Source: Verrucomicrobiaceae bacterium (GTDB taxonomy: Bacteria; Verrucomicrobiota; Verrucomicrobiia; Verrucomicrobiales; Verrucomicrobiaceae). Taken from it: a stretch of 64,000 nucleotides of DNA. Every line of letters begins with the position of its first letter. Positions within the stretch are counted from its first letter, which is position 1. The stretch is from positions 186,001 through 250,000 of the forward strand of contig JAIXYN010000085.1 of assembly GCA_027490195.1 (NCBI GenBank), written 5' to 3'. A model generated the notes under the pieces. It was not told the origin of the DNA. It saw only the letters and a list, made by a program, of their open reading frames with translations, and searched no databases. This document shows positions 1 through 64,000 of this stretch, piece by piece. The position numbers and the translations under genes are program-made.

Positions 1-252
1 GCGTGATAGTTCCAGCACATGATCCAGTGACGGTGCGTCAACCATGGGGAGAGGCTGGGCCAGCAAATCTTCGAAATGCTCATCCCATAGACGATTTCGC
101 TTATCTTCATCGCTACCTGCATCAGCAGCCGGGGCGCTGAGATCCCACAAAGCAACGCCACCATCCGTAATACGTACAGAGTGCCCTCCACCGGTCAGTT
201 TTTTCACTGACTTGGGATCACGTAACAGCGTGCGAAGTGGAACCGTTTTCAT
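1..252 (-). CDS. Phd/YefM-like antitoxin, partial (runs off left edge)
   Basis: An open frame of 84 codons reads leftward from an ATG at 252 and is still open at base 1. It begins MKTVPLRTLLRDPKSV and continues with GGGHSVRITDGGVALWDL. The pattern of a short leucine/arginine helix, then a G-x-x-V-x-I-T-D-G-G strand-turn, then a hydrophobic strand is that of prevent-host-death (Phd/YefM) antitoxins. Family members bind DNA through this N-terminal half and neutralise a toxin through the C-terminal half, which here continues to about residue 84 in an acidic stretch (AADAGSDEDKR). A perfect palindrome at 254-275 sits immediately before the start codon, as expected for an autoregulated antitoxin operon. 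The toxin, if present, would lie beyond the left edge. The family call rests on pattern only. Confidence 0.6.
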   Translation of the reverse strand, partial: MKTVPLRTLLRDPKSVKKLTGGGHSVRITDGGVALWDLSAPAADAGSDEDKRNRLWDEHFEDLLAQPLPMVDAPSLDHVLELSR

Positions 253-253
253 G

Positions 254-275
254 TGTCTGACAGTAACGTCAGACA
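254..275. promoter_or_regulatory. 8-bp inverted repeat abutting the antitoxin start (candidate operator)
   Basis: TGTCTGAC (254-261) and GTCAGACA (268-275) are perfect inverted arms separated by AGTAAC. The site ends one base from the ATG of the leftward antitoxin gene, so a bound dimer would cover its ribosome-binding region. Autorepression through such palindromes is usual for Phd-type operons; the assignment here is inferred from symmetry and position. Confidence 0.5.
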
Positions 276-333
276 ACCGGTGCGTCAAGTTGGCTGAAAC
301 AGGGCACCCCCTGATTGCGTTGCATGCAACATC

Positions 334-1116
334 ATGCACCGCCTCCTCCTCACCCTCCCCCTCTTCGCCGTTCTCGCCTCCGCCGCTGAACCCAAAAAAG
401 AAAAGCCCTTCACCCCCGGCGGCATCTACCGGCAGGGAGATATGCAGCGGCCACGGCCCACGGTGATCACCCCGCCAACAGCGACGACAGCACCCAGTGA
501 CGCCATCGTTCTCTTCGATGGCAAAGACCTTTCCAAGTTCATCCGCAAGCCGCGCAAGGATGACAAAGACCAAAGCGACGTGCCCAATTGGAAGATCGAA
601 AACGGCTACGCTGAGATCAAGCCCAAGGGCGGCGACATCGATACCAAGGACAAATTCGGCTCCTGCCAGATCCATCTCGAATGGGCCACGCCCGCCGAGG
701 TGGTGGGCAAAAGCCAGGGCCGTGGCAACAGCGGTGTTCTCATCCATGGCTGGGGCGAGGTGCAGGTGCTCGACTCCTATGAAAACGACACCTATCCCGA
801 TGGTCAGGCCGGAGCGATCTACAGCAACTATCCGCCGCTCGTGAACGCCAGCCGCAAGCCCGGCGAATGGCAGAGCTACGACATCATCTGCGAGTGCGCC
901 AAGCTCGGTGACAAGGGCACCGTGCTCCAGCCTGCACGCATCACCGTGCTGCACAACGGCATCATCGTGCAGCATGCCGCTCCGCTTGAAACGAAGCTGC
1001 AGGAAGTCGGCTTCGCTCTGCAAGACCATCACAACCCGACACGCTATCGCAACATCTGGGTGCGCCCCCTGCACCGTTACGATGAGAATGCAAAGAAGGA
1101 CGAGACGGCGAAGTGA
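334..1116 (+). CDS. Secreted DUF1080 (3-keto-disaccharide hydrolase-like) protein
   Basis: 260 residues. The N-terminus MHRLLLTLPLFAVLASAAEP is a signal peptide, so the protein is exported. After a short Lys/Pro-rich linker, a jelly-roll-like domain fills residues 50-250, with family hallmarks IVLFDGKDLSKF near the start, GNSGVLIHGWGEVQVLDSYEND in the middle and a C-terminal NIWVRPLHRYD. DUF1080 proteins are laminin G/concanavalin-like folds, very numerous in Verrucomicrobiota and Planctomycetota, and some hydrolyse 3-keto-glycosides. No clear ribosome-binding site precedes the ATG, but the signal peptide fixes the start. A 12-bp palindrome, GTTGCATGCAAC (319-330), lies just upstream. The gene converges on the leucine-rich-repeat gene with only 29 bases between the stops. 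The substrate cannot be read from sequence. Confidence 0.85.
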   Translation: MHRLLLTLPLFAVLASAAEPKKEKPFTPGGIYRQGDMQRPRPTVITPPTATTAPSDAIVLFDGKDLSKFIRKPRKDDKDQSDVPNWKIENGYAEIKPKGGDIDTKDKFGSCQIHLEWATPAEVVGKSQGRGNSGVLIHGWGEVQVLDSYENDTYPDGQAGAIYSNYPPLVNASRKPGEWQSYDIICECAKLGDKGTVLQPARITVLHNGIIVQHAAPLETKLQEVGFALQDHHNPTRYRNIWVRPLHRYDENAKKDETAK

Positions 1117-1145
1117 TCAAACGCCGTCCGCGCTAAGACTGACTC

Positions 1146-2150
1146 TCACTTGAATTTCACATCCACCTTCGGCAGCATTGCCTTGATCTTGGCCTGCGTT
1201 TCCGGTGGGTAGCTCTGCGGGCGGCGAATGAGTTTCAATTCCTTTAGAAACGCAAAGCCCTGCAACTGCGGCAGACGTTCTTCTGGCAAATCCAGTCCGC
1301 CGATTTCGAGTTGTTCAAGCTGCTTGAGGTCCGTGGCGAGCTTCAGTCCTTCATCGGTCAATTTCTCGCAATGCGTCAGCGTCACCCGCTTCAGCGATGC
1401 GATGCCCTTGATAGCGGCGATGCCTTCTGGGCCGTCAAGCCCGTCGCCAAGCTGCAAGTATTCGAGCGGCAGGCCCACGAGGTTCTTCAGAGCTGCCGCT
1501 GTGGCATTGTGCGTGCCGAGTTCGAGGCCCTTGAGCTTTTTGAGCTTGGCCAGATGCACCGCACCAGCATCCGTGAATTTGGCGTGAGCGAGACTGATGC
1601 TTTCGAGGTTTGGCAAATGGTCGCAAAGCTGTTCAATGCCCGCATCATCAATGCTGCTGCCACGGTGGCTGACTTTAACCACATGCGTCCACCCCTCGCA
1701 CTTAGCGTAGGCGCGTCCGGTCATGGCAGTGCCGACGAAAGAAAATGCTTCAAGATTTTTCAATCCGGCGAGCTTTTCCATGCCCGCGTCTGTGAGCTTG
1801 CCGTTGTTGGTGAAGCGTAGCACCTTCAAATTCGTGAGCTTCCCGAGCGGCGCGATCCACTCGTCGTTCGCCTTGGTCGAGATCACATTCAGCGACTCCA
1901 GCGTGGTGATGTGACCGAGATGCTCAAAGAAGGCAGCGTCATACGGATCATCCTTGCGGTGGTCATGCGGCCCAGTGTTCGGCACGGCGAGGTCCACGAG
2001 CTTCAGGCTCTGGCCGTCTTCGGTCTTTTCGACCTTTCCCTTTGCACCTTCGACAATCTTGATGACGGCTTCTACATGCGGATCAAGGGCAAGCGCGGGA
2101 ATGGCTACGGAGAAGGACAGTAGAGTGATGAAGGAGAGGGTTTGTTTCAT
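1146..2150 (-). CDS. Secreted leucine-rich-repeat protein
   Basis: 334 residues starting MKQTLSFITLLSFSVAIPALALDP, a signal peptide. From about residue 80 to the end it is a solenoid of leucine-rich repeats of about 24-26 residues, with units such as LTDAGMEKLAGLKNLEAF, FTDAGAVHLAKLKKLKGLEL and LTDEGLKLATDLKQLEQLEI. The LTDAG(x)xxLxxLxxL pattern is the cysteine-poor variant (LRR_6 / F-box-LRR-like) common in planctomycetal and verrucomicrobial secreted proteins. Such proteins bind protein or glycan ligands, and no catalytic domain is visible. It is divergent from the histidine kinase gene with a 119-base shared promoter region that holds a 20-bp palindrome. Its role is unknown. Confidence 0.85.
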   Translation of the reverse strand: MKQTLSFITLLSFSVAIPALALDPHVEAVIKIVEGAKGKVEKTEDGQSLKLVDLAVPNTGPHDHRKDDPYDAAFFEHLGHITTLESLNVISTKANDEWIAPLGKLTNLKVLRFTNNGKLTDAGMEKLAGLKNLEAFSFVGTAMTGRAYAKCEGWTHVVKVSHRGSSIDDAGIEQLCDHLPNLESISLAHAKFTDAGAVHLAKLKKLKGLELGTHNATAAALKNLVGLPLEYLQLGDGLDGPEGIAAIKGIASLKRVTLTHCEKLTDEGLKLATDLKQLEQLEIGGLDLPEERLPQLQGFAFLKELKLIRRPQSYPPETQAKIKAMLPKVDVKFK

Positions 2151-2190
2151 GCCAAGAATTCAAACGGTGCCCAACGAAGCTTTGTACATC

Positions 2191-2210
2191 TCCCCCGAAT
2201 GTTCGGGGGA
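2191..2210. promoter_or_regulatory. 20-bp palindrome in divergent promoter region
   Basis: Arms TCCCCCGAA (2191-2199) and TTCGGGGGA (2202-2210) are perfect inverses around a TG centre. The site lies between the divergent LRR-protein and histidine-kinase genes, about 40 bases from the former and 60 from the latter. It could be an operator, possibly for the adjacent response regulator, or a short hairpin in either leader. No U-run follows on either strand, which argues against an intrinsic terminator. Confidence 0.4.
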
Positions 2211-2269
2211 CCCTGCGGCAGCAGAACCCAGTGGCAGTGCGGTGCCCGACTCGCTAGGCTCCCTTCACG

Positions 2270-4243
2270 GTGCGTCACCTCCTCCATCCATGCTTTGGCG
2301 TTCTCCTCATGCTGTGGGGCGGGACGGCTCATGGCGGGCTTTCATCATGGATTCCAGAAATGCGGGCTCTTGCATTAGAGCGCACGGCTTTGCAGGCAAA
2401 AATCAACGCCATGCCTGCAGCACCGGAAGTGCAGCTCACTCAGCGCCTGGGCTGGCACAGCGAGTACTCTTCATCAAAAGACAAGGCCGAATGGGTGGAG
2501 CTGAATCTCGGACAGTCGCAGCAGATCGACTCCGTGGTGCTCATCGCCCCGCCACCAAATGGAGCTGCCGTGGGCAAAGGCTATGGATTTCCCATCCGCT
2601 TCTATGTCGAGCTGCTGGATGAGGGCGAGGACAATGAGCGCACGATCATCGCCGACTACACCGGCGCAGACTTTCCCAATCCGGGGCAGCTCCCCGTGGT
2701 GATCCCAGCGAACGGACGCATGGCGCAAAAGGTGCGCATCACCGCGACGCGTCTCTGCACCACTGGCGAACGCAGCTTCTGCGCTTTGGGCGAAGTGATG
2801 CTGCTACAAAGGAAACAAAACCTCGGTGCGCGGCTGGAGGCCATCGGACCTGCCGCCGTCAAAGCCAGCAGCAGCCAGGGCACACGCCCGGACTGGGGCC
2901 GCATCAATCTCGTCGATGGTCACACCGTGCTCGGCCCACCACTCGGCACACACCGCAGTCCCGCGCTGGGCTTTCGCAGTATGCTCACCAGCGAAGGCCG
3001 CCCCTACTCCAACCCCTGGGTGGAGATTGATCTTGGCACCGTCAGACCCATCGATGAGATCCGCCTCTTTCCCGCTCATCCGCCGCAGTTCGCCCACAGC
3101 CACGGCTACGGCTTCCCCGTGCGCTACCAGATCGAGCTGCGCGAAGAGGACAATGACGAGCCGCGCCTCCTGCTCACACCCCAGTCCGGCAGCTACCATG
3201 CCCTGCCCGGAGACAATGTGGTCACACTCGTCGGCGCGCATCGCGCACGCTTTGTACGCCTGCAGGTTCTCGATCCACACGTGAGCAACGGCTCCGTCGT
3301 GCTCGCCTTGGCAGAGATGCAAATCTGGTCCGAAGGCAAAAACATCGCCACCGGCTGCGATGTGAATTCCCCCAATTCCACCGAGCAGGACGGCTGGTCA
3401 CGTGCCGCCCTGGTGGATGGCTTTGCCAGCGGTGCCGACATCATGGACTGGCCCGGCTGGCTGGCGGCTCTCTCTCAGCGCCGTGAGGTGGAGCAGCAGC
3501 TTGGATTGATTGAGAAGAAGCGCGAGGCCCTCACACAGCACTGGCAAAAAATTGCACTCGGAATGCTCATCGGCATGGCCGTGGCAGTCGTCATCGCGTT
3601 GCTCCTGTGGTTGCAGCGCCAACGGCGCATTCGGCGCGTTGAACTCGAACGCCTGCGCGAGCGCATCGCCCAAGATCTGCATGACGAGATCGGCAGCAGC
3701 CTTGGCAGCATCGCCCTCATCGCGCAGGACCTTCTCGCAGAGGGCGGCCAAAGCCCCCAGTCACGCGAGGACCTGACCGACATCAAAGACATCGCCGCAG
3801 AAACCGTGGACGCCATGCGCGACATCACGCGCCTCATGCAGAGCGAGCGCTACGGCATGGACGACCTGCCCACGCTCCTGCGCGAAACCGCCGACCGCAT
3901 GCTGCGCGGCATCCAGCACACGCTTGATCTCGATGACCACGCCCAGACCCGCCGCCTCTCCGTGGACCGCCAGCGCGACCTCATGCTGATGTTCAAAGAA
4001 GCCCTGCACAACATCACCCGCCACGCCGCCGCCACGGAGGTGCACATCACCCTCAAGCAGACCCACAACGACATCATCCTCACCCTCCGCGACAACGGCC
4101 ACGGCTTCGACACCACCGCCAAACACACCGGCATGGGCCTCACCCATCTGCACCGCCGTGCCGCCAAGCACCAAGGAAGTGCAGACATCACGTCATCGCC
4201 ACACGGCACCGTTTTAACTCTCACTCTACCGCTGCATGCCTGA
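2270..4243 (+). CDS. NarL-family sensor histidine kinase with two discoidin-like extracellular domains
   Basis: 657 residues from a GTG start at 2270 (an in-frame ATG at 2309 is the alternative). The N-terminus is hydrophobic (HLLHPCFGVLLMLWGGTAHG), so the region up to about residue 427 is outside. That region holds two related jelly-roll modules, about 55-180 and 205-355, each with a WVE(L/I)(N/D)LG strand, a GYGFP(I/V)R(F/Y) turn and a closing LxExxLxxxxK-like strand, resembling F5/8 type C (discoidin) domains that often bind sugars. One membrane helix follows at 428-448. The kinase core has a HisKA_3 box with phosphoacceptor H471 in IAQDLHDEIGSSLG, an N box FKEALHNITRH (575-585), and ATP-lid glycines DNGHGFD and GMGLTHL. 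The gene overlaps the response regulator gene by 8 bases, so the two form one transcription unit. Confidence 0.88.
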   Translation: MRHLLHPCFGVLLMLWGGTAHGGLSSWIPEMRALALERTALQAKINAMPAAPEVQLTQRLGWHSEYSSSKDKAEWVELNLGQSQQIDSVVLIAPPPNGAAVGKGYGFPIRFYVELLDEGEDNERTIIADYTGADFPNPGQLPVVIPANGRMAQKVRITATRLCTTGERSFCALGEVMLLQRKQNLGARLEAIGPAAVKASSSQGTRPDWGRINLVDGHTVLGPPLGTHRSPALGFRSMLTSEGRPYSNPWVEIDLGTVRPIDEIRLFPAHPPQFAHSHGYGFPVRYQIELREEDNDEPRLLLTPQSGSYHALPGDNVVTLVGAHRARFVRLQVLDPHVSNGSVVLALAEMQIWSEGKNIATGCDVNSPNSTEQDGWSRAALVDGFASGADIMDWPGWLAALSQRREVEQQLGLIEKKREALTQHWQKIALGMLIGMAVAVVIALLLWLQRQRRIRRVELERLRERIAQDLHDEIGSSLGSIALIAQDLLAEGGQSPQSREDLTDIKDIAAETVDAMRDITRLMQSERYGMDDLPTLLRETADRMLRGIQHTLDLDDHAQTRRLSVDRQRDLMLMFKEALHNITRHAAATEVHITLKQTHNDIILTLRDNGHGFDTTAKHTGMGLTHLHRRAAKHQGSADITSSPHGTVLTLTLPLHA

Positions 4244-4877
4244 AACCATCCACCTCTGGATCATCGAAGATCACAAGACCTACGGCGAGCGCCTCGTCAG
4301 GGCCTTGAACCGGCTTGACGGCATCTCGTGCACACAGCGCTTCACGGCTTGTGAGGATGCCTTTGCTGCGCTCGCCACGGAGCCTGCGCCGCAGGTGCTG
4401 CTGCTGGATGTCGGCCTGCCGGGCATGAATGGCATCGAAGGCATCGCGCGCCTGCGCCAGCTTGCACCCAATACTGCCATCGTGATCCTCACGGTGTTTG
4501 AAGAGGACGACAAAATCTTCCGCGCCATCTGCGCCGGTGCCGCTGGGTATCTTTTAAAGACGTCCAACACCGAGGACATCGCCGCCGCCATCCGCAGCGC
4601 TGCCACAGGCGGTTCCCCCATCAATCCCCACATCGCACGCCGCGTGCTGGAGATGTTTTCGAAGGCCAACATACCGCACAAGGACTACGGCCTCACGCCG
4701 CGCGAGCTGGACATCTTGAAGCTCCTCGTCAGCGGCAGCACCATCAAAGACGCCGCCGCCCAGCTCGGCATCGGCTACTACACGGCGGACGAGTACATCC
4801 GCAGCGTGTACGTAAAGCTCCAGGTGCGCAGCCGTGGCAGCGCGATTGCCAAGGCGGTGAAGGAAGGGCTGGTGTGA
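4236..4877 (+). CDS. NarL/FixJ-family response regulator
   Basis: 213 residues. The receiver domain (about 4-125) carries the acidic pair ED at 11-12, the phosphorylatable aspartate D58 in VLLLDVGLPGMNG, a Thr in ILTVFEED and the lysine of YLLKTS. The C-terminal LuxR-type helix-turn-helix (about 150-210) starts with GLTPRELDILKLLVSGSTIKDAA; its recognition helix, YYTADEYIRSVYVKL, differs from the usual KTVKNHV pattern. The start codon lies inside the end of the kinase gene, so translation is probably coupled. It should be phosphorylated by that kinase and control transcription. Targets may include the neighbouring secreted LRR, DUF1080 and SGNH proteins, which is inference from position only. 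Confidence 0.9.
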   Translation: MPETIHLWIIEDHKTYGERLVRALNRLDGISCTQRFTACEDAFAALATEPAPQVLLLDVGLPGMNGIEGIARLRQLAPNTAIVILTVFEEDDKIFRAICAGAAGYLLKTSNTEDIAAAIRSAATGGSPINPHIARRVLEMFSKANIPHKDYGLTPRELDILKLLVSGSTIKDAAAQLGIGYYTADEYIRSVYVKLQVRSRGSAIAKAVKEGLV

Positions 4878-5098
4878 GAGGGCAAAGATGACCACGCGGA
4901 CTTCCGCGCATGTAGTCATGGGGCACGAGAAGGGATGGTAGGGAACCGCTGCGTCGGGTCCGTAATTTCGGGTCTATCTCCCCCGCAGGCGATCAAAAAG
5001 GTGCGCCGTCCTTGGGGCGCTGAACAGCAGAAGTCGGAGGCGTATGAAAAGGGGGAGCGCGATGAGTCAGCAGGCCGCGCTGGGACGAAGGATTCTAC

Positions 5099-5118
5099 GG
5101 ACGCGGCACAGCGCGTCC
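5099..5118. repeat. Short extragenic hairpin, GGACGCG/CGCGTCC
   Basis: In the 280-base gap between the response regulator and the SGNH gene, GGACGCG (5099-5105) and CGCGTCC (5112-5118) form a perfect 7-bp stem around GCACAG. Two further pairs are possible outside a single mismatch (TA at 5096-5097 with TA at 5120-5121). A similar GACGC/GCGTC stem occurs at 9403-9416, which suggests a dispersed extragenic hairpin family. The rest of this gap shows no supportable gene. Confidence 0.45.
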
Positions 5119-5157
5119 CTACCTTCCCCTGCGGCTCTTCTGTGATGACTCTCCCCC

Positions 5158-6381
5158 CTACTTCAAATACGGCCCCACCACGGCCTTCCAGATCACATAG
5201 CCCTTCGAATTCATGTGCAGTTGGTCTGACACAAAAATGTCCGGCTTCGGCTTTCCATCAGCACCCAGCATGTGCGGATACACATTGATGAACTGCAGCC
5301 GCTTGTCGGTCTTCGTGTACTCCTCCACCAGACGGCTGGCCTCGATCATCTTGTCAATCAGCTTCCAGCGGCTTGGATTCGGCGCGTTCGAGATGTAGCA
5401 GATGCGGCACTCAGGCAGCGCCGCATGCACCTTGGCCACGAAGGCTTTGAAATCCGCAAACACCCGCTGCGGCGTTTTCCCACCATTGATGTCGTTGCCA
5501 CCCGCGTACATCACCACCTGCCGAGGCTTGTACTTGATCACGGTCAGGTGCGCGTAGTTGAAGGAATCAAACACCTCGGAGCCGCCAAAACCGCGATTCA
5601 TCACCGGCAGTCCGGGGAAGTCCTCCTCCAGGCTCTTCCACTTCACGATGCTGGAGCTGCCGGTGAACACGATGGGATTCTCCGGCGGTGCCTTGTCCGC
5701 ATCCTTCTTCGCAAAGGCCAGAATAGCCTTCTGCCAGCGAATGGCAGAGGTGATGACATCGTAACCCGCCTCGCTAAAGTGCAGCTTGTCCTCCACGTAC
5801 AGCTCAGGCCGGGGTTGTCCGTCCGCACCGAGCAGCAATGAGAACACATCAATAAAAACGACCCCATGCTTTTCGCAGGACGCGGCAATGAGCGCATTGG
5901 CCTGCTTGACTTGCTGTACCTCGCTCCAGCGCGAGGGCGAAGGTGGAATGGAGATGAAGGAAATCGCAGTCTTTGGCAGCGCAGTGCGCACCTTCGTCAC
6001 AAATTCCTCAAACGAGGCCAGCACCTCCTCCGGTGTCTTGCCCGCATGCAGGTCATTGCCACCGGCATTGAGGTAAACCTGCTTTGGCTTGTATTGGATG
6101 ACACAGCGGTCTGCGAAGAACGCCACATCACTGAGCTGCGAGCCGCCAAAGCCGCGATTGAGCAACGGCGTGTTCTTGAACCTCTCCGGCAGCGACTTCC
6201 AGCGGCGGATGTTCGAGGCACCGACAAACACCGTCACATCCTTCGGCGGCGTTTTGGCGGCATCCTCCGCTGCAAAGGCCTGGATGTCTTTTTCAAAGCG
6301 TGCCGGGTCCACCGGCTTGACGGCTTGGGCCCAGGAGGAAGTCAGCAGTAGAAAAAGGACGGTGAAATGGCGATAATTCAT
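5158..6381 (-). CDS. Secreted protein with two tandem SGNH/GDSL hydrolase domains
   Basis: 407 residues from an ATG at 6381. The open frame extends further upstream, but MNYRHFTVLFLLLTSSWAQA is a clear signal peptide and fixes the start. Two homologous SGNH domains follow, about 25-215 and 216-407. Both keep the nucleophile block (VFVGASNIRRW; VFTGSSSIVKW), the GGND block (NAGGNDLHAGK; YAGGNDINGGK) and the C-terminal Asp-x-x-His (EDKLHFSEAGY; SDQLHMNSKGY), so both look catalytically competent. Spacer phrases such as NRGFGGS, SPSRW/NPSRW and LLGADG(Q/K)P(R/K)P are shared, which points to an internal gene duplication. Family members are esterases or lipases, often deacetylating polysaccharides. 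It is divergent from glgX. Confidence 0.85.
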   Translation of the reverse strand: MNYRHFTVLFLLLTSSWAQAVKPVDPARFEKDIQAFAAEDAAKTPPKDVTVFVGASNIRRWKSLPERFKNTPLLNRGFGGSQLSDVAFFADRCVIQYKPKQVYLNAGGNDLHAGKTPEEVLASFEEFVTKVRTALPKTAISFISIPPSPSRWSEVQQVKQANALIAASCEKHGVVFIDVFSLLLGADGQPRPELYVEDKLHFSEAGYDVITSAIRWQKAILAFAKKDADKAPPENPIVFTGSSSIVKWKSLEEDFPGLPVMNRGFGGSEVFDSFNYAHLTVIKYKPRQVVMYAGGNDINGGKTPQRVFADFKAFVAKVHAALPECRICYISNAPNPSRWKLIDKMIEASRLVEEYTKTDKRLQFINVYPHMLGADGKPKPDIFVSDQLHMNSKGYVIWKAVVGPYLK

Positions 6382-6457
6382 GGCGGCATGGCAAACGTTG
6401 TGCGTTGTGGGTCTCATGCAACCTTTGCTCACAAGCTTGAAACGCAAATTTGCCCGG

Positions 6458-8635
6458 ATGTCCACGCCTGCCCGCCCCGCTCGTGCGTCCGCCCCCGACT
6501 CTCCACCCCCTGTTTCATTCGAAATCAGCGGAGAGCACCTGACTCCCGGCGTCACGCTGCTGCGTGAAGGCACTCGCTTCGTGGTGCACTCCCGCCATGC
6601 CGTGGCCATGGACCTTTGCCTCTACGATCCCAACGACCCCTCCCGCGAGACCGCCCGGGTGCGCATGCAGCGCACCGAGTGCGATCTGTGGCATGCGACC
6701 GTGCGCGGCGTCAAAGCAGGCACGCTCTACGGCTACCGCGCCCATGGCCCATGGCTGCCCCAAAACGCGATGCGCTTCAATCCCAAGAAGCTCATGCTCG
6801 ACCCCTACGCCCGCGCCATCCATGGCACTCCAGACGAGGCCGAGCACATGCGCACCCTGCCTGATCCAAGGCATTCCATTGGCTGCATCGACAACGGGGC
6901 GGAGGCCCTGAAAAGCGTGGTAATCGATGAATCCTTCGACTGGACCGGTGATGCCAAACCTCACGTGCCATGGCAGGACACCGTCATCTGTGAGCTGCAT
7001 GTGAAGGGCTTCACCCAAACGCACCCGGACGTACCGGCCAAGCTCCGTGGCACCTACGCCGGCCTAGCGCATCCCGCAGTCACTTCCTACCTGCGAGATC
7101 TCGGCATCACCAGCGTGCAGCTTCTGCCAGTGCATCAGCATCTGGACGACGGCTTTCTCCTCAGCCGTGATCTCACCAACTACTGGGGCTACAACACCAT
7201 CGGCTTCTTCGCGGCACAAAACACCTATGCCGCCGCCACGGACCCGCAGGAGCAGGTGCGTGAGTTCAAGGCCATGGTGAAGGCCATGCACGCCGCCGGA
7301 ATTGAGGTCATACTCGATGTCGTTTACAACCACACCGCCGAAGGCAATGAAAACGGCCCCTCGCTGATGTTTCGTGGGCTCGACGATCACAGCTACTACC
7401 GGCATCACTTTGGTGAAAACGGCGCGGACTACGTCAACGTCACCGGCTGCGGCAATTCGGTCGATTCCGCCAGCCTGCCTGCCCTGCGCCTCATCCTGGA
7501 CAGCCTGCGCTACTGGGTCACCGAAATGCACGTTGATGGATTCCGTTTCGACCTGGCCGTGACCGTTGCCCGTGATGAAAAGGACGGCTTCAACCGCCAG
7601 TCCCCCTTTCTCAGCGCCGTGGCGCAGGACCCCGTGCTCTCTCGCGTCAAGCTCATCGCCGAGGCCTGGGACATCTCGCGCATGGACAGCTATCAGGTGG
7701 GCAATTTCCCCGAACCCTGGCGCGAGCTGAATGGCAAGTATCGCGACACCGTGCGCAGTTGGTGGCGCGGCGACTCCGGCGCTACCGCCGAATTCGCCAA
7801 ACGATTCTGCGGCAGCCAGGACGTCTTTGGCTGGAATCAGCGCCCGCCTTTGGCCAGCATCAATTTCCTCACCTCGCACGATGGCTTCACGCTGCTGGAT
7901 CTGGTGAGCTACGAGCACAAGCACAACGAAGCCAACAACGAGGACAATCGCGACGGCGACAGCAACAACCATAGCAGCAACTGCGGCGTAGAAGGCCCCA
8001 CCGACGATCCTGCAGTGCTGCAAACACGCGGTCGTCTCCGCCGTGGCCTGATCGCCACCATGATGTGCTCCCTAGGTGTACCCTTTATCACCGCTGGCGA
8101 CGAACGCGGCCGCACCCAGCGCGGCAACAACAACGCCTACTGCCAGGACAGCGACATCAGTTGGCTTGACTGGCACGACTGCGACGAAGAAATGCTGGCC
8201 TTCACCCGGCAGATCACCGCCTTCCGCCGCACGCATGAAGTGTTTCGCCGCAGCAGCTATTTCGATGGCAAACTCAATCCCGCCACCGGCCTGCGCGATG
8301 TCCTCTGGCTGGAAAGCGATGGCACCCTGCTGCACCACGAGGAATGGCACCAGAACACCCGCCGCTGCTTTGGCGCACTGCTGGGTGCCGTGAGCACCTC
8401 CTCCAGCCCGCTGCTGCTGCTGTTCAACAACAGCGCCGAGCCGCAGACTTTTGACCTCCCCGGTGGCGCGGACATCCTCTGGTCCCTCGTGTTCGACACC
8501 GCTCTGAACCCTTCCTTCCCTGCCAAGCCCACCCCCAGCTTTACAGGCTCCCAAACCTACCCACTTCAAGGTCAAGGCATCGTCTGCCTGACCCTGGCAG
8601 CCGGAGACCGAGCAACACTGGAGCCGAAGCTCTGA
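6458..8635 (+). CDS. glgX: Glycogen debranching enzyme GlgX (GH13)
   Basis: About 725 residues from an ATG at 6458. In-frame ATGs at 6416 and 6380 would add 14-26 residues without family-like sequence and would run into the divergent promoter region. An N-terminal CBM48-like domain (TRFVVHSRHAVAMDLCLYDP) is followed by a GH13 (alpha/beta)8 barrel. The catalytic triad is visible: nucleophile D365 in DGFRFDLAV, acid/base E402 in LIAEAWD, and D475 in LTSHDGFTLLD. The substrate-loop sequence NNEDNRDGDSNNHSSNCGVEG and the phrase GDERGRTQRGNNNAYCQD are typical of GlgX/isoamylase-type debranching enzymes, which hydrolyse alpha-1,6 branches of glycogen. It stands apart from other glycogen genes here. 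The 1.1-kb repeat region follows its stop. Confidence 0.93.
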   Translation: MSTPARPARASAPDSPPPVSFEISGEHLTPGVTLLREGTRFVVHSRHAVAMDLCLYDPNDPSRETARVRMQRTECDLWHATVRGVKAGTLYGYRAHGPWLPQNAMRFNPKKLMLDPYARAIHGTPDEAEHMRTLPDPRHSIGCIDNGAEALKSVVIDESFDWTGDAKPHVPWQDTVICELHVKGFTQTHPDVPAKLRGTYAGLAHPAVTSYLRDLGITSVQLLPVHQHLDDGFLLSRDLTNYWGYNTIGFFAAQNTYAAATDPQEQVREFKAMVKAMHAAGIEVILDVVYNHTAEGNENGPSLMFRGLDDHSYYRHHFGENGADYVNVTGCGNSVDSASLPALRLILDSLRYWVTEMHVDGFRFDLAVTVARDEKDGFNRQSPFLSAVAQDPVLSRVKLIAEAWDISRMDSYQVGNFPEPWRELNGKYRDTVRSWWRGDSGATAEFAKRFCGSQDVFGWNQRPPLASINFLTSHDGFTLLDLVSYEHKHNEANNEDNRDGDSNNHSSNCGVEGPTDDPAVLQTRGRLRRGLIATMMCSLGVPFITAGDERGRTQRGNNNAYCQDSDISWLDWHDCDEEMLAFTRQITAFRRTHEVFRRSSYFDGKLNPATGLRDVLWLESDGTLLHHEEWHQNTRRCFGALLGAVSTSSSPLLLLFNNSAEPQTFDLPGGADILWSLVFDTALNPSFPAKPTPSFTGSQTYPLQGQGIVCLTLAAGDRATLEPKL

Positions 8636-8710
8636 AAGGGGCCCTTGGACCTTACGCATACGTGAGGGATCTGGACGATTCCACTCCTCCAGAGCTAGCT
8701 GCCACGAAAT

Positions 8711-8753
8711 GGTATCAAGTATCAACCGGTATCAAATCGGTATCATTGATACC
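8711..8753. repeat. Word array 1 (GGTATCA / TGATACC)
   Basis: In 43 bases GGTATCA occurs at 8711-8717, 8728-8734 and 8739-8745, with a variant AGTATCA at 8718-8724 and the inverse TGATACC at 8747-8753. The last two units form a GGTATCA-T-TGATACC palindrome (8739-8753). An AATCCCAACCCCCGACGAG tail follows, resembling the tails after arrays 2 and 3. This is the shortest of three related arrays between glgX and the polysaccharide operon. Confidence 0.85.
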
Positions 8754-8996
8754 AATCCCAACCCCCGACGAGAAAGACCAACGGGTTTTGCCATTCAGAA
8801 CCACCCAACATGCCGCAGGGCCAGGCTCCGGCCTGTAGGTCGGCCGTGTTTGGCGCACTGCACCTTCCCACGCCCCACCGCTACCACCGCCAAACCGCCC
8901 GACTGCGAGGACGTCCGTACTCCGCGGTGCTTTCCTTACGCTCATGGACGGATGGGCTGCCGCCACATCCATCCTACGGCCCAGCGCTTCCCGCGA

Positions 8997-9103
8997 TGAG
9001 CCAGGCTCAGGCTCAAACGAGGATCATGAGCCTAATGAGCTCATGATCCTATCAGGCTCACAGGCTCACTACCTATATATAGGTAGTGAGCCTGTGAGCC
9101 TGA
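8997..9103. repeat. Word array 2 (AGGCTCA / TGAGCCT) with a 52-bp perfect palindrome
   Basis: AGGCTCA occurs at 9003-9009, 9054-9060 and 9062-9068, with a shorter GGCTCA at 9010-9015. The inverse TGAGCCT occurs at 9027-9033, 9087-9093 and 9095-9101. Two nested structures stand out. AGGATCATGAG (9020-9030) pairs perfectly with CTCATGATCCT (9040-9050) across 9 bases. Bases 9052-9103 form a perfect palindrome: two AGGCTCA words, then CTACCTATA meeting TATAGGTAG, then two TGAGCCT words, with 26-bp arms and no spacer. A GAACCCAACGG tail follows. As RNA or extruded DNA this is a very strong hairpin or cruciform. Length and exactness exceed usual terminators and no U-run follows. Confidence 0.9.
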
Positions 9104-9181
9104 ACCCAACGGAGAACTAAACCCAACGGGGACAGAAAACAGCCCTGATGGCCAACCCGCTGGCTGCCACCCAATGCCCTC

Positions 9182-9320
9182 AGGATCACCAGGATCAAAA
9201 TGGGATCATTTGATCCTATGATCCCATTGGGATCAGGATCAAACAGGATCATTTGATCCCGATGATCCTTGATCCTATCAGGATCACAGGATCACTCCCC
9301 TATATAGGGGAGTGATCCTG
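9182..9320. repeat. Word array 3 (AGGATCA / TGATCCT) with a 34-bp perfect palindrome
   Basis: About fifteen copies of (A/G)GGATCA or its inverse lie in 139 bases, in changing orientation. Forward words are at 9182, 9191, 9202, 9229, 9236 (short), 9245, 9280 and 9288; inverse words are at 9211, 9219, 9254, 9263, 9270 and 9313. Bases 9287-9320 form a perfect palindrome with an AGGATCA word, CTCCCCTATA meeting TATAGGGGAG with the central TATA shared, and TGATCCT. The two outer words at 9280 and 9288 copy the doublet layout of array 2. A GAACCCAACCC tail follows. The architecture equals array 2, but the word is spelled with A instead of C throughout. Confidence 0.9.
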
Positions 9321-9402
9321 AACCCAACCCTGAAACGAAACCCGGCGCGACATGACAGCCCGCCCGCCCCTCAGCGCGGCAGAAGGTCTAGGGCACCTCA
9401 AC

Positions 9403-9468
9403 GACGCGGCAGCGTCTTGGACTGCGGTGGCAGAGATGCACGGCGCAAGCCTGCATCGGCGGCACCGC
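9403..9468. repeat. REP-like extragenic palindromic element
   Basis: GACGC (9403-9407) and GCGTC (9412-9416) form a short stem. Next, GCGGTG (9424-9429) pairs with CACCGC (9463-9468), and inside it GATGCA (9435-9440) pairs with TGCATC (9452-9457). The compact imperfect hairpins in non-coding DNA resemble REP-type elements. Apart from this element and the three arrays, the 8636-9762 gap has no open frame with a recognisable product. Confidence 0.45.
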
Positions 9469-9725
9469 TTTAGCTAGGCGCTGAATGCTCTCCGACCTCA
9501 TCCTGCCGTCCGGCCAGCGAAAGCGGCGTCGCGCCCAGGCTTGCTGCCAGAACCTCGCCTCACAACCCGCCTTCCACGCGCCCTCCTCCACCCGCCAATA
9601 CATTGACAGCCGAGCCCATTCCGATGCGCCCAAGCCCCTTAAAACACGCTTTATACCCCTGCCAGAGCGCGGGTAAAAACCACCCATCCTCCCCCGAATC
9701 CACCCCAAATATCCCGACCTCAAGT

Positions 9726-9754
9726 TTGCTCAATCGTTTTATGGTGTTTATAGT
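9726..9754 (+). promoter_or_regulatory. Candidate sigma70 promoter of the polysaccharide operon
   Basis: TTGCTC (9726-9731) and TATAGT (9749-9754) are separated by exactly 17 bases in an AT-rich patch that stands out from GC-rich surroundings. Transcription would begin about 6-8 bases downstream, at or next to the ATG at 9763. The message would then be leaderless, or the flippase would start at the internal ATG at 9832. No Shine-Dalgarno sequence precedes 9763. The match is good but only predicted. Confidence 0.5.
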
Positions 9755-9762
9755 TTACCGGA

Positions 9763-11142
9763 ATGCCTGCAATCCGCCTCGCCCTACCTGCCCCCCTTCG
9801 TGCCTTGCTCGCACGTGGGGCCGGGTCGGCCATGGTCTCGGGCTTCTTGCTGGTGGCCCTGCTCACGATGGTCGGCAAGATCGTCGCCTTCGCCAAGGAC
9901 GCCCTCGTCGCCAACAAACTCGGCACCGCCAGCGAGCTGGATGCCTTCATGCTCGTCTTCGGTTTTTACACCTTTTTCGGCTCCGTGCTGGGCGGTGGCA
10001 TTCCCGAATCCTTCGTGCCCGCCTACGCCGAACTGCGCGAGCGCCGGGGCCTGCGCCGCGCCTATCGCCTTGGGATTCAAAGTGTCGCATCGCATTTCGC
10101 CGCCTTGCTGATCTGCGGTGGCCTCCTTGCCCTGGCGGCCCCCTCCGTGGTCGCATGGACGACGAAAGGCTTCGAGCCTGCCAAGCAAGCGCTCGCCGTG
10201 AGCCTGCTGCGCGGGTTGCTGCCCTTCCTGCTTTGCTTTGGCGTGGCCCAGCACCTCGGCGCGTGGTTGCGTGCCGGAAAGACCTTTTTGCTGGCAGCCT
10301 CCGCACCGATGCTCATTCCCCTCGGCATCGTCATCGCCCTGCTGCTCGCTGGAAATCAGGTCAATGCCTGGACCCTCGTCTCCGGCACGGTCTGGGGCGC
10401 AGTGACGCATCTTGCGGTGCTGCTGGTGGCCATCCTCCGCCGTCTGCCGCGCCGCCTGAGCTGGTGGCGCTGCTCCCTGCGCCATGGGGAGCCAGGATTG
10501 CGCGTGGTGCTGCGCAATGCGGTGCCCTTCCTCATCGGCGGCGTCGCCTTTGGCAGTGCGGCAGTCGTTGATCAAACCATGGCCGCATGGCTCACTGCCG
10601 GTTCCGTGGCCGTGCTGGGCTATTCGGAAAAAGTCTGCGCCATTGTGCTCGCCGTCACCGCCGGTCCAGCCTCGGATGTGCTCTTCCCCCACTTCGCCGA
10701 ACTCGTTGCCAAGCGTGATTGGAACGGCCTGCGCAAGCGGCTCTTCGCCAGCGCGGGGATCATCGTCAGCGCCTCACTGCCCATGACGCTGGCCATGTGC
10801 TTTCTCGCCCCATGGATCGTCCGCATCCTCTTTGAACGCGGTGCCTTTGGCCCGCAGGACACGCAACGCGTGGCCGAGGTGCTGCGCTACGCGGCCTTCC
10901 AGATTCCGTTCTACATTCTCGGCACCGTGGCCGCACGTATCGTCATCTCCTTGCAGGCTTCGCGCTACATGCTCACCATCGCTTTCAGCGCGCTCTTTCT
11001 GAATGCTTCGCTCAACTGGCTCTTGATGCGCCATCTGGGTGCTGCGGGCATCGCGCTTTCCACCACCATCGTGCATTGCGTCTGCGCCTTCGCCACCTGC
11101 GCCACCTGTCTTATCGTGATCCGACGAAAGGAGGCCGCATGA
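9763..11142 (+). CDS. MurJ/MviN-type lipid-linked oligosaccharide flippase
   Basis: 459 residues, an integral membrane protein with about 12-14 hydrophobic segments. Near the N-terminus it has VSGFLLVALLTMVGKIVAFAKDALVA, the TM1 region of MviN/MurJ-fold (MOP superfamily) flippases, with ...GGGIPESFVPAYAEL about 50 residues later, matching the conserved FVP motif. It is shorter than a typical MurJ (about 510 residues). As first gene of a polysaccharide operon it more likely flips the lipid-linked repeat unit of an exopolysaccharide than lipid II, though the two cannot be separated by sequence alone. The stop overlaps the next start by 4 bases (ATGA). Initiation at 9832 is an alternative to 9763. 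Confidence 0.82.
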   Translation: MPAIRLALPAPLRALLARGAGSAMVSGFLLVALLTMVGKIVAFAKDALVANKLGTASELDAFMLVFGFYTFFGSVLGGGIPESFVPAYAELRERRGLRRAYRLGIQSVASHFAALLICGGLLALAAPSVVAWTTKGFEPAKQALAVSLLRGLLPFLLCFGVAQHLGAWLRAGKTFLLAASAPMLIPLGIVIALLLAGNQVNAWTLVSGTVWGAVTHLAVLLVAILRRLPRRLSWWRCSLRHGEPGLRVVLRNAVPFLIGGVAFGSAAVVDQTMAAWLTAGSVAVLGYSEKVCAIVLAVTAGPASDVLFPHFAELVAKRDWNGLRKRLFASAGIIVSASLPMTLAMCFLAPWIVRILFERGAFGPQDTQRVAEVLRYAAFQIPFYILGTVAARIVISLQASRYMLTIAFSALFLNASLNWLLMRHLGAAGIALSTTIVHCVCAFATCATCLIVIRRKEAA

Positions 11143-12410
11143 ACGCCGCGCCCATGATCCCGGCCTACATGCAGATCGCCGCGAAACGCCGCGAGCGTCT
11201 GGCGAAGTTCCTCATCCTCGCCGCACTCGCGCTGCTGGTGCCCGCCATGACCAAAGCCTTGTACTGGGCCGATGGCGCAGGAGTCATTCCCTTCAAACCA
11301 CGCGACTACACCCTGCTCACGCTCGCGGGTGCCGGAGTGATGTCTCTGCTGAACAAGCCCAGCATCTGCCCGCCCGCTTTTTTCATGCTCATCGTGCCGC
11401 TGCTGCGCGTGCTGGATGCCGCGTTTCTGCAGCGCTTCACCATCACGGCCCTGGGGGATCACAGCGTGGTGGTGATGTCCCTGCTTTCCAACTTTCTCGT
11501 GACCTTCACCACCGTGATGCTGCTTTCCACAGAGCCATGGCGTCGCGTGGCCATGTGGGCCGCCGTTTGCACCGCTGTGCTCTCTGCCGGATGCGTGTAT
11601 TACGAGTGGCTGGGCTTCCGCGCCTTCACGCGCATCCCTGGCCGCATGGCCGGCTTTCCGGACGATCCCAACGACCCGCCGATCATCATCACGCTGATGC
11701 TATCGGTCATCTTCTCGCTGAATCCCCGCTTCTGGTGGAATGTCGCACTGATAGGCTTTGTCGCGCCCGCCATCGCCCTCACGCTCAGCCGCAGCGGCAT
11801 GGCAGTATTTTCCTGCCTGATGCTCTGCTACATCATCGGAAATCTTCGCCAGCACTTCATGGGCATGCTGCTTGTTGCCGCTGTCAGCATTCCCCTCGCC
11901 ATCGGCGGCGTGGCCATCCTGGCCCAGACCTCCACCAAGGTGGGACTCGTGACCAACAAGGACACCACGGACCGCCTCCAGGCCATCTACGAACTCGACT
12001 TCGAGCGCATCAAATCCCCCGAACGTGGCAAAGACCTGCAGGACGGCTGGGAGGCCGCAGGTAAAAAACCACTCTGGGGCCATGGCACCGGCGCAGGCAC
12101 CAGTGTGTGGAAGCCGCACAATCAAATCGTCTCCCTCTGGATCGACATCGGCATTCCCGGCGTGCTGCTCTACATCGGTGGCCTGCTGCTGCTGACTCTC
12201 CGCTGTTTCTTGGTCAAGATGCGCGGCATTTACTGCCTGGTCCCGCTATGGCTGTTCATCCCCTGCAGCCAGATTCTGGTCGAATCTCCCCACTACTGGT
12301 TCGCCGCCGCCGTCTGCTGCAATCTGGTTTTCGCGGGGCGCTTCCGCCTTGTTCTCTCCGCACCTCCGAAGACGCAGGCACCTCCTCACTACCCGCTGCC
12401 GCAGTCATGA
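11139..12410 (+). CDS. O-antigen ligase/polymerase (Wzy/WaaL-like) membrane protein
   Basis: 423 residues starting MNAAPMIPAYMQ at an ATG overlapping the flippase stop. About ten hydrophobic segments are seen. The PF04932-type core is recognisable: LTLSRSGMAVF around residue 220, followed by a soluble extracytoplasmic loop with WEAAGKKPLWGHGTGAG and KPHNQIVSLWIDIGIPG, carrying the conserved Arg, the PLxGxG element and the HN...W...G element. Such proteins join undecaprenyl-linked sugar units, either polymerising an exopolysaccharide (Wzy) or transferring it (WaaL). With a flippase before it and glycosyltransferases after it, polymerase is the better guess. The stop overlaps the next gene by 4 bases. 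Confidence 0.8.
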   Translation: MNAAPMIPAYMQIAAKRRERLAKFLILAALALLVPAMTKALYWADGAGVIPFKPRDYTLLTLAGAGVMSLLNKPSICPPAFFMLIVPLLRVLDAAFLQRFTITALGDHSVVVMSLLSNFLVTFTTVMLLSTEPWRRVAMWAAVCTAVLSAGCVYYEWLGFRAFTRIPGRMAGFPDDPNDPPIIITLMLSVIFSLNPRFWWNVALIGFVAPAIALTLSRSGMAVFSCLMLCYIIGNLRQHFMGMLLVAAVSIPLAIGGVAILAQTSTKVGLVTNKDTTDRLQAIYELDFERIKSPERGKDLQDGWEAAGKKPLWGHGTGAGTSVWKPHNQIVSLWIDIGIPGVLLYIGGLLLLTLRCFLVKMRGIYCLVPLWLFIPCSQILVESPHYWFAAAVCCNLVFAGRFRLVLSAPPKTQAPPHYPLPQS

Positions 12411-14503
12411 AAATCGCCTTCATCATCCGCGATCTCGGCCACGGCGGCGCACAGCGCCAGCTCGTGCTGCTCGCGGGTGGTCTCGTCAAGGAGGGCCACG
12501 ACGTCAGCGTGCTGCATTTCTACGACGGTGCCTTTCGTGCGGAACTCGAAGCCGCCCAAGTGCAGACGATCTGCATTGGCAAAAAAAGCCGCTGGGATCT
12601 CGCGGGCTTTTTCATCCGCCTCATCCAAGCAGCACGCAGCGTGCGCCCTGAGGTGCTTCATGGTTACCTCGCGGAGTCCAATCTCATGGCGCTGTTTCTG
12701 AAGCCCTTCTGCGGCTTCCCGCGCATCGTCTGGGGCGTGCGCGATTCGCAATCCGACGCCCACCTCTGGGGCATCCTCAGCAAGGCCAGCTTCCGCCTGA
12801 ACTGCCTGCTCGCCCGCTTCGCCGATCTCATCCTCTGCAATTCGCAGGCCGGACGCGAGTACTACGCCGCCCGTGGTTATCCGCTCCAGAGGATGCACGT
12901 CATTCCCAACGGCATCGACACCGAACGCTTCAAGCCGCAGCCGCGCACTCCGAACGAAGTCCTCACCTTCGGCCTCGTCGGTCGCATGAATCCGATGAAG
13001 GACCACGCCACCTTCCTCGCTGCCGCAGCCCTCGATCCGCATGCGAAGTTCATCATCGTCGGCTCGGGAGATGCCGCCTACGAGCAGCAGATGCGTGACC
13101 TCTCCGGCAGACTCGGAATCGCCGACCGCGTGACCTGGCTGCCCGCGCAGCACGACATGCCTGCCGTTTATGCGAAGTTCGACTGCCTGGTAAATTCCAG
13201 CGCCTTTGGCGAAGGCTTCTCCAACGTCATCGGCGAAGCCATGGCCTGCGGCGTGCCCTGCATCGCCAGCAACGTGGGCGATAGCGCCTGGATCATCGGC
13301 GACAAATCGCAGGTCTTCCCTGTAGGCGATCACACCGCGCTGGCCCATTGCATGCTCGCCTTCCAGCCGCACAATCCACGTCAGCGCATTGTGGATGAAT
13401 TCAGCGTGGCCAAGCTCATCGAACGCACCAGCCGCCTACTTTCCAAGAAGGTCCTCTGGATCACCACCGGCCTCGGCAGCGGCGGCGCAGAGATGATGCT
13501 GGTGCAGCTCATTCGCGGCCTGCCGCAGTTTCAGCACGTCGTCATCTCCCTTACCGCAGGCGGCAAGCACGCCACCGCTTTGCGCGAGGCCGGCATCGAA
13601 GTCCACAGCCTCGACATGCCCGCCGGCAAGCCCACGTTGAGCTCCCTCTGGCTCTTGTTCAAAGTAGTCAGGCAGACCCGCGCGGATGTGCTCATGGGCT
13701 GGATGTACCATGGCTGCTTCGCCGCCGTGCTCGCACGCTTCATGCGTTTCAAAAGCGTGCCCATCATCTGGAACGTGCGCCAGAGCCTCTACGATCTGAA
13801 GCACGAAAAGCGCGGCTCCGCACTCGTCATCCGTGCTCTCGCCAAGCTGTCTTGGCTGCCGCAGCGCATCACCTACAACACACAGACCGGTGCGCGTCAG
13901 CACGAAACCATCGGCTTCCGCGCCAGCAAAACGCAGCTCATTCCAAACGGCTTTGATCTCGACAAATGGCAGCCCGGCAAGCCTATCCCTGGACGCATCG
14001 GCCGCTTCGGCCGCAATGCCCCCATGAAGGACTACGCCACCTTCATCGCCGCTACCAAACTCATCGCGGAAAAACGCCCTGACACGCAGTTCATCATCGT
14101 CGGTGCAGACACCGAAACACTCGAAGTCCCCTCCAACATCCAACTCCTTGGCGAGCGCCACGACCTGCCCGAGCTCACCGCCTCGCTCAACATCGCGGTC
14201 TCCTCCTCCGCCTTTGGCGAAGGCTTTCCCAACGTCGTCGGCGAAGCCATGGCCTGCGCTGTTCCCGTGGTCGCGACTGACATCGGTGACACCCGCTGGG
14301 TCACTGGTGAGGCCGGCCACCTCGTGCCACCGGGCGATCCCACCGCACTTGCCAAAGCCTGCCTCGAAATGCTCGAATCTGGTATCATTCAAGATCCCGC
14401 AGCACGCACACGCATTGAGCAGCAGTTCTCCATCGAGAGCGTCCTGCAAAAGTTTGCGGCCTTGCTGAATTCATCCCACGCATCCCCCCTTCCCCATCCC
14501 TGA
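12407..14503 (+). CDS. Fused tandem GT4 glycosyltransferase (two complete GT-B domains)
   Basis: 698 residues from the ATG at 12407; the frame is open further upstream but that part overlaps the previous gene. It contains two complete family-4 glycosyltransferases head to tail. Domain 1 (1 to about 345) starts MKIAFIIRDLGHGGAQRQL and has PNGIDTERF, GRMNPMKDH and SSAFGEGFSNVIGEAMACG. Domain 2 (about 347-698) starts KKVLWITTGLGSGGAEMML and has PNGFDLDKW, GRFGRNAPMKDY and SSAFGEGFPNVVGEAMACA. Both keep the glycine-rich N-terminal loop and the nucleotide-sugar E-x7-E region. No linker or frameshift is seen at the junction. It probably adds two successive sugars on the cytoplasmic face; donor sugars are unknown. 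The next gene starts three bases after the stop. Confidence 0.87.
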   Translation: MKIAFIIRDLGHGGAQRQLVLLAGGLVKEGHDVSVLHFYDGAFRAELEAAQVQTICIGKKSRWDLAGFFIRLIQAARSVRPEVLHGYLAESNLMALFLKPFCGFPRIVWGVRDSQSDAHLWGILSKASFRLNCLLARFADLILCNSQAGREYYAARGYPLQRMHVIPNGIDTERFKPQPRTPNEVLTFGLVGRMNPMKDHATFLAAAALDPHAKFIIVGSGDAAYEQQMRDLSGRLGIADRVTWLPAQHDMPAVYAKFDCLVNSSAFGEGFSNVIGEAMACGVPCIASNVGDSAWIIGDKSQVFPVGDHTALAHCMLAFQPHNPRQRIVDEFSVAKLIERTSRLLSKKVLWITTGLGSGGAEMMLVQLIRGLPQFQHVVISLTAGGKHATALREAGIEVHSLDMPAGKPTLSSLWLLFKVVRQTRADVLMGWMYHGCFAAVLARFMRFKSVPIIWNVRQSLYDLKHEKRGSALVIRALAKLSWLPQRITYNTQTGARQHETIGFRASKTQLIPNGFDLDKWQPGKPIPGRIGRFGRNAPMKDYATFIAATKLIAEKRPDTQFIIVGADTETLEVPSNIQLLGERHDLPELTASLNIAVSSSAFGEGFPNVVGEAMACAVPVVATDIGDTRWVTGEAGHLVPPGDPTALAKACLEMLESGIIQDPAARTRIEQQFSIESVLQKFAALLNSSHASPLPHP

Positions 14504-14506
14504 CTC

Positions 14507-16444
14507 ATGTGCGGCATTGCTGGTTTCTTCAATCCTCCCTCAGCGTGCCCTTCGCACGAGATGAACGCCATCGTCACCGCGATGACAGACGCCATCATCC
14601 TGCGCGGCCCCGATGACGCCGGTGCGTGGGTTGATTCAGCCAGCGGCATCGCCTTGGGCCACCGCCGTCTTTCCATTCTCGATCTCTCACCACTCGGCCA
14701 TCAGCCGATGAAAAGCGCCGATGGCCGCTTCGTCATCGTGTTCAATGGCGAGATCTACAACTTCCAGGACCTGCGCGCCGAACTCGAACCCCTAGGCCAC
14801 ACTTGGCGTGGCCACTCCGACACCGAGATCATGCTGGCCGCCTTTCGCCAGTGGGGTGTCATTGCAGCCACCCAACGCTTCAATGGCATGTTTGCCTTCG
14901 CCGTGTGGGACAAGCAGGAGCGCATGCTGCATCTCGCTCGCGATCGCATGGGCGAGAAGCCGCTCTACTACGGCTGGATCGGCGAAACCTTCGTCTTCGC
15001 CTCCGAGTTGAAAGCGCTGAAACGATTCCCCGGCTTCAATGCCGCCGTGGATCGTGAAGCCCTCACCGCCCTGCTCCGTTTCAATTACATCCCCGATCCG
15101 CTCTGCATTTATCAAGGTTTCAAAAAGCTGCCACCCGCTGCAATGCTGAGCTTCAAAGCTCCCTCCGAACGCCCGCAGCCCGGCTACTACTGGAGCCTGC
15201 CGCTCGTGGTTGAGCGCGGCCTCGACCATCCCTTCAAGGGCACTGAAGCCGAAGCCATCGACACCTTTGAGTCGATGCTCAAAAAAGCCGTGGGGATGCG
15301 CATGATCTCTGACGTGCCTCTTGGTGCCTTCCTCAGCGGCGGCATCGATTCCTCCCTCATCGTGGCGATGATGCAGAAGCAGAGCGCCCGCCCCGTGCGC
15401 ACCTTCACCATCGGCTTTCACGAAAAGCAGTACAACGAAGCGGAGATCGCCAAGAGCGTGGCCAAGCACCTCGGCACCGAGCACACGGAAATGTATGTCA
15501 CCGGTGAGGACGCGCTGAATGTCATCCCGCAACTGCCCGCGCTCTACGATGAACCCTTTGCCGACTACTCGCAGATTCCCACGCATCTCGTCTGCAAGAT
15601 GGCCAAGCAGCATGTGACCGTGGCCCTCAGCGGAGACGCGGGCGATGAACTCTTCGGCGGCTACGAACGCTACGCCATGGGCCGCAGCCTCCACAGCAAA
15701 TTCGCCTGGATGCCACCCGCGTTGAAAAAGCTCACGGCAGCCGCACTCACCGCAGTGCCTCCCGGCCCGCTCAACACCCTCGGCTCCAAACTCCTGCCCA
15801 AGAGCAAGCGCCACATTCCTATCGGCGATAAGTTGCACAAACTTGCCGAAGTCGTCGCCGCTCCCGGCATGGAGACGCTTTACCTCAATCTCATGTCCTA
15901 CTGGAAAAAGCCCACGGACATCGTCATCGACGGCAAAGACCCCGTCACCGCCATCACCAACACCCAGGCATGGCCGCGCGTGAGTGACTTCACGCATCGC
16001 ATGATGTACCTCGACATGGAGACCTACCTGCCCGGCGACATCCTCACCAAAGTGGACCGCGCTGCCATGGGCGTCAGTCTCGAAGGCCGCATTCCACTGC
16101 TCGACACCAACCTCATCGAGTTCGCCTGGACCATCCCGTATTCCATGAAAGTGCGCGATGGCAAAGGCAAATGGCTCATGCGCGAAACGCTCTACCGCCA
16201 CGTGCCCAAGGCCATGATCGACCGCCCCAAGCAGGGCTTTGGCATCCCCTTGGAAATCTGGCTGCGCGGCCCCCTGCGCGAATGGGCCGAGGATTTGCTC
16301 AGCGAATCACGCCTCAAACGCGAAGGCTTCTTCCACCCCGCGCCCATCCGCCAGAAGTGGCAGGAACACCTCAGCGGCACTCGCAACTGGCACTTCTACC
16401 TCTGGGACATCCTCATGTTCCAGGCCTGGCTGCAGGCGCAGTAG
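14507..16444 (+). CDS. asnB: Asparagine synthase (glutamine-hydrolysing) family protein
   Basis: 645 residues. After Met1 removal, Cys2 in MCGIAGFF is the N-terminal nucleophile of a class II glutamine amidotransferase; RGPDDAGAW, LGHRRLSILDLS and FNGEIYNF complete that domain (1 to about 200). The synthetase domain has the PP-loop FLSGGIDSS near residue 276, the block SGDAGDELFGGYERY, and the C-terminal KVDRAAMGVSLEGRIPLLD. The family makes asparagine from aspartate with ATP, but copies inside exopolysaccharide and exosortase-associated loci are thought to amidate sugar or peptide acids instead. Here it is the last gene of a four-gene operon with 3-4-base junctions, so a polymer-modifying role is plausible. 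Confidence 0.88.
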   Translation: MCGIAGFFNPPSACPSHEMNAIVTAMTDAIILRGPDDAGAWVDSASGIALGHRRLSILDLSPLGHQPMKSADGRFVIVFNGEIYNFQDLRAELEPLGHTWRGHSDTEIMLAAFRQWGVIAATQRFNGMFAFAVWDKQERMLHLARDRMGEKPLYYGWIGETFVFASELKALKRFPGFNAAVDREALTALLRFNYIPDPLCIYQGFKKLPPAAMLSFKAPSERPQPGYYWSLPLVVERGLDHPFKGTEAEAIDTFESMLKKAVGMRMISDVPLGAFLSGGIDSSLIVAMMQKQSARPVRTFTIGFHEKQYNEAEIAKSVAKHLGTEHTEMYVTGEDALNVIPQLPALYDEPFADYSQIPTHLVCKMAKQHVTVALSGDAGDELFGGYERYAMGRSLHSKFAWMPPALKKLTAAALTAVPPGPLNTLGSKLLPKSKRHIPIGDKLHKLAEVVAAPGMETLYLNLMSYWKKPTDIVIDGKDPVTAITNTQAWPRVSDFTHRMMYLDMETYLPGDILTKVDRAAMGVSLEGRIPLLDTNLIEFAWTIPYSMKVRDGKGKWLMRETLYRHVPKAMIDRPKQGFGIPLEIWLRGPLREWAEDLLSESRLKREGFFHPAPIRQKWQEHLSGTRNWHFYLWDILMFQAWLQAQ

Positions 16445-16457
16445 AACCGCTGCGCGG

Positions 16458-16560
16458 AATGACGAAACCAGAATGCCTAATGACGAATGAAGTCCCAATG
16501 CCTCCTTCGTTATTCGAACTTGGTTATTGATTCGTCATTCCTCATTCTGGTTTCGTCATT
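16458..16560. repeat. Dispersed inverted-repeat element, copy 1
   Basis: A 31-base arm at 16458-16488 begins AATGACGAAACCAGAATG. Its inverse lies at 16530-16560 with 28 of 31 positions matching, and the three mismatches are one central triplet. About 41 bases separate the arms. It sits just after the asparagine synthase stop and before the convergent acyltransferase stop, so it may act as a terminator hairpin. A related copy is at 39908-40036; 26 bases are identical between the two loci. Confidence 0.75.
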
Positions 16561-16574
16561 GTTCATGGCCCACC

Positions 16575-17612
16575 TCACGTAAACCGTCGCATCTTATCAC
16601 GAACCCAGCGCATGGACGGCCTCTCGATGCAGACCGAAATCACCCACGCCAGCCCAATCATCGCCGCCATCGTCACGCTCAGCCGCAGCCACGCCGAGTC
16701 CGTCACACCACCCAGCGCATTCAGCAGCACCAGACCGATGTTCTGGTGAATGAGATAAAGCGGGTACGAAATGGCTCCCAGAAACACCAGCGGCTTCGCA
16801 TTGAGAAAAGGGAGCCTGCCCGTCGTGGCCATGTGCAGCAGCAGCCCGAAGCCGACGACCAAAACAAAATGCATCGGAAAAACCGCCTTCCAATACGCCA
16901 GTGCCGCACACGCCACCAGCACCAGCGTGTGCCCGCTGCTCCACGCACGCCGACGGTGCGCATCGTATAAAATCATCCCTAAACCAAACAGGTGAATGTA
17001 GTCGAGACTGGTCACCGCCTTGATCTTCCCCGTCAGGTGATAAACCAAAGACTCCGGCTGCCCATAGGTCAGCACCCCATGCGCCGCAGCCGCAGCCCCT
17101 AGCCACAAAAGCAACACCGGCACCGTCAGCTTCTTGAAGGCCCCCAGCCGATGCAGGACGAGCATCGCCACGTAAAACAAGATCTCAAACTCCAGCGACC
17201 AGTAAGCACCATCAATCATCCCTGCCCGTGCGAACCGTGGCAACATCGTGATGTTCCAAAGCGCATCACGCTGCGTGACCTCCATGCCCGGCAATCCATA
17301 GTTGGCAGTGACAAAAAGCGTGATCACCGCGCAGGCCCAGAACGTCGGATACAAACGCGAAAAGCGCCCCACAGCGAAGTGCATCGCCGACCTCGCACGA
17401 TCCAGCGTCATCAAGATGACAAAGCCACTGATCATGTAAAACAGATCCACCCCCCTGCCGCCATGCAAAAACTCAAAGGGCGGATCGTAAAGTTGAAACG
17501 CCCAGTTCTTCGCGATGCCGCTGGTGAAATGAAACAGAATGACCGCCATGGCCGCGATGCCGCGCAAAGCATCCAGTTCAGCGATTCGCAGCGCGGGATT
17601 GATTGACTTCAT
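16575..17612 (-). CDS. Acyltransferase family 3 (OafA/YrhL-like) membrane protein
   Basis: 345 residues starting MKSINPALRIAELDALRGIAAMAVILFHF. The R-x3-LDxLRGIA...HF opening is the hallmark of acyltransferase_3 proteins, where the His and Arg are essential. YMISGFVILMT and about ten membrane helices follow, ending with a short basic tail. The family transfers acetyl or other acyl groups across the membrane onto sugars of polysaccharides or O-antigen. The start codon overlaps the stop of an SGNH-hydrolase gene by 4 bases, so the two are translated together. SGNH and acyltransferase domains often occur fused or paired for O-acetylation of envelope polymers. Placement beside the polysaccharide operon fits. 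Confidence 0.87.
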   Translation of the reverse strand: MKSINPALRIAELDALRGIAAMAVILFHFTSGIAKNWAFQLYDPPFEFLHGGRGVDLFYMISGFVILMTLDRARSAMHFAVGRFSRLYPTFWACAVITLFVTANYGLPGMEVTQRDALWNITMLPRFARAGMIDGAYWSLEFEILFYVAMLVLHRLGAFKKLTVPVLLLWLGAAAAAHGVLTYGQPESLVYHLTGKIKAVTSLDYIHLFGLGMILYDAHRRRAWSSGHTLVLVACAALAYWKAVFPMHFVLVVGFGLLLHMATTGRLPFLNAKPLVFLGAISYPLYLIHQNIGLVLLNALGGVTDSAWLRLSVTMAAMIGLAWVISVCIERPSMRWVRDKMRRFT

Positions 17613-18310
17613 GGCAGGGCGGCAGGCAGTTTGAGCTTAGGCGTAAGCTCACGAGCCAGCACGACATAACCTGCCTTGGAGAGATGCAGATGATCTTCCT
17701 GATAAAGCTGCAGCCGCTGATTGCCATCCGTTTCCAAAAAAGCGGATGAGAAATCAAAGAACTCCACCTGGTTCCGACCATCGAGTTTTTTGAGCCCCCC
17801 ATTGATCTCAGCAATCCAGGGACGTATCGGCGACGCAGCCTCATACACCGGCAGCAGACCCAGCAGCACAATGCGCGTCGTCGGATGCCTCGTGTGAATG
17901 CGCTCCACAATCGCTTCGATGCCACGTGTGGTATCCGCAGAGCTGAAGTGCCGCCAGAAGTTGTTGATGCCAATCATGAGCACCACCGTCTCAGGCGATG
18001 GCCCTTCCAGAATGCCATGCTCCAGCCGCCACAGCACATGCTGCGGCCCTTCGCCGCCGATGCCAAAATTCAGCGCCTGCGCAGGTGCAATGCGCCGCTG
18101 CCAGACATCCTTGTCCCAGCTCTCCGTGAGCGAATCCCCAATGAAAACAATCTTGGCCTGGGACTGCTTCATCGCCTCAGCCTGCTGCTTCACCGTGCTC
18201 ACCCAATACTCCGTATCATCCCGCATCGCAGGCTCCCACGACACCTCCGCTGCATTCACCCCCAGGACGGCAAAGCAGAACAATCCCAGAAGATATCGGA
18301 ACAATGACAT
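17609..18310 (-). CDS. Secreted SGNH/GDSL hydrolase (PAF-acetylhydrolase-like)
   Basis: 233 residues with a signal peptide (MSLFRYLLGLFCFAVLGVNAAEV). The SGNH blocks are present: IVFIGDSLTESW with the nucleophile Ser, NFGIGGEGPQHVLWRL, VVLMIGINNFW with the Asn block, and LYQEDHLHLSKAGY with the Asp-x-x-His pair. This resembles the PAF-acetylhydrolase subgroup that includes acetyl-esterases of sugars. It is co-translated with the downstream acyltransferase gene (4-base overlap), so one protein may move acyl groups across the membrane while this one transfers or removes them on the polymer outside. Confidence 0.86.
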   Translation of the reverse strand: MSLFRYLLGLFCFAVLGVNAAEVSWEPAMRDDTEYWVSTVKQQAEAMKQSQAKIVFIGDSLTESWDKDVWQRRIAPAQALNFGIGGEGPQHVLWRLEHGILEGPSPETVVLMIGINNFWRHFSSADTTRGIEAIVERIHTRHPTTRIVLLGLLPVYEAASPIRPWIAEINGGLKKLDGRNQVEFFDFSSAFLETDGNQRLQLYQEDHLHLSKAGYVVLARELTPKLKLPAALP

Positions 18311-18382
18311 GAAAGCCCAAAAGCTACGCGCCTGCGCTCACGAGATCAAGCTGCGTACTCATACAACCGAGTGCCGTATTGT

Positions 18383-18396
18383 AGTCCCGGCTTTAG
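18383..18396. repeat. Short extragenic hairpin CCGGCT-TT-AGCCGG
   Basis: In the 120-base gap after the glycosyltransferase stop, a perfect 6-bp stem closes a 2-base loop (CCGGCTTTAGCCGG). No T-run follows on either strand. It could be an RNA 3'-end structure or an extragenic repeat. The flanks hold no gene. Confidence 0.35.
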
Positions 18397-18430
18397 CCGG
18401 TTCTGGGTGGCGCGCTCCAACCTCCCTGGA

Positions 18431-19591
18431 CTATCGAACAGCGTTAGGCAGCATGCCCAACTTCTTCTCATACTCCCGCACAATCGCCCCAAAACACGCC
18501 TCCTGGCTGAACCTCGACTCCGCGATCTGCCGGTGATTCGAAACCCGCCCCATCCCGCAATCCTGCGCCCATTGCCCGATCACCTCCGCGAAGCCATCCG
18601 CATCCTCCTTGCCCGCCGACCAGCAGTGCGACAGCCCCATCTCCGTAAAGTCGTTGTTTCCCGGCACCTGGCTCAAGATCACCGGCAAGTCACAGGCCAG
18701 CGCCTCCAGCACCGCAAAGGACAGCCCTTCGTAGCGTGACGTCAGGATCATCCCATCCAGCGCCTGATAAAACGACAAGGGCTCCGACAGGTAAGTCTGG
18801 CGCACAATGCGCGAACGAATGCCCAGTTGATCAGCCAGAGCCGCACACTCAGCCGAAAGCTCGCCCTCGCCCAGATGATACAGCCACAGCTCCGGCCTTT
18901 TTTGGCAGGCTTTGGCAAACGCGTGATACAACGTGATCGGGTCCTTTTGAAACGCCAGCCGCCCCACCGACCCCAGCAGGATGGCATCTGCCGGAACTCC
19001 CAGCGCTGCACGAATCTCCTTTCGCTTCGCCGCATCCGCAGGCCGAAACCGCACGCAATCCACCGGGTTCGCAATCAGACGCAGCCTCGCCTGCGGAATC
19101 TTCAAAGAGTCCCTCGCAAACGCCCGCTCTCCCTCAGACAAATTGATTGTCGTGCCAACACGTCCCAGCACCGTCTCAATCGCATTGAACACCCGGGACT
19201 TCATCCCACCCTTGCCAGACAAGCCGTAATAAGCATGCGGCGTGTAAAAGACCGGCTGCCTCACACCCAGCCACACCAGCGCCCGCGCCAGCGCACCCGC
19301 CTTGGAACTGTGCGCATGGATCACATCCGGCCGCGCCACTTTCACGAGCCTGCGCAGCTTCATCAATGCCGCCACATCACCCGGGCCGGGCGCATTGCCC
19401 ACCGCGAGATTCACCGTCTTGCCACCCGCAGCAGAAACCTTCGCCACCAGCTGCGTCAGCCGGTCCGAACCCCGCACATCCGAATAAGCCAGATGAATGC
19501 CATGACCGCGCTCCAGCAAAAACGACGCCAGTGCCTCGACGTGCCGGAACACGCCATCAACGCCAGGTTCGGTGACTAGAAGGATTTGCAT
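18431..19591 (-). CDS. Family 4 glycosyltransferase
   Basis: 386 residues from an ATG at 19591 (MQILLVTEPGVDGVFRHVEAL); eight upstream in-frame codons are rejected because the N-terminal strand of the GT-B fold starts here. Motifs: DVIHAHSSKAGALARAL, INLSEGERAFA, a sugar-nucleotide region VGRLAFQKDPITLYHAF, and TSRYEGLSFAVLEALACDLPVI with the E-x7-E pair. This order is that of GT4 enzymes which build exopolysaccharide repeat units. It is on the opposite strand to the main operon and convergent with it, upstream of the SGNH/acyltransferase pair. The donor sugar is not predictable. Confidence 0.87.
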   Translation of the reverse strand: MQILLVTEPGVDGVFRHVEALASFLLERGHGIHLAYSDVRGSDRLTQLVAKVSAAGGKTVNLAVGNAPGPGDVAALMKLRRLVKVARPDVIHAHSSKAGALARALVWLGVRQPVFYTPHAYYGLSGKGGMKSRVFNAIETVLGRVGTTINLSEGERAFARDSLKIPQARLRLIANPVDCVRFRPADAAKRKEIRAALGVPADAILLGSVGRLAFQKDPITLYHAFAKACQKRPELWLYHLGEGELSAECAALADQLGIRSRIVRQTYLSEPLSFYQALDGMILTSRYEGLSFAVLEALACDLPVILSQVPGNNDFTEMGLSHCWSAGKEDADGFAEVIGQWAQDCGMGRVSNHRQIAESRFSQEACFGAIVREYEKKLGMLPNAVR

Positions 19592-19664
19592 CGAAGAAAG
19601 CCAATTTAGCACCATTCAGCGCAGGCACGAAAGCAAGGATGCACTCCACCGCGAGATTACCGCT

Positions 19665-20468
19665 TCAGTCTTGCTCTTCCGCACCTGCTTTACCGCCAAT
19701 AATGATGCCCCGCTTCGTCGTGGCGACGAAGTCGGTGAAGGCGGCCGCCTCCGGTGTGAGCTCTCCAGCACGGAGTTCCTCCACGGCCTGGGCGTTGTTC
19801 AAACCACAGCGATAGACTTTGCGAAACGCCTCACGCAGAGAGCGCATCTGCTCACGGGTGAACCCCGCACGCTGCAGCCCGACGATGTTCAAGCCACGCG
19901 CACGCGCCGGATTGCCATCTGCCGTGCAGAAAGGTGGGATGTCCTGCACCACTTTGGCGCAGCCCCCGATGATCGAACGCGTGCCGATGCGGCAAAACTG
20001 GTGCACCGCCGTCAGCCCACCGATGATGACATGATCCTCAACGACCACATGCCCCGCGAGGGTGCCATTGTTGGAAAAGATGACGTGATTCCCCACGATG
20101 CAGTCATGTGCGATGTGCACGTAGGAAAGGAAGTTGTTGTTGCTGCCGATGATCGTCTTGTCACCAGCCGAAGTGGCACGATGCACGGAGCAAAACTCAC
20201 GGAAGGTGTTGTTGTCGCCCACTTCCAGCCAGGTCGGCTCGGCGCTGTATTTCAAATCCTGCGTCTGCTGGCCGATAGACCCATAGGCGAAGAATTTGTT
20301 GTTCTTACCGATCTTCGACGGCCCCATGACCGTCACATGGTGCTGCAGCCAGCAGCCATCTCCGAGCTCCACATCCGCGCCAATGATGCAATACGGACCA
20401 ATGTGGACATCCGCACCGATCTTGGCGGAGGGATCAATGATGGCGGTCGGATGAATCGTGGCGGGCAT
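19665..20468 (-). CDS. lpxA: UDP-N-acetylglucosamine O-acyltransferase LpxA
   Basis: 267 residues, a left-handed parallel beta-helix with hexapeptide repeats (IHPTAIIDPSAKIGADVHIGPYCIIG at the start). The LpxA signature is clear: NNFLSYVHIAHDCIVGNHV contains the catalytic His, followed by GGLTAVHQFCRIG and the C-terminal helical part with NIVGLQRAGFTREQM. It catalyses the first step of lipid A synthesis, adding a 3-hydroxyacyl chain from ACP to UDP-GlcNAc. It lies 18 bases downstream of lpxC-fabZ, the classic lipid A gene order. This shows the organism makes lipopolysaccharide. Confidence 0.95.
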   Translation of the reverse strand: MPATIHPTAIIDPSAKIGADVHIGPYCIIGADVELGDGCWLQHHVTVMGPSKIGKNNKFFAYGSIGQQTQDLKYSAEPTWLEVGDNNTFREFCSVHRATSAGDKTIIGSNNNFLSYVHIAHDCIVGNHVIFSNNGTLAGHVVVEDHVIIGGLTAVHQFCRIGTRSIIGGCAKVVQDIPPFCTADGNPARARGLNIVGLQRAGFTREQMRSLREAFRKVYRCGLNNAQAVEELRAGELTPEAAAFTDFVATTKRGIIIGGKAGAEEQD

Positions 20469-20486
20469 GCTTGAACAATCTAACTT

Positions 20487-21806
20487 TTAGCGATCCACCA
20501 CGCTGAACATCAGCTCGGCCTCGGAAACGACCTGCCCGTTGACACTGCATCGGCCAATGCCTGTCGCAATGCTGCGCTTGGTCTTGAGGATTTCCGTTTC
20601 GATGAGGAGCGTATCTCCCGGCAGCACCGGCCTACGCCACTTCACATTGTTGGCGCTCATGAAGTAGCCAATCTTGCCCTGATTGCCGGGCATGCGCAGC
20701 AGCACGATGCTGGCCACCTGCGCCATCGCTTCGAGCTGCAGCACGCCGGGCATGATCGGATGGCCGGGGAAGTGACCCTGGAAATACGGCTCGTTGATCG
20801 TGACATTCTTGATGCCCGTGCACTTCGATTCGCCTTCGAATCCGATGATGCGGTCCACCAGCAAGAAGGGGTAGCGGTGCGGCAGGATGTTCATCACCTC
20901 GTTGATGTCGAGGACGGCCTCGCCACCGGGGATGTGTACCGGCGCCGGCACCATGCTACGCATCTGATTGTACTGCGCCACGATCGCGCGCGCCAGCTCG
21001 GTGTTCGGCCCATGCCCGGGACGCACCGCGATGACGTGCCCCAGGATGCGTTTGCCGGAGAGCATCAGATCTCCCACGATGTCGAGAATCTTATGCCGCA
21101 CGAACTCGTCCGCAAAGCGCAGCGGCTGCTTCGAGAGCAGCGTGTCCCCACGAATGACGACCGCCGCTTCCAGCGTGCCGCCTTTGATGAGTCCCTTCTC
21201 CATCAGCGGAGCGATGTCCTCATAGTACACAAAGGTGCGCGCAGCCGCGATTTCCTTCTCGTAGGTCTCAGGGTTGATCTCGGTGCTGAAATACTGCGTG
21301 AAGCGTCCGCCCGGGCCGACGTTGGTGCAGGAGATGCGGAATTTCTTGTCGGGAACGATGGTCAGGATCGTGCCGTCGCGAGTTTCCTGGTAGATCGGCT
21401 CACGCACTTCGAAAACCTTGCGCGCTTCCTTTTGCTCCTGCAGTCCGGCGGACTTGATCAGTTCCACAAAGGGCATCGAGCTGCCATCGGCGATGGGCGG
21501 CTCATTGGCATCCATCTCGATGATCGCATTGTCCACGCCCATGCCCGCGAGCGCGGAGATGACGTGTTCCACGGTGTGCACATTCACCCCGCCTTCGGCA
21601 ATGGTCGTGGCACGCTCGACTTTCTGGACCTTTTCGACCAGCGCCGGGATGAAGGGTTTGTCCTCCAGATCGATGCGGCGAAACTTGAAACCAAAGTTCT
21701 CCGGGGCGGGTTGGAGGGTGAGTGTGACCTGTTCGCCGGTATGCAGCGAGGTGCCCGTCATCGAGACGGACTTGGCGAGTGTGTGCTGACGGTCTGAGGC
21801 GGCCAT
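20487..21806 (-). CDS. lpxC/fabZ: Bifunctional LpxC-FabZ fusion
   Basis: 439 residues. The N-terminal ~290 residues are LpxC, a zinc deacetylase: VHTVEHVISALAG (H77 and zinc-ligand H81), DGSSMPFV, and the second metal site RHKILDIVGDLML with GHVIAVRPGHG. From about residue 300 a FabZ hot-dog dehydratase follows: NILPHRYPFLLVDRI, then GHFPGHPIMPGVLQLEAMAQ with catalytic His and Glu. The fusion couples UDP-3-O-acyl-GlcNAc deacetylation with 3-hydroxyacyl-ACP dehydration. It is known from Bacteroidota, Chlorobi and Verrucomicrobiota-like lineages, whereas Proteobacteria keep separate genes. It is first in an lpxC/fabZ-lpxA pair. Confidence 0.95.
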   Translation of the reverse strand: MAASDRQHTLAKSVSMTGTSLHTGEQVTLTLQPAPENFGFKFRRIDLEDKPFIPALVEKVQKVERATTIAEGGVNVHTVEHVISALAGMGVDNAIIEMDANEPPIADGSSMPFVELIKSAGLQEQKEARKVFEVREPIYQETRDGTILTIVPDKKFRISCTNVGPGGRFTQYFSTEINPETYEKEIAAARTFVYYEDIAPLMEKGLIKGGTLEAAVVIRGDTLLSKQPLRFADEFVRHKILDIVGDLMLSGKRILGHVIAVRPGHGPNTELARAIVAQYNQMRSMVPAPVHIPGGEAVLDINEVMNILPHRYPFLLVDRIIGFEGESKCTGIKNVTINEPYFQGHFPGHPIMPGVLQLEAMAQVASIVLLRMPGNQGKIGYFMSANNVKWRRPVLPGDTLLIETEILKTKRSIATGIGRCSVNGQVVSEAELMFSVVDR

Positions 21807-21904
21807 AGGCGGGAGCGCGTTCGTTAGCGTCTTGCCCGGTTGGGGTCAAAGGGAAATGCTGGGCATGCGCCTCCCCTTTGCAGGCTAATCCCGATACCCC
21901 GCCC

Positions 21905-23146
21905 CTACTTCTTCCCGATGCACCACAGGTGCTTGTAGCCCCGGATGAAAAGCTGGCCGTCGCTCACGGCGATGGAGCCAATGATTTTCTCCCCCAGTGA
22001 ATTCGTTGCCAGCAGTTCAAATTTCCGGCTGGCCTTAAACACGAAACAATCGCCGATTTGATTCGCTGCATAGCATTTTCCATCCGCACTAAGAACCAGC
22101 GAGGACCAGTTGTTGCCCTTCAGGCGCTCCTGAAAGACCATCGCCCCCGTTTTGAGGTCCCGGCATTCGGCGATCCCGCCGTCACTCAAGATGTAGTGAT
22201 AGCCGTCATGCACCACACCGCTGCCAATGCGCTGGCTCACCTTCGGCAGTTGCCAGACGCGGTTTGTCTCCGTCACATCGCCACTGCCCCCGGTCTTGAC
22301 GGCGAGTGCAGCGCCGTTGTAACCGCTCATCGCGATCATCACGCCAACGGCATACAAGGGCGAATTATAGACGAGGTCGGTCAGGCCGCCTGAAGTCCAC
22401 AGCTCCTTGCCACTCTGCGGATCGAAGGCACAGGCACGGCGGGGATAACACATCAGCAGTTCCTCCCTGGCCCCGGTGTTGCGCAGCAGCGGATCTCCCC
22501 ACGATCCCAGCCACTTCTTGTCCGCACCTTCGCCAGAGGCCCCGCCCGGCTCCTTGTGCTGCCAGATTGTTTGGCCTGTCTTTTTGTCAAAGCAGTACAG
22601 CACCGTGTTCTCCCCGGGCCCGAAGTTCAGAAACACACGATCCCCCGCGAGCACCGGCGAAGTCCCATTTCCCCAGATGTGGTGCTGCTTGCCCAGGTCC
22701 GTGCGCTTCCACACTTCCTTGCCATTCATGTCATAGCAAAACACGCCCGCCGAGGCAAAGAACACGATCACCCGCTCCCCATCCGTCGCCGGTGAGGCCG
22801 CGCAGTACGGATTCGTGGCATGCGTCAGTTCCGGCTCTTTGTAGATCGTCCCCGCCTCCCAGAGCTGCTTGCCCGTCTTTTTATCAAAGCACAGCAGCAG
22901 CCGCTTCCCTTCCTTCTCAATCGCCTGCGTCACCAGCACCTTGTCCCCCCACACCACCGGCGTCGAATTCCCCCGGTCCGGCAGTTCCACCTTCCACACC
23001 ACATTCTCCGTCTGGCTCCACTTTTCCGGCAGCTTCGACTCGGCAGAGGTGCCGTCCCCGTTCGCCCCGCGCCACATGGGCCAGTTTTCAGCATGCAGTG
23101 TGGCCAGGGGACCCAGAGCGAGGGTCAGGAGAAGTGCGAGTTTCAT
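21905..23146 (-). CDS. Secreted PQQ-like beta-propeller protein
   Basis: 413 residues from the ATG at 23146 (MKLALLLTLALGPLATLHAENWPMWRG); the frame is open upstream but the signal peptide fixes the start. Blades of the PQQ/pyrrolo-quinoline type repeat through the whole chain, with LCFDKKTGKQLWE, CYDMNGKEVWKR, YCFDKKTGQTIWQH and FDPQSGKELWTSGG. The WPMWRGANGDGTS opening is typical of the large WD40/PQQ-like secreted group in Planctomycetota and Verrucomicrobiota. There is no dehydrogenase active-site loop or disulfide ring, so enzymatic use of PQQ is not supported; a scaffold or sugar-binding role is equally likely. It begins 19 bases downstream of the membrane-protein gene stop. Confidence 0.85.
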   Translation of the reverse strand: MKLALLLTLALGPLATLHAENWPMWRGANGDGTSAESKLPEKWSQTENVVWKVELPDRGNSTPVVWGDKVLVTQAIEKEGKRLLLCFDKKTGKQLWEAGTIYKEPELTHATNPYCAASPATDGERVIVFFASAGVFCYDMNGKEVWKRTDLGKQHHIWGNGTSPVLAGDRVFLNFGPGENTVLYCFDKKTGQTIWQHKEPGGASGEGADKKWLGSWGDPLLRNTGAREELLMCYPRRACAFDPQSGKELWTSGGLTDLVYNSPLYAVGVMIAMSGYNGAALAVKTGGSGDVTETNRVWQLPKVSQRIGSGVVHDGYHYILSDGGIAECRDLKTGAMVFQERLKGNNWSSLVLSADGKCYAANQIGDCFVFKASRKFELLATNSLGEKIIGSIAVSDGQLFIRGYKHLWCIGKK

Positions 23147-23165
23147 GAGGAGAGAGAATACGCTG

Positions 23166-24893
23166 CTACTTGGCGGCAACTTTGTACCCAACGTAAGCCG
23201 TGGAACTGATACCGAGAAGGGTGGTGAGGTAGGGATCAAAGGTGGGCATCTGCCAGTCGGCAAGGCTTTGCCAAATGAAGACGACGCCAAGGACGCCATT
23301 CCAAATAATCATCTGCAGGCGTGAGATTTCCGCCTGGCCGCCTTCGGAGACGATGTCTTCCAGAAAGGAGCGGCTGCGCACGGACCTTCCGCAGGAACCC
23401 ACGAAGGACGCTGCAAGCAGGGTGCCGCCATTGATGCCAAGCAGCAGCGGGGCGGAGCCGGAAAGCACGTCCATCTGCGCTTTCATGGCCCACAGGAAAA
23501 GATAGCAGCCGGTGCAGATGGCAAGCCACCAGGCGAAGACGACGCGCGAAGCGCTCCAGGGGCTTTGGGTCCAGTTGGTGATCACCGGATCGTTCTCCGG
23601 CACACTGGTCCGCAAAGTACCGGTCTGCATGGACACGAGGATGATGAGCCACAGCACGCCGGCCATGGCCGCCCAGGCGATGGAGCGCATGAGCACCGGA
23701 CGCAGGGGAAGCGTCACGATGCAGTCATGCTGCAGCGTGCCGCCATTCACCACGGTGGGCATTTTGAGCGTGGTGATACGGCCATCGGCATCCACACTTC
23801 GAAGGGACACGGTGATGGAGGCCTTGCTGTCCACGCCATAGGTGGCGACGAGATCACGCCATTGATCCACCTCCGTGCTGACGGGTGAGATACGGCGGAA
23901 GAGCAGCACATTGAGCGTGTCATCCTCCGTCTGGCCTTTGAGCGTGGCGCTGGCCAGGCTGCTGTGGCCCTTGGCATCCGGCTTCATGCTGGCAAACTCA
24001 CGCCCACCGATGGTGAGGCACAGGTTGCACCTACTGCTCTCCAGCCAGGCCTGAAACTTGAGCTTGTCATCCTTGAGCTTTTGCTCCCAGCGCATGCCGC
24101 GTTCAGAAATGAAACGGGCAAAGGTTTCCGGATTGTGCGCGAGTGTCTCGCTGATCTTGAAGTTCCCCAGCAGTTCGGGTTTTAGCTTTACCTGGTCCAC
24201 CAGCCAATTCTGAAACGTGATCATGCTGGGGGTGAGTGTGACTGGAGCCATCTCAGGGCGCTTGTCTGTCTGGCCGCGAACATCCGCATCGTTGAACATC
24301 TGCTCCAGTGTGGCGGCCTCAGGCACGCCGGGCTTCCCAATGAGGCGGGGGTCAATGATGATCTCCCGCAGCCATTTGCGGAAGGCAGCCTCCTGCCCGG
24401 CGGTCTGCACTCGGCCTTTGTTGGATCGAAGAGAAAGATAGGTGCGGTAGGAGGCCGGCGTGAATCCGGAGTCTTTGAGCAGGGCTTCATTTCCTTCCGC
24501 ACGATCCATGAGCCAACCGTCGAAATTGCGCACCCAAACAGTCAGCATCGGAGGCATGAAAATACCGCGCGCTCCGTCCATCTGCTCCCCTTTGTCACCA
24601 CACTCGCCGAGGCGCGCGGCAAAGACCACATGCGGAGGCACATCCGCACCCACAGGCACCACAAGCTCGCCCAGCGGCCGAGCCATGATCATGCCGCTGT
24701 TGAAAGCCGCGTGCAGCCCAAACACAAGCAGCGGCACGATGAGGAGCGCCAGAAAGCTGAACTTGGGATTGAACGTTTCAGGTGCCAGGAGGGTGCGCAC
24801 ACGCTCGATCAGCAAGTTGAGACGGCGCTTTTGGACGGGAACAGCGGGAGTTGGCGGCAGCACAGTGGGTGGTGGCGTATCATCATTGCTCAT
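23166..24893 (-). CDS. Unrecognised membrane protein with large extracytoplasmic region
   Basis: 575 residues. A proline-rich cytoplasmic start (TPPPTVLPPTPAVP) leads to one membrane helix at about 45-66. About 330 hydrophilic residues follow without a recognised domain, then four helices near 410-430, 450-475, 485-510 and 540-565. The end, with FLEDIVSEGGQAEISRLQMIIWNGVLGVVF and a closing LTTLLGISSTAYVGYK, matches a C-terminal membrane module I know from uncharacterised bacterial proteins (normally ...RFQMFVWT...LLGISSGTY.G.K). The gene lies 27 bases after a lipoprotein gene on the same strand and probably works with it. No function can be assigned; a stress or surface-sensing complex is only a guess. 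Confidence 0.7.
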   Translation of the reverse strand: MSNDDTPPPTVLPPTPAVPVQKRRLNLLIERVRTLLAPETFNPKFSFLALLIVPLLVFGLHAAFNSGMIMARPLGELVVPVGADVPPHVVFAARLGECGDKGEQMDGARGIFMPPMLTVWVRNFDGWLMDRAEGNEALLKDSGFTPASYRTYLSLRSNKGRVQTAGQEAAFRKWLREIIIDPRLIGKPGVPEAATLEQMFNDADVRGQTDKRPEMAPVTLTPSMITFQNWLVDQVKLKPELLGNFKISETLAHNPETFARFISERGMRWEQKLKDDKLKFQAWLESSRCNLCLTIGGREFASMKPDAKGHSSLASATLKGQTEDDTLNVLLFRRISPVSTEVDQWRDLVATYGVDSKASITVSLRSVDADGRITTLKMPTVVNGGTLQHDCIVTLPLRPVLMRSIAWAAMAGVLWLIILVSMQTGTLRTSVPENDPVITNWTQSPWSASRVVFAWWLAICTGCYLFLWAMKAQMDVLSGSAPLLLGINGGTLLAASFVGSCGRSVRSRSFLEDIVSEGGQAEISRLQMIIWNGVLGVVFIWQSLADWQMPTFDPYLTTLLGISSTAYVGYKVAAK

Positions 24894-24920
24894 GGGATGT
24901 CTTGGGGGTGTCGATTCTTG

Positions 24921-26063
24921 TTACTGCCAGGGGTGCAAAGTCGTGCCGGTGCCGAGTCCGCCGATTTCTTCCAGCAGACGGGCCACCTCGCTCTGGAAGA
25001 CTGACAGGTCGGGCGCGCTCATGGCAAGCCTTGTTTGTGGAAAAATGACGTAGGTCACAGTTACATGATCCGCAGCACTGTTTCTGCCCGTGGCCTTCGG
25101 GTTGATGGCTTGCGCTAGCTTGAGGGAGGCCTCGCCCATTTTGGCATCGCCCCCAGTGTCCCCAATCACACAGGGAAAGACCTTTCCACCGGCAATGACG
25201 GCCACAAAATCTCCCACCTGCACGCTGAAGGGCAGCTTCAAGCGATCAGGCCAGGTCTGCGGCACCACGATGAAAGGATCAAGACTCCCCACCAAGGAGC
25301 GCCGGGTGCGCAGGTCTTCGTCATAATACTTGGCGCGTCGGTCCAAGCTAGAAATCGTCTCCTCAAACTGCTTTTGCACCGACTGCCAGATGTAGCCGTG
25401 GTCATGCGCGGCCTCATCTGACACCTGCTTGTGAAGGGTACGCAGCTTGGTCAGCGTATCGGCGTAATATTGCACGAACGGATTGGCCGCCTGCTGGCCT
25501 GCGGACTGTGCCCACGAATAGGCAAGCAGAGGCTGAAAGCTGCGCGAGATGCGCGCGTCATCGTAATCCTGCAGGCGTGCGAGCCTCACGGGATCCGTGC
25601 CATCGGTGTCCACGTCCATGTCTGACTGAAAGAGCACCGCCTTGCGCCCAGTGGCCGGAGCGGTGAGATGCAGCACCGTCGCGCAGTCAAAGTAATCATC
25701 CGTGCTCATGGACTCTCCATCGGCAAGTGCGCTGATCTTGGCATCATAGAACGATTTGAACTTTGGCGAGACTTCCGCAGTGCGCAGAAGTTCGGACAAT
25801 TGCGGGAGGGCCGAAGACAGCCCTGGATTGAGCTTCTCCAACGCCTCAATCTTCCTCAGCGGCTCGGGACGAATGACCGAAACCATCTTTTGCACCTGGA
25901 GGTAGGCAGGAGTGGCAGACTTTTTCAGCGGCAGCGGTTCACTCGTGCCCTCGACCCATTCGGGCAGTCCCGCAGCACGCTCCTGCGGCGGCGGCTGCCG
26001 CTTTGAGCAGCCGAAGAAAGGAAGAATAAAAAGCATCAGCAAAAAAGCGCGCAGATGGATCAT
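24921..26063 (-). CDS. Unrecognised lipoprotein, partner of the 575-residue membrane protein
   Basis: 380 residues from the ATG at 26063. MIHLRAFLLMLFILPFFGCSKRQ is a lipoprotein signal with lipobox FFGC, so Cys19 should be lipidated. The mature chain is mostly helical, with a Pro-rich start and a coiled-coil-like helical middle (LRTLHKQVSDEAAHDHGYIWQSVQKQFEETISSL). A more beta-rich end follows, with LPFSVQVGDFVAVIAGGKVFPCVIGDTGGDAKMGEASLKLAQAIN; that stretch has the look of a glycosyl-hydrolase GH75-like (chitosanase) fold but this is weak. It ends 27 bases before the membrane-protein start, so the pair likely forms an envelope complex. Confidence 0.68.
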   Translation of the reverse strand: MIHLRAFLLMLFILPFFGCSKRQPPPQERAAGLPEWVEGTSEPLPLKKSATPAYLQVQKMVSVIRPEPLRKIEALEKLNPGLSSALPQLSELLRTAEVSPKFKSFYDAKISALADGESMSTDDYFDCATVLHLTAPATGRKAVLFQSDMDVDTDGTDPVRLARLQDYDDARISRSFQPLLAYSWAQSAGQQAANPFVQYYADTLTKLRTLHKQVSDEAAHDHGYIWQSVQKQFEETISSLDRRAKYYDEDLRTRRSLVGSLDPFIVVPQTWPDRLKLPFSVQVGDFVAVIAGGKVFPCVIGDTGGDAKMGEASLKLAQAINPKATGRNSAADHVTVTYVIFPQTRLAMSAPDLSVFQSEVARLLEEIGGLGTGTTLHPWQ

Positions 26064-26077
26064 GGAAATGATGGGGG

Positions 26078-26452
26078 ATGAGGAAGGCATGCTTCGATCG
26101 ATTTGCCGCCTGCGTCGAAGCAAAAACAGATAATCCTCAGTGCACGGGAGCTGCTTGGCTGAGGGCCTGGCTGGCCGAGGTGCTCTCGTTTGAACTGCAC
26201 AACGGCTTGCGGCGGAACTATTCTCACAGCATCCAGAGTGCCAAATTCTTCACGCCCCACCGCAATGCGCAGGAGGTGATGGAGGCCACGTGTTGCTTGC
26301 CGCGCATCATCGAACCCATCCAGGAAGTGGCCAAAACATGCGCCCACGCCCCCGATGGCACCTGGGCAGACGCACTGCATTCATCGAATGCAGGGGGCGA
26401 CTGCAGGCATTTTCAAAACCGAAAATGCCGCAGCCAGCCGATGTCAGTTTGA
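26078..26452 (+). CDS. Possible small cysteine-rich hypothetical protein
   Basis: A 124-codon frame diverges from the lipoprotein gene. It has a GGGGG stretch before its ATG and high third-position GC in its middle part, as expected of real genes here. The central part, LRAWLAEVLSFELHNGLRRNYSHS onward to EVMEATCCLPRIIEPIQEVAKTC, is protein-like, but the first 25 and last 25 codons look random. It may be a gene remnant or an orphan. No family was recognised. It overlaps a 9-bp stem near its 3' end (26406-26429). Confidence 0.3.
   Translation: MRKACFDRFAACVEAKTDNPQCTGAAWLRAWLAEVLSFELHNGLRRNYSHSIQSAKFFTPHRNAQEVMEATCCLPRIIEPIQEVAKTCAHAPDGTWADALHSSNAGGDCRHFQNRKCRSQPMSV
26375..26429. terminator. 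Two hairpins downstream of acs
   Basis: CTGCATTC (26375-26382) pairs with GAATGCAG (26386-26393), and GGCATTTTC (26406-26414) pairs with GAAAATGCC (26421-26429). Both stems are perfect, and they lie 25-80 bases past the acs stop on the minus strand. No clean U-run follows, so they may be 3'-end stabilisers or weak terminators. Confidence 0.4.
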
Positions 26453-26453
26453 A

Positions 26454-28466
26454 TTAATCTTCCCCACCCGCAGCAAGCTGCGCGATGACGTTGATGTCTT
26501 CGAGCGTCGTGGTGTCGCCCTTGATCAGCTCGCCGGCGGCGATCTGTTTCAACAAGCGGCGCATGATCTTGCCGGAGCGCGTCTTCGGCAGTGCCGCAGC
26601 AAAGCGGACCTCATCCGGAGTAGCCACGGGACCAATGACCTTGCGGACGTGCTTCTTCAGTTCCTCGCCGAGTTCGCGGCTGGATTTGATGCCTTCCTTC
26701 ACGGTCACAAAGCAAACGACGCCCTGGCCCTTCATCTCATCAGGGCGGCCCACCACAGCGGCTTCCGCCACGGCAGGATGGGACACGAGGGCGCTTTCCA
26801 CTTCGGCGGTGCCGAGGCGATGACCGGCCACGTTGAGCACGTCGTCAATGCGGCCGATGATCCAGAAATTGCCCTGCTTGTCACGGCGAGCTCCGTCACC
26901 AGCGAAGTACCAGCCTTTGAAGTCGCTCCAGTAAGCGTCCTGGTAGCGCTTCTTGTCGCCCCAAATGCCGCGCAGCATGGAAGGCCATGGCTTGCGGATA
27001 ACCAGCTTGCCCTGCTCATTGACACCGACCTCTTTGCCAAGGTCATCAACGATGGCCGCATCCACCCCGAAGAACGGCAGTGTGGCGGTGCCTGGAGTGG
27101 TCGGTGTCGCGCCAGGGATCGGCGTGATCATGTGCCCCCCGGTTTCCGTCTGCCACCAGGTGTCAACGATGGGGCATTTGCCGCCACCGACCTTGTTGTG
27201 GTACCACATCCACGCTTCAGGATTGATCGGCTCACCCACGGTGCCAAGCAGGCGCAGGCTGCTGAGGTCATGCTTCTTCAGCCACTCATCACCCCACTTC
27301 ATGAAGGCGCGGATGGCCGTCGGAGCGGTGTAGAACACCGTCACGGCGTATTCTTCGATGATTTTCCAGAAGCGGTCGTTCTCAGGCCAGTTCGGCGCAC
27401 CTTCAAACATGAGCGAGGTGGCACCCAGAGCGAGCGGACCATAGACCATGTAGGTGTGTCCGGTCACCCAGCCGATGTCGGCGGTGCACCAATACACATC
27501 GTCGTCGCGCAGATCGAAGACGTATTTGCAGGTCATCTGCGCGTGCAGCAAATAACCGCCCGTGGTGTGCAGGATGCCCTTCGGCTTGCCGGTGCTGCCG
27601 CTGGTGTAAAGAATGAACAAAGGCGACTCAGAATCCATCGCGACAGGGGCGCAGCGTGCGTCCACGTATTCGAGTTCGCGGTGCCACCAGACGTCACGGC
27701 CTTCTTCGATGTGCACATCCTGACCAGTGCGCTTGTACACGACCACCGTCTCCACGGGCGTGTCCTTGCCCTTGAGCGCGTCATCCACGTTCTTCTTCAA
27801 CGGCACCACCGCCCCACGGCGGTAGCCGCCATCGGCGGTGATGATGATCTTCGCACCGCAGTCCAGCACGCGATCCTTGATCGACTCCGCGCTGAAGCCG
27901 CCGAAGATCACGCTGTGCATCGCGCCGATGCGGGTACAGGCCAGCATGGCAATGGCGGCCTCAGGGATCATCGGCATGTAAATGATGACGCGGTCGCCCT
28001 TCTTGACCTTGTGACGCTTCAGCACGTTGGCAAAGCGGCAGACTTCACGGTGCAGCTGCTGGTAGGTGAGCACACGCTTCTCCCCGGGCTCGCCTTCCCA
28101 GATCAGTGCGGCCTTGGACTTGCGAGGACCGTCGAGATGGCGGTCCAGACAGTTTTCGCTGACGTTCAGCTTACCGCCGATGAACCACTTGGCGTTCGGG
28201 CATTTCCAGTCGAGCACCTTGGTGAAGGGCTTGGTCCAGTGCAGTTCCTTGGCCTCACGTCCGAAGAACTTGTCCGGATGCTTGATCGACTCCTCATGCA
28301 TCTTCTTATACTGCGCCATCGAGCTGATGCGGGCCTTCTTGGAAAACTCAGCGCTCGGTTTGAACACCCGGCTTTCAGTCATCAGGGATTTGGAATTGCT
28401 GGCTGCCTTGGGGGCGGTCTTGGCAGCTTTCTTGGGGGAGGATTTGGCGGCGGCTTTCTTGCTCAT
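26454..28466 (-). CDS. acs: Acetyl-CoA synthetase
   Basis: 670 residues from the ATG at 28466. The start adds a Lys/Ala-rich tail ([20 protein letters not shown]) of about 28 residues before the normal beginning [12 protein letters not shown]. It has the AMP-binding P-loop [11 protein letters not shown] near residue 285, [37 protein letters not shown], and the catalytic lysine in [11 protein letters not shown] at the C-terminus, which in the family is the acetylation-control site. It makes acetyl-CoA from acetate and ATP via acetyl-AMP. A start at the internal MTESRVF would give a conventional length, so the basic tail may be real or an annotation choice. The gene is monocistronic. Confidence 0.93.
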
Positions 28467-28612
28467 AGCGGGTTGGGGTCGGCGATTGGGAGGGATAGAG
28501 TAGAAACCGGAGCCGCCTACGTGCAAGGTGAAGCTGCATCTCCACGTTCCTGACAGGCGAACTTCGCCTTGCCACAGCGGCCCCACGCCCTAGGGTAAGA
28601 TTCTCATTTGCT

Positions 28613-29575
28613 ATGATTTCTTTGCGCCTCAGCCTGCTTATCCTTTTTGCCGCCACTGCCTGCTCAAGCGCTTTGGCCCAGCGATTTACTATTGCTGCCG
28701 TCGTTGACGGCATTCCCATCTCCTCATCCGAAGTGGAAGAGACCATCAAGGCGCAGGAGCAGGTCATTCAGTTCCAGCATCGCAATGACCCGGCACGCAT
28801 CAAAAAGGAAATCGCCATCCTGCGCCAGGGAGCCATCGAGACGCTGATCGAACGCGAGATTCTGCTGGCTGAGTTCCGTAAAATCGGTGGTGTCATCAAG
28901 GCCCAGTACGTCGATGATGACATCAACGGCATCATTCGGGAGAGCTTCAAGGGCAACCGCGACGCCTTCGTGGATGAACTGACCAAGAGCGGCATGACCG
29001 TGAAAAAATTCCGCGAGCTGCGCGAGAAAATGGTCATCATGAATGTCATGCGTGCCCGCAATTCCGGCGAGCATCCGCCAGCCACACCCCGCGAAGTTCA
29101 AGACTACTACGACAAAAACGTCGACAAGTGGCGTGAGGGGGATCAGATCAAAATTTCCACCATCACCATTCCCAAATTCGCCGGTGACAAAACCCCTGAA
29201 CAGCAGCAAAAATTCACCCAGGAGTTGCGCACGAGAATCGTTCAAGGCGCTGATTTTGCCAAAGTGGCAAAAACCAACTCACAGGACAGCCATGCGGAAA
29301 ATGGTGGCTCGTGGGAATGGATGTCCAAGACCGATCTGATGCCCGCCATCGCCGATGCTGCGATGGAACTAAAAACCGGCGGCATCAGCCCGGTTCTCGA
29401 CCTTGAGTCCAACTTCATCATTGTCTCCTGCGATGCGAAGAAGCTCGGCGTCGCCCCGGACATCGAAAAGTTGCGCCCGGAAATCGAAAAAATGATCAAC
29501 CAGGAAAAGTCCAAGAGCAACATCGACAAGTGGGTGGAAACCGTGCGCAAGAAGCATGTCATCAAGCGCTACTAA
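28613..29575 (+). CDS. SurA-like periplasmic peptidyl-prolyl isomerase/chaperone
   Basis: 320 residues with a signal peptide (MISLRLSLLILFAATACSSALAQ). The N-terminal helical SurA_N-like part (IAAVVDGIPISSSEVEETIKAQ) is followed by a single parvulin-type rotamase domain at about 170-270: ISTITIPKFA, ADFAKVAKTNSQDSHAENGGSWEWMSKTDLMPAI, and LKTGGISPVLDLESNFIIVSC. The family assists folding of outer-membrane proteins in the periplasm, which suits a diderm envelope. E. coli SurA has two rotamase domains; this one has one. Confidence 0.88.
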   Translation: MISLRLSLLILFAATACSSALAQRFTIAAVVDGIPISSSEVEETIKAQEQVIQFQHRNDPARIKKEIAILRQGAIETLIEREILLAEFRKIGGVIKAQYVDDDINGIIRESFKGNRDAFVDELTKSGMTVKKFRELREKMVIMNVMRARNSGEHPPATPREVQDYYDKNVDKWREGDQIKISTITIPKFAGDKTPEQQQKFTQELRTRIVQGADFAKVAKTNSQDSHAENGGSWEWMSKTDLMPAIADAAMELKTGGISPVLDLESNFIIVSCDAKKLGVAPDIEKLRPEIEKMINQEKSKSNIDKWVETVRKKHVIKRY

Positions 29576-29613
29576 CCCACCACGGCCCCGCTCGCCCCTA
29601 CCCCTTTCACACC

Positions 29614-29985
29614 ATGATCCAGATCGTTTTCAATGACATCAGCGCCGCCGAACTCTCCCACCTGCCCACGCAGGTGCAGTTTCACCTGCTGGAAGCGCTG
29701 AACATCCAGCCCGCCGACATTGAAGAGACGATTCTCGCCAAACGCTACGGCGTCCTCGAACGCGGCGGCAAAAAACTCTACCGCTGCCGTGCCGGTGACC
29801 ACCGCATCTATTTCGCCGTCGTTGATGGCAATGTGAGCGTGCACCGCGTGCTGCATAAAAACACCCTCACCGATTTCCTCTTCCGTAGCAATCTGCCCGG
29901 TGGCGGTGAAGACGAGGCCCTGAGCCAGTCCAAAAGCTTTTGGCACCTCATCGATGAAGGTGCCAAGACCCTGAAGGTCGCCTAG
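29614..29985 (+). CDS. RelE-superfamily toxin-like protein, no adjacent antitoxin
   Basis: 123 residues from the ATG at 29614; 28 upstream codons in frame are not protein-like. The middle, LAKRYGVLERGGKKLYRCRAGDHRIYFAVVDGNVSVHRVLHKNTL, matches the RelE/ParE pattern of a strand, basic R-x-G-D/x-R, hydrophobic strand and a closing basic H-R-V-x-H-K. About 30 extra C-terminal residues (DEALSQSKSFWHLIDEGAKTLK) follow. No antitoxin-like frame adjoins: 38 bases upstream is the SurA-like gene and 56 bases downstream is an aminotransferase. It may be a domesticated housekeeping relative; toxicity is not shown. Confidence 0.7.
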   Translation: MIQIVFNDISAAELSHLPTQVQFHLLEALNIQPADIEETILAKRYGVLERGGKKLYRCRAGDHRIYFAVVDGNVSVHRVLHKNTLTDFLFRSNLPGGGEDEALSQSKSFWHLIDEGAKTLKVA

Positions 29986-30041
29986 CCAGCCTGCACGGCG
30001 AATTCGTCGCCCTGAGTCTTGCGGCATTCGTTGTATTAGCC

Positions 30042-31211
30042 ATGCTCACTCTCGAAGCCCTCTTGTCCGATGAAGCCCTGCGTCAGCAGGAGTTTCCGGT
30101 GATCAAGGACAGCCTGTTCCTCGCCCACGCCGGCGTCACTATCCTGCCGCGCCGTGTCACACGCACGATGCAGGAATACCTGGAGCAATGCTGCCTGCGC
30201 ATGCAGGAGTATCCCGAGGCGTGGAAAGCCGTGAACGAAACACGTGTCGTGGCCGCCGAATTGATCGGTGCCAAAGCCAGTGAAATCGCCCTCATCGGCC
30301 CGACCTCCGTCGGCCTGAGTCTGGTGGCCAATGGCCTGACCTGGCAGGCCGGTGACGAAGTCGTCTGCTACCTCGACGACTATCCCGCCAACGTTTACCC
30401 GTGGACCGACCTCGAACGCCATGGCGTCGTTTTAAAGCGCCTCCAGCCTGCTGCCCCAGGTGAGATCACCCCTGAGCTCGTCGAAGCGGCTCTGACGCCC
30501 AAAACCAAGCTCGTCGCCCTCGCCTCCTGCCATTTCCTCAGCGGCTACCGCATCGAAATCGACCGCATCGGACGAATGCTGCGGGAGCGCGGCATCCTCT
30601 TCTGCCTCGATGCCATCCAAACCGTCGGTGCTTTTGAGACCCGCGTTGATCACGTCGATTTCCTCTCCGCCGACTCCCACAAATGGATGCTCGGGCCCAT
30701 GAGCGCCGGCATCTTTTACGTCCGCGAAGAACTGCAGGACATGCTGCGCCCCAGCCTCCTGGGTTCCTGGAACGTCCGTAGCCCCAACTTCATCGCACAG
30801 GAAGAGATCGCCTTCGAGCGCGGCGGTCGTCGCTACGAACCCGGCGCCCTCAACATCTCCGGCATCCTCGGCATGAAAGCCGGCATCGACTTGATCTTGG
30901 AAATCGGCCTACCCGCCATCAGCGCCCAGCTTTTAAAGCTCAAAGCCCGCCTCCATGCCGGATTGCAGCCCTTAGGATTTACCTTCCTCGGCCCCGATCC
31001 GCACAGCATCAACGCCTCCTGCATCACCACCATACAGCACCCCCAGCGCTTATTGGCGGACATCTCCGCACATCTCACCGCCCACAACATCACCACCTCC
31101 CTGCGCCACAACCGCGCCGGCCAGCCCCTGCTGCGCTTCAGCCCCCACTTCTACAACACGGAAGCAGAGATGGACCGTGTGGCACAGGTGATCAAAGATT
31201 TGAACCATTAA
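30042..31211 (+). CDS. Class V aminotransferase (PLP-dependent)
   Basis: 389 residues of fold type I. FLAHAGVTILPRRVTRTMQEYLE near the N-terminus, the FCLDAIQTVGAFETRV aspartate region and the PLP-lysine block DFLSADSHKWMLGPMSAGIFYV place it in the class V family (cysteine desulfurase / isopenicillin-N epimerase-like). A short active-site cysteine loop as in IscS is not evident, so iron-sulfur assembly is not implied. The substrate is unknown. It follows the RelE-like gene with a 56-base gap. Confidence 0.83.
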   Translation: MLTLEALLSDEALRQQEFPVIKDSLFLAHAGVTILPRRVTRTMQEYLEQCCLRMQEYPEAWKAVNETRVVAAELIGAKASEIALIGPTSVGLSLVANGLTWQAGDEVVCYLDDYPANVYPWTDLERHGVVLKRLQPAAPGEITPELVEAALTPKTKLVALASCHFLSGYRIEIDRIGRMLRERGILFCLDAIQTVGAFETRVDHVDFLSADSHKWMLGPMSAGIFYVREELQDMLRPSLLGSWNVRSPNFIAQEEIAFERGGRRYEPGALNISGILGMKAGIDLILEIGLPAISAQLLKLKARLHAGLQPLGFTFLGPDPHSINASCITTIQHPQRLLADISAHLTAHNITTSLRHNRAGQPLLRFSPHFYNTEAEMDRVAQVIKDLNH

Positions 31212-31220
31212 GGTCTGCCA

Positions 31221-31619
31221 TCAGGGCCACTCGCCCAGTTGCTGTAGCCATAGACGATGGCGCAGACGGATCGGATGGTTCATGTTCAGCAACCACACAG
31301 TGGTTCGCCCAGTGCCGCTGGCACCAGTGATTCGGGGTGGATCATTCCGAAAATGTTCTGGCCATGTGTCTCGACGAGGATGGAACAACACCGTCACATC
31401 GCCAGAATCAGGATCAAGCCCAGTCAAATTGGTGCCTTTGTGCCAGTTGCAATCGGGACACGCCAACGCAAGATTTTCCAGTTCATCTGAACCGCCGTGC
31501 TGACACGCGATGACGTGCTCAATGTGAAAACGCAGGCCCGAATCAGTTTCAGGAATACCACAGTATTCGCACCGATCAGCCGCACGTTGGCGCACTCGCT
31601 CGATAGTGGCGCGGTTCAT
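31221..31619 (-). CDS. HNH endonuclease-family protein
   Basis: 132 residues. The N-terminal half has the zinc-ribbon-flanked HNH motif: CEYC (residues 18-21), HIEHVIACQHGGSDELENLALACPDCNWHKG with the H-E-H, N and H residues and a second CxxC. The remainder, up to RLRHRLWLQQLGEWP, looks like the tail found in conserved HNH/small-protein pairs. The upstream small gene starts the unit and ends 12 bases before this start codon. Family members include homing, restriction and repair nucleases; the role of this group is unknown. Confidence 0.85.
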   Translation of the reverse strand: MNRATIERVRQRAADRCEYCGIPETDSGLRFHIEHVIACQHGGSDELENLALACPDCNWHKGTNLTGLDPDSGDVTVLFHPRRDTWPEHFRNDPPRITGASGTGRTTVWLLNMNHPIRLRHRLWLQQLGEWP

Positions 31620-31631
31620 CGTGAAAGGGCT

Positions 31632-31895
31632 TTATGCAGCATTGGCCAGCAGCAGTCTCGCCTCGGCTTTGAGCATGCTGAGCATCGAATTCACCTGCAC
31701 AAGGTCTTGCAGTTCGGCTTCCTCGTCTGGAGTCAAGCTGCCTTCACGTCTTCCAGCAGCGAGATAGTCGTAGCGCTCCTGCGTGTCATCTTCGACCTTC
31801 AAAGCCACAAGTTCACGCGCAAGCTCCTGGCTCATGAGCTTGCTCATCGGACGCAGCATGCGCCCCAGAGCCGTAGATTCAACAGCAGCGATCAT
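31632..31895 (-). CDS. Small partner protein of the HNH gene
   Basis: 87 residues from the ATG at 31895 (an upstream ATG at 31976 is in frame but its extra residues are not protein-like). After a variable start, the helix-rich segment LARELVALKVEDDTQERYDYLAAGRREGSLTPDEEAELQDLVQVNSMLSML-KAEARLLL resembles small proteins I know directly upstream of HNH genes in Verrucomicrobiota, Planctomycetota and cyanobacteria. The spacing of 12 bases to the HNH gene supports co-expression. The function is unknown; an antitoxin-like or regulatory partner is one idea. Confidence 0.7.
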   Translation of the reverse strand: MIAAVESTALGRMLRPMSKLMSQELARELVALKVEDDTQERYDYLAAGRREGSLTPDEEAELQDLVQVNSMLSMLKAEARLLLANAA

Positions 31896-31918
31896 GCAGG
31901 GAAGATGCAGGAAAGACG

Positions 31919-32188
31919 ATGAAACCGCAAGGCGTGATTGACGCTGGAATCGCAGGGGATTTTGTGTCTGATTCACTTATATCCCAACTTGGAGAAAATA
32001 AGACACTGACAGTCAATGGCCACGCCGATGCCCCTTCCGTTGGGCATAAAGCTGGCGAGAAGGTTGATGAGCCGATCACCCTCGAATCCATTCAAACTAG
32101 CCTGAGCCAGATGGCTTCGGGCAAAACCATCTCAGCCAAGGCCCTACATCAGCGATTGCGTCTGGAGGACGGCGACCTGCCGATTTAA
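31919..32188 (+). CDS. Small hypothetical protein
   Basis: 89 residues divergent from the HNH pair. A good ribosome-binding site (AGGAAAG, five bases before the ATG) supports it. The chain opens MKPQGVIDAGIAGDFVSDSL and ends LESIQTSLSQMASGKTISAKALHQRLRLEDGDLPI, with a helical look and no membrane segment. No family was recognised. It is convergent with the UPF0175 gene region. Confidence 0.45.
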   Translation: MKPQGVIDAGIAGDFVSDSLISQLGENKTLTVNGHADAPSVGHKAGEKVDEPITLESIQTSLSQMASGKTISAKALHQRLRLEDGDLPI

Positions 32189-32195
32189 AAGGAAC

Positions 32196-32309
32196 TCAGC
32201 CAGATTTCTCTCCCACCGAATTGCACACAGATTCTAAAAACGCTTGGTCAAACAAGCAATTGCCTTTCGCTATCATTTCCAGAATCAAAGGGAGCAACTC
32301 ACGGATCAA
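32196..32309 (-). pseudogene. C-terminal stump of a DUF3368/PIN-type toxin gene
   Basis: Directly behind the UPF0175 gene (one base after its stop), a 37-residue frame reads LIRELLPLILEMIAKGN, then CLFDQAFLESVCNSVGEKSG. The pattern LxxLLPLIxxMIxxGxxLxxxxxxxVxxxxGE matches the end of DUF3368 proteins, the PIN-like partners usually encoded right after UPF0175. The ~120 residues that would carry the PIN active site are absent, so a deletion appears to have removed the toxin while leaving the antitoxin. The identification is by pattern only. Confidence 0.5.
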
Positions 32310-32310
32310 A

Positions 32311-32553
32311 TTAGCCGTTTAAAGCCGAGATAGTCTTGAGATCTCCCGCAAAATCCGCTTCATCATAGTGCAGCGATATACGTCGGCGAGCCAACTCACC
32401 CATCATTTCAGTCTGGGAAACTCCCGCGATGGCAGCAGCTTGCCCCAAAGTCACTTCTTCTGCGGCAAACGCGCCCACCGCCAGATGCAGCTTTGCCTTT
32501 TGCGGCTGCATCTTCTGCTCCAGAAACGCTGGAAGCGGGAAAGTCAGAGTCAT
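32311..32553 (-). CDS. UPF0175-family antitoxin-like protein
   Basis: 80 residues. The central part, KLHLAVGAFAAEEVTLGQAAAIAGVSQTEMMGELARRRISLHYDEADFAGDL, is a textbook UPF0175 sequence: a helix-turn-helix with LGQAAxxAGxS and the C-terminal hYDExDhxxDL. The family usually pairs with a DUF3368 PIN-domain protein as a toxin-antitoxin system. Here only a short remnant of the partner follows. It lies 37 bases downstream of the pheT stop on the same strand. Confidence 0.82.
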   Translation of the reverse strand: MTLTFPLPAFLEQKMQPQKAKLHLAVGAFAAEEVTLGQAAAIAGVSQTEMMGELARRRISLHYDEADFAGDLKTISALNG

Positions 32554-32590
32554 GATGCCACAATGACATCATGGCTTTGGAATTCAAGAC

Positions 32591-34984
32591 TCAACGCCGC
32601 ACCGTCGCAGGCAATGACTTCTCGAGGGCGGTGAGGATGGCCGTATGCGCAGCATCGACTTCGGCAGTTTCAAGAGTCTTCTCTGCGGACCGGTAGGTGA
32701 GCGTCCAGGCGATGGATTTGCGATCCTTCGCCATCTTGGTTCCCGATGGATCGGCGAAGACATCGAACACTTCGGCTCCCACAAACAGTGGGTGCTTCTG
32801 CGTCGCGAAGAACGCGGCCACCTTGGCGTGCGGAAGATCCGCAGGGACTTCCATGGCGACGTCACGCGTCATGCCGGGGAAGCGCGGAAGCTCCTCAAAC
32901 TTCGTCGGGCCGGTGCTGCCCTGACGCAGAGCGCTGATGAGCAATTCGGCGACATACACAGGATGACGCGCATTGATTTCACGCGCACGTGCCGGATGCA
33001 ATTGCGCGATCCAGCCGAGGATGCGGTTCCCGGCACGCAGTTCGCTGGTCAGCAGGTAGTTGGCGCCATTCTCCTTCACGGGACGCACTTCGAGCGGCGT
33101 GCGCGTGAGGTTTTGGATCTGGCCCACCAGTTCATGAATGTCAGCGGCCTGTGGCTCGCGGCCATGCCAGCTCGTCGGTGAAACGGGGCCACTGAGCAGC
33201 ACCGCAAGACGCTCCTCTTCACGGCTGCCGCCCTTCGGCAGCGTGAGGAAGACACGGCCCAGCTCGAAGAAACGCAGGCGGTGCAAACCCTGCCGGATGT
33301 TGAGCGCCGCTGTGGCGACCAGCCCCGGGACAATGCTCGGGCGCAAGGTGGTATGATCCTCACTGAGAGGGTTTTTCACCGCGACACCCTGCCCACCACC
33401 GAGACTGTCGGCGAGCTGTGCATCGGCAATCAGGCGCAACGTTTGCGCCTCGAAGAAACCGCGCGCGGCAAGCGACTGCCGCAGGTTCATCGCGAAATCA
33501 TAGATGCGATCAGCCGCTTCGACCGGCGATGCCACAGCAACCTGACGTGACGGCACGCGATCCAGGCCAATCACGCGGGCGATTTCCTCCATGAGATCGA
33601 CCGGGCGTTGAAGATCGAGGCGATAGCTGGGAATGCCCCAGTGGCTCTCGTGCTTGCTGGCGGACTTCTTGGTGAGGCCGAGCTTTTCGAGGATGGCGTG
33701 AATTTCATCGCCAGTCATGTCCGGCGTCCCGAGCAGCTTGCGCGCACGGTTTTCATCCAGTGTCACTTCACCGACGAGCTTGGGAGCTTCGCCCGCGACT
33801 TGCACCAAATCCTCAGCGGTGCCACCCGCGATGGTGAGGATCAGCTTCGTGGCGAGTTCCGAACCGCCCTGCACCTGCTGCGGATCAATGCCGCGCTCAA
33901 AGCGGTAGCTGCTGTCGCTGCTCAGGCCAAGGCGGCGCGAGGTCCGGCGAATGCCGCTTGGGGCGAAGTAGGCGCTCTCCAGCAAAACGTTTACAGTGCC
34001 TTCCGTGACACCCGTTTCCTCACCACCCATGACACCTGCAATGGCGACAGGACGATGGCTGTCAGCGATGACGAGGTCATCCGTTTTCAATTCGTAGGTC
34101 TGACCATCCAGCGCGAGGAATTTTTCACCTTCGGCAGCCACGCGGACAACGATGCCACCCTTGAGCTTGTCCAGATCAAAGCAGTGCAGCGACTGGCCCA
34201 TCTCCATCATGACATAGTTCGTGATGTCCACGATGCTGTTGATCGGACGCAGCCCGATGCTTTCAAGGCGACGACGCAGCCACTCCGGGCTTGGGCCGAC
34301 TTTCACGCCCTTGATGATTCGCGCCGTGTAAAGCGGGCAGGCTTCAGCAGCCTTGATCACGATTTGCTCCTCGGCAGCAGCCTTGGTCTTCGTGCTCGCA
34401 TTCGCATGATGGCGCTCGCCCTTCAGCGGCAGCCCCGTGAGTGCAGCCAGTTCGCGGGCAAGCCCCAGATGACTGAGCAGATCAGGACGGTTCGGCGTGA
34501 TTTCCAGATCGAACAGCACATCGGCAGGATTCAGCTTGTTGAAGGGCGTGCCGACCGGTGAATCCGCCGCCATGATGAGCAGCCCGCCGGTGTCCTCGCC
34601 AATGCCGAGTTCCTTGCCGCTGCACAGCATGCCTAGAGAATCAACACCACGCAGCTTGCCTTCCTTGATGGCGAATCCACCAGGCAAAACCGCCCCCGGA
34701 AGTGCCAGCGGAACCTTGTCCCCAGCTTTGAAATTTTTCGCACCGCAGACGATCTGCCGCAGTGCGCCACTGCCATCATCCACCTGACAAACGCTGAGTT
34801 TGTCTGCATTCGGATGCTGCTCAAAAGACTGAATCTGGGCCACGACGACCTTGTCGGTCGCGACACCGCGTTCTTCGATGCCTTCAACTTCCACACCCGC
34901 GAAGGTGAGGAGATCAGAAAGCTGCGGGACAGTGTAGGAGCTCAGGTCAAGATGAGTGCTGAGCCAGGAGAGGGAAACTTGCAT
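32591..34984 (-). CDS. pheT: Phenylalanyl-tRNA synthetase beta subunit
   Basis: 797 residues, full length. Starts MQVSLSWLSTHLDLSSYTVPQLSDLLTFAGVEVEG, then an EMAP-like tRNA-binding domain (VVAQIQSFEQHPNADKLSVCQVD), the B3/B4 editing domains (TPNRPDLLSHLGLARELAAL; GVMGGEETGVTEGTVNVLLESAYFAP; RTSRRLGLSSDSSYRFERGID), a B5 domain, and a C-terminal anticodon-binding ferredoxin fold. It assembles with PheS as (alpha beta)2 to charge tRNA-Phe. It lies 42 bases downstream of pheS. Confidence 0.96.
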   Translation of the reverse strand: MQVSLSWLSTHLDLSSYTVPQLSDLLTFAGVEVEGIEERGVATDKVVVAQIQSFEQHPNADKLSVCQVDDGSGALRQIVCGAKNFKAGDKVPLALPGAVLPGGFAIKEGKLRGVDSLGMLCSGKELGIGEDTGGLLIMAADSPVGTPFNKLNPADVLFDLEITPNRPDLLSHLGLARELAALTGLPLKGERHHANASTKTKAAAEEQIVIKAAEACPLYTARIIKGVKVGPSPEWLRRRLESIGLRPINSIVDITNYVMMEMGQSLHCFDLDKLKGGIVVRVAAEGEKFLALDGQTYELKTDDLVIADSHRPVAIAGVMGGEETGVTEGTVNVLLESAYFAPSGIRRTSRRLGLSSDSSYRFERGIDPQQVQGGSELATKLILTIAGGTAEDLVQVAGEAPKLVGEVTLDENRARKLLGTPDMTGDEIHAILEKLGLTKKSASKHESHWGIPSYRLDLQRPVDLMEEIARVIGLDRVPSRQVAVASPVEAADRIYDFAMNLRQSLAARGFFEAQTLRLIADAQLADSLGGGQGVAVKNPLSEDHTTLRPSIVPGLVATAALNIRQGLHRLRFFELGRVFLTLPKGGSREEERLAVLLSGPVSPTSWHGREPQAADIHELVGQIQNLTRTPLEVRPVKENGANYLLTSELRAGNRILGWIAQLHPARAREINARHPVYVAELLISALRQGSTGPTKFEELPRFPGMTRDVAMEVPADLPHAKVAAFFATQKHPLFVGAEVFDVFADPSGTKMAKDRKSIAWTLTYRSAEKTLETAEVDAAHTAILTALEKSLPATVRR

Positions 34985-35026
34985 GACAGAGAAAGGGGGC
35001 GAAGGATCAGGAAAGAGTCGGGAAGA

Positions 35027-36052
35027 TCACGCGGCGAACTGCTGGAGAAAGCGCACATCATTCTCAATGAGATGACGGATGTCGGTGATGCCGTGCATGA
35101 TCATGGCCAAGCGGTCGAGCCCAAGACCAAAGGCAAAACCGGTGGTGGTGTCAGGATCGAAAAGAGTATCCCCACGCGCCTTGTTGATCTCGGCGAAAAC
35201 GGCGGGATCGACCATGCCGCAGCCAGCGATTTCGATCCAGCGGGCCTCTTTGCCCTTCGCTTCAAGTTTGACATCAATCTCAAAGCTGGGCTCCGTAAAC
35301 GGGAAGAAGTGCGGTCGGAAGCGCACCGCAGTGCCGGGGCCAAAAATCTCGCGGAAGAAATATTCGAGCGTGCCTTTGAGATCTCCCAAGCTGACGTCTT
35401 GATTGACGTAGAGGCCTTCGAGCTGATTGAAGACGCTCAGGTGGGTGGCGTCGATTTCATCCCGGCGATAAGCAGCCCCCGGTGCAATGATGCGGATCGG
35501 CAGCGCTTTGGCAGCCTCCATGGTGCGAACCTGCACACTGGACGTATGCGTGCGCAGCAGGCGGCCATCCGGCAGATAGAAGGTATCCTTCTCATTGCGT
35601 GCCGGGTGATCAGCAGGCGTGTTCAACGCATCAAAGCAATGCCACTCGGTTTCAATCTCTGGCCCTTCAGCCAAGGCGAACCCCATGCGGCGCAGGGTGC
35701 GGATGGCAAGATCACGAATCTGCGTGAGCGGATGCAAAGCGCCCACGCCTGATCCCGGACGCCCCGGCAGCGTGATGTCGATGCCTTCCACAGCCTTCGC
35801 ATCCTGGGCAGCCTGCAACGCGAGCTTCTTGGTGTCGATGCCTTCAGTGATGGCCGTGCGCACTTCGTTGAGCTTGGCACCCACCTCCTTCTTCTGCTCC
35901 ACCGGCACATCCTTCATGCCCTGGCTGAGAGCGGTGACACTGCCTTTCTTGCCCAGAAAATTGACGCGCACAGCTTCGAGTGCGGATTCATCCTGTGCGG
36001 ATTCTAGTGCGGCAAGGGCTGCGGTTTTGAGTGAGTCGAGTTCGGAAAGCAT
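35027..36052 (-). CDS. pheS: Phenylalanyl-tRNA synthetase alpha subunit
   Basis: 341 residues, usual length. N-terminal coiled-coil (about 1-85) with VNFLGKKGSVTALSQGMKDV, then the class II catalytic core: motif 1 near GFALAEGPEIETEWHCFDALNTPADHPARNEKDTFYL, motif 2 LRTHTSSVQVRTM, and motif 3 GFAFGLGLDRLAMIMHGI. It is separated from rplT by a 10-bp hairpin with a T-rich tail that may stop or attenuate transcription entering it. Confidence 0.96.
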   Translation of the reverse strand: MLSELDSLKTAALAALESAQDESALEAVRVNFLGKKGSVTALSQGMKDVPVEQKKEVGAKLNEVRTAITEGIDTKKLALQAAQDAKAVEGIDITLPGRPGSGVGALHPLTQIRDLAIRTLRRMGFALAEGPEIETEWHCFDALNTPADHPARNEKDTFYLPDGRLLRTHTSSVQVRTMEAAKALPIRIIAPGAAYRRDEIDATHLSVFNQLEGLYVNQDVSLGDLKGTLEYFFREIFGPGTAVRFRPHFFPFTEPSFEIDVKLEAKGKEARWIEIAGCGMVDPAVFAEINKARGDTLFDPDTTTGFAFGLGLDRLAMIMHGITDIRHLIENDVRFLQQFAA

Positions 36053-36090
36053 GACGGGGGCGGAAAAAGGAGAAAAATCGGAAAAAGCAA

Positions 36091-36119
36091 ACAGCCGGGA
36101 CGCATTGCATCCCGGCTGT
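36091..36119 (-). terminator. Terminator/attenuator hairpin between rplT and pheS
   Basis: TCCCGGCTGT (36110-36119) and ACAGCCGGGA (36091-36100) are perfect 10-bp arms around a 9-base loop. On the minus-strand transcript the stem is followed by TTGCTTTTTCCGATTTTT. A GC-rich stem with nearby U-runs fits an intrinsic terminator or an attenuator that adjusts pheST expression relative to the ribosomal-protein genes. No leader peptide rich in Phe was identified. Confidence 0.65.
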
Positions 36120-36145
36120 GGTGAAACGTTGGTTGAACCTGCGGT

Positions 36146-36535
36146 TTAGGCAGCAGCGGCGGGAGCTTCTGCGGCTTTCTTTTCCAGCGCGGCCTTGGCC
36201 TGCTGAACGAGAGCTTCGATGGCGGCGATGTCTTTGACGGCGAGGTCCGCGAGAACTTTGCGGTCAAGATCGATACCGGCGAACTTGAGGCCTTCCATGA
36301 AACGGGAATAGCTCAAGCCGAGAGGACGGGTGGCTGCGTTGATGCGCTGCACCCACAGGTTGCGGAAGCTGCGCTTCTTGGCCTTGCGGTCGCGTGTTGC
36401 GTAGGTTTCGGCTTTGCGGACGGCGTCCTTCGCATAACGGAAATGCGTGGAACGGAAGCCGCGGTAACCTTTGGCTTTTGCCAGCACGCGCTTACGGCGC
36501 TTCCGGCTGGCGGGGGAGTTGGTGGCTCTTGACAT
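36146..36535 (-). CDS. rplT: 50S ribosomal protein L20
   Basis: 129 residues: a basic N-terminal extension (SRATNSPASRKRRKRVLAKAKGYRG), then SKNFRAAKDAVRKA-type helix here FRYAKDAVRKAETYATRDRKAKKRSFRNLWVQRINAA, followed by LSYSRFMEGLKFAGIDLDRKVLADLAV. An alanine-rich tail (LEKKAAEAPAAAA) is extra. L20 binds 23S rRNA early in 50S assembly and in many bacteria represses rpmI-rplT translation through the leader. It lies 121 bases downstream of rpmI across a structured gap. Confidence 0.95.
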   Translation of the reverse strand: MSRATNSPASRKRRKRVLAKAKGYRGFRSTHFRYAKDAVRKAETYATRDRKAKKRSFRNLWVQRINAATRPLGLSYSRFMEGLKFAGIDLDRKVLADLAVKDIAAIEALVQQAKAALEKKAAEAPAAAA

Positions 36536-36577
36536 GTATCTTTCTCTATGATCAGGCTGTTGTTTGGGTAGCGATGG

Positions 36578-36647
36578 CTTGCCTCACCTGGTCGAAGGCC
36601 TCCAGAGGGAAGCCAGGCAAGTTCATCGTGGTCTCTATTGAGAGACC
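36578..36647 (-). promoter_or_regulatory. Structured rpmI-rplT intergenic RNA (candidate L20-responsive element)
   Basis: On the minus-strand transcript, AGAGACC/GGTCTCT (36630-36647, four-base loop) forms a perfect 7-bp hairpin. Then CTTGCCT pairs with AGGCAAG (36615-36621 with 36578-36584), extended by CCTGG/CCAGG. Compact stems in the short gap before rplT are what an L20 autoregulatory site would need, and L20 leaders are known in Gammaproteobacteria and Firmicutes. No published consensus was matched here, so the role is inferred. Confidence 0.4.
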
Positions 36648-36656
36648 GTGGTCGTC

Positions 36657-36872
36657 TTAGCGATGGGAGAACGGCATGTTCGCCTTGATTGCTTTGACAT
36701 CCACTTCCGCCACGAGGGCGACTTTACCGAGGTTACGTTTACGCTTACGGCTCTTATTCTGCAGAATATGGCGCTTGCCTTGTTTACGGCGCAGCACCTT
36801 ACCCGTGGCAGTTATTTTGAACCGCTTGGCGTAAGCTTTCCTCGTCTTGGCGATACCGGCATTTTTGGACAT
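36657..36872 (-). CDS. rpmI: 50S ribosomal protein L35
   Basis: 71 residues from the ATG at 36872 (32 upstream codons in frame are rejected because L35 starts here). The sequence MSKNAGIAKTRKAYAKRFK with later KVLRRKQGKRHILQNKSRKRKRNLGK is the L35 signature (K-x-G-K-xHxLxxKSxKRKRxL). It heads rpmI-rplT-pheS-pheT. infC, often just upstream, is not adjacent; the next gene upstream is a divergent sensor kinase about 190 bases away across an AT-rich stretch. Confidence 0.95.
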   Translation of the reverse strand: MSKNAGIAKTRKAYAKRFKITATGKVLRRKQGKRHILQNKSRKRKRNLGKVALVAEVDVKAIKANMPFSHR

Positions 36873-37060
36873 AGGGGCGGCGACGGTAAAGGAGATGCCA
36901 GCTTCGGCAAGGTGTTTTTCACCATCTATTGCAGTCTGCGCAAATTTCCTGCCCACGCCCACTATCAAATATGGGAATCAGAAATATCGAGAATATCAAA
37001 AATTAAAGTTGTCTTAATTATCTAAGATTGCTAAATGAACTGGAATCACGCGGATAATTC

Positions 37061-38728
37061 ATGACTTCCTCCCTCTCCTCTTCCTCCGCATCTCCAGCAG
37101 CAATCGCTGAACTGGAGCAGGGGCTGGAGCACCTTAAGGTGGCCAATTATTACCTTCGCGTCGCACTCGATCAGGTGGCTGATGGCGTGGTGATCGTCGA
37201 AAGCGAAGCCAGCGATCTCAAAAGCGGTCAGAAAGTCCTTTTCAGCAATGCTGCCGCCGCCATGCTGGCAGGTGCCGATCCTGAGGCTGGACTGCGCGGC
37301 CTGGGCTTGAATGATCTCGTCGCTAACCTCAAAGACGCTGCCACGCTCCAGCAAAGCCTGCGCCTAGCCGTGGATCAAGGCGGCTGCCATGAGTGCGAAT
37401 GCCAACTGCAAAGCCTGCGCACCCAAACGCCGGTGCCCAGCAAGTGGCGCGTGCGCGCCGTATTCAACAGCATGCGCAAGCTGCTGAACTTCACCATTCT
37501 CATCAGCCCTGCGCAGGTCACTTTCACTGCGGCCAGCATCAAGCCAGAGCCAAAACCCGCAGCAGACGATCTGGACGCCCAGTCCGCACAGCTCCGTAAA
37601 GAAAACCTCGCCGCACTTGCCCAGGGCATCGCCCATGATGTGAACAATCTCCTCGGCCCCGTCACCGTCCGTCTCTCGGCGCTGATTCAGCAGGTGCAGG
37701 AGCATCCGGCACTGGCGCAGGAGCTTCAGCTCGTGTTTGCCGGTTTGAAGCGCGCGAAGCAGTTCACCTCACAAGTCGTCACAGCCTCCAAGTCCTCCCC
37801 CCGTAAGCTGGAACCCACCGACATCGTCTCACTGATGTGCGACACCGTGGAATTCGCCGGCGCCGGTTCCAACGTCCATGTGCGCGTGCGCACTGACGAA
37901 AATCTGCGCCAAGCCGTTGCCGATCCCGTCAAGCTCAGCCAGGTGCTGCAAAACCTCGTCATGAATGGCATCCAGGCCATGCCGCGCGGCGGATACATGG
38001 ACGTTCAAGCTGCAAACCATCTGGTGGGTCCAGCGGGAGACGGCAAACTCAAGCCCGGCAAGCACGTTCATATCGTCGTGCGTGATCGTGGCTGCGGCAT
38101 TGCCAAAGAAAATCTCGACCGCCTGTTCCGCGAATCCTTCACCACCAAGCCCGATGGCAACGGCATCGGACTCACCACCTGCAAACGTTTCATCGATGAA
38201 ATGGGCGGCGACATTCGCGTGACCTCCACCCAGAACGTTGGCACCGAGTTCAGCGTATTCCTCCCGGCTGCCGCAGGCTCCGGCGGCACCCGTCCCCTCA
38301 CCCCTGCTGACTCGGCACCGGTTCCACTGAAGCATGGCAAAGGCAAAGTGCTCATCGTCGATGACGAGGACGACCTCCGCAAAGTCGCCAACATGATCCT
38401 CACCCGCTGTGGCTACGAGGTCGTCCAGTGTGACAACGGCCAGGACGCTGTACGCATCTACCAAAGCCTCTTCCGCACCGGCACACCTCCGGATGTTGTG
38501 CTCATGGATCTCACCCTGCGCGGCGGCATGAACGGCACCGAAACCGCTGCCGAAATTCTCCACCTCGATCCTGAGGCACGCATCGTCTGCACCAGCGGCA
38601 GCGTGACCGAAGAGGTGCAGATGATCTTCCTCGAACGCGGCTTCGTCGGTGTCCTGCCCAAGCCCTACGAAGCCGGTGAACTCACGCAGGTGGTACATCG
38701 CGTCGCCACGATGATGAAACGTCATTGA
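37061..38728 (+). CDS. Hybrid histidine kinase with C-terminal receiver
   Basis: 555 residues, no membrane helix, so cytoplasmic. An N-terminal PAS-like region (LRVALDQVADGVVIVESEASDL... LFSNAAAAMLAG) is followed by a kinase with phosphoacceptor His in LAQGIAHDVNNLLGPV (near residue 195), N box QNLVMNGIQAMPRGG, G boxes DRGCGIAKENL and TKPDGNGIGLTTCK, then a receiver (about 430-555) with VLIVDDEDDLRKVA, aspartate in VVLMDLTLRGGMNG and KPYEAGEL. It resembles the simple HATPase-plus-REC hybrid kinases common in Myxococcota and Verrucomicrobiota. The stimulus is unknown. It is divergent from rpmI. Confidence 0.9.
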   Translation: MTSSLSSSSASPAAIAELEQGLEHLKVANYYLRVALDQVADGVVIVESEASDLKSGQKVLFSNAAAAMLAGADPEAGLRGLGLNDLVANLKDAATLQQSLRLAVDQGGCHECECQLQSLRTQTPVPSKWRVRAVFNSMRKLLNFTILISPAQVTFTAASIKPEPKPAADDLDAQSAQLRKENLAALAQGIAHDVNNLLGPVTVRLSALIQQVQEHPALAQELQLVFAGLKRAKQFTSQVVTASKSSPRKLEPTDIVSLMCDTVEFAGAGSNVHVRVRTDENLRQAVADPVKLSQVLQNLVMNGIQAMPRGGYMDVQAANHLVGPAGDGKLKPGKHVHIVVRDRGCGIAKENLDRLFRESFTTKPDGNGIGLTTCKRFIDEMGGDIRVTSTQNVGTEFSVFLPAAAGSGGTRPLTPADSAPVPLKHGKGKVLIVDDEDDLRKVANMILTRCGYEVVQCDNGQDAVRIYQSLFRTGTPPDVVLMDLTLRGGMNGTETAAEILHLDPEARIVCTSGSVTEEVQMIFLERGFVGVLPKPYEAGELTQVVHRVATMMKRH

Positions 38729-38769
38729 GTCAGAGCCCATGCGCGCTTGAGTGAAGATTTGCGCTCCGC

Positions 38770-39873
38770 ATGAAAACACGTCGCCACTTCCTCTCCGGTC
38801 TCGCCACCGCTACCGCCGCCAGTTTCACTGAAACACTGCGCGCCGCTCCTGATCCTAAAAAGGACGTCGTCATCGGCCACGGCAGTCATCGCTACAAGGT
38901 GAACAAGGAATGGGTGCCCGCAGGCCAGGGCCGCCACCACCCCATCCTCAACTGCCACGAGATGGTGCAGGTCAAAGACGGCCGTCTCTTCATGATTGGC
39001 GACCACCGGGACAATCAGATGCTCGTCTTCAAACCCGACGGCACCATCCTCGACTCCTGGGGCAGCGTGTGGCCCGGCGGCCATGGCCTGACCCTCTCCA
39101 ATGAAAACGGTGAAGAATTCCTCTTCGTCACCGACAGTGGCCTCTGGAAGTCCGGCAGCACCAGCTATCGCCAGACCGGCCGCATCACTAAGACCGATCT
39201 CGGCGGCAAAGAAATCTTCTCCATCAGCCATCCCATGAGCGTCGGCGCGTATGAGCCCGACATGGCCTTCAATCCCACCGAAACCGCCATCGCCCCCAAC
39301 GGCGACATCTACGTGGTTGACGGCTACGGCTCACAGTTTGTCCTGCGCTATGACGCACACGGCAAGTTCCTCCAGCGCTTCGGCGGCAAAGATGGCGTCC
39401 CCGCTGAAGAACGCCTCAACAACGCCCACGGCATCGCCATAGATGCCCGCCAGGGCGCTGACAAAGCCACCGTCATCGTCACCTCACGCGTCGACAACTG
39501 CTTCCGCCGCTTCACGCTCGACGGCAAATACCTCGAAACCCTCGCCGTCCCCGGCGCCATGGTCTGCCGTCCCGTCATCTCTGGCCAGGAGCTCTACGCT
39601 GGCGTCTGCTGGTCCAAGACCCCCGAGATCAACAAGCTCCCGCAAAACCCCAGCGGCTTCACCGTCATCCTGGATGCCACCGGCAGAGTCATCAGCGCCC
39701 CCGGCGGCACCGAACCCGTGTATGAAGATGGCAAACTCAAGCCCCTCATGCAGGCCGAACGCATTTTCGATCACGGTCACGATGTCTGCGTTCTCGACAA
39801 CGGCGACCTCATCGTCTGCCAGTGGAATGCCTTCCAAACCTACCCGATTAAACTCGAAAAAGTAGCCGCCTGA
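38770..39873 (+). CDS. Tat-exported six-bladed NHL-type propeller protein
   Basis: 367 residues. The start MKTRRHFLSGLATATAASFTETLRAA has a twin-arginine RRHFL motif and a short hydrophobic stretch, so export by the Tat system is likely. NHL-like repeats follow: LFMIGDHRDNQMLVFKPDGTILDSWG, IAPNGDIYVVDGYGSQFVLRYDAHGKFLQRFG, and CVLDNGDLIVCQWNAFQTYPIKLEKV. Relatives include peptidyl-alpha-hydroxyglycine alpha-amidating lyase-like propellers, but no catalytic residues are clear. The function is unknown. Confidence 0.8.
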   Translation: MKTRRHFLSGLATATAASFTETLRAAPDPKKDVVIGHGSHRYKVNKEWVPAGQGRHHPILNCHEMVQVKDGRLFMIGDHRDNQMLVFKPDGTILDSWGSVWPGGHGLTLSNENGEEFLFVTDSGLWKSGSTSYRQTGRITKTDLGGKEIFSISHPMSVGAYEPDMAFNPTETAIAPNGDIYVVDGYGSQFVLRYDAHGKFLQRFGGKDGVPAEERLNNAHGIAIDARQGADKATVIVTSRVDNCFRRFTLDGKYLETLAVPGAMVCRPVISGQELYAGVCWSKTPEINKLPQNPSGFTVILDATGRVISAPGGTEPVYEDGKLKPLMQAERIFDHGHDVCVLDNGDLIVCQWNAFQTYPIKLEKVAA

Positions 39874-39907
39874 GCCTGCTGCAGCATTTTCGTGTTTGCA
39901 CCACGGC

Positions 39908-40036
39908 AAATGACGAATGAGTAAGCCCGAATGACGAACGAAACCCTAATATCGAATGCCCAAAACATTGCCTCCACCTACGGCGGCAGAGTCGGCACAT
40001 TCAGTATTCATCATTCCTCATTCTGGTTTCGTCATT
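39908..40036. repeat. Dispersed inverted-repeat element, copy 2
   Basis: In the 195-base gap before the SixA-like gene, the stretch begins AAATGACGAATGAGTAAGCC and ends TCATTCTGGTTTCGTCATT. Its last 26 bases (40011-40036) are identical to 16535-16560 of copy 1, and its left part has ATGACGAA words in the inverse sense, so it is a diverged copy of the same family. The rest of the gap has no gene. Confidence 0.65.
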
Positions 40037-40068
40037 CCTCTCTCCGCCCCGCACCTCGCTCTTAATTC

Positions 40069-40647
40069 ATGAAATACCTCACCATCGTGCGTCATGCCAA
40101 ATCCAGCTGGGGACAGCCTGGACTCGCTGATCATGATCGCCCGCTCAATGAGCGTGGACAGCGTGCGGCTCCGGCTGTCGCCACGTTTTTGCACCGCACC
40201 TATTTCGGGGGGGGCGATTCCCCTCCCCTGCTGCCGCTGCCGGACCGGCTCGTGACCAGCACTGCCCTTCGCGCCCTGAGCACCGCACAGATCATGCGCG
40301 AAACTTTTGCCATGCCGGTGGAAAGCCTGCTCCTCGAATCTCGCCTCTACCTCGCCGAAGCCGACCGCATCCTAGATGTCATGCGCAGCTTTGAAGAAAG
40401 CTGGAATCACACCATGATCTTCGGCCACAATCCCGGCCTCCACGACTTCGCCGAGCACATCCTCGCCCGCGCCAACATCCCCAAGGTCCCCACCTGTACC
40501 GCCATCATCATGGCCTTCCCCCACGAATTCTGGGGCCTCGCCGACTGGAACGAAGCCCAGCTCATCGGCTACATCACCCCCAAATCCCTCGAACGCCGCT
40601 TCCCCGAATTGTACGCCGGGATTTCGCGTGAGGATGGGGATGATTAA
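40069..40647 (+). CDS. SixA-like histidine phosphatase family protein
   Basis: 192 residues. The RHG motif is at residues 7-9 as RHAKSSW, with H8 the phospho-acceptor. LVTSTALRALSTAQIM supplies the second arginine, and MIFGHNPGLHDFAEHIL carries the second catalytic His. A-K-S-S-W after the RH pair is characteristic of the SixA subgroup, which removes phosphate from phosphohistidine domains or small phosphoesters. It could act on phosphorelays such as the hybrid kinase 1.3 kb away, although SixA-like proteins are also found without such partners. Confidence 0.87.
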   Translation: MKYLTIVRHAKSSWGQPGLADHDRPLNERGQRAAPAVATFLHRTYFGGGDSPPLLPLPDRLVTSTALRALSTAQIMRETFAMPVESLLLESRLYLAEADRILDVMRSFEESWNHTMIFGHNPGLHDFAEHILARANIPKVPTCTAIIMAFPHEFWGLADWNEAQLIGYITPKSLERRFPELYAGISREDGDD

Positions 40648-40683
40648 ACAAAAAACGCGAATCCGAAATATTGCCTCTGATGA

Positions 40684-42021
40684 CTAGGCCGCAGGGGTGG
40701 CCTCAGTCATCCCGGACCTGCTAACGCGACGGATGGTCACCTTGTCGATGCGCTGACGATCAGTGTCAGTGATCTCGATCTGATGCTCACCGGACACGAA
40801 GCTCACCCCTTCTGCCGGCACATGGCCGAGGCGATGGAGAATGAAGCCGGAAAGAGTGCGGTAAACGCCTTCAGCTACTTCCTCCTTGGGAACAGCAAGG
40901 CCGGTGAGGGCAACGACCTCCTCAATGCTCATCTGGGCGTCGGCAATCCAAACACCATCCCCCTGCTGACGTGCTTGCGGGCGCTCGCGCTGGTCTTGGT
41001 CGGGCATGGAGCCGAGAATCGCTTCCATCATGTCATTGAGCGTCACCAAGCCAGCCACACCGCCAAACTCATCCACCACCAAGGCCTGATGGCGACGCTG
41101 CGTGCGGAACTCCTCAATCACCCTCGGGCAAGACATCATCTCCGGCACAAACAACGGTTCCGTCAGCAGCGGCTCCAGCTGAATTGGCCCGCCATCCTGC
41201 TGCAACTTCGCCCACAACGACTTGAGAGCGATGATGCCGAGCACGTTGTCGCGCGTGCCACGATACGCCGGGAAATACGAGTGGCCGCTGACTGTGATTT
41301 TACTGCAGTTCTCCTCGTCACTTTCGTCCAGATTGATCCACACGATGCTGTTTTTCGGCGTCATCACGTCACTGGCCATGAGATCGTCGAGCTCAAGCAC
41401 CCCCTCCACCATGCGTTGCTCCCCCGGCTTGAAGACACCGGACAAGGTACCCTGATGAATCATCGCACGCACCTCCTCCTCTGACACCCCGGGCTCGGTG
41501 CCAGGAACCGCCCCAAACAAGCGCGCGATGAGGCTGCTGGTGGCATCCAACAGATTCACGACCGGGGAGGTCAGGCGGGACATTGCGGCCATCAGCGGAC
41601 TGAGGCGCATGGCGGTGCTCTCCGGCGACTGGATGGCAAGGCGCTTGGGCACCAACTCCCCAATGACGACCGTCAAAAAGGTAATGGAGCCCACCACGAT
41701 AATCGTTGCGATGGTCTCCGCCCAGACGTGCAGATAGGGCACTTGGGCCAGCACAGGACTCAGTTCATCAATCAAATTGCCACCACTGGAGGCACCGGCC
41801 AGGGTACCCACCAAGGTGATGCCCACCTGCACGGTGGAAAGAAAAACGCCGGGATTTTCCACCAGCGCCAAGGCAGTGCGTGCGCCCCTCGCATCCTTGT
41901 CAACGAGGGGCTGCAGCCGCGCCCGGCGGGAGGAAACAACGGACATCTCCGCCATGGAAAAAATCCCATTGGCTATCAGCAACACAAACAAAAGACCCAG
42001 TTCAAAAAGAATTCCAGTCAT
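40684..42021 (-). CDS. CNNM/CorC-family transporter (DUF21-CBS-CorC_HlyC)
   Basis: 445 residues from the ATG at 42021. Order: an N-terminal DUF21 membrane domain (ELGLLFVLLIANGIFSMAEMSVVSSRRARLQ and three more helices to about 190), a pair of CBS domains (DVMTPKNSIVWINLDES to about 330), and a CorC_HlyC domain at the end (DGVWIADAQMSIEEVVALTG). The family exports or balances magnesium and cobalt, although some members are called hemolysins without evidence. It is convergent with the SixA-like gene. Confidence 0.88.
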   Translation of the reverse strand: MTGILFELGLLFVLLIANGIFSMAEMSVVSSRRARLQPLVDKDARGARTALALVENPGVFLSTVQVGITLVGTLAGASSGGNLIDELSPVLAQVPYLHVWAETIATIIVVGSITFLTVVIGELVPKRLAIQSPESTAMRLSPLMAAMSRLTSPVVNLLDATSSLIARLFGAVPGTEPGVSEEEVRAMIHQGTLSGVFKPGEQRMVEGVLELDDLMASDVMTPKNSIVWINLDESDEENCSKITVSGHSYFPAYRGTRDNVLGIIALKSLWAKLQQDGGPIQLEPLLTEPLFVPEMMSCPRVIEEFRTQRRHQALVVDEFGGVAGLVTLNDMMEAILGSMPDQDQRERPQARQQGDGVWIADAQMSIEEVVALTGLAVPKEEVAEGVYRTLSGFILHRLGHVPAEGVSFVSGEHQIEITDTDRQRIDKVTIRRVSRSGMTEATPAA

Positions 42022-42094
42022 CGGCGGCAACCAACCGCCGAATCACTCTCTCTGCAATGACAACCCGGCATGTGATGCCCGCCACCCCAGCGCC

Positions 42095-42982
42095 TCACCC
42101 ATCCATGCGGCTCCGGTGCTCACTCGGCCGCCACCCGATCCACTTCTTGAACGTGTTGCTGAACACAAATGGGTTCTGATACCCCACCTCGTGCGAGATC
42201 GTCTCGATCTTCAAATTCGTCGTGCTCAGCAGCTCAGCCGCCTTGCGCATCCTCAGCCACGTCACGTGATGCATCGGCGTGCGCCCTAGCGCTTTCCGGC
42301 ACAGCCGACGCAGGTGCTCAGCGCTCACATGAGCCTGATGGGCCAGTTCATCCAGCGTCCAGTCATAGCCCACATTCGCCGAGACCTTTTCCCAGATCCG
42401 GTGCAGCCGGTCATCCACCTGCCAGGGCTGCGCAAAGCGCTCGATGTAATGCTGGATAAGCTCAACCCAATGAAACATCGCCGCTGGTTTGGATTCGTGG
42501 CCAGCCTCCTCAATGAGCCCCTCAATGGCATGCCACAGCGCCGCACCGGCAAAGGGTGCCATCAGCGGCGAGCTGCTGCTCAGGATCGGCGTCTGCTCCG
42601 GCTGCTGCTCATAGCGAACCCAGCAGCAGCGCCAGATCTTGCCTGGCACCGCATGAAAGGCGTTCACCATGAAAGGCGGCAGCGCCACCGCCATGCCCGC
42701 GCTGCATTTCTTCCACACCCCATCCACCAGCACACGCCCCTCCCCTTCCAAACAGGCCAGGAAATACAGCCCGCCCTGGTGCATCCGCACGATCCGGTAG
42801 GGCGCGCGAGCCGTCATCACCCCCGCATGCGCGATTCGGTGCGTCGCCAGCGTAGTGCACAGCGGCGCACTTCGCAGCCAGGCGCGCGTATCCCGCTCCG
42901 ACCCACGCACCATCCGGTACTCCGTGTCAGAACCGTGTGTGTGCGTTTCGGATAGCTCTTGGATGGCGGCGCGGGCGTGCAT
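42095..42982 (-). CDS. AraC-family transcriptional regulator
   Basis: 295 residues from the ATG at 42982. The N-terminal ~190 residues form a cupin-like sensor (GGLYFLACLEGEGRVLVDGVWKKCSAGMAVALPP), the C-terminal ~90 the double helix-turn-helix: WTLDELAHQAHVSAEHLRRLCRKALGRTPMHHVTWLRMRKAAELL and IETISHEVGYQNPFVFSNTFKKW. It is divergent from a TIM-barrel enzyme gene, and the 113 bases between hold three copies of a 16-base site, so it probably regulates both. The ligand is probably a sugar or small carbon compound, by family. Confidence 0.9.
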   Translation of the reverse strand: MHARAAIQELSETHTHGSDTEYRMVRGSERDTRAWLRSAPLCTTLATHRIAHAGVMTARAPYRIVRMHQGGLYFLACLEGEGRVLVDGVWKKCSAGMAVALPPFMVNAFHAVPGKIWRCCWVRYEQQPEQTPILSSSSPLMAPFAGAALWHAIEGLIEEAGHESKPAAMFHWVELIQHYIERFAQPWQVDDRLHRIWEKVSANVGYDWTLDELAHQAHVSAEHLRRLCRKALGRTPMHHVTWLRMRKAAELLSTTNLKIETISHEVGYQNPFVFSNTFKKWIGWRPSEHRSRMDG

Positions 42983-42990
42983 AAGCGACA

Positions 42991-43076
42991 GTTTGCGATT
43001 GTTTGCCGTTGTTAAACGTGGTTTGCAATGGTTTCCCAAACAACTGCAAACGCGCGCAGTGCCAACCATCGCAAAC
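42991..43076. promoter_or_regulatory. Three-copy operator in the AraC/TIM-barrel divergent region
   Basis: GTTTGCGATTGTTTGC (42991-43006), GTTTGCAATGGTTTCC (43021-43036) and, inverted, GTTTGCGATGGTTGGC (complement of 43061-43076) share GTTTGCRATKGTT. The first two are exactly 30 bases apart, about three helical turns, and lie on the same strand. This is the layout expected for AraC-family binding sites between divergent genes. A shorter half-site (GTTGTTTG, inverse of 43038-43045) lies between. Confidence 0.65.
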
Positions 43077-43095
43077 AACCGCACACTTCACTCAT

Positions 43096-43959
43096 ATGCC
43101 TAATCCCTGGACCGGAATCGGAAACCCCTACACGAAGCAAGAAGTCGTGGACCGTCTCAAAGCCACCCGCGCCAAGGGTGAGCCGATCATCGCCGCCGGC
43201 GCAGGCACGGGTATTAGCGCCAAGTTCATCGAAAAAGGCGGTGCCGATTTGATCATCATTTACAACAGCGGACGCTTTCGCATGATGGGCCACGGCAGCA
43301 CCTGCGGCCTCATGGCCTATGGGGATGCCAATGCCATCGCCATGGAAATCGGCGAATACGAAGTACTGCCTGTGGTCAAAGAGATTCCCGTGGTCTGCGG
43401 AGTGCACGCCACGGACCCACGCCGCCGCATGTGGCACTGGCTCGGTCGTGTGAAGGAGATGGGCTTCTCCGGCGTAAACAACTTCCCCACCCACACCATC
43501 GTGGACGGTCATTTCCGCGGAGTGCTGGAAGAAACGGGCATGAGCGTGGAAAAGGAGTTCGAAATGGTCGGCCTCGCCACCCGCATGGACATGTTCAGCA
43601 TTGTCTATGTGGCCACGCCTGAAGAAGCCATCAAAATGGCCAAAAACGGCGCAGACGCCATCATCGCGCACGTCGGCACCACCGTCGGTGGCAGCATCGG
43701 CGTCACGAATGCCGTGGTGAGCTGGGACCACACTGTCAAAGTCACTCAGGACATCATTGATGCCGCCAAGAGCGTTAACCCAAACGTCTTCACCCTCACC
43801 CACGGCGGTCCGATCAACACGCCTAAGGATGTGGAATTCATCCTCAGCAAGACCTCAGCAGACGGTTTCGTAGGTGCCAGCAGTCTGGAGCGCATGGGGG
43901 TCGAGGATTCGCTGACCAGCCTCACACGCGAGTTCAAACGCATCCCTATTGGGCGCTAG
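43096..43959 (+). CDS. Phosphoenolpyruvate hydrolase-family TIM-barrel protein
   Basis: 287 residues from the ATG at 43096; upstream in-frame codons fall in the operator region and are rejected. It is a (beta/alpha)8 protein with IIAAGAGTGISAKFIEKGGADLIIIYNSGRFRMMGHGS near the start, then GYEVLPVVKEIPVVCGVHATDP-type strand/loop blocks and TLTHGGPINTPKDVEFIL toward the end. This is the family annotated TIM-barrel signal transduction protein / PEP hydrolase (PF09370), often beside a Tm-1-like ATP-binding protein, which is absent here. The reaction is not proven for this subgroup. Control by the divergent AraC regulator is likely. Confidence 0.83.
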   Translation: MPNPWTGIGNPYTKQEVVDRLKATRAKGEPIIAAGAGTGISAKFIEKGGADLIIIYNSGRFRMMGHGSTCGLMAYGDANAIAMEIGEYEVLPVVKEIPVVCGVHATDPRRRMWHWLGRVKEMGFSGVNNFPTHTIVDGHFRGVLEETGMSVEKEFEMVGLATRMDMFSIVYVATPEEAIKMAKNGADAIIAHVGTTVGGSIGVTNAVVSWDHTVKVTQDIIDAAKSVNPNVFTLTHGGPINTPKDVEFILSKTSADGFVGASSLERMGVEDSLTSLTREFKRIPIGR

Positions 43960-44009
43960 CGCCAGGCTTTAACCCCCAAAAGGTGGCTTCAGCCCCATCG
44001 AATCGCATT

Positions 44010-44037
44010 TTGCAAAAAAATTACCGGCGTGTATGGT
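44010..44037 (+). promoter_or_regulatory. Candidate ftsH promoter
   Basis: TTGCAA (44010-44015) and TATGGT (44032-44037) are 16 bases apart, followed by about 36 bases before the ftsH ATG. The match is moderate and the spacing acceptable. A GGCGCTAGCGCC palindrome (43952-43963) spans the end of the preceding gene. Confidence 0.4.
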
Positions 44038-44073
44038 CGGGCTCGCGTTACTTAGCTGTAACAACCCCCGCAC

Positions 44074-46209
44074 ATGTCCGACGACCCCTTTAACAATCGC
44101 CCCGACGGCCCCAGCCGTCGCAACCAAGATCCGCAGTTCAACTGGCGTGGTTTCATGCTATTCGCGCTCGCGATCACCCTGCTGATCTCGGGCTTCATGA
44201 TGAACAAGGGACTGGCCGGAAGCCGCAAGGTATTCGACTACGCAGAATTCAAGAAGCACGTTGAAGCTGACCGCATCGACCCGAACAAACCGCTGGAGCT
44301 CATCACTTCAGACGCCACCTCCAAGCAAGTCATTCATGGCAGCTATTTCCCAATCCCTGCCAGCATCACGCCGCCAGCGGGTGCCACCGAGCCGGAAGCG
44401 CCGAGCTTGAGCAAGCCCGTCGTTACCGAGCCTGCTAAAGAAATCACTGGAAAGCCTGCCTTAGAAGCCTCCAAACCGGAGTCCAAGGATTTCAGTGTCC
44501 AGGTAAACATCGACTTTCAAAAGGAGGAACTCCACAAGCTGCTCGACGCCCACAAGCTCGTGCTCATCCCTCACTACGACAATGAGATGTGGTCCTCCCT
44601 CATCGGCTTCCTTCTGCCGCTGCTGGTAATACTCGCTTTCTTCTACTTCCTTGTGCGCCAGCAGCTTCGCAGCGCAGGCCGCGGGGCCATGAGCTTTGGC
44701 AAGAGCAAGGCCAAGATGCTTGCCCAGGATCGCAACAAGGTCACGTTCAAGGACGTGGCTGGAGTTGAGGAAGCCAAGGAAGAAGTGCAGGAAATCGTCG
44801 AGTTCCTCAAAGACCCGAAGAAGTTCCAGCGCCTCGGCGGCAAGATCCCCAAGGGCGTGCTCATGACGGGCCCTCCCGGCACCGGCAAGACCTTGCTGGC
44901 CAAAGCCATCGCGGGTGAGGCCGACGTTCCCTTCTTCAGCATCAGCGGCTCGGACTTCGTCGAAATGTTCGTCGGTGTCGGTGCCAGCCGTGTGCGTGAC
45001 ATGTTTGAACAGGGCAAAAAGAACGCCCCCTGCCTGATTTTCATCGACGAAATCGATGCCGTCGGCCGTCATCGTGGTCACGGCATGGGCGGTGGTCACG
45101 ACGAACGTGAACAGACCCTCAATGCATTGCTCGTCGAAATGGACGGCTTTGACACCCAGGAAGGCATCATCATCATCGCCGCCACCAACCGTGCGGATGT
45201 GCTTGATCCCGCTCTGCTTCGCCCAGGCCGTTTTGACCGTCAGGTCACTGTGAACCTGCCCGATGTGAAAGGCCGCGAGGAAATCCTCCGCGTTCACGCC
45301 AAGAAGGTCAAGCTCTCCGACAGCGCCGACCTCTCCAAGATCGCCCGTGGCACGCCTGGTTTCTCCGGTGCCGAGCTGGCCAACCTGCTCAACGAAGCCG
45401 CCCTGCTCGCCGCACGCAGAAACATGAAGTCCATCACCAATCCCGAGCTCGAAGAAGCCCGTGACAAGGTGCGCTGGGGTCGTGAGCGCCGCAGCATGGC
45501 TCTCACCGAGAAAGAAAAGGAAAACACCGCCTATCATGAGGCCGGCCACGCCATCCTCAATGAGGTTCTGGAACACACCGACCCCCTCCACAAGGTCACC
45601 ATCATCCCTCGCGGCCCCTCCCTCGGCGTCACCATGATGCTGCCAGAGGAAGACAAGTTCACCCACCGCAAAAGCGAGCTCATCTCCAATCTCATTGTCA
45701 CCATGGGCGGTCGTGTGGCCGAAGAAATCCAGTTTGGCGATGTCACGAGCGGAGCCAGCGGAGACATCCGCATGGCCTCACGCATTGCCCGCAGCATGAT
45801 CTGCTCCTGGGGTATGAGCACCAAGCTCGGCATGATCGAATACGGTGAAAACGAGAGCAACTCCTTCATGGGGCGTGGCAGCAGCAACTACAGTGAGGAC
45901 ACCGCTCAGAAGATCGACGAAGAAGTGAAACGCCTCATCGACGAGGCCTACGCCACAGCCAAGGAAGTCCTCCTCCAGCACAAGGACAAGCTCGACGTCC
46001 TGGCCCACGCCCTGCTCGAATACGAAACCCTCGATGGCACCCACATCAAGGAAATCATGGCTCACGGCCGCCTTCTCAATCCCCCCGAAAACAAGAGCAA
46101 GCCACCACCCCCGCCTCCCCTTCCCAAGGCACCCGACGCACGCCCCGTGAAGCGTGAAGACGAAGACGACGGCGGCATGGCACCGGGCCTGACTGGCGTC
46201 CCAGCTTGA
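44074..46209 (+). CDS. ftsH: ATP-dependent zinc metalloprotease FtsH
   Basis: 711 residues. Membrane helix 1 near 26-46, an unusually long extracytoplasmic segment of about 125 residues with a Pro/Ala/Lys/Glu-rich stretch ([20 protein letters not shown]), helix 2 near 175-195. The AAA+ domain has Walker A GPPGTGKT at 266, Walker B IFIDEID and the second region of homology [21 protein letters not shown]. The peptidase has HEAGH with catalytic H488. A proline-rich C-tail ([15 protein letters not shown]) ends it. FtsH degrades misfolded membrane proteins and, in Gram-negatives, controls LpxC; lpxC is also in this window. Confidence 0.96.
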
Positions 46210-46216
46210 CCGCGAG

Positions 46217-46235
46217 AGGGATCATCCTGATCCCT
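46217..46235 (+). repeat. Hairpin AGGGATCA/TGATCCCT after ftsH
   Basis: AGGGATCA (46217-46224) and TGATCCCT (46228-46235) are perfect 8-bp arms around TCC, eight bases past the ftsH stop. The word is the same type as in array 3 (RGGATCA) but stands alone, so it is more likely part of the 3'-end structure before the main terminator. Confidence 0.4.
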
Positions 46236-46253
46236 TCAATTCAAAACTCATCG

Positions 46254-46286
46254 AAGGGGGACCAGCAATGGTCCCCCTTTTCTTTT
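46254..46286 (+). terminator. Rho-independent terminator of ftsH
   Basis: AAGGGGGACCA (46254-46264) and TGGTCCCCCTT (46269-46279) form a perfect 11-bp stem with a GCAA tetraloop, immediately followed by TTCTTTT. The stem, stable loop and T-run on the plus strand make this a clear intrinsic terminator for ftsH. No gene follows on that strand until 49815. Confidence 0.9.
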
Positions 46287-46391
46287 GAGAGGCTCGAACT
46301 CCCACAAGCAGCGCCTGCAAAGAGCTCCGCCGCACGTTTGCACAGCGCTCATCCAGCGCCCCGTTTCCCCTGAAGGAGCGCCTCCCATGCT

Positions 46392-49127
46392 TCATTTCAA
46401 CCGCAGCACCAGCCTCACCGCATCCAGCCGCAGCGTGGTGGCACCAATCGCCGCAGCAAGAGCATCCCGCTGATCACGCAAGGCACCTATCTCCTCGGGG
46501 CGCACATGGGGATTGCGCGCCTGCAAATCTTCGAGGCGGGCGATCTCCTCATCCATCTGCTTCCTCATGGCAGTGAGAGCACGCTGCTGCAGCGTCTTGA
46601 GCTGCCCTTCGGCCAGCTGCTGCGCTTTGCCCAGCATGCTCGGAATAAGCTTGTGGCGAACTGTTTCGTTTTCGACCGTACGAGTCGGATCTCCCGACGT
46701 AAGCTTGGCGCGGGTGAAGGAGGGATCCGTACTCAGATCGCGGCCCTGATGATCAACCGCGACACGCAGCGGCATGCCAGGCATGAATCGCGTGGCATGC
46801 AGGGCTGCCGGCGCGATGCACTCGGCAATGAAGCACGTTTGCAAGACTAGCCCTTCCCCCCCAGACCCTTTCCAAAAGGCAAATCCAGCATTGCCAGCAG
46901 GAGAACCGAGCAGCACATCGAGAGCTGCACACACAAGCGGATGATCCCAGGTGAGGAATGCCTCATGGTCACGAGATAGCGCACGTTCACGATCAAAAGA
47001 AAATGTAAGCCCTTCCTCAGGCAATGAAGGCAGCGCGTCCGTGATCAAATTGTCCGGTCGTATGTACCAAGTCCGGTGCGTCATCTCCTCGATATGCATG
47101 CCGAAGTGGTCGAGCAGTCGGATGAAGAAGCGCTCGAAATCGAGCCCCGCATCCACATCGCGAATGCGCTCGATCATACGCGCGGCGAGGCGCGGCTTAC
47201 AGGAGTTCAGCTCCAGCAGCCGGTTATGGCCGCGCTCCAGTTTCTGACGCACTTCAAGACGCAACGCCTTGGTGCGGAGGATGCAGTCGGCGAGCTTTTT
47301 GGCATTGAAGCCGGCACAGAGCGCTTCGATTTCACCAGCGAAGCTGTGCAAAAGCTGCGTGGCCCCCTGTAGGCTGTGTTCAAAGGCGTCGAGGCCTTCA
47401 TGATACCAGCGGGCCAGCACCTCCCCTTCACTGCCGGTGATGAACGGCACATGGATATTGATGTCGCCTTTTTGACCGATGCGGTCGAGGCGTCCGATGC
47501 GTTGCTCGAGCAGTTCCGGATCGCGCGGCAGATCGTACAAAACGAGGTGCTGGGCAAACTGGAAATTGCGGCCTTCACTGCCAATCTCGGAGCAGATCAG
47601 AATGCGCGCTCCTTCGGGATCGGCGAACGCAGCAGCGTGCCGGTCCCGCTGCATCAGCGTGAGCCCTTCATGAAACAGCACCGCATGTACATTGATCTCA
47701 CGCAGCAGACGCTCATGGGTGTCTTCTGCAAGCTTCCGCGTGCGGCAGATCAGCAGCACCTTGGCCTCGCCAAGTTCGCGCAAAGTGGCCGCAAGCCAGC
47801 GGATCAGCATGTCCTCTGGCGCTGTGCCGGGCTCAAGCTTAAGCGGCCGGAGATGGCACTTACGCGGCGGGAATCCCTGAATGACGGCACGGGTGTTCCG
47901 AAACATGACGCGACCCGTGCCAAATTCATCCAACAGGTCCGCCACGAGTCGCTGACGCGCGGTTTCATCGCCTCCAGCAAGCTGAGCGGCATGCTGCTGC
48001 ACGCGTGGCGAATGACTGGCGAAGAGTTCGCGGTCCGCATCACTCATGACGCCACCTTGCAGAATGCGGTCAACCACCTGCGCCACCTGCTCATAGCGCG
48101 TGGATTCAGCGAGAAAGGCGTTCAGATCCCCATAGCGATCCGGGTCCAGCAAACGCAGCCGGGCAAAGTGTCCTTCTGCGCCGAGCTGCTGCGGCGTGGC
48201 AGTGAGCAGCAGCACACCGGGCACACGCTGGGCGATGGCTTCGACCACCTGATAGGCCACCCCAGGAGCTCCCACCGCCCATTCGAGGTGGTGGGCTTCA
48301 TCAACGATGAGCAGATCCCACGCCGCGCCCGCAGCCTGCTGCGCTCGCTTGGGCGAACCACTCAGCAGTGACAGCGGGCAGAGGACCAACTGGCTGTCCA
48401 TGAAGGGATTGCCCTCCGGATCACCGGCTTCGATGGCGGCGCAGCGCTCCTCATCAAACAGACTGAACATCAGATTAAACCGCCGCAGCAGCTCGACGAA
48501 CCACTGATGCGGCAGCGCATCGGGAACCAGCACCAAAATGCGTGAGGCGCGCCCGGTAAGATTCAAGCGATGGAGAATGAGACCAGCTTCAATCGTTTTG
48601 CCCAGGCCGACTTCATCGGCAAGCAAAACGCGCGGCAGCAAACGACCCGTCACATCTGCGGCAATGGACATCTGATGCGGGATGGGATCAACACGCCCCC
48701 CAATGAAACCACGCACCGGCGAGGCCTGCATACGGCAGCGCCATTCGACAGCCTCAGCACGCAGCGCAAAAGCTTGCAGATCATCAATGCTCGCGGCAAG
48801 CAATCGCTCCTGTGGCCCGCCGAGGCTCAAAGTGTCAGCAAGGTCGCACTCAGGGATGCTCCGTGAGCCACAGAGGTAGATCAAAGCGCCATCCATGGAA
48901 CTGACAGAGTCGATTTGCAGCTCGGCACCATCACGCAGGGTGATTTTATCGCCAGCCTGAAAACTGGCCCTGCGTAAGGGGGCCCCATTACGGGCGTAAC
49001 GGCGCTTTTCGCCTGCGGCAGGAAAGCGCAGATCAATGAAGTTGCCTTCAATGCTGCTGACGATTCCGAGACCCAGTTCGGGCTCGCTTTGACTGATCCA
49101 GCGCTGGCCGGGTGCGGGGGCTTCCAT
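46392..49127 (-). CDS. rapA: RapA/HepA-like SNF2 helicase (RNA polymerase-associated)
   Basis: 911 residues from the ATG at 49127 (a TTG one codon earlier is in frame). Order: N-terminal beta domain (PGQRWISQSEPELGLGIVSSIEGNFIDLRFP) as in RapA, then SNF2 helicase motifs LADEVGLGKTIEAGLIL (Walker A), VDEAHHLEW (DEAH), LLLTATPQQLG, and the second lobe with ICSEIGSEGRNFQFAQHLVLYDLPRDPELLEQRIGRLDRIGQKGD. A C-terminal region with coiled-coil LEDLQARNPHVRPEEIGAL follows. RapA recycles stalled RNA polymerase. Length (E. coli 968) and order fit, but the last ~150 residues are not conserved enough to exclude another SNF2 group. Confidence 0.83.
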   Translation of the reverse strand: MEAPAPGQRWISQSEPELGLGIVSSIEGNFIDLRFPAAGEKRRYARNGAPLRRASFQAGDKITLRDGAELQIDSVSSMDGALIYLCGSRSIPECDLADTLSLGGPQERLLAASIDDLQAFALRAEAVEWRCRMQASPVRGFIGGRVDPIPHQMSIAADVTGRLLPRVLLADEVGLGKTIEAGLILHRLNLTGRASRILVLVPDALPHQWFVELLRRFNLMFSLFDEERCAAIEAGDPEGNPFMDSQLVLCPLSLLSGSPKRAQQAAGAAWDLLIVDEAHHLEWAVGAPGVAYQVVEAIAQRVPGVLLLTATPQQLGAEGHFARLRLLDPDRYGDLNAFLAESTRYEQVAQVVDRILQGGVMSDADRELFASHSPRVQQHAAQLAGGDETARQRLVADLLDEFGTGRVMFRNTRAVIQGFPPRKCHLRPLKLEPGTAPEDMLIRWLAATLRELGEAKVLLICRTRKLAEDTHERLLREINVHAVLFHEGLTLMQRDRHAAAFADPEGARILICSEIGSEGRNFQFAQHLVLYDLPRDPELLEQRIGRLDRIGQKGDINIHVPFITGSEGEVLARWYHEGLDAFEHSLQGATQLLHSFAGEIEALCAGFNAKKLADCILRTKALRLEVRQKLERGHNRLLELNSCKPRLAARMIERIRDVDAGLDFERFFIRLLDHFGMHIEEMTHRTWYIRPDNLITDALPSLPEEGLTFSFDRERALSRDHEAFLTWDHPLVCAALDVLLGSPAGNAGFAFWKGSGGEGLVLQTCFIAECIAPAALHATRFMPGMPLRVAVDHQGRDLSTDPSFTRAKLTSGDPTRTVENETVRHKLIPSMLGKAQQLAEGQLKTLQQRALTAMRKQMDEEIARLEDLQARNPHVRPEEIGALRDQRDALAAAIGATTLRLDAVRLVLRLK

Positions 49128-49150
49128 CAATGCCTGGTTTGTAACGGTTC

Positions 49151-49729
49151 CTATTTACCAAACAAACGTTTCAAGAAAGACTTTTTCTTGGGCTCTTCCG
49201 CAGGAGCAGCCTGTTGCTGGGCAGGGGCGCCCTGCTGCGGTGGCATCACCATTCCTGGAGCCGCAGGGTTAGTGAAATCGATGACGCCGGGTCTGATCGA
49301 GGGCGCGGCGCGGGGATCGACATTGACGACTTTCGGCTTCTTCGCGGCTCCCTGGGCATCGTATTCATAGATCACCTGCTGATAGCACTGACCGCTTAGG
49401 TTGAAGGAGCGCATCTGCGTGGCGCGTCCATACGAATCAAAATAGACCTGTGAGCGCGCGACTAGGTTGCCACGCCCATCATAGATGTGTCCCTGCGTGG
49501 GCAGCCCGCGTTCATTGAGCAGGTAGTGTTTCTTGGCTACCAGCGCCCCTCCTGCGTTGTAGGTGGACTCGATAAGTTCGTTCGTGGTCTTGTCCACGAT
49601 GGTCTCCGAATGCGAGTTGTCCGGGTGGTAGGTGCTCTTGGCCACAATCGGCGTGCCAGCCGGTGCGGCGGGCTGCGCAAGAGCAGAGGTGACCCAAAGA
49701 AGGACAAAAAAAGCAGAGCAGGATTTCAT
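49151..49729 (-). CDS. Secreted repeat-type protein with basic C-terminus
   Basis: 192 residues from the ATG at 49729. MKSCSAFFVLLWVTSALAQPAAP is a signal peptide. The middle has short repeats around Y and G (STYHPDNSHSETIVDK, STYNAGGALVAKKHY, GHIYDGRGNLVARSQVYFDSYGR), of the kind seen in YD/MORN-like antigens. The end is proline/glutamine-rich (PPQQGAPAQQQAAPAEEPKKKSFLKRLFGK). It is divergent from the GAF-protein gene and 24 bases upstream of rapA. No function is assigned. Confidence 0.65.
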   Translation of the reverse strand: MKSCSAFFVLLWVTSALAQPAAPAGTPIVAKSTYHPDNSHSETIVDKTTNELIESTYNAGGALVAKKHYLLNERGLPTQGHIYDGRGNLVARSQVYFDSYGRATQMRSFNLSGQCYQQVIYEYDAQGAAKKPKVVNVDPRAAPSIRPGVIDFTNPAAPGMVMPPQQGAPAQQQAAPAEEPKKKSFLKRLFGK

Positions 49730-49814
49730 GACAGAAACGAAGATGTGGCCAGAATAACGCCCCACTTCCGCCACGACAACGACAATTCCCGTCTTCAACC
49801 CTCCTCCTTGCGTC

Positions 49815-50252
49815 ATGTTTTCCTCCTCTGATCCCATCTGGGCTGAATTTCTCACACAAACCATCGCGGAGTTTGGCTGCACCACGGGCACGCTGCATCG
49901 CTTGGATTCGGCGGACCGCCATCTCAAGCTCGTGGCGCAACAGGGCATCCCGGAAGCGCTGATGCCAATCATCCAGTCGATCCCCATGGGCAAAGGAATC
50001 GCTGGAGTGGCCGCAGAACGTCAGGAGCCCGTGGAAATGTGCAATCTGCAAACAGACACCTCCGGCGTCGCCAAACCCGGTGCCAAGCAGACCCAGGTGC
50101 AGGGCACGCTGGCTGTGCCGGTCATGGATGGAGGGCGACTCTGTGGCACCTTGGGCATCGGCAAGCTGGTCCCCTATGATTTCACGACGGAAGAGAAGGA
50201 GCAATTGCTGCGCAAAGCCCGGAGTGTCGCGGCCAAGCTGCTTCCTCCTTGA
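49815..50252 (+). CDS. GAF-domain protein
   Basis: 145 residues forming a single GAF domain: GCTTGTLHRLDSADRHLKLVAQQGIPEALMPIIQSIPMGKGIAGVAAERQEPV, then QVQGTLAVPVMDGGRLCGTLGIGKLVP, the core strands that line the ligand pocket. No output domain follows, so it could be a stand-alone sensor or a small-molecule-binding protein such as a free-methionine sulfoxide reductase relative (cysteines C22, C77 and C113 are present but not in that enzyme's spacing). Confidence 0.8.
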   Translation: MFSSSDPIWAEFLTQTIAEFGCTTGTLHRLDSADRHLKLVAQQGIPEALMPIIQSIPMGKGIAGVAAERQEPVEMCNLQTDTSGVAKPGAKQTQVQGTLAVPVMDGGRLCGTLGIGKLVPYDFTTEEKEQLLRKARSVAAKLLPP

Positions 50253-50316
50253 GATTCCTTTCTGAGGCCACAAAACGTCTGATACCTCAGCCCCTCTGAT
50301 CTAACCAGTCCACAAA

Positions 50317-50356
50317 AAACGCCCGGTCACGCTTGCATCAAGCGGACCGGGCGTTT
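50317..50356. terminator. Bidirectional terminator between GAF gene and PEP-CTERM gene
   Basis: AAACGCCCGGTC (50317-50328) pairs perfectly with GACCGGGCGTTT (50345-50356). Inside, CGCTTG (50330-50335) pairs with CAAGCG (50339-50344). On the minus strand the stem ends in TTTTTT, and on the plus strand in GTTTCG. The strong minus-strand U-run marks it as the terminator of the long PEP-CTERM gene, 14 bases past that stop; it probably also ends the GAF transcript. Confidence 0.9.
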
Positions 50357-50369
50357 CGTTGGAAATCAA

Positions 50370-53300
50370 TCAGATCGAACTGCGGCGACGGCGGCGGAAG
50401 AAGAGGCCCAGCAGACCGAACATCAGCAGCAGCATGCGGGAAGGCTCAGGGACAACGACCAGGACACCGTAGGAGGTGAAGGCGCTGACATCCCATCCCA
50501 GTCCTGCGCCAAGCGCTGCAAGATCGAGATCGCCGGCAGTGACAGTGCTGCTTGCGTCGTAGGTGTTGAAAGCCCCAACACTGAAGCCACCGCTAAGGTT
50601 GGCACCGCTCCAGTCAATAAGGTTGAACACCTGGCCTTGCTGCACTGACACCGAGCCGACCGAGTTCACCACGATAGAACCCTGGCCCCAGGTGGTGCCA
50701 GCACGATTACCAACGACCATCGTGCTGCTTGTGCCGGTGAGGTTGATGAAATCATGATTGGTGGAGGATGTTGGAACACCCTTCGTGTAAACGTCTGCAC
50801 CTGCGCCGAGGGCGTCAAAGTAGGCCTTGGCGTTGGTGTAGTTGGTGGCGCCGATGCTGAAGGTGCCGCTGCTGTAGTTTGTCACCGCAGTGGTGGACGG
50901 AGTGGTGATGCCCAGCTGAATCTGCGAACCGGTGGCCACCGTCAGTGCGGTGTTGTTAGCGGTGATCGTCAGAGTGCCCTTGTCGGCATTCAAGGATGTT
51001 GCACCAGGAGTGAGGATACCGACGCTGTTCACACCACCCACTGTGACCGCACCTGCGATGGTGCCCGTGGTCGCGCCGTCGCCAGCACTTGCAAGGACCG
51101 CCGCATTGGTCAGCGAACCACCGGTTTCACCCACGATCACCGAACCGGCACCCGTCAGGCTGCCTGTGACACGCAGTTCACCGTTGTTGACAGTCGTGCC
51201 GCCAGAGTAGCTGTTGCCAGTCGTGGACAAGGTCGTGGTGCCCGTTCCTGTCTGAGCAAAGCCACCCGCACCCGTAATGGCGCTGGCAGTGAAATCCGTG
51301 CCTTGAGCCACCGCGTCGCTCCGATTGACCGCAAACACCGCCCCTGTGCCGACACTGACCGCGCTGGTCAAGGCAAGTCTGCCAGTCGTGCTGCCGTTGC
51401 CGAGTTGCAAGGTGCCTCCCGAAACCGTGGTGCTGCCCGAGTAGGTGTTGGTGGCGGAAAGAACCACCGTGCCAGCGCCGACCTTGGTCAGACCAAATCC
51501 TGTTCCCGTCACCGCCGTGGTAAGGTTCAGAACATCGCTTGCATTGGCGGCTCCAACCGAGCTGTTGCTGCCCATGGCGAGTGTGCCAGTGACGGTGGCA
51601 ACACCCGTGCCAGTGAGCGCACCCGTGGATGAGACACCTGCGCCATTGATGGTCAGGTTTTCCCCCACGCTGACGCCGTTGATGTTGAGAGCACCACCTG
51701 CATTCACCGTCGTGGCAGCTGCAGTGGTTCCAAGGCCAGTGGCATTGGAAACGCTCACCGTACCACCGTTGATTGTCGTGGCACCGGTGTAGGTGTTGGC
51801 GTTGGCGAGAGTCAGGGTGCCTGCATCATTCTTGATCAGAGAGCCTGCGGTGCCTGTCCCGATCACGCCGCTGATCATCGTGTTGCCCGCACCTTGAACA
51901 GTGAGCGCAAAGCCGGTGCCGCTGACCGCTCCGAAGATGGAGAGCGTTCCTGCATCAGATTGAACAACCGCATTGCTGCCAAGGGCAACAGTACCGTTGT
52001 AGATGTTGTCACCGCTAAGATTGCGCAATGCGCCGGTGCCCGAGGCGCCAGTGCCGTTGATGGTCAGCGCCTCACCGCCGATGTTGATGCCGCCCTGGAG
52101 TTCCAGAGAGGCCCCACTGGCGACGGTGGTCGCTCCAGCCACTGTGCCCAGCGCCAGATTGTTAGCCGCGCTCAGCACACCCGCGCTGACAGTGGTGGCA
52201 CCGGTGAAGGCATTGACTCCGCCGAGAACCAGAGTGCCCGTGCCAGTCTTGGTGATGGCCGTGCCGTTCACAGAACCATTGATGGTAAGCGCATTGGACG
52301 AGTTGACCGCCATCGTGGCAGTGGCGGCGCTGAGTGCCACACTGCTGTTGATGGTCGCAGCACTAGAGCCTGCATCCGTCGTAATGCCGTTGGCGATGGT
52401 GAGCGTGTATCCGCCGTCACTGTTCAGCACCACCGCATTCCCAGCACTCTGGGTGTTCACCGTGAGGCTCTTGATGCTCATGTTAGCACCCAGCACCATG
52501 TTGTTCTGGTTCGTATTGCTTGTGGCGGAAAGGAAGACATCCGTGCCGACGCTTGGAACGAGACCCGTGTTTGTGCCAGCCAGATCTGTCGCCCAGTTGC
52601 TGGTCGTGGAGCCATTCGAGACCGCCCATGCATCACTGGTGCCACCACTGTAGCCACCCTTCCAGTAGGCTGCGGTAAGTGCTGTCGTCGGTGCGACATT
52701 AAACTGCACCAAGGTGTCAGAGGCAGTGATGCCGGTGACCGTGAAGTTGGTGACGTTGTAAAGGTTGCCCACGGAATAGCTGCCAGTGCTGCCATTGGTG
52801 TTGAGCAGACCACCAGAAGCAGCCGCCAAGATCGTGGAGGTGGCTCCAGGAGTCTGACCGCTGAGGAAGTAAGCATCCACGGTGACATTGCCGGTGACGA
52901 GAGCCTTGGCTCCCGCGTTCAGGAGAATGCTGCTGCCAATGGTGCCGACTTCGACGCCGAGGCGGCTGCCTCCAGCGAGGTTGAGGACGGTGCCGGTCGT
53001 AGGAGCCAGTGTCAGCACACCACCCGTGGTGCCGGTCAGCACATTGAAGGTGGCTCCGCTAGCAACTGTCAGCGAGGTGGTACCGGATATGCCGTCGATG
53101 GCACCGGAGGTCACATGACTGACTTCCATCACGCCGCCATTCACTGTGGTAGCACCCACGTAGGTGTTCATGTTGGTGAAGGTGAGCTTCTTGCTGCCAT
53201 TCTTGGTGACGTTGATGTTGTTCTGGACGACACCACCGTAGGAACTGTCCGTCGTTGGTATGACGGTGAGCGTCTTCAAGACCGTGGCGCTGTTGGTGAT

Positions 53301-56300
53301 GAAACCAGCTGAGCTGCCAAAGGCCAACCCCGTGATCACTGAGGTGCTGAGGTTGCCGACGGAGGCGTCATAACCGCCAAGGTCGAGAACACCACGACCA
53401 GAGGTGGTGACGTTGGTGCCAGTGGGCAGGGCGGTCCCGGAGCCGAGGCGGAGGGTGCCGTTGGCGACGTTAGTGCTCCCGCCGTAGGTGTTGGTGCCAG
53501 AGAGGATGACGGTGTCAGAGCTCTGCTTGGTCAGGCCGCCTGCGCCGCTGATGTTGCCCTTGATTTCAAGGATGGCACCACGGGCGTTGGCAAGGAGCTC
53601 GCTGTTATTGTTGGTATCGGGGCCGACACCGGTGGTGAGGTCCTGGGTCCTGCCGTTGTCGGTGCCGTTCGGGCCATCGGTGAAGGCGTTTTGGCCGACG
53701 AAGGAATTGCCGAGCAAGCTGATGCTCACGCCGGAGCCGAGGGTGCGGAAGACGATGCCGTTGTTGGAGCTCGACGCATCGTCAGCGCGGAGGAAGCCTT
53801 CGATGGCACCGCCGTTGATCTGAATCGTGGCGGTGGTGAGGTTCTGGTCGGCATTCACCTGGAGGGTGCCAGCACCGAGGTTGATAGTACCACTGCGGGC
53901 GTTGTCCACGCTCCAGCGCTCGATGGAGCCGGCCTCATAGGTCACGGCTTTGGAGAAGCCGGTAGTGAGGATGTCAAGGATACCGTAGCGGCGGGCGGTG
54001 ATGCTCGTGCCGGCATTGGCGAAGGCGTTGGCGTTGGTCACGCCAATGGCACCCTGCTCGATATAGACATCACCCGTGAAGCTGGTGCTGTTGTTGCCAC
54101 CGACCCAGAGGTAGCCGTTGCCCCACTTGATGAGGTCGCGGCTGCCGTTCAGGCCGCTGACGTTCAGGCCAGAACCGGTGACACCGGAGGTGATCTGGTT
54201 GTTCACGGCAGCGGCGTTGACATCAATGATGGAGTTGCCCGGGCCGGTGAGGAAGAGCGTTCCGGCGTTCAGCACCGAGCGAGTGTTGGCGACGGTGACG
54301 CGGAGGCGGGCCGGGGACAGGCCGGTGGTATCGGTGGAGAAAGACTCCAAGTCGGAGACCCCGACGGCGGATTCAGTGATCCCGACGTTGACGGCGATAA
54401 TGGCGTTATCGACACTAATGATGCGACCCATGGTGTATTGGCCATTGAGCGAACTGCCAGGGTTGGCCACCAAGTTCAGCGTGGTTCCTGCACCGGTGGC
54501 GGTGCCGCTGGCGTTCAAGGTGATCGTGCCGCCGTCGCCGGAGGCACCCAAGGTGTTCAGGGTCAGGGCACCGCCGTTGACGGTCCAGTTGCCAGCGAAG
54601 CCCGTGCCATTGGCGGCGGCGGTCTGGTCTTTGGCGATGGTCAGCGTGCTGCCACCGAACTTGGTGATGCTACCCGCATAGATGTCGCCGGAGAGGATGG
54701 TGTTGCCAGCCGTGAAAATGATACCTTCCATAGTGCCAGTGGTGCCGAACCTCAGGTTGGTCGCGATCGTTGGCGTGCCGGTGGTGATCAGACCACCGCG
54801 ATCAGCATTGGTCGCCCCATCCGCGAAGGTGAGGGTGTTGTATTGACCCACGCCGCTGCTGATGCTCTGGTTGGTGCGCAGGGCATAGACCGTTTGATCT
54901 TGCGTCAGCGTCACGGCAGCAGTGGTGATGTCCACGATGCTATTGGCGTTGGTGTTGGTGCTAAAGAGACCACCAGAAAAGATGTTGCTGTAGGCCACTT
55001 GATTGGTGGCTGGAGTCAGCGTGCTAAGCACGGACTGGAAGCCGCTAGTGCTGTTGTAGCTCAGGAAGGTGTTGCTCGTGGTATCGATGTAATAGGCAGG
55101 CAGCATGCCGCTGTTGGCAAAGCCTGGGGTACCGTTGCGGGCCAGCGTGCCGGAGAGCGTCGGAAGCGTGGTGTCCCAAGCGGTGACCTTGATGCGTTCC
55201 ACTTCGTCATTTCCAGCGTTGAGACCAAGGAAGGCACCGTTGGTGACGATCGCCAAGGTGCTGCCCACTCCGGCACGGTTGAGGCTGGCAACCGTCAACT
55301 GCACCGCGCCATTGGTGATGCGACGGTTGACGCGAAGGGATGAGCCGAGGGAGTAGTTGACCGCACCCACGGTTTCGGTGCTAGTCACGGCAGCGTCATT
55401 GCGAGCTTGGAGGTAGAGCTGGCCACCGTTGAGGTTGACCGCAGTGGCATCATCCCAGCGATTGGTGACATTCACGGCCTCGTTGTCCAGGAAGAGAATG
55501 GAACCGGGGTGGAGGTTGACCGTGTAGATGTTGGCTGTGCCAGCAGCATTGAGGAACGTGCCTCTGTCATACGCCTGAAGCTGACCGAAGATATCCACCG
55601 CCCCTCCGAGCCCCAATGGACCAGAAGTGGTTGTGGAGGTTTCATGGAAGGCCGTCGAAGAGCTGCGGCTGATGACAGTGCCGCCTGTGTAGGTGTGCAA
55701 GTCAAAATTGTCCACAAAGCTATTCCCATTCGCTGCCTGGCTACCGATGATGACACGGGTTCCGGGTGTACCACCCTCCACAAGGACACCGGCATTGGAG
55801 GCGGCTGTCGAATTCAGATTTAGGCTATTGGTGCCGCCACCGATACGGTAGAGATTGTCTGCGCCCACACCGAGGGCGGTGGCAGAGTAGGTGCGAGTGG
55901 CAGAAATCGCGCCGAGGAACGATCTACCGTTGCCGATGAGGGCCAGATCAAGATTGTTGGCAAGGTTTGCTTCCAAGGCGAGGACACCATTGGAATTAGA
56001 ACTGAGCGCATTCTGCAAGTATGCTTGGTTAAAGTTGGCACTCGCCATGCGGAAGAGCGACAACTGCGAGCCAGAACTGAGGAGTTCCACCTGACCGGTG
56101 CCAAAGCTGATGTTGGCAGGGTTGCTGAGGAAGATGCCGCCAGTCGGGTTGATCCGGATCGTGCTGCCGCGCAGCATGGTGTCCAGATTCATCGCGGTGC
56201 CGTTCTCGCTGTTCACATCGCCAAAGCGGAGCAGACCACCATTGACAACGATGCCGAGGCCGTTGGCGCTGGTCGATCCGGCATAGAGGCCGCCGAAGGT

Positions 56301-59300
56301 GCTGGTGGTGCCGTTCAGCCAGAGGTCGCTGCCGCCGCCCTTGATGATGGCCTGGCCGATGGTGCCGCGAGCGGAACCCGCACCGTCATTGATGGCACCG
56401 TTGAGCAGCGTTGTACCACCGATGTTGAGCAGCGGAGTGCCCGTGAGGTTAGTAGCGCCGTTGATTTCGACGACGTAGCCGTTGCCTATGGCCGTGGTCA
56501 GCGTCGAACTGCCGATGGTCATGTCCTTGAAGGCGAGGTGCTTGTTGGCGGCGGTCCCTGCGATGTTGCGGTTCGCGGTCACGGTGGAGGAACCGTTGAT
56601 GATGAGGTTGTTGCCAGCGGCGTTGTTACCGACGACGTAACGCTCGCGAGTCGCGGTGTCGGCACCATCGATGAGAAGGTTGAGTGTGCCGGAATACATC
56701 GTGATATCACCCGCACCGATACCGCCGTGGCTGATGCCGCTGAAGAGCGTGGCAAAGTTGGCCGGGGTGCCGGTCGTCCTACCGCGGACATTCACGGTGC
56801 CCTGCATATTTTGGATGCCGCCGGTGAAGGTGTTGATGCCGTTGGCAAAGCCGGTGAAGCCGTTGCCGAGTTCCAGCGTTGCGCCGCCGGAGTGGAGCAG
56901 CGTGGCACCGCCGGTGACCTGGCCATAAACGGTCAGGTTGGGGTCCTGGCGAATGGTGTTGTAAGCCGGAGCGCCTTCCATGGTGGCGGCGCTGAGGACG
57001 AGCGGTCCATTGACCTGGATGGCGACGTTGTTGCCCGCGTTGCTGACGAGGAGGGTCTGGCCCTGCTCGCCGGGGGAGCCACCGAAGCGGATGCCGCCGG
57101 TGAGGATGCTCAGCACGTTGGTAGTGCCAGCGGCGCGGTCGTTGTTGATCGTGACGACCGGATTGCCTTCACCAAGAACCAAGCCGAGATTATATACGGT
57201 ATTGGCAACGTCGGAGCGGAGCTGCAAATTGCCACCGAAGCTGTTGATGACGACCAAGCCACCGGTTCCGGCGTTCATTTGAGTGATCGTGGTTGTCGAG
57301 GTGTTCGTGCCCAAGTTGGCCTGCACCGAGGTGGAACGGAAGGCGATGCTGCCCTGGTTCACGATGTAGTTGCCGTTGAAGCTGGCCTGCGGGGAATCAA
57401 TCACCAAGGTGCCGGCACCATGCTTGACGATGTGGGTGGCGTTCGTGATCTGGCCCGTGGTGGTTGGCGTGAGTCCAGGTGCCGCGCCGCCGACAGTGCT
57501 GTTGGAAAGCGCACCGATGAAGAAGGAGCCGTTGTTGTAGATGTTGAGCTCCTTGGCCGTCGGTCCGACGTCGATACCTGGCACGATGGTGGTGTTGTTG
57601 TTGATGGCGATGATGCCGCCGCTTCCGACGCGGATGCGATCCGCCGCCACCGCCGTGGTGTTGTTCGCAATCGCGATGTTGGCATCGAGACGGAGGGCAT
57701 AGGTGTCGAGACCGATGCCGCCGGCGATGCCGCCGTTAAAGCTAGTAGCCGCGTTCACGTAGGTGCGTTCCGTTGGCGACACCACTGCGGTGGCGCCAAA
57801 TGCACCGCTGCGGATGGCGTCGAATCCCGCGTTCACGAACCCATTGTCGGCGGTGTAGGTGAGGAACTGGCTGTCAGTGGCATTGACCATCCAGGGAGCG
57901 ACCATGCCGTTGACGACACCGCCGAGGGCGGCGAGGCCGGTGGCTCCGGTGCCGCCGAAGAGCTTGATGCGCTCGTCACTGCCGAGCTGGCCACCGTTAG
58001 CGGGGTTGATCTGGAGCGTGCCGACATTACCGGCGATGGTGAGGCCGTTGTTGGTCTGGGTCTGGCGGGTGATGTCATTGCCTGCTCCAGCGCCGATGAC
58101 GAGGGTCACGATGCGGTTCAGCAGATCGCGCGTGACGATGAGCTGGCCGAACTTGCCGACGGTGACGTTGCCGACAGTTTCCGTGACTTCGATGTCGCGA
58201 TTGCCGAGGAGGCGGATGGTGCTGTTATTGAGAACGATGGCGGTGTCATCATCCCAGCGGCCCTGGCCGCCGTAGCCTTCGAGGCGATTGGTGGCGAGGA
58301 GACCGGTGGAGTAGTCAAAGCGGACTTCCGAGGTGTTGCGAAGGGTGACTGGAGCGAGCGGTGCGGTGCCGGCCACATCCGTGAAGGTGCCGCCGAGGCC
58401 ACCAGCGGTCAGGATGCCCCAGGTGTCGAAGCTGCTGGTGGTGAGGCTGCCACGGAATTCAAGGGTGCTGCCGCGATTGACGAGGGTCGCGCCGGTGTAG
58501 TTGTTGGCAGTCATGAGCACCACCGTGCCACGACCGTTGCCTCCGTTGATGTTGTCCACATTCAAGCCGGAGAAGGGCAGGCCGACCGTGAGCGCAGTCC
58601 CGGTGCCGGTGAGCACGTTGCTGTTCACCATGTCACTGGAGATGTAGAGGATGCCGGCACCCGCGCCGAGGCGGTAGGTATTGCCCGCACCGACTCCGAG
58701 AGCGGCGGCGTTGTAGCTGCCGTTCAGGCCGACGCCGTTGGTCGTGGAACCGAGGAAGGCCGTGCCGTCACCGATCTTGGCGAGGTCGATGGTCTGGGTA
58801 TAGACGGTGTTCAGGGCGATGATGGCAGAGCCGGCATTCTTGCCGCCGCCGTTGAGGCCATTGCCACCAGCGAGGCCGAAATAGGAAGTGTCCTGCGGGC
58901 CGCCGAGATTGCCGATGAGGAGATTGAAGTCGGAGAGCGGCGCATTGGCGGCCATGCGGAGGATACCGTAGTTGGCCAAGGCATTGCTGCGCAGATCGAC
59001 GCTGCCGGAGCCAACCTTGTTGGCCGTGCTGTTGAACTGGATGGCGGTGCCGGGCTGGATGAGGGCATTGCCGGTACCGTAGTTGGAGGCGGCTACGAGA
59101 CCTGGGATGCTGCCGGAGGTATCACTCAGGGTGAGGACGTTGCCCTCAAAGGTGCCGAAGAAGGTGGTGCCGCCCGCATTCACATAACCGCCCGCGAAGG
59201 TGGCGCTGTTGTCGCTGTTGATGAAAAGGTTGCCGCCGGTCTTGAGGATGGTGCCGTTGCCGCTGATGTTGCCGTTGATGGTGGTGTTGGCGTTCGTGAC

Positions 59301-62300
59301 GATTTGGGCGTCTTTGACCAAGCTAAGGTTGTTGAAGGCGTAGGAGTAGGAGTTGGCAGAGTTGAGCGTCAACAACGCGGATCCGAGCGGAGCGCCGAAG
59401 GCGAGGTTGCCGAACTGGATCGTCTTGTTGTTGCCACCGCCGATGGTGCGGGCGTCAATGGTGAATGCTCCGCTGCCGATGTAGCTGCCGCTGCCGATCC
59501 CGGCGGTGGAGCCCATCGTTAGGTTCGTGTTCGCGAAGGTGGTGATCACCTGCATGACCGTGGTGTTGTCACCGTCATGGCGAATATTAATGGTGCCGCC
59601 GAGAAGGGCGACAGGAGCTGCGGCACCGAAGGGGTTGGAAGCGCCGTTGGAAAGGCGGAGTTCCGTCGCGCCTGCTGCGAGCTTCCAGGCGCCCACGTCG
59701 TTGGCACCGGAGCCAGTGTCGCCGTTAGTGAGGAAGAGGTTGCTAGCACCGGTCTTGACCAAGGTCTTGCCTGCGGCGTCGATCTTGCCGCTGATCACAC
59801 CTTGGTTGAGGGTATTGAGGAAGGTCTCCCCTGCCCCGTTCACGAAGAGCGTGCCGTTGATCTGGACGTTGGTGTTCTGGCCGCCCGTCCAAGTGAGGGC
59901 GTTGGCGTTGAGAGTGACGTTGTTGATCAGATTCCAGGCCACGGGAGCCGTGCCGGTGGCGAGGGCCGAGGTAGTATTGGCTCCGCCGAAGTTGTTGAGA
60001 GCATCGACAGTGACGTTATAGCCGCTGCCGGAGCCGAACTGCATGGTGCCGATGCCGTCGGTGAGTTCACCTGCCGCGTAGCCGTTGCCGGTGGTGGCGG
60101 CGAGGTCAAGGATACCGCCCTTGAGAGTGATGGGGCCTGTGCCGAGGGCGAGAGTGTTGCGCACCGCGAGGGTGCCGGTGCTGACCGGGGCGACGGCGTT
60201 GGCGCTGGTGACGCGGCCGGCATTGATGATGGTGCCGCCGCTATAGGTGTTGCCGAGGGAGGCTCCGTCTGCATTACGGGGTGGGTTCAGGGTCAGAGTG
60301 CCGTCGCCAGACTTGGCGAGGGCCAGAGTGCCGTTGAGCGTGCCGGTGAAAGTGGTGCTCTGGCCGATGCCGGTGTTCACGGTGAGGGTGTTAGAGGCAC
60401 CGCTGTTGGTCACACGTCCGAAGCCGGAGAGGCCGCCGACGGTGATGGCCTGACCATTGAGGTCAAAGCCGTTGGCGCTGCTGTTGATCACGAGGTTGAT
60501 CAGGCCACTCGAAGGGACGCTGCTCTGGCCGGCGAAGCGGAGGGTGCCTTCCTGAATGGTAAGATTCCGAAGACCGGTGGTGAGCGGGGCCATCACATTG
60601 CCGGTGCCGGAAAGAAGGAGTGTGCCCCCACCGCCCTTGGTGAAGTCGGTGGCTTCGAAGTTGCCGGAGAGGGTGGAAGCGCCGGTCTGACCGCCGCTGA
60701 CCCAGACGAGAGCTTCCTGGGCGGTGAGTCCCGTGCCGAAGCGAAGATTGCTGCTGATCGTCGGAGCCGCACCTGTGCCGGCTGCGCCAGCGCCGTTCAG
60801 GATGAGGCCGCCGTTGGCGAGACGGAGGAGGGAGGTACCGTTGGTCGGCGTGATGTTGGCGCTGGTGCGAAGGGCGAGGACATCAATCGTGCCCGCGGCG
60901 ACCACCTGATCGGCGCTGAAATCACCCAGGGAGGTGGCTGCGGAAACGCTGAGGTTGGTGGCCAGCGTCGCGTTGTGAAGCAGGAAGCCGTTGGTGTTGT
61001 CGTACCGGAGGAAGTTCAGCGAATTCGTATCCGCACCGGTCGAGGCGCGACCAACGATAGAAGGAAGGGCGAGGATGCCGCTGCCGTTGGTCTGGGCGGT
61101 GCCGGTGAGGAGCCTCTCATTCACGCCGAGGTCGGTGGCCAGATTGGACGAGATCAAGGTAGCCATGCCGTTGGTGCCACGGGCGAGGGCGGTGGCGGTG
61201 AGCTGGGAGGTCACCCCGGTGCCCTTGGTGAGTTGGATGCGGCCGACATTGTAGGTCAGCGTGGGGACGGTGAGGGCCTGGTTGGCGACGCCGAAGGTAA
61301 GGGCCTGGCCGGAAGCGATGGCTGCCGTGGTCGGTGCGCTGATCGTGATATTGTTGCCGGAAACTCCTGTCACCACCGCACCCGCAGGGATGCTGGCGTT
61401 GGTGATGGTCATGCCAGGGACGATGCCGGTGCTGCTGCCGACATTGATGACGTAGCTGGCCGCCGCCTGAGCGGTTCCGACCACGACGCCGACCGGGGCG
61501 GTGCCCACGGTGCCTTGCAGGGCAAGGGTACCGTCAGTGAGGGTGATGGCCCCCGCGCCGAAGGGCGTGCCCGTGGTCATCTGGGTCAACACAGTGCCGC
61601 CGCCGCCGGGAACTCCGCCGATGGTGAGGCTGGTGTTCACATTCGGGGTGGAGTTGAGGACGAGAGTGCCGGTGCCGATCTTGCTGAGCGCCTGGGCGGA
61701 GCCGGTGTTCGCAACACTGATAGGGAGGACGATGCCAAAGGTATTGCTGCCGGAGACCTCAATGGAACTGGCGGCCGTGTTCAGGAGGAACTGGTGCGCC
61801 GAGGTGAAGGAGCCGCCCACGGAAAGTGTACCGCCGCGCAATTGCACGTCGGAAGGCAGGCCCGCCACGATGTGGGCGGGGGTGCCAACTGCAAATAGAA
61901 TGGACGTGTCACCGAGGTTGTTGTCATTGGTCACGCGGAGTTGACCGGCATCAATGAACCATGAGGTGCCGTAGTTGGCGTTGGTGGTGATTCGGTTCGA
62001 CGCCTGATTGGTGCCGGTATAGACCAAGATGCCGCCACCCTGCTTGACCAAGTTGGTGCCTTCAGTCGCAGTCAACGTGAGGTTCGCATCAAGCTGGATC
62101 ACGCCCTGGGTCGTATTGACCACCAAGTTCCGCTGACGGAGGGTGGTGGCTTCGGTGTTGAGGTTCAGCGCGGTGGTGTTGATGAAGGTGAGGTTGCCAC
62201 GGCCTTCAAAGGTGACCGGCAAGGTGGCAGCGGTTCCCATGCCAGCGAGGGCATTCGCGATGATGCGGTTGGCACCATCTGAGCCGATGGACGTGCCGCC

Positions 62301-64000
62301 GTTGCTCGATCCAGAGCCGAAGAGAACGGTACCTGTGCCGAAGGGGCTGCTGATGATGGTCAAGAGATTCGCCGGGCCAGAATAGAGGGAATCCGCTCCA
62401 ATGACGATACGAGCAGCATCAAGGAAGGTGGTTCCAGAATAGGTGTTCGGCGAGAAGCCATTGGCATCCGCACCGAAGTAAACGACACCCGAGCGGATCG
62501 CGGTGGTGGCATTGTCACCGATACGGACGTTGACGGCACCGTTGCTGGTGATCGGGCCGAGCAGCTCGAAGCGACCGGTGTTGACAGCCTGGAACTGGGT
62601 GATGCGGTTGGTGCCACCGGTGATGATGCTGGTGCCGCCGGTGAGCTTGGAAGTGTAGAGCGAGTTACCAATGATGGAGACGTTGGTGGTATCTGCGGTG
62701 TTGTTGACAATAATATCACGTCCAAAAGTGATCTGCCCACTCAGAGCAATGCCGGCGTTGTTCCCAGCCTGACCCGCCCCGTTGTAGAGGAGTGGGGTGT
62801 TGCTGTTACCAAGAGCACCAGCGACGTTTGGAAGCACGTTGGTGCCAATCACCAGCCCGGAGTATACCCCAGCTTGCTGCCCAGTAGGTGCCAGTGTGGT
62901 GGTGCCGGTGTAGGTGTTCAGGCCATTGAGGACGAGGGCCTGGTTGCCGCTCTTGATCAGGTTGCTGCCGTTGCCGCTGATGATGCCGTTGATACCGACG
63001 AGTGCGCCCTGGCCTCCGATGCCGACTTCCAGAACACGGGTACCACCAACGCCGCCAGGGGCGAGGTTGACGTTGCCACGGAAGACGAGGTCGCCATTGC
63101 CCTGCCAGCGGAGATCTGCGACGAGGTCCACATTGTTCAGGGGACTCATGGCACCAGCGAAGGTCTGGAGCGCGCCTTCCGATATTTGCCCGATGTTCAC
63201 GCCCGTGGCGCTGGTGTGATTGACGATCAGCTTGCCGGAACCGAGGGCGAAGTTGTTTTCGAGATTGAGCGTCGTTCCACGATTGGCCCAGGTGTCACCA
63301 GTATAGTTGTTCCGGTTGGCGAGGGAGAGGTTGAAGTTACCGTTGATGACGGACTGGTTGTTGTAGGCATTGCTGCCGACATCGCCAACGAGGGCACCAA
63401 TGTGAACGGTGTTACCGCCGGTGAGGACGTTTTCAAAGGCAGAGGCACCGATCCGCAGGTTGCCCTGGTTGCCACCACCGCCAAGGCGGTAAATGCCGTC
63501 GGTGGAAGCTCCGAGGGTCGGAGCGAAGTAGACCTGGTTGATCGCACCACTGGTCATGGTGCCGAGCCAGAGGCGCTCAACGGCACCGCCGTCGGCATTG
63601 AGGGCGGTTTCCATGGCTCCGATGTTCAGCGCGCCATACTGGACGCCGTTGTCGAGGGAGATGACCCCTCGGTTGCTTCCGGTGGTGAGCAACTGGATCT
63701 TGCCGTCTGTGGCGGCACCGCCCGTCAAGATGGAGAGGATGTCCGCCTGGGTAAGGGCCGCGCCGTTGTTGTTGTAACCAATGGACACGCCAGAGTAGCC
63801 CCAGGCATCACTGTTGGAGATGACCTTCTGGTTGGCGATGTTGGAGGCGTCAGCGAGGCGGATGAGAGTGCCGGGTAGGAGATTGATGTCACCCACACCG
63901 AAGGGCGTACCGGTAAGCGAGGTGCTGATGACCGCGCTGGTGGCGGTGTTCTGAGTGGAGGCCCAGACTTCGAGACCGATCATACCATCCGCGCCAAAGG
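50370..64000 (-). CDS. Giant autotransporter-repeat protein with PEP-CTERM sorting tail, partial
   Basis: More than 4,540 residues read leftward from the right edge; the frame is still open at 64000, so the signal peptide lies outside. Almost the whole chain is a beta-solenoid of autotransporter-associated repeats (PF12951-like): LVKTGASNLFLTN, NTYTGATTINGGTVSVS, NTYSGSTTVSGGTLQLG, and TKTGTGTLVLGGVNAFTG. The end has VPEPSRMLLLMFGLLGLFFRRRRR, a PEP-CTERM tail recognised by exosortase rather than a translocating beta-barrel, so it should be anchored or released at the surface. No cysteine was seen in the visible part. Two or three long internal segments of about 2.8-3.1 kb repeat. It ends 14 bases before a strong terminator. 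Confidence 0.93.
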   Translation of the reverse strand, partial: FGADGMIGLEVWASTQNTATSAVISTSLTGTPFGVGDINLLPGTLIRLADASNIANQKVISNSDAWGYSGVSIGYNNNGAALTQADILSILTGGAATDGKIQLLTTGSNRGVISLDNGVQYGALNIGAMETALNADGGAVERLWLGTMTSGAINQVYFAPTLGASTDGIYRLGGGGNQGNLRIGASAFENVLTGGNTVHIGALVGDVGSNAYNNQSVINGNFNLSLANRNNYTGDTWANRGTTLNLENNFALGSGKLIVNHTSATGVNIGQISEGALQTFAGAMSPLNNVDLVADLRWQGNGDLVFRGNVNLAPGGVGGTRVLEVGIGGQGALVGINGIISGNGSNLIKSGNQALVLNGLNTYTGTTTLAPTGQQAGVYSGLVIGTNVLPNVAGALGNSNTPLLYNGAGQAGNNAGIALSGQITFGRDIIVNNTADTTNVSIIGNSLYTSKLTGGTSIITGGTNRITQFQAVNTGRFELLGPITSNGAVNVRIGDNATTAIRSGVVYFGADANGFSPNTYSGTTFLDAARIVIGADSLYSGPANLLTIISSPFGTGTVLFGSGSSNGGTSIGSDGANRIIANALAGMGTAATLPVTFEGRGNLTFINTTALNLNTEATTLRQRNLVVNTTQGVIQLDANLTLTATEGTNLVKQGGGILVYTGTNQASNRITTNANYGTSWFIDAGQLRVTNDNNLGDTSILFAVGTPAHIVAGLPSDVQLRGGTLSVGGSFTSAHQFLLNTAASSIEVSGSNTFGIVLPISVANTGSAQALSKIGTGTLVLNSTPNVNTSLTIGGVPGGGGTVLTQMTTGTPFGAGAITLTDGTLALQGTVGTAPVGVVVGTAQAAASYVINVGSSTGIVPGMTITNASIPAGAVVTGVSGNNITISAPTTAAIASGQALTFGVANQALTVPTLTYNVGRIQLTKGTGVTSQLTATALARGTNGMATLISSNLATDLGVNERLLTGTAQTNGSGILALPSIVGRASTGADTNSLNFLRYDNTNGFLLHNATLATNLSVSAATSLGDFSADQVVAAGTIDVLALRTSANITPTNGTSLLRLANGGLILNGAGAAGTGAAPTISSNLRFGTGLTAQEALVWVSGGQTGASTLSGNFEATDFTKGGGGTLLLSGTGNVMAPLTTGLRNLTIQEGTLRFAGQSSVPSSGLINLVINSSANGFDLNGQAITVGGLSGFGRVTNSGASNTLTVNTGIGQSTTFTGTLNGTLALAKSGDGTLTLNPPRNADGASLGNTYSGGTIINAGRVTSANAVAPVSTGTLAVRNTLALGTGPITLKGGILDLAATTGNGYAAGELTDGIGTMQFGSGSGYNVTVDALNNFGGANTTSALATGTAPVAWNLINNVTLNANALTWTGGQNTNVQINGTLFVNGAGETFLNTLNQGVISGKIDAAGKTLVKTGASNLFLTNGDTGSGANDVGAWKLAAGATELRLSNGASNPFGAAAPVALLGGTINIRHDGDNTTVMQVITTFANTNLTMGSTAGIGSGSYIGSGAFTIDARTIGGGNNKTIQFGNLAFGAPLGSALLTLNSANSYSYAFNNLSLVKDAQIVTNANTTINGNISGNGTILKTGGNLFINSDNSATFAGGYVNAGGTTFFGTFEGNVLTLSDTSGSIPGLVAASNYGTGNALIQPGTAIQFNSTANKVGSGSVDLRSNALANYGILRMAANAPLSDFNLLIGNLGGPQDTSYFGLAGGNGLNGGGKNAGSAIIALNTVYTQTIDLAKIGDGTAFLGSTTNGVGLNGSYNAAALGVGAGNTYRLGAGAGILYISSDMVNSNVLTGTGTALTVGLPFSGLNVDNINGGNGRGTVVLMTANNYTGATLVNRGSTLEFRGSLTTSSFDTWGILTAGGLGGTFTDVAGTAPLAPVTLRNTSEVRFDYSTGLLATNRLEGYGGQGRWDDDTAIVLNNSTIRLLGNRDIEVTETVGNVTVGKFGQLIVTRDLLNRIVTLVIGAGAGNDITRQTQTNNGLTIAGNVGTLQINPANGGQLGSDERIKLFGGTGATGLAALGGVVNGMVAPWMVNATDSQFLTYTADNGFVNAGFDAIRSGAFGATAVVSPTERTYVNAATSFNGGIAGGIGLDTYALRLDANIAIANNTTAVAADRIRVGSGGIIAINNNTTIVPGIDVGPTAKELNIYNNGSFFIGALSNSTVGGAAPGLTPTTTGQITNATHIVKHGAGTLVIDSPQASFNGNYIVNQGSIAFRSTSVQANLGTNTSTTTITQMNAGTGGLVVINSFGGNLQLRSDVANTVYNLGLVLGEGNPVVTINNDRAAGTTNVLSILTGGIRFGGSPGEQGQTLLVSNAGNNVAIQVNGPLVLSAATMEGAPAYNTIRQDPNLTVYGQVTGGATLLHSGGATLELGNGFTGFANGINTFTGGIQNMQGTVNVRGRTTGTPANFATLFSGISHGGIGAGDITMYSGTLNLLIDGADTATRERYVVGNNAAGNNLIINGSSTVTANRNIAGTAANKHLAFKDMTIGSSTLTTAIGNGYVVEINGATNLTGTPLLNIGGTTLLNGAINDGAGSARGTIGQAIIKGGGSDLWLNGTTSTFGGLYAGSTSANGLGIVVNGGLLRFGDVNSENGTAMNLDTMLRGSTIRINPTGGIFLSNPANISFGTGQVELLSSGSQLSLFRMASANFNQAYLQNALSSNSNGVLALEANLANNLDLALIGNGRSFLGAISATRTYSATALGVGADNLYRIGGGTNSLNLNSTAASNAGVLVEGGTPGTRVIIGSQAANGNSFVDNFDLHTYTGGTVISRSSSTAFHETSTTTSGPLGLGGAVDIFGQLQAYDRGTFLNAAGTANIYTVNLHPGSILFLDNEAVNVTNRWDDATAVNLNGGQLYLQARNDAAVTSTETVGAVNYSLGSSLRVNRRITNGAVQLTVASLNRAGVGSTLAIVTNGAFLGLNAGNDEVERIKVTAWDTTLPTLSGTLARNGTPGFANSGMLPAYYIDTTSNTFLSYNSTSGFQSVLSTLTPATNQVAYSNIFSGGLFSTNTNANSIVDITTAAVTLTQDQTVYALRTNQSISSGVGQYNTLTFADGATNADRGGLITTGTPTIATNLRFGTTGTMEGIIFTAGNTILSGDIYAGSITKFGGSTLTIAKDQTAAANGTGFAGNWTVNGGALTLNTLGASGDGGTITLNASGTATGAGTTLNLVANPGSSLNGQYTMGRIISVDNAIIAVNVGITESAVGVSDLESFSTDTTGLSPARLRVTVANTRSVLNAGTLFLTGPGNSIIDVNAAAVNNQITSGVTGSGLNVSGLNGSRDLIKWGNGYLWVGGNNSTSFTGDVYIEQGAIGVTNANAFANAGTSITARRYGILDILTTGFSKAVTYEAGSIERWSVDNARSGTINLGAGTLQVNADQNLTTATIQINGGAIEGFLRADDASSSNNGIVFRTLGSGVSISLLGNSFVGQNAFTDGPNGTDNGRTQDLTTGVGPDTNNNSELLANARGAILEIKGNISGAGGLTKQSSDTVILSGTNTYGGSTNVANGTLRLGSGTALPTGTNVTTSGRGVLDLGGYDASVGNLSTSVITGLAFGSSAGFITNSATVLKTLTVIPTTDSSYGGVVQNNINVTKNGSKKLTFTNMNTYVGATTVNGGVMEVSHVTSGAIDGISGTTSLTVASGATFNVLTGTTGGVLTLAPTTGTVLNLAGGSRLGVEVGTIGSSILLNAGAKALVTGNVTVDAYFLSGQTPGATSTILAAASGGLLNTNGSTGSYSVGNLYNVTNFTVTGITASDTLVQFNVAPTTALTAAYWKGGYSGGTSDAWAVSNGSTTSNWATDLAGTNTGLVPSVGTDVFLSATSNTNQNNMVLGANMSIKSLTVNTQSAGNAVVLNSDGGYTLTIANGITTDAGSSAATINSSVALSAATATMAVNSSNALTINGSVNGTAITKTGTGTLVLGGVNAFTGATTVSAGVLSAANNLALGTVAGATTVASGASLELQGGINIGGEALTINGTGASGTGALRNLSGDNIYNGTVALGSNAVVQSDAGTLSIFGAVSGTGFALTVQGAGNTMISGVIGTGTAGSLIKNDAGTLTLANANTYTGATTINGGTVSVSNATGLGTTAAATTVNAGGALNINGVSVGENLTINGAGVSSTGALTGTGVATVTGTLAMGSNSSVGAANASDVLNLTTAVTGTGFGLTKVGAGTVVLSATNTYSGSTTVSGGTLQLGNGSTTGRLALTSAVSVGTGAVFAVNRSDAVAQGTDFTASAITGAGGFAQTGTGTTTLSTTGNSYSGGTTVNNGELRVTGSLTGAGSVIVGETGGSLTNAAVLASAGDGATTGTIAGAVTVGGVNSVGILTPGATSLNADKGTLTITANNTALTVATGSQIQLGITTPSTTAVTNYSSGTFSIGATNYTNAKAYFDALGAGADVYTKGVPTSSTNHDFINLTGTSSTMVVGNRAGTTWGQGSIVVNSVGSVSVQQGQVFNLIDWSGANLSGGFSVGAFNTYDASSTVTAGDLDLAALGAGLGWDVSAFTSYGVLVVVPEPSRMLLLMFGLLGLFFRRRRRSSI
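55033..61016 (-). repeat. Large internal super-repeats in the PEP-CTERM protein
   Basis: Hallmark segments recur in order. NTYRLGAGAGILYISS (about 58638-58684) and NLYRIGGGTNSLNLNS (about 55812-55858) match, with a further relative (GIYRLGGGGNQGNLRIG) near 63441-63497. RWDDDTAIVLNN (about 58225) and RWDDATAVNLNG (about 55420-55460) match. NFLRYDNTNGF (60981-61016), FLTYTADNGF (about 57832-57870) and FLSYNSTSGF (about 55033-55071) match. The last two copies are spaced by about 2.8 kb at every marker; the first is more diverged. Confidence 0.75.

Follow-up and report, generated by a model that had tools for sequence, protein, structure and literature searches.

Palindrome-centred word arrays of Prosthecobacter-like bacteria are probably origin-type iteron clusters of a primase-helicase element

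A seven-base word and its inverse form three clusters in the window (the whole 64,000-nt stretch of DNA analysed, positions 186,001 to 250,000 of contig JAIXYN010000085.1 of a Verrucomicrobiaceae bacterium), between the next operon and an upstream ORF at 6380-8635 which, after the name given in the earlier note, we take to be glgX. Comparison with related genomes suggests that such arrays are probably origin-type iteron clusters of a primase-helicase element, the three in the window being orphans of that system. The reading as origin-type DNA draws on the clustering of words on both sides of an AT-centred palindrome, on the linkage of the arrays with genes for an HTH protein, a primase and a helicase, on the covariation between the tail of the helicase and the word, and on a rise in divergence that runs from the tail through the array. 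In the following, G000 designates the genome of the window, other G-numbers related genomes and C-numbers contigs.

The words of the window follow the general form RGKNYCA, with GGTATCA, AGGCTCA and AGGATCA as the prevailing spellings of arrays 1, 2 and 3, respectively (Table 1). Such words number 5 in 70 bases for array 1, 10 in 111 for array 2 and 15 in 146 for array 3, as compared with 4.1 per kb in the rest of the window; the arrays described in the earlier note are therefore real. The near-uniform spelling that it attributed to each of them stands as far as a dominant spelling is concerned, but array 2 is not fully uniform, with seven AGGCTCA and two AGGATCA, plus one further word in its tail (array 1 has four GGTATCA and one AGTATCA, counted on both strands). 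When folded as single strands, all three arrays beat each of 200 shuffled sequences (z of -4.4, -12.1 and -8.6). An Rfam identity was rejected: the 13 matches with E up to 1 obtained for positions 8600-9600 are all under the gathering score and correspond to hairpin look-alikes. Other repeats are also present in the window. Between arrays 1 and 2, positions 8815-8978 hold a separate interspersed repeat, which is 73-78% similar both to the DNA on the left side of the G012:C173 element and to part of G000:C92, and positions ~4931-5127 are part of a further repeat common to several loci of G000 and related genomes.

Table 1. Array features of the window, numbered from its first nucleotide.
Feature	Position	Strand	Description
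Array 1	8711..8765	+	orphan; GGTATCA/TGATACC; no central TATATA palindrome in the window's genome; tail AATCCCAACCC
Array 2 and tail	9001..9133 (words ~9001-9115)	+	orphan; mostly AGGCTCA/TGAGCCT
Left hairpin of array 2	9020..9050	.	12-nt arms, 7-nt loop
Perfect palindrome of array 2	9052..9103	.	26-nt arms, centre TATATATA; proposed melting site between words
Array 3 and tail	9181..9333 (words ~9181-9328)	+	orphan; mostly AGGATCA, GGGATCA and inverses
Perfect palindrome of array 3	9287..9320	.	17-nt arms, centre TATATA

The arrays form a multi-locus family with a single plan, in which RGKNYCA words in both orientations are arranged around a perfect or near-perfect palindrome centred on TATATA. 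At least 35 arrays of this plan occur in seven related Prosthecobacter-like genomes, and the palindromes mostly measure 32-62 bp, with words inside their arms. A strict pattern run over 56 genomes (G000 included) matched the window's copy alone; being too strict, it gives no evidence of absence, and a search with the 12-mer CCTATATATAGG was used instead. This 12-mer is present in 10 of 68 family genomes. As read by eye, all of its 35 places in seven genomes fall in arrays, and the single places in G032, G083 and G084 lie outside arrays. Further G000 arrays with the same order of parts were found by the tail pattern and then by the palindrome pattern. The scan of the genome and its relatives that the earlier note had proposed thus uncovers a family of many loci, each copy with its own spelling. 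Within arrays, the three variable core letters agree in 653 of 906 word pairs, as compared with an expected 17% and with at most 23% in 2000 shuffles. This count covers 35 arrays, which do not coincide exactly with the 35 places of the 12-mer, and is restricted to left halves to avoid scoring palindrome arms twice; it omits the half arrays at contig ends (G012:C104 and C173a), the palindrome-less array 1 of the window, the broken array of G027:C18 and the contig-end array of G001:C144. Contigs end at or near arrays at G012:C104, C173 and C184, as is expected of repeated palindromes, and array counts are lower bounds. In two genomes, repeated DNA close to arrays contains IS200-like Y1 transposase genes (L034:15944-16486 and L070:12772-13239), which are 94% identical.

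The complete unit is ~3 kb long and consists, in this order, of genes for an excisionase-like HTH protein, a Toprim primase and an AAA_25 helicase, followed by the array. In G000, the array of C24 lies directly behind the gene of a P-loop ATPase, with genes for a Toprim primase (Toprim_2, E 1.6e-8) and a small HTH protein (HTH_17, 9.6e-8; excisionase domain, 7.7e-7) upstream. The ATPase is named a putative helicase by similarity, through weak matches to AAA_25 (E 6e-6, 0.6 bits below the Pfam cut-off) and phrog_239 (4e-5) and 28-31% identity to plasmid proteins, mostly annotated as primase/helicase. The helicase has no match in NCBIfam, its profile finds none among solved-structure sequences at E 0.01, and no phage record matches it at E 1e-8; six viral contigs show 26-28% identity. 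For the primase, PADLOC gives only a weak DnaG-like match. Five full-element stretches have no Rfam match at the gathering score. Six public records matched by the helicase alignment are Prosthecobacter, Verrucomicrobiaceae or Verrucomicrobia metagenome assemblies.

The helicase is present in 8 of 68 family genomes, all within one of 11 genera, and these eight include the seven genomes where CCTATATATAGG always falls in arrays. Because the other six main carriers are the six nearest to G000 by glgX identity among 17 other genomes searched, this co-occurrence may be a single event. Wherever the end of a genus copy can be read, which is the case for ten copies, some complete and some decayed, the first word stands 6-21 nt past the helicase stop. 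A series of decay leads from complete units to units deleted mid-way, to helicase tails only and finally to arrays alone. The dN/dS values of the helicase (0.13-0.30 over 15 pairs, with no internal stop) and of the primase (0.30-0.49) indicate constraint on both genes. A conserved leader of ~150 nt is found upstream of the HTH gene at L034:5605-5760 and in six other elements (L068, L069, L070, L071, L075, L076). It contains a box resembling TTGACTTT and two repeats resembling GTGAAGAAC, has a consensus fold of -28 kcal/mol in which double changes support 2 of 34 pairs, and has no match in Rfam (stretch L034:5480-5860). The leader may serve as promoter and for copy control.

Cyanobacterial STRR heptamers, REP/BIME and MITE repeats are also short words or palindromes repeated between genes. 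To our knowledge, they are not tied to a site behind a helicase gene, and we know of no covariation of such repeats with a reading domain. The earlier likening of the arrays to STRR heptamers misses the main point, which is that they are the downstream part of a primase-helicase element, laid out like a known type of origin.

The known type is that of the PICIs. As described in the available sections of the source, they have their origin directly on the 3' side of the initiator gene, where an AT-rich site is flanked by two sets of iterons, a layout that, according to the authors, no other known bacterial replicon has (PMC6092414). In SaPIs, the accessible part of a second source has the Rep helicase reading the downstream iterons with its C-terminal domain (PMC7581432). 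The resemblance to these systems, as far as the two excerpts describe them, is one of layout alone: an array directly 3' of a helicase gene, a primase beside it and two word sets around an AT-rich centre (PMC6092414; PMC7581432). Here, however, the words lie within the arms of a long perfect palindrome, the helicase is of the AAA_25 type, array-only copies exist in the chromosome and the host belongs to the Verrucomicrobiota. Moreover, neither an integrase nor TerS was found beside the genus element. A search for integrase PF00589 in G000, G011, G012 and G027 gave none beside an intact element (the nearest is ~16 kb off, on G011:C79), and one TerS small-subunit query had no match in 34 genus stretches. 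Since no integrase was found near it, the genus element is not called a PICI. The same place behind the operon could also be that of an operator, a terminator or a partition site, which the tail would bind for autoregulation or segregation. A strong hairpin right behind the operon could indeed end transcription, and a winged helix fits any such role. We consider this alternative unlikely, however, because the position, the two-sided word clusters and the AT centre match the published PICI origin layout, because about ten words on both sides are more than a terminator needs, and because no T run follows the palindromes that were read.

The tail of the helicase is predicted to be winged-helix-like by AlphaFold2 (pLDDT 86.8 alone and 79-88 inside a full model of mean 49.8). 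Among PDB structures, no one fold is clearly closest to it: Foldseek gave no match at E 0.001, and the best Z with VIA, 7.9, is below the safe level, no bacterial replication-initiator domain being recognised among the 50 matches listed. The residues just before the AKRRI motif, which open the predicted recognition helix, go with the spelling of the word. Thus, EPT goes with AGGATCA (three elements, two loci), EST with AGGGTCA (two elements), ESS or ASS with GGGTTCA (two elements), PAT with AGGCTCA, ERS with AGGGCCA and VAT with GGTATCA. In a second family, f2, ER(T/A) is found with GTGCA words (three elements), (P/I)KT with ACCCT words (three elements, two of them nearly the same) and a different tail, common to three elements, with GGGAAA. 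In a partial Mantel test over ten genus elements, framed after these correspondences had been seen, with the core as control and no phylogeny model, the distance between words correlates with that between tails (r 0.69, or 0.72 once the core is partialled out; 0 of 5000 permutations for each). Leaving out one orthologue (nine elements) gives a partial r of 0.63 (p 0.0016), and the correlation of word distance with that of the adjacent helicase core is -0.29 (p 0.91). One same-word pair speaks against this: the tails of C24 and G029:C15 (GGGTTCA) differ at 14 of 49 positions and are thus no closer than those of C24 and G011, which has another word and differs at 13 of 49. Divergence of the helicase tail appears to track the word, while divergence of the core does not. 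A recent passing of tail plus array between same-word loci is unsupported, synonymous differences amounting to 24-42% of shared codons for the same word as compared with 19-52% for different words. As in iteron-type replicons, multiple copies of one word stand near an AT-rich centre where the DNA may be unwound; the covariation and the predicted winged helix point, indirectly, to binding of the words by the putative initiator.

Locus I offers a view of how the word may change in place. An element is found at the same position in four genomes, beside a gene that, by its motifs, would encode an FAD-dependent oxidoreductase, and its words are GGGTTCA in G000, AGGGCCA in G011, GGTATCA in G027 and AGGATCA in G020. 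The dS of the element is close to that of the neighbouring gene in three pairs (0.402/0.332, 0.346/0.320 and 0.254/0.223), which suggests that the element was probably inherited vertically. Identity, 71-98% over the first 1020 nt of the helicase, drops abruptly to 53-80% over tail and array and is 75-100% in the neighbouring gene. Past the array, it returns to 84-88% for G027-G020; in the other five of the six pairs, this intergenic DNA is also diverged or unalignable up to the neighbouring gene, which leaves the divergent island without a clear boundary on the right. Among the four genomes, dS reaches 0.8-1.3 in the tail, a rough value owing to multiple hits in a stretch of 46 codons, as compared with 0.19-0.37 in the core (excluding five G001 rows misaligned by one codon and the pooled core figure). 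The dN/dS of the tail, 0.15-0.27, gives no sign of positive selection. Drift of the spellings in place was considered and dropped, since the raised dS of the tail and the drop in identity favour a replacement of tail plus array. The simplest reading of these comparisons is that both were replaced together, from diverged donors.

Outside this set of words, helicase relatives have arrays of other spellings. In G032, of the same genus, the helicase is 57% identical and the word, ACCGTC, is unrelated. The helicase profile matched 29 of 386 genomes of the order, an even draw from a larger group. In f2, other words (GGTGCAA, GTGCAA, ACCCTCA, TACCCT) stand behind the helicase, often with a TATA-loop hairpin. 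A word-blind test measured the word excess in the 220 nt behind the helicase stop against 300 shuffles; two of 28 entries were omitted, having no downstream sequence. In the genus, all six elements, G032 included, reach 0/300. Outside it, seven of 18 do so, all of them f2 and with unrelated words (the arrays of G297 and G202 are nearly the same and not independent), two more are at 1/300 (in G141 the top 6-mer is not part of the array) and two more lie between 2% and 5%. The remaining seven of the 18, including G121 of family f3, show no word excess, although by eye the TATA-loop hairpin is still present in four of them. Two Bacteroidota plasmid relatives have neither word excess nor TATA-loop hairpin. 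By family match, a tyrosine integrase occurs near the helicase in at least three f2 stretches, and TerS-like genes occur near two f2 relatives (one clear, 1.8e-7; one weak, 0.0017); with these genes, the f2 elements concerned look like satellites. Some small f2 genes (L175:9219-9836, 12398-12847 and 13485-14081; L180:3189-3668) have no Pfam match and at most a weak match to a PHROG of unknown function; it is possible that they are interference or regulatory genes.

At the glgX site, 18 genomes were searched and 10 read. Of the seven main carriers, six have array 1 there; three of these (G012, G027, G020) keep its palindrome and three, including G000, lack it. Array 2 is also found in G001 and, shortened, in G020; its palindrome has AGGCTCA in the window and AGGATCA in G001, the left part being largely common. 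Array 3 has a counterpart in the part of the G020 stretch that was read. In G022, G007, G029 and G032, the stretch read at this site holds no array. The earlier proposal that a cassette was copied within these 610 bases is not supported; arrays at the same places are present in related genomes. Nor are the alike tails, then taken as a mark of such copying, a sign of it, since they belong to a unit that recurs at other loci. No helicase remnant is recognisable within 3.6 kb upstream of any of the three window arrays. Their spellings all differ from GGGTTCA, that of the one intact helicase found in G000, and that of array 3, AGGATCA, is the spelling of a helicase remnant at C39.

Orthologous orphan arrays differ coherently in spelling between genomes, in agreement with the homogenised family that had been suggested. 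At locus III, the word is GGTGCCA, GGTATCA or GGGGCCA in four genomes, and the flanking TTGG and CCAAA are unchanged. Over seven loci (24 non-independent pairs), 122 of 141 differing positions of orthologous palindromes are changed on both arms and still pair; for orphan loci alone, the figure is 60 of 75. Hence, evolution of the palindromes is concerted, whether through selection, conversion or a correction based on the hairpin. Neutral repeats that homogenise themselves by slippage and hairpin template switching, with no protein reader, would also keep near-perfect palindromes in helicase-less orphans, change both arms together, even if the pairs counted share sequences, and alter the words of locus III within constant flanks. 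As a full account of the arrays we find this very improbable, for it leaves unexplained both their fixed place behind the helicase and the covariation of tail and word. Such homogenisation may well act on orphans in addition.

Two sequence comparisons support the view that arrays have been gained at new sites. At the C92 site, G000 has an array and eight other genomes have no word cluster; at the C72 site, an array is present in G000 and G011 and absent in six others (in G012, the 322 nt that remain before the contig ends hold none). The GGGTTCA arrays of C72 and C92 are 97% and 92% identical to the C24 array, and the similar stretch extends no further than array plus tail (162 bp between C24 and C72, 233 bp between C72 and C92). 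As helicase remnants are lacking, these two probably came as array-only units rather than as decayed full elements. Such filled and empty sites would also be expected if the arrays were palindromic repeats of the REP or MITE kind, mobilised by a transposase such as an IS200-like Y1 enzyme, the link with the helicase then being secondary, and a Y1_Tnp gene does lie ~7.4 kb from the C24 array, with a 94% identical copy ~1.2 kb from the second array of G012:C173. This appears improbable to us: arrays stand behind the helicase in two families whose words are unrelated, its tail varies together with the word, Y1 matches occur in just 3 of the 34 stretches searched (one at 35% identity), and neither target duplication nor transposon end was identified.

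For the preferred reading, origin-type iteron clusters of a primase-helicase element, the following mechanism can be proposed. The C-terminal winged helix of the helicase would bind the words, the helicase would load on both sides, the TATATATA centre would melt, and the primase would then prime replication of the element. The spelling of the word would act as a specificity key, and the tail-coding end would be exchanged with the array as a unit. The window arrays would be array-only copies, or relics of decayed elements. We also put forward, more tentatively, the possibility that tail and array make up a lock-and-key cassette whose swapping as a unit lets a resident replicon change specificity in one step, orphans being origin-only units that a matching helicase replicates in trans, and thereby parasites of the satellite. 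If this were true, the mixed spellings of the orphans would be a fossil record of past helicases.

Several other systems share parts of this organisation, as far as the available portions of the sources describe them (for other satellite and plasmid origins, see PMC7145576 and PMC4234260). In SCCmec, Cch2 is likewise a helicase with short repeats just downstream of its gene, in a putative origin, which its C-terminal part binds; there, the helicase is annotated to another family, three iterons replace the ~ten words found here and, in the text available, no spelling series appears (PMC7581432). The origin of the crenarchaeal plasmid pRN1, a 100-bp stem-loop downstream of the replication gene, resembles the arrays in that structure is kept while sequence varies, and its protein has a C-terminal winged helix, as is predicted here; pRN1, however, joins an archaeo-eukaryotic primase and an SF3 helicase in one protein and, in the part of the source at hand, shows no iteron structure (PMC4234260). 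The alpha protein of phage P4 is also a primase-helicase with a cognate origin, according to the excerpt available (PMC6092414), but it is a single fused protein. The literature covered, with most subscription journals outside the search, contained no description of such arrays in Verrucomicrobiota and nothing of substance on Verrucomicrobiota iterons or phage satellites, on Prosthecobacter palindromic repeats or on iteron coevolution. The combination of words inside a long palindrome, a series of words and recognition helices, an apparent block exchange of reader and words, and orphan arrays appears to be new.

The genus provides a natural series of an origin word and its putative reading helix (GGGTTCA, AGGGTCA, AGGATCA, AGGCTCA, AGGGCCA and GGTATCA, with unrelated words further out), which makes an initiator-iteron recognition code directly testable. 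It also points to a way in which a replicon might acquire a new key and stay functional, namely by exchange of reader and words in one piece. Finally, origin-type DNA would be scattered in these chromosomes as orphans, which can be mistaken for ordinary intergenic repeats.
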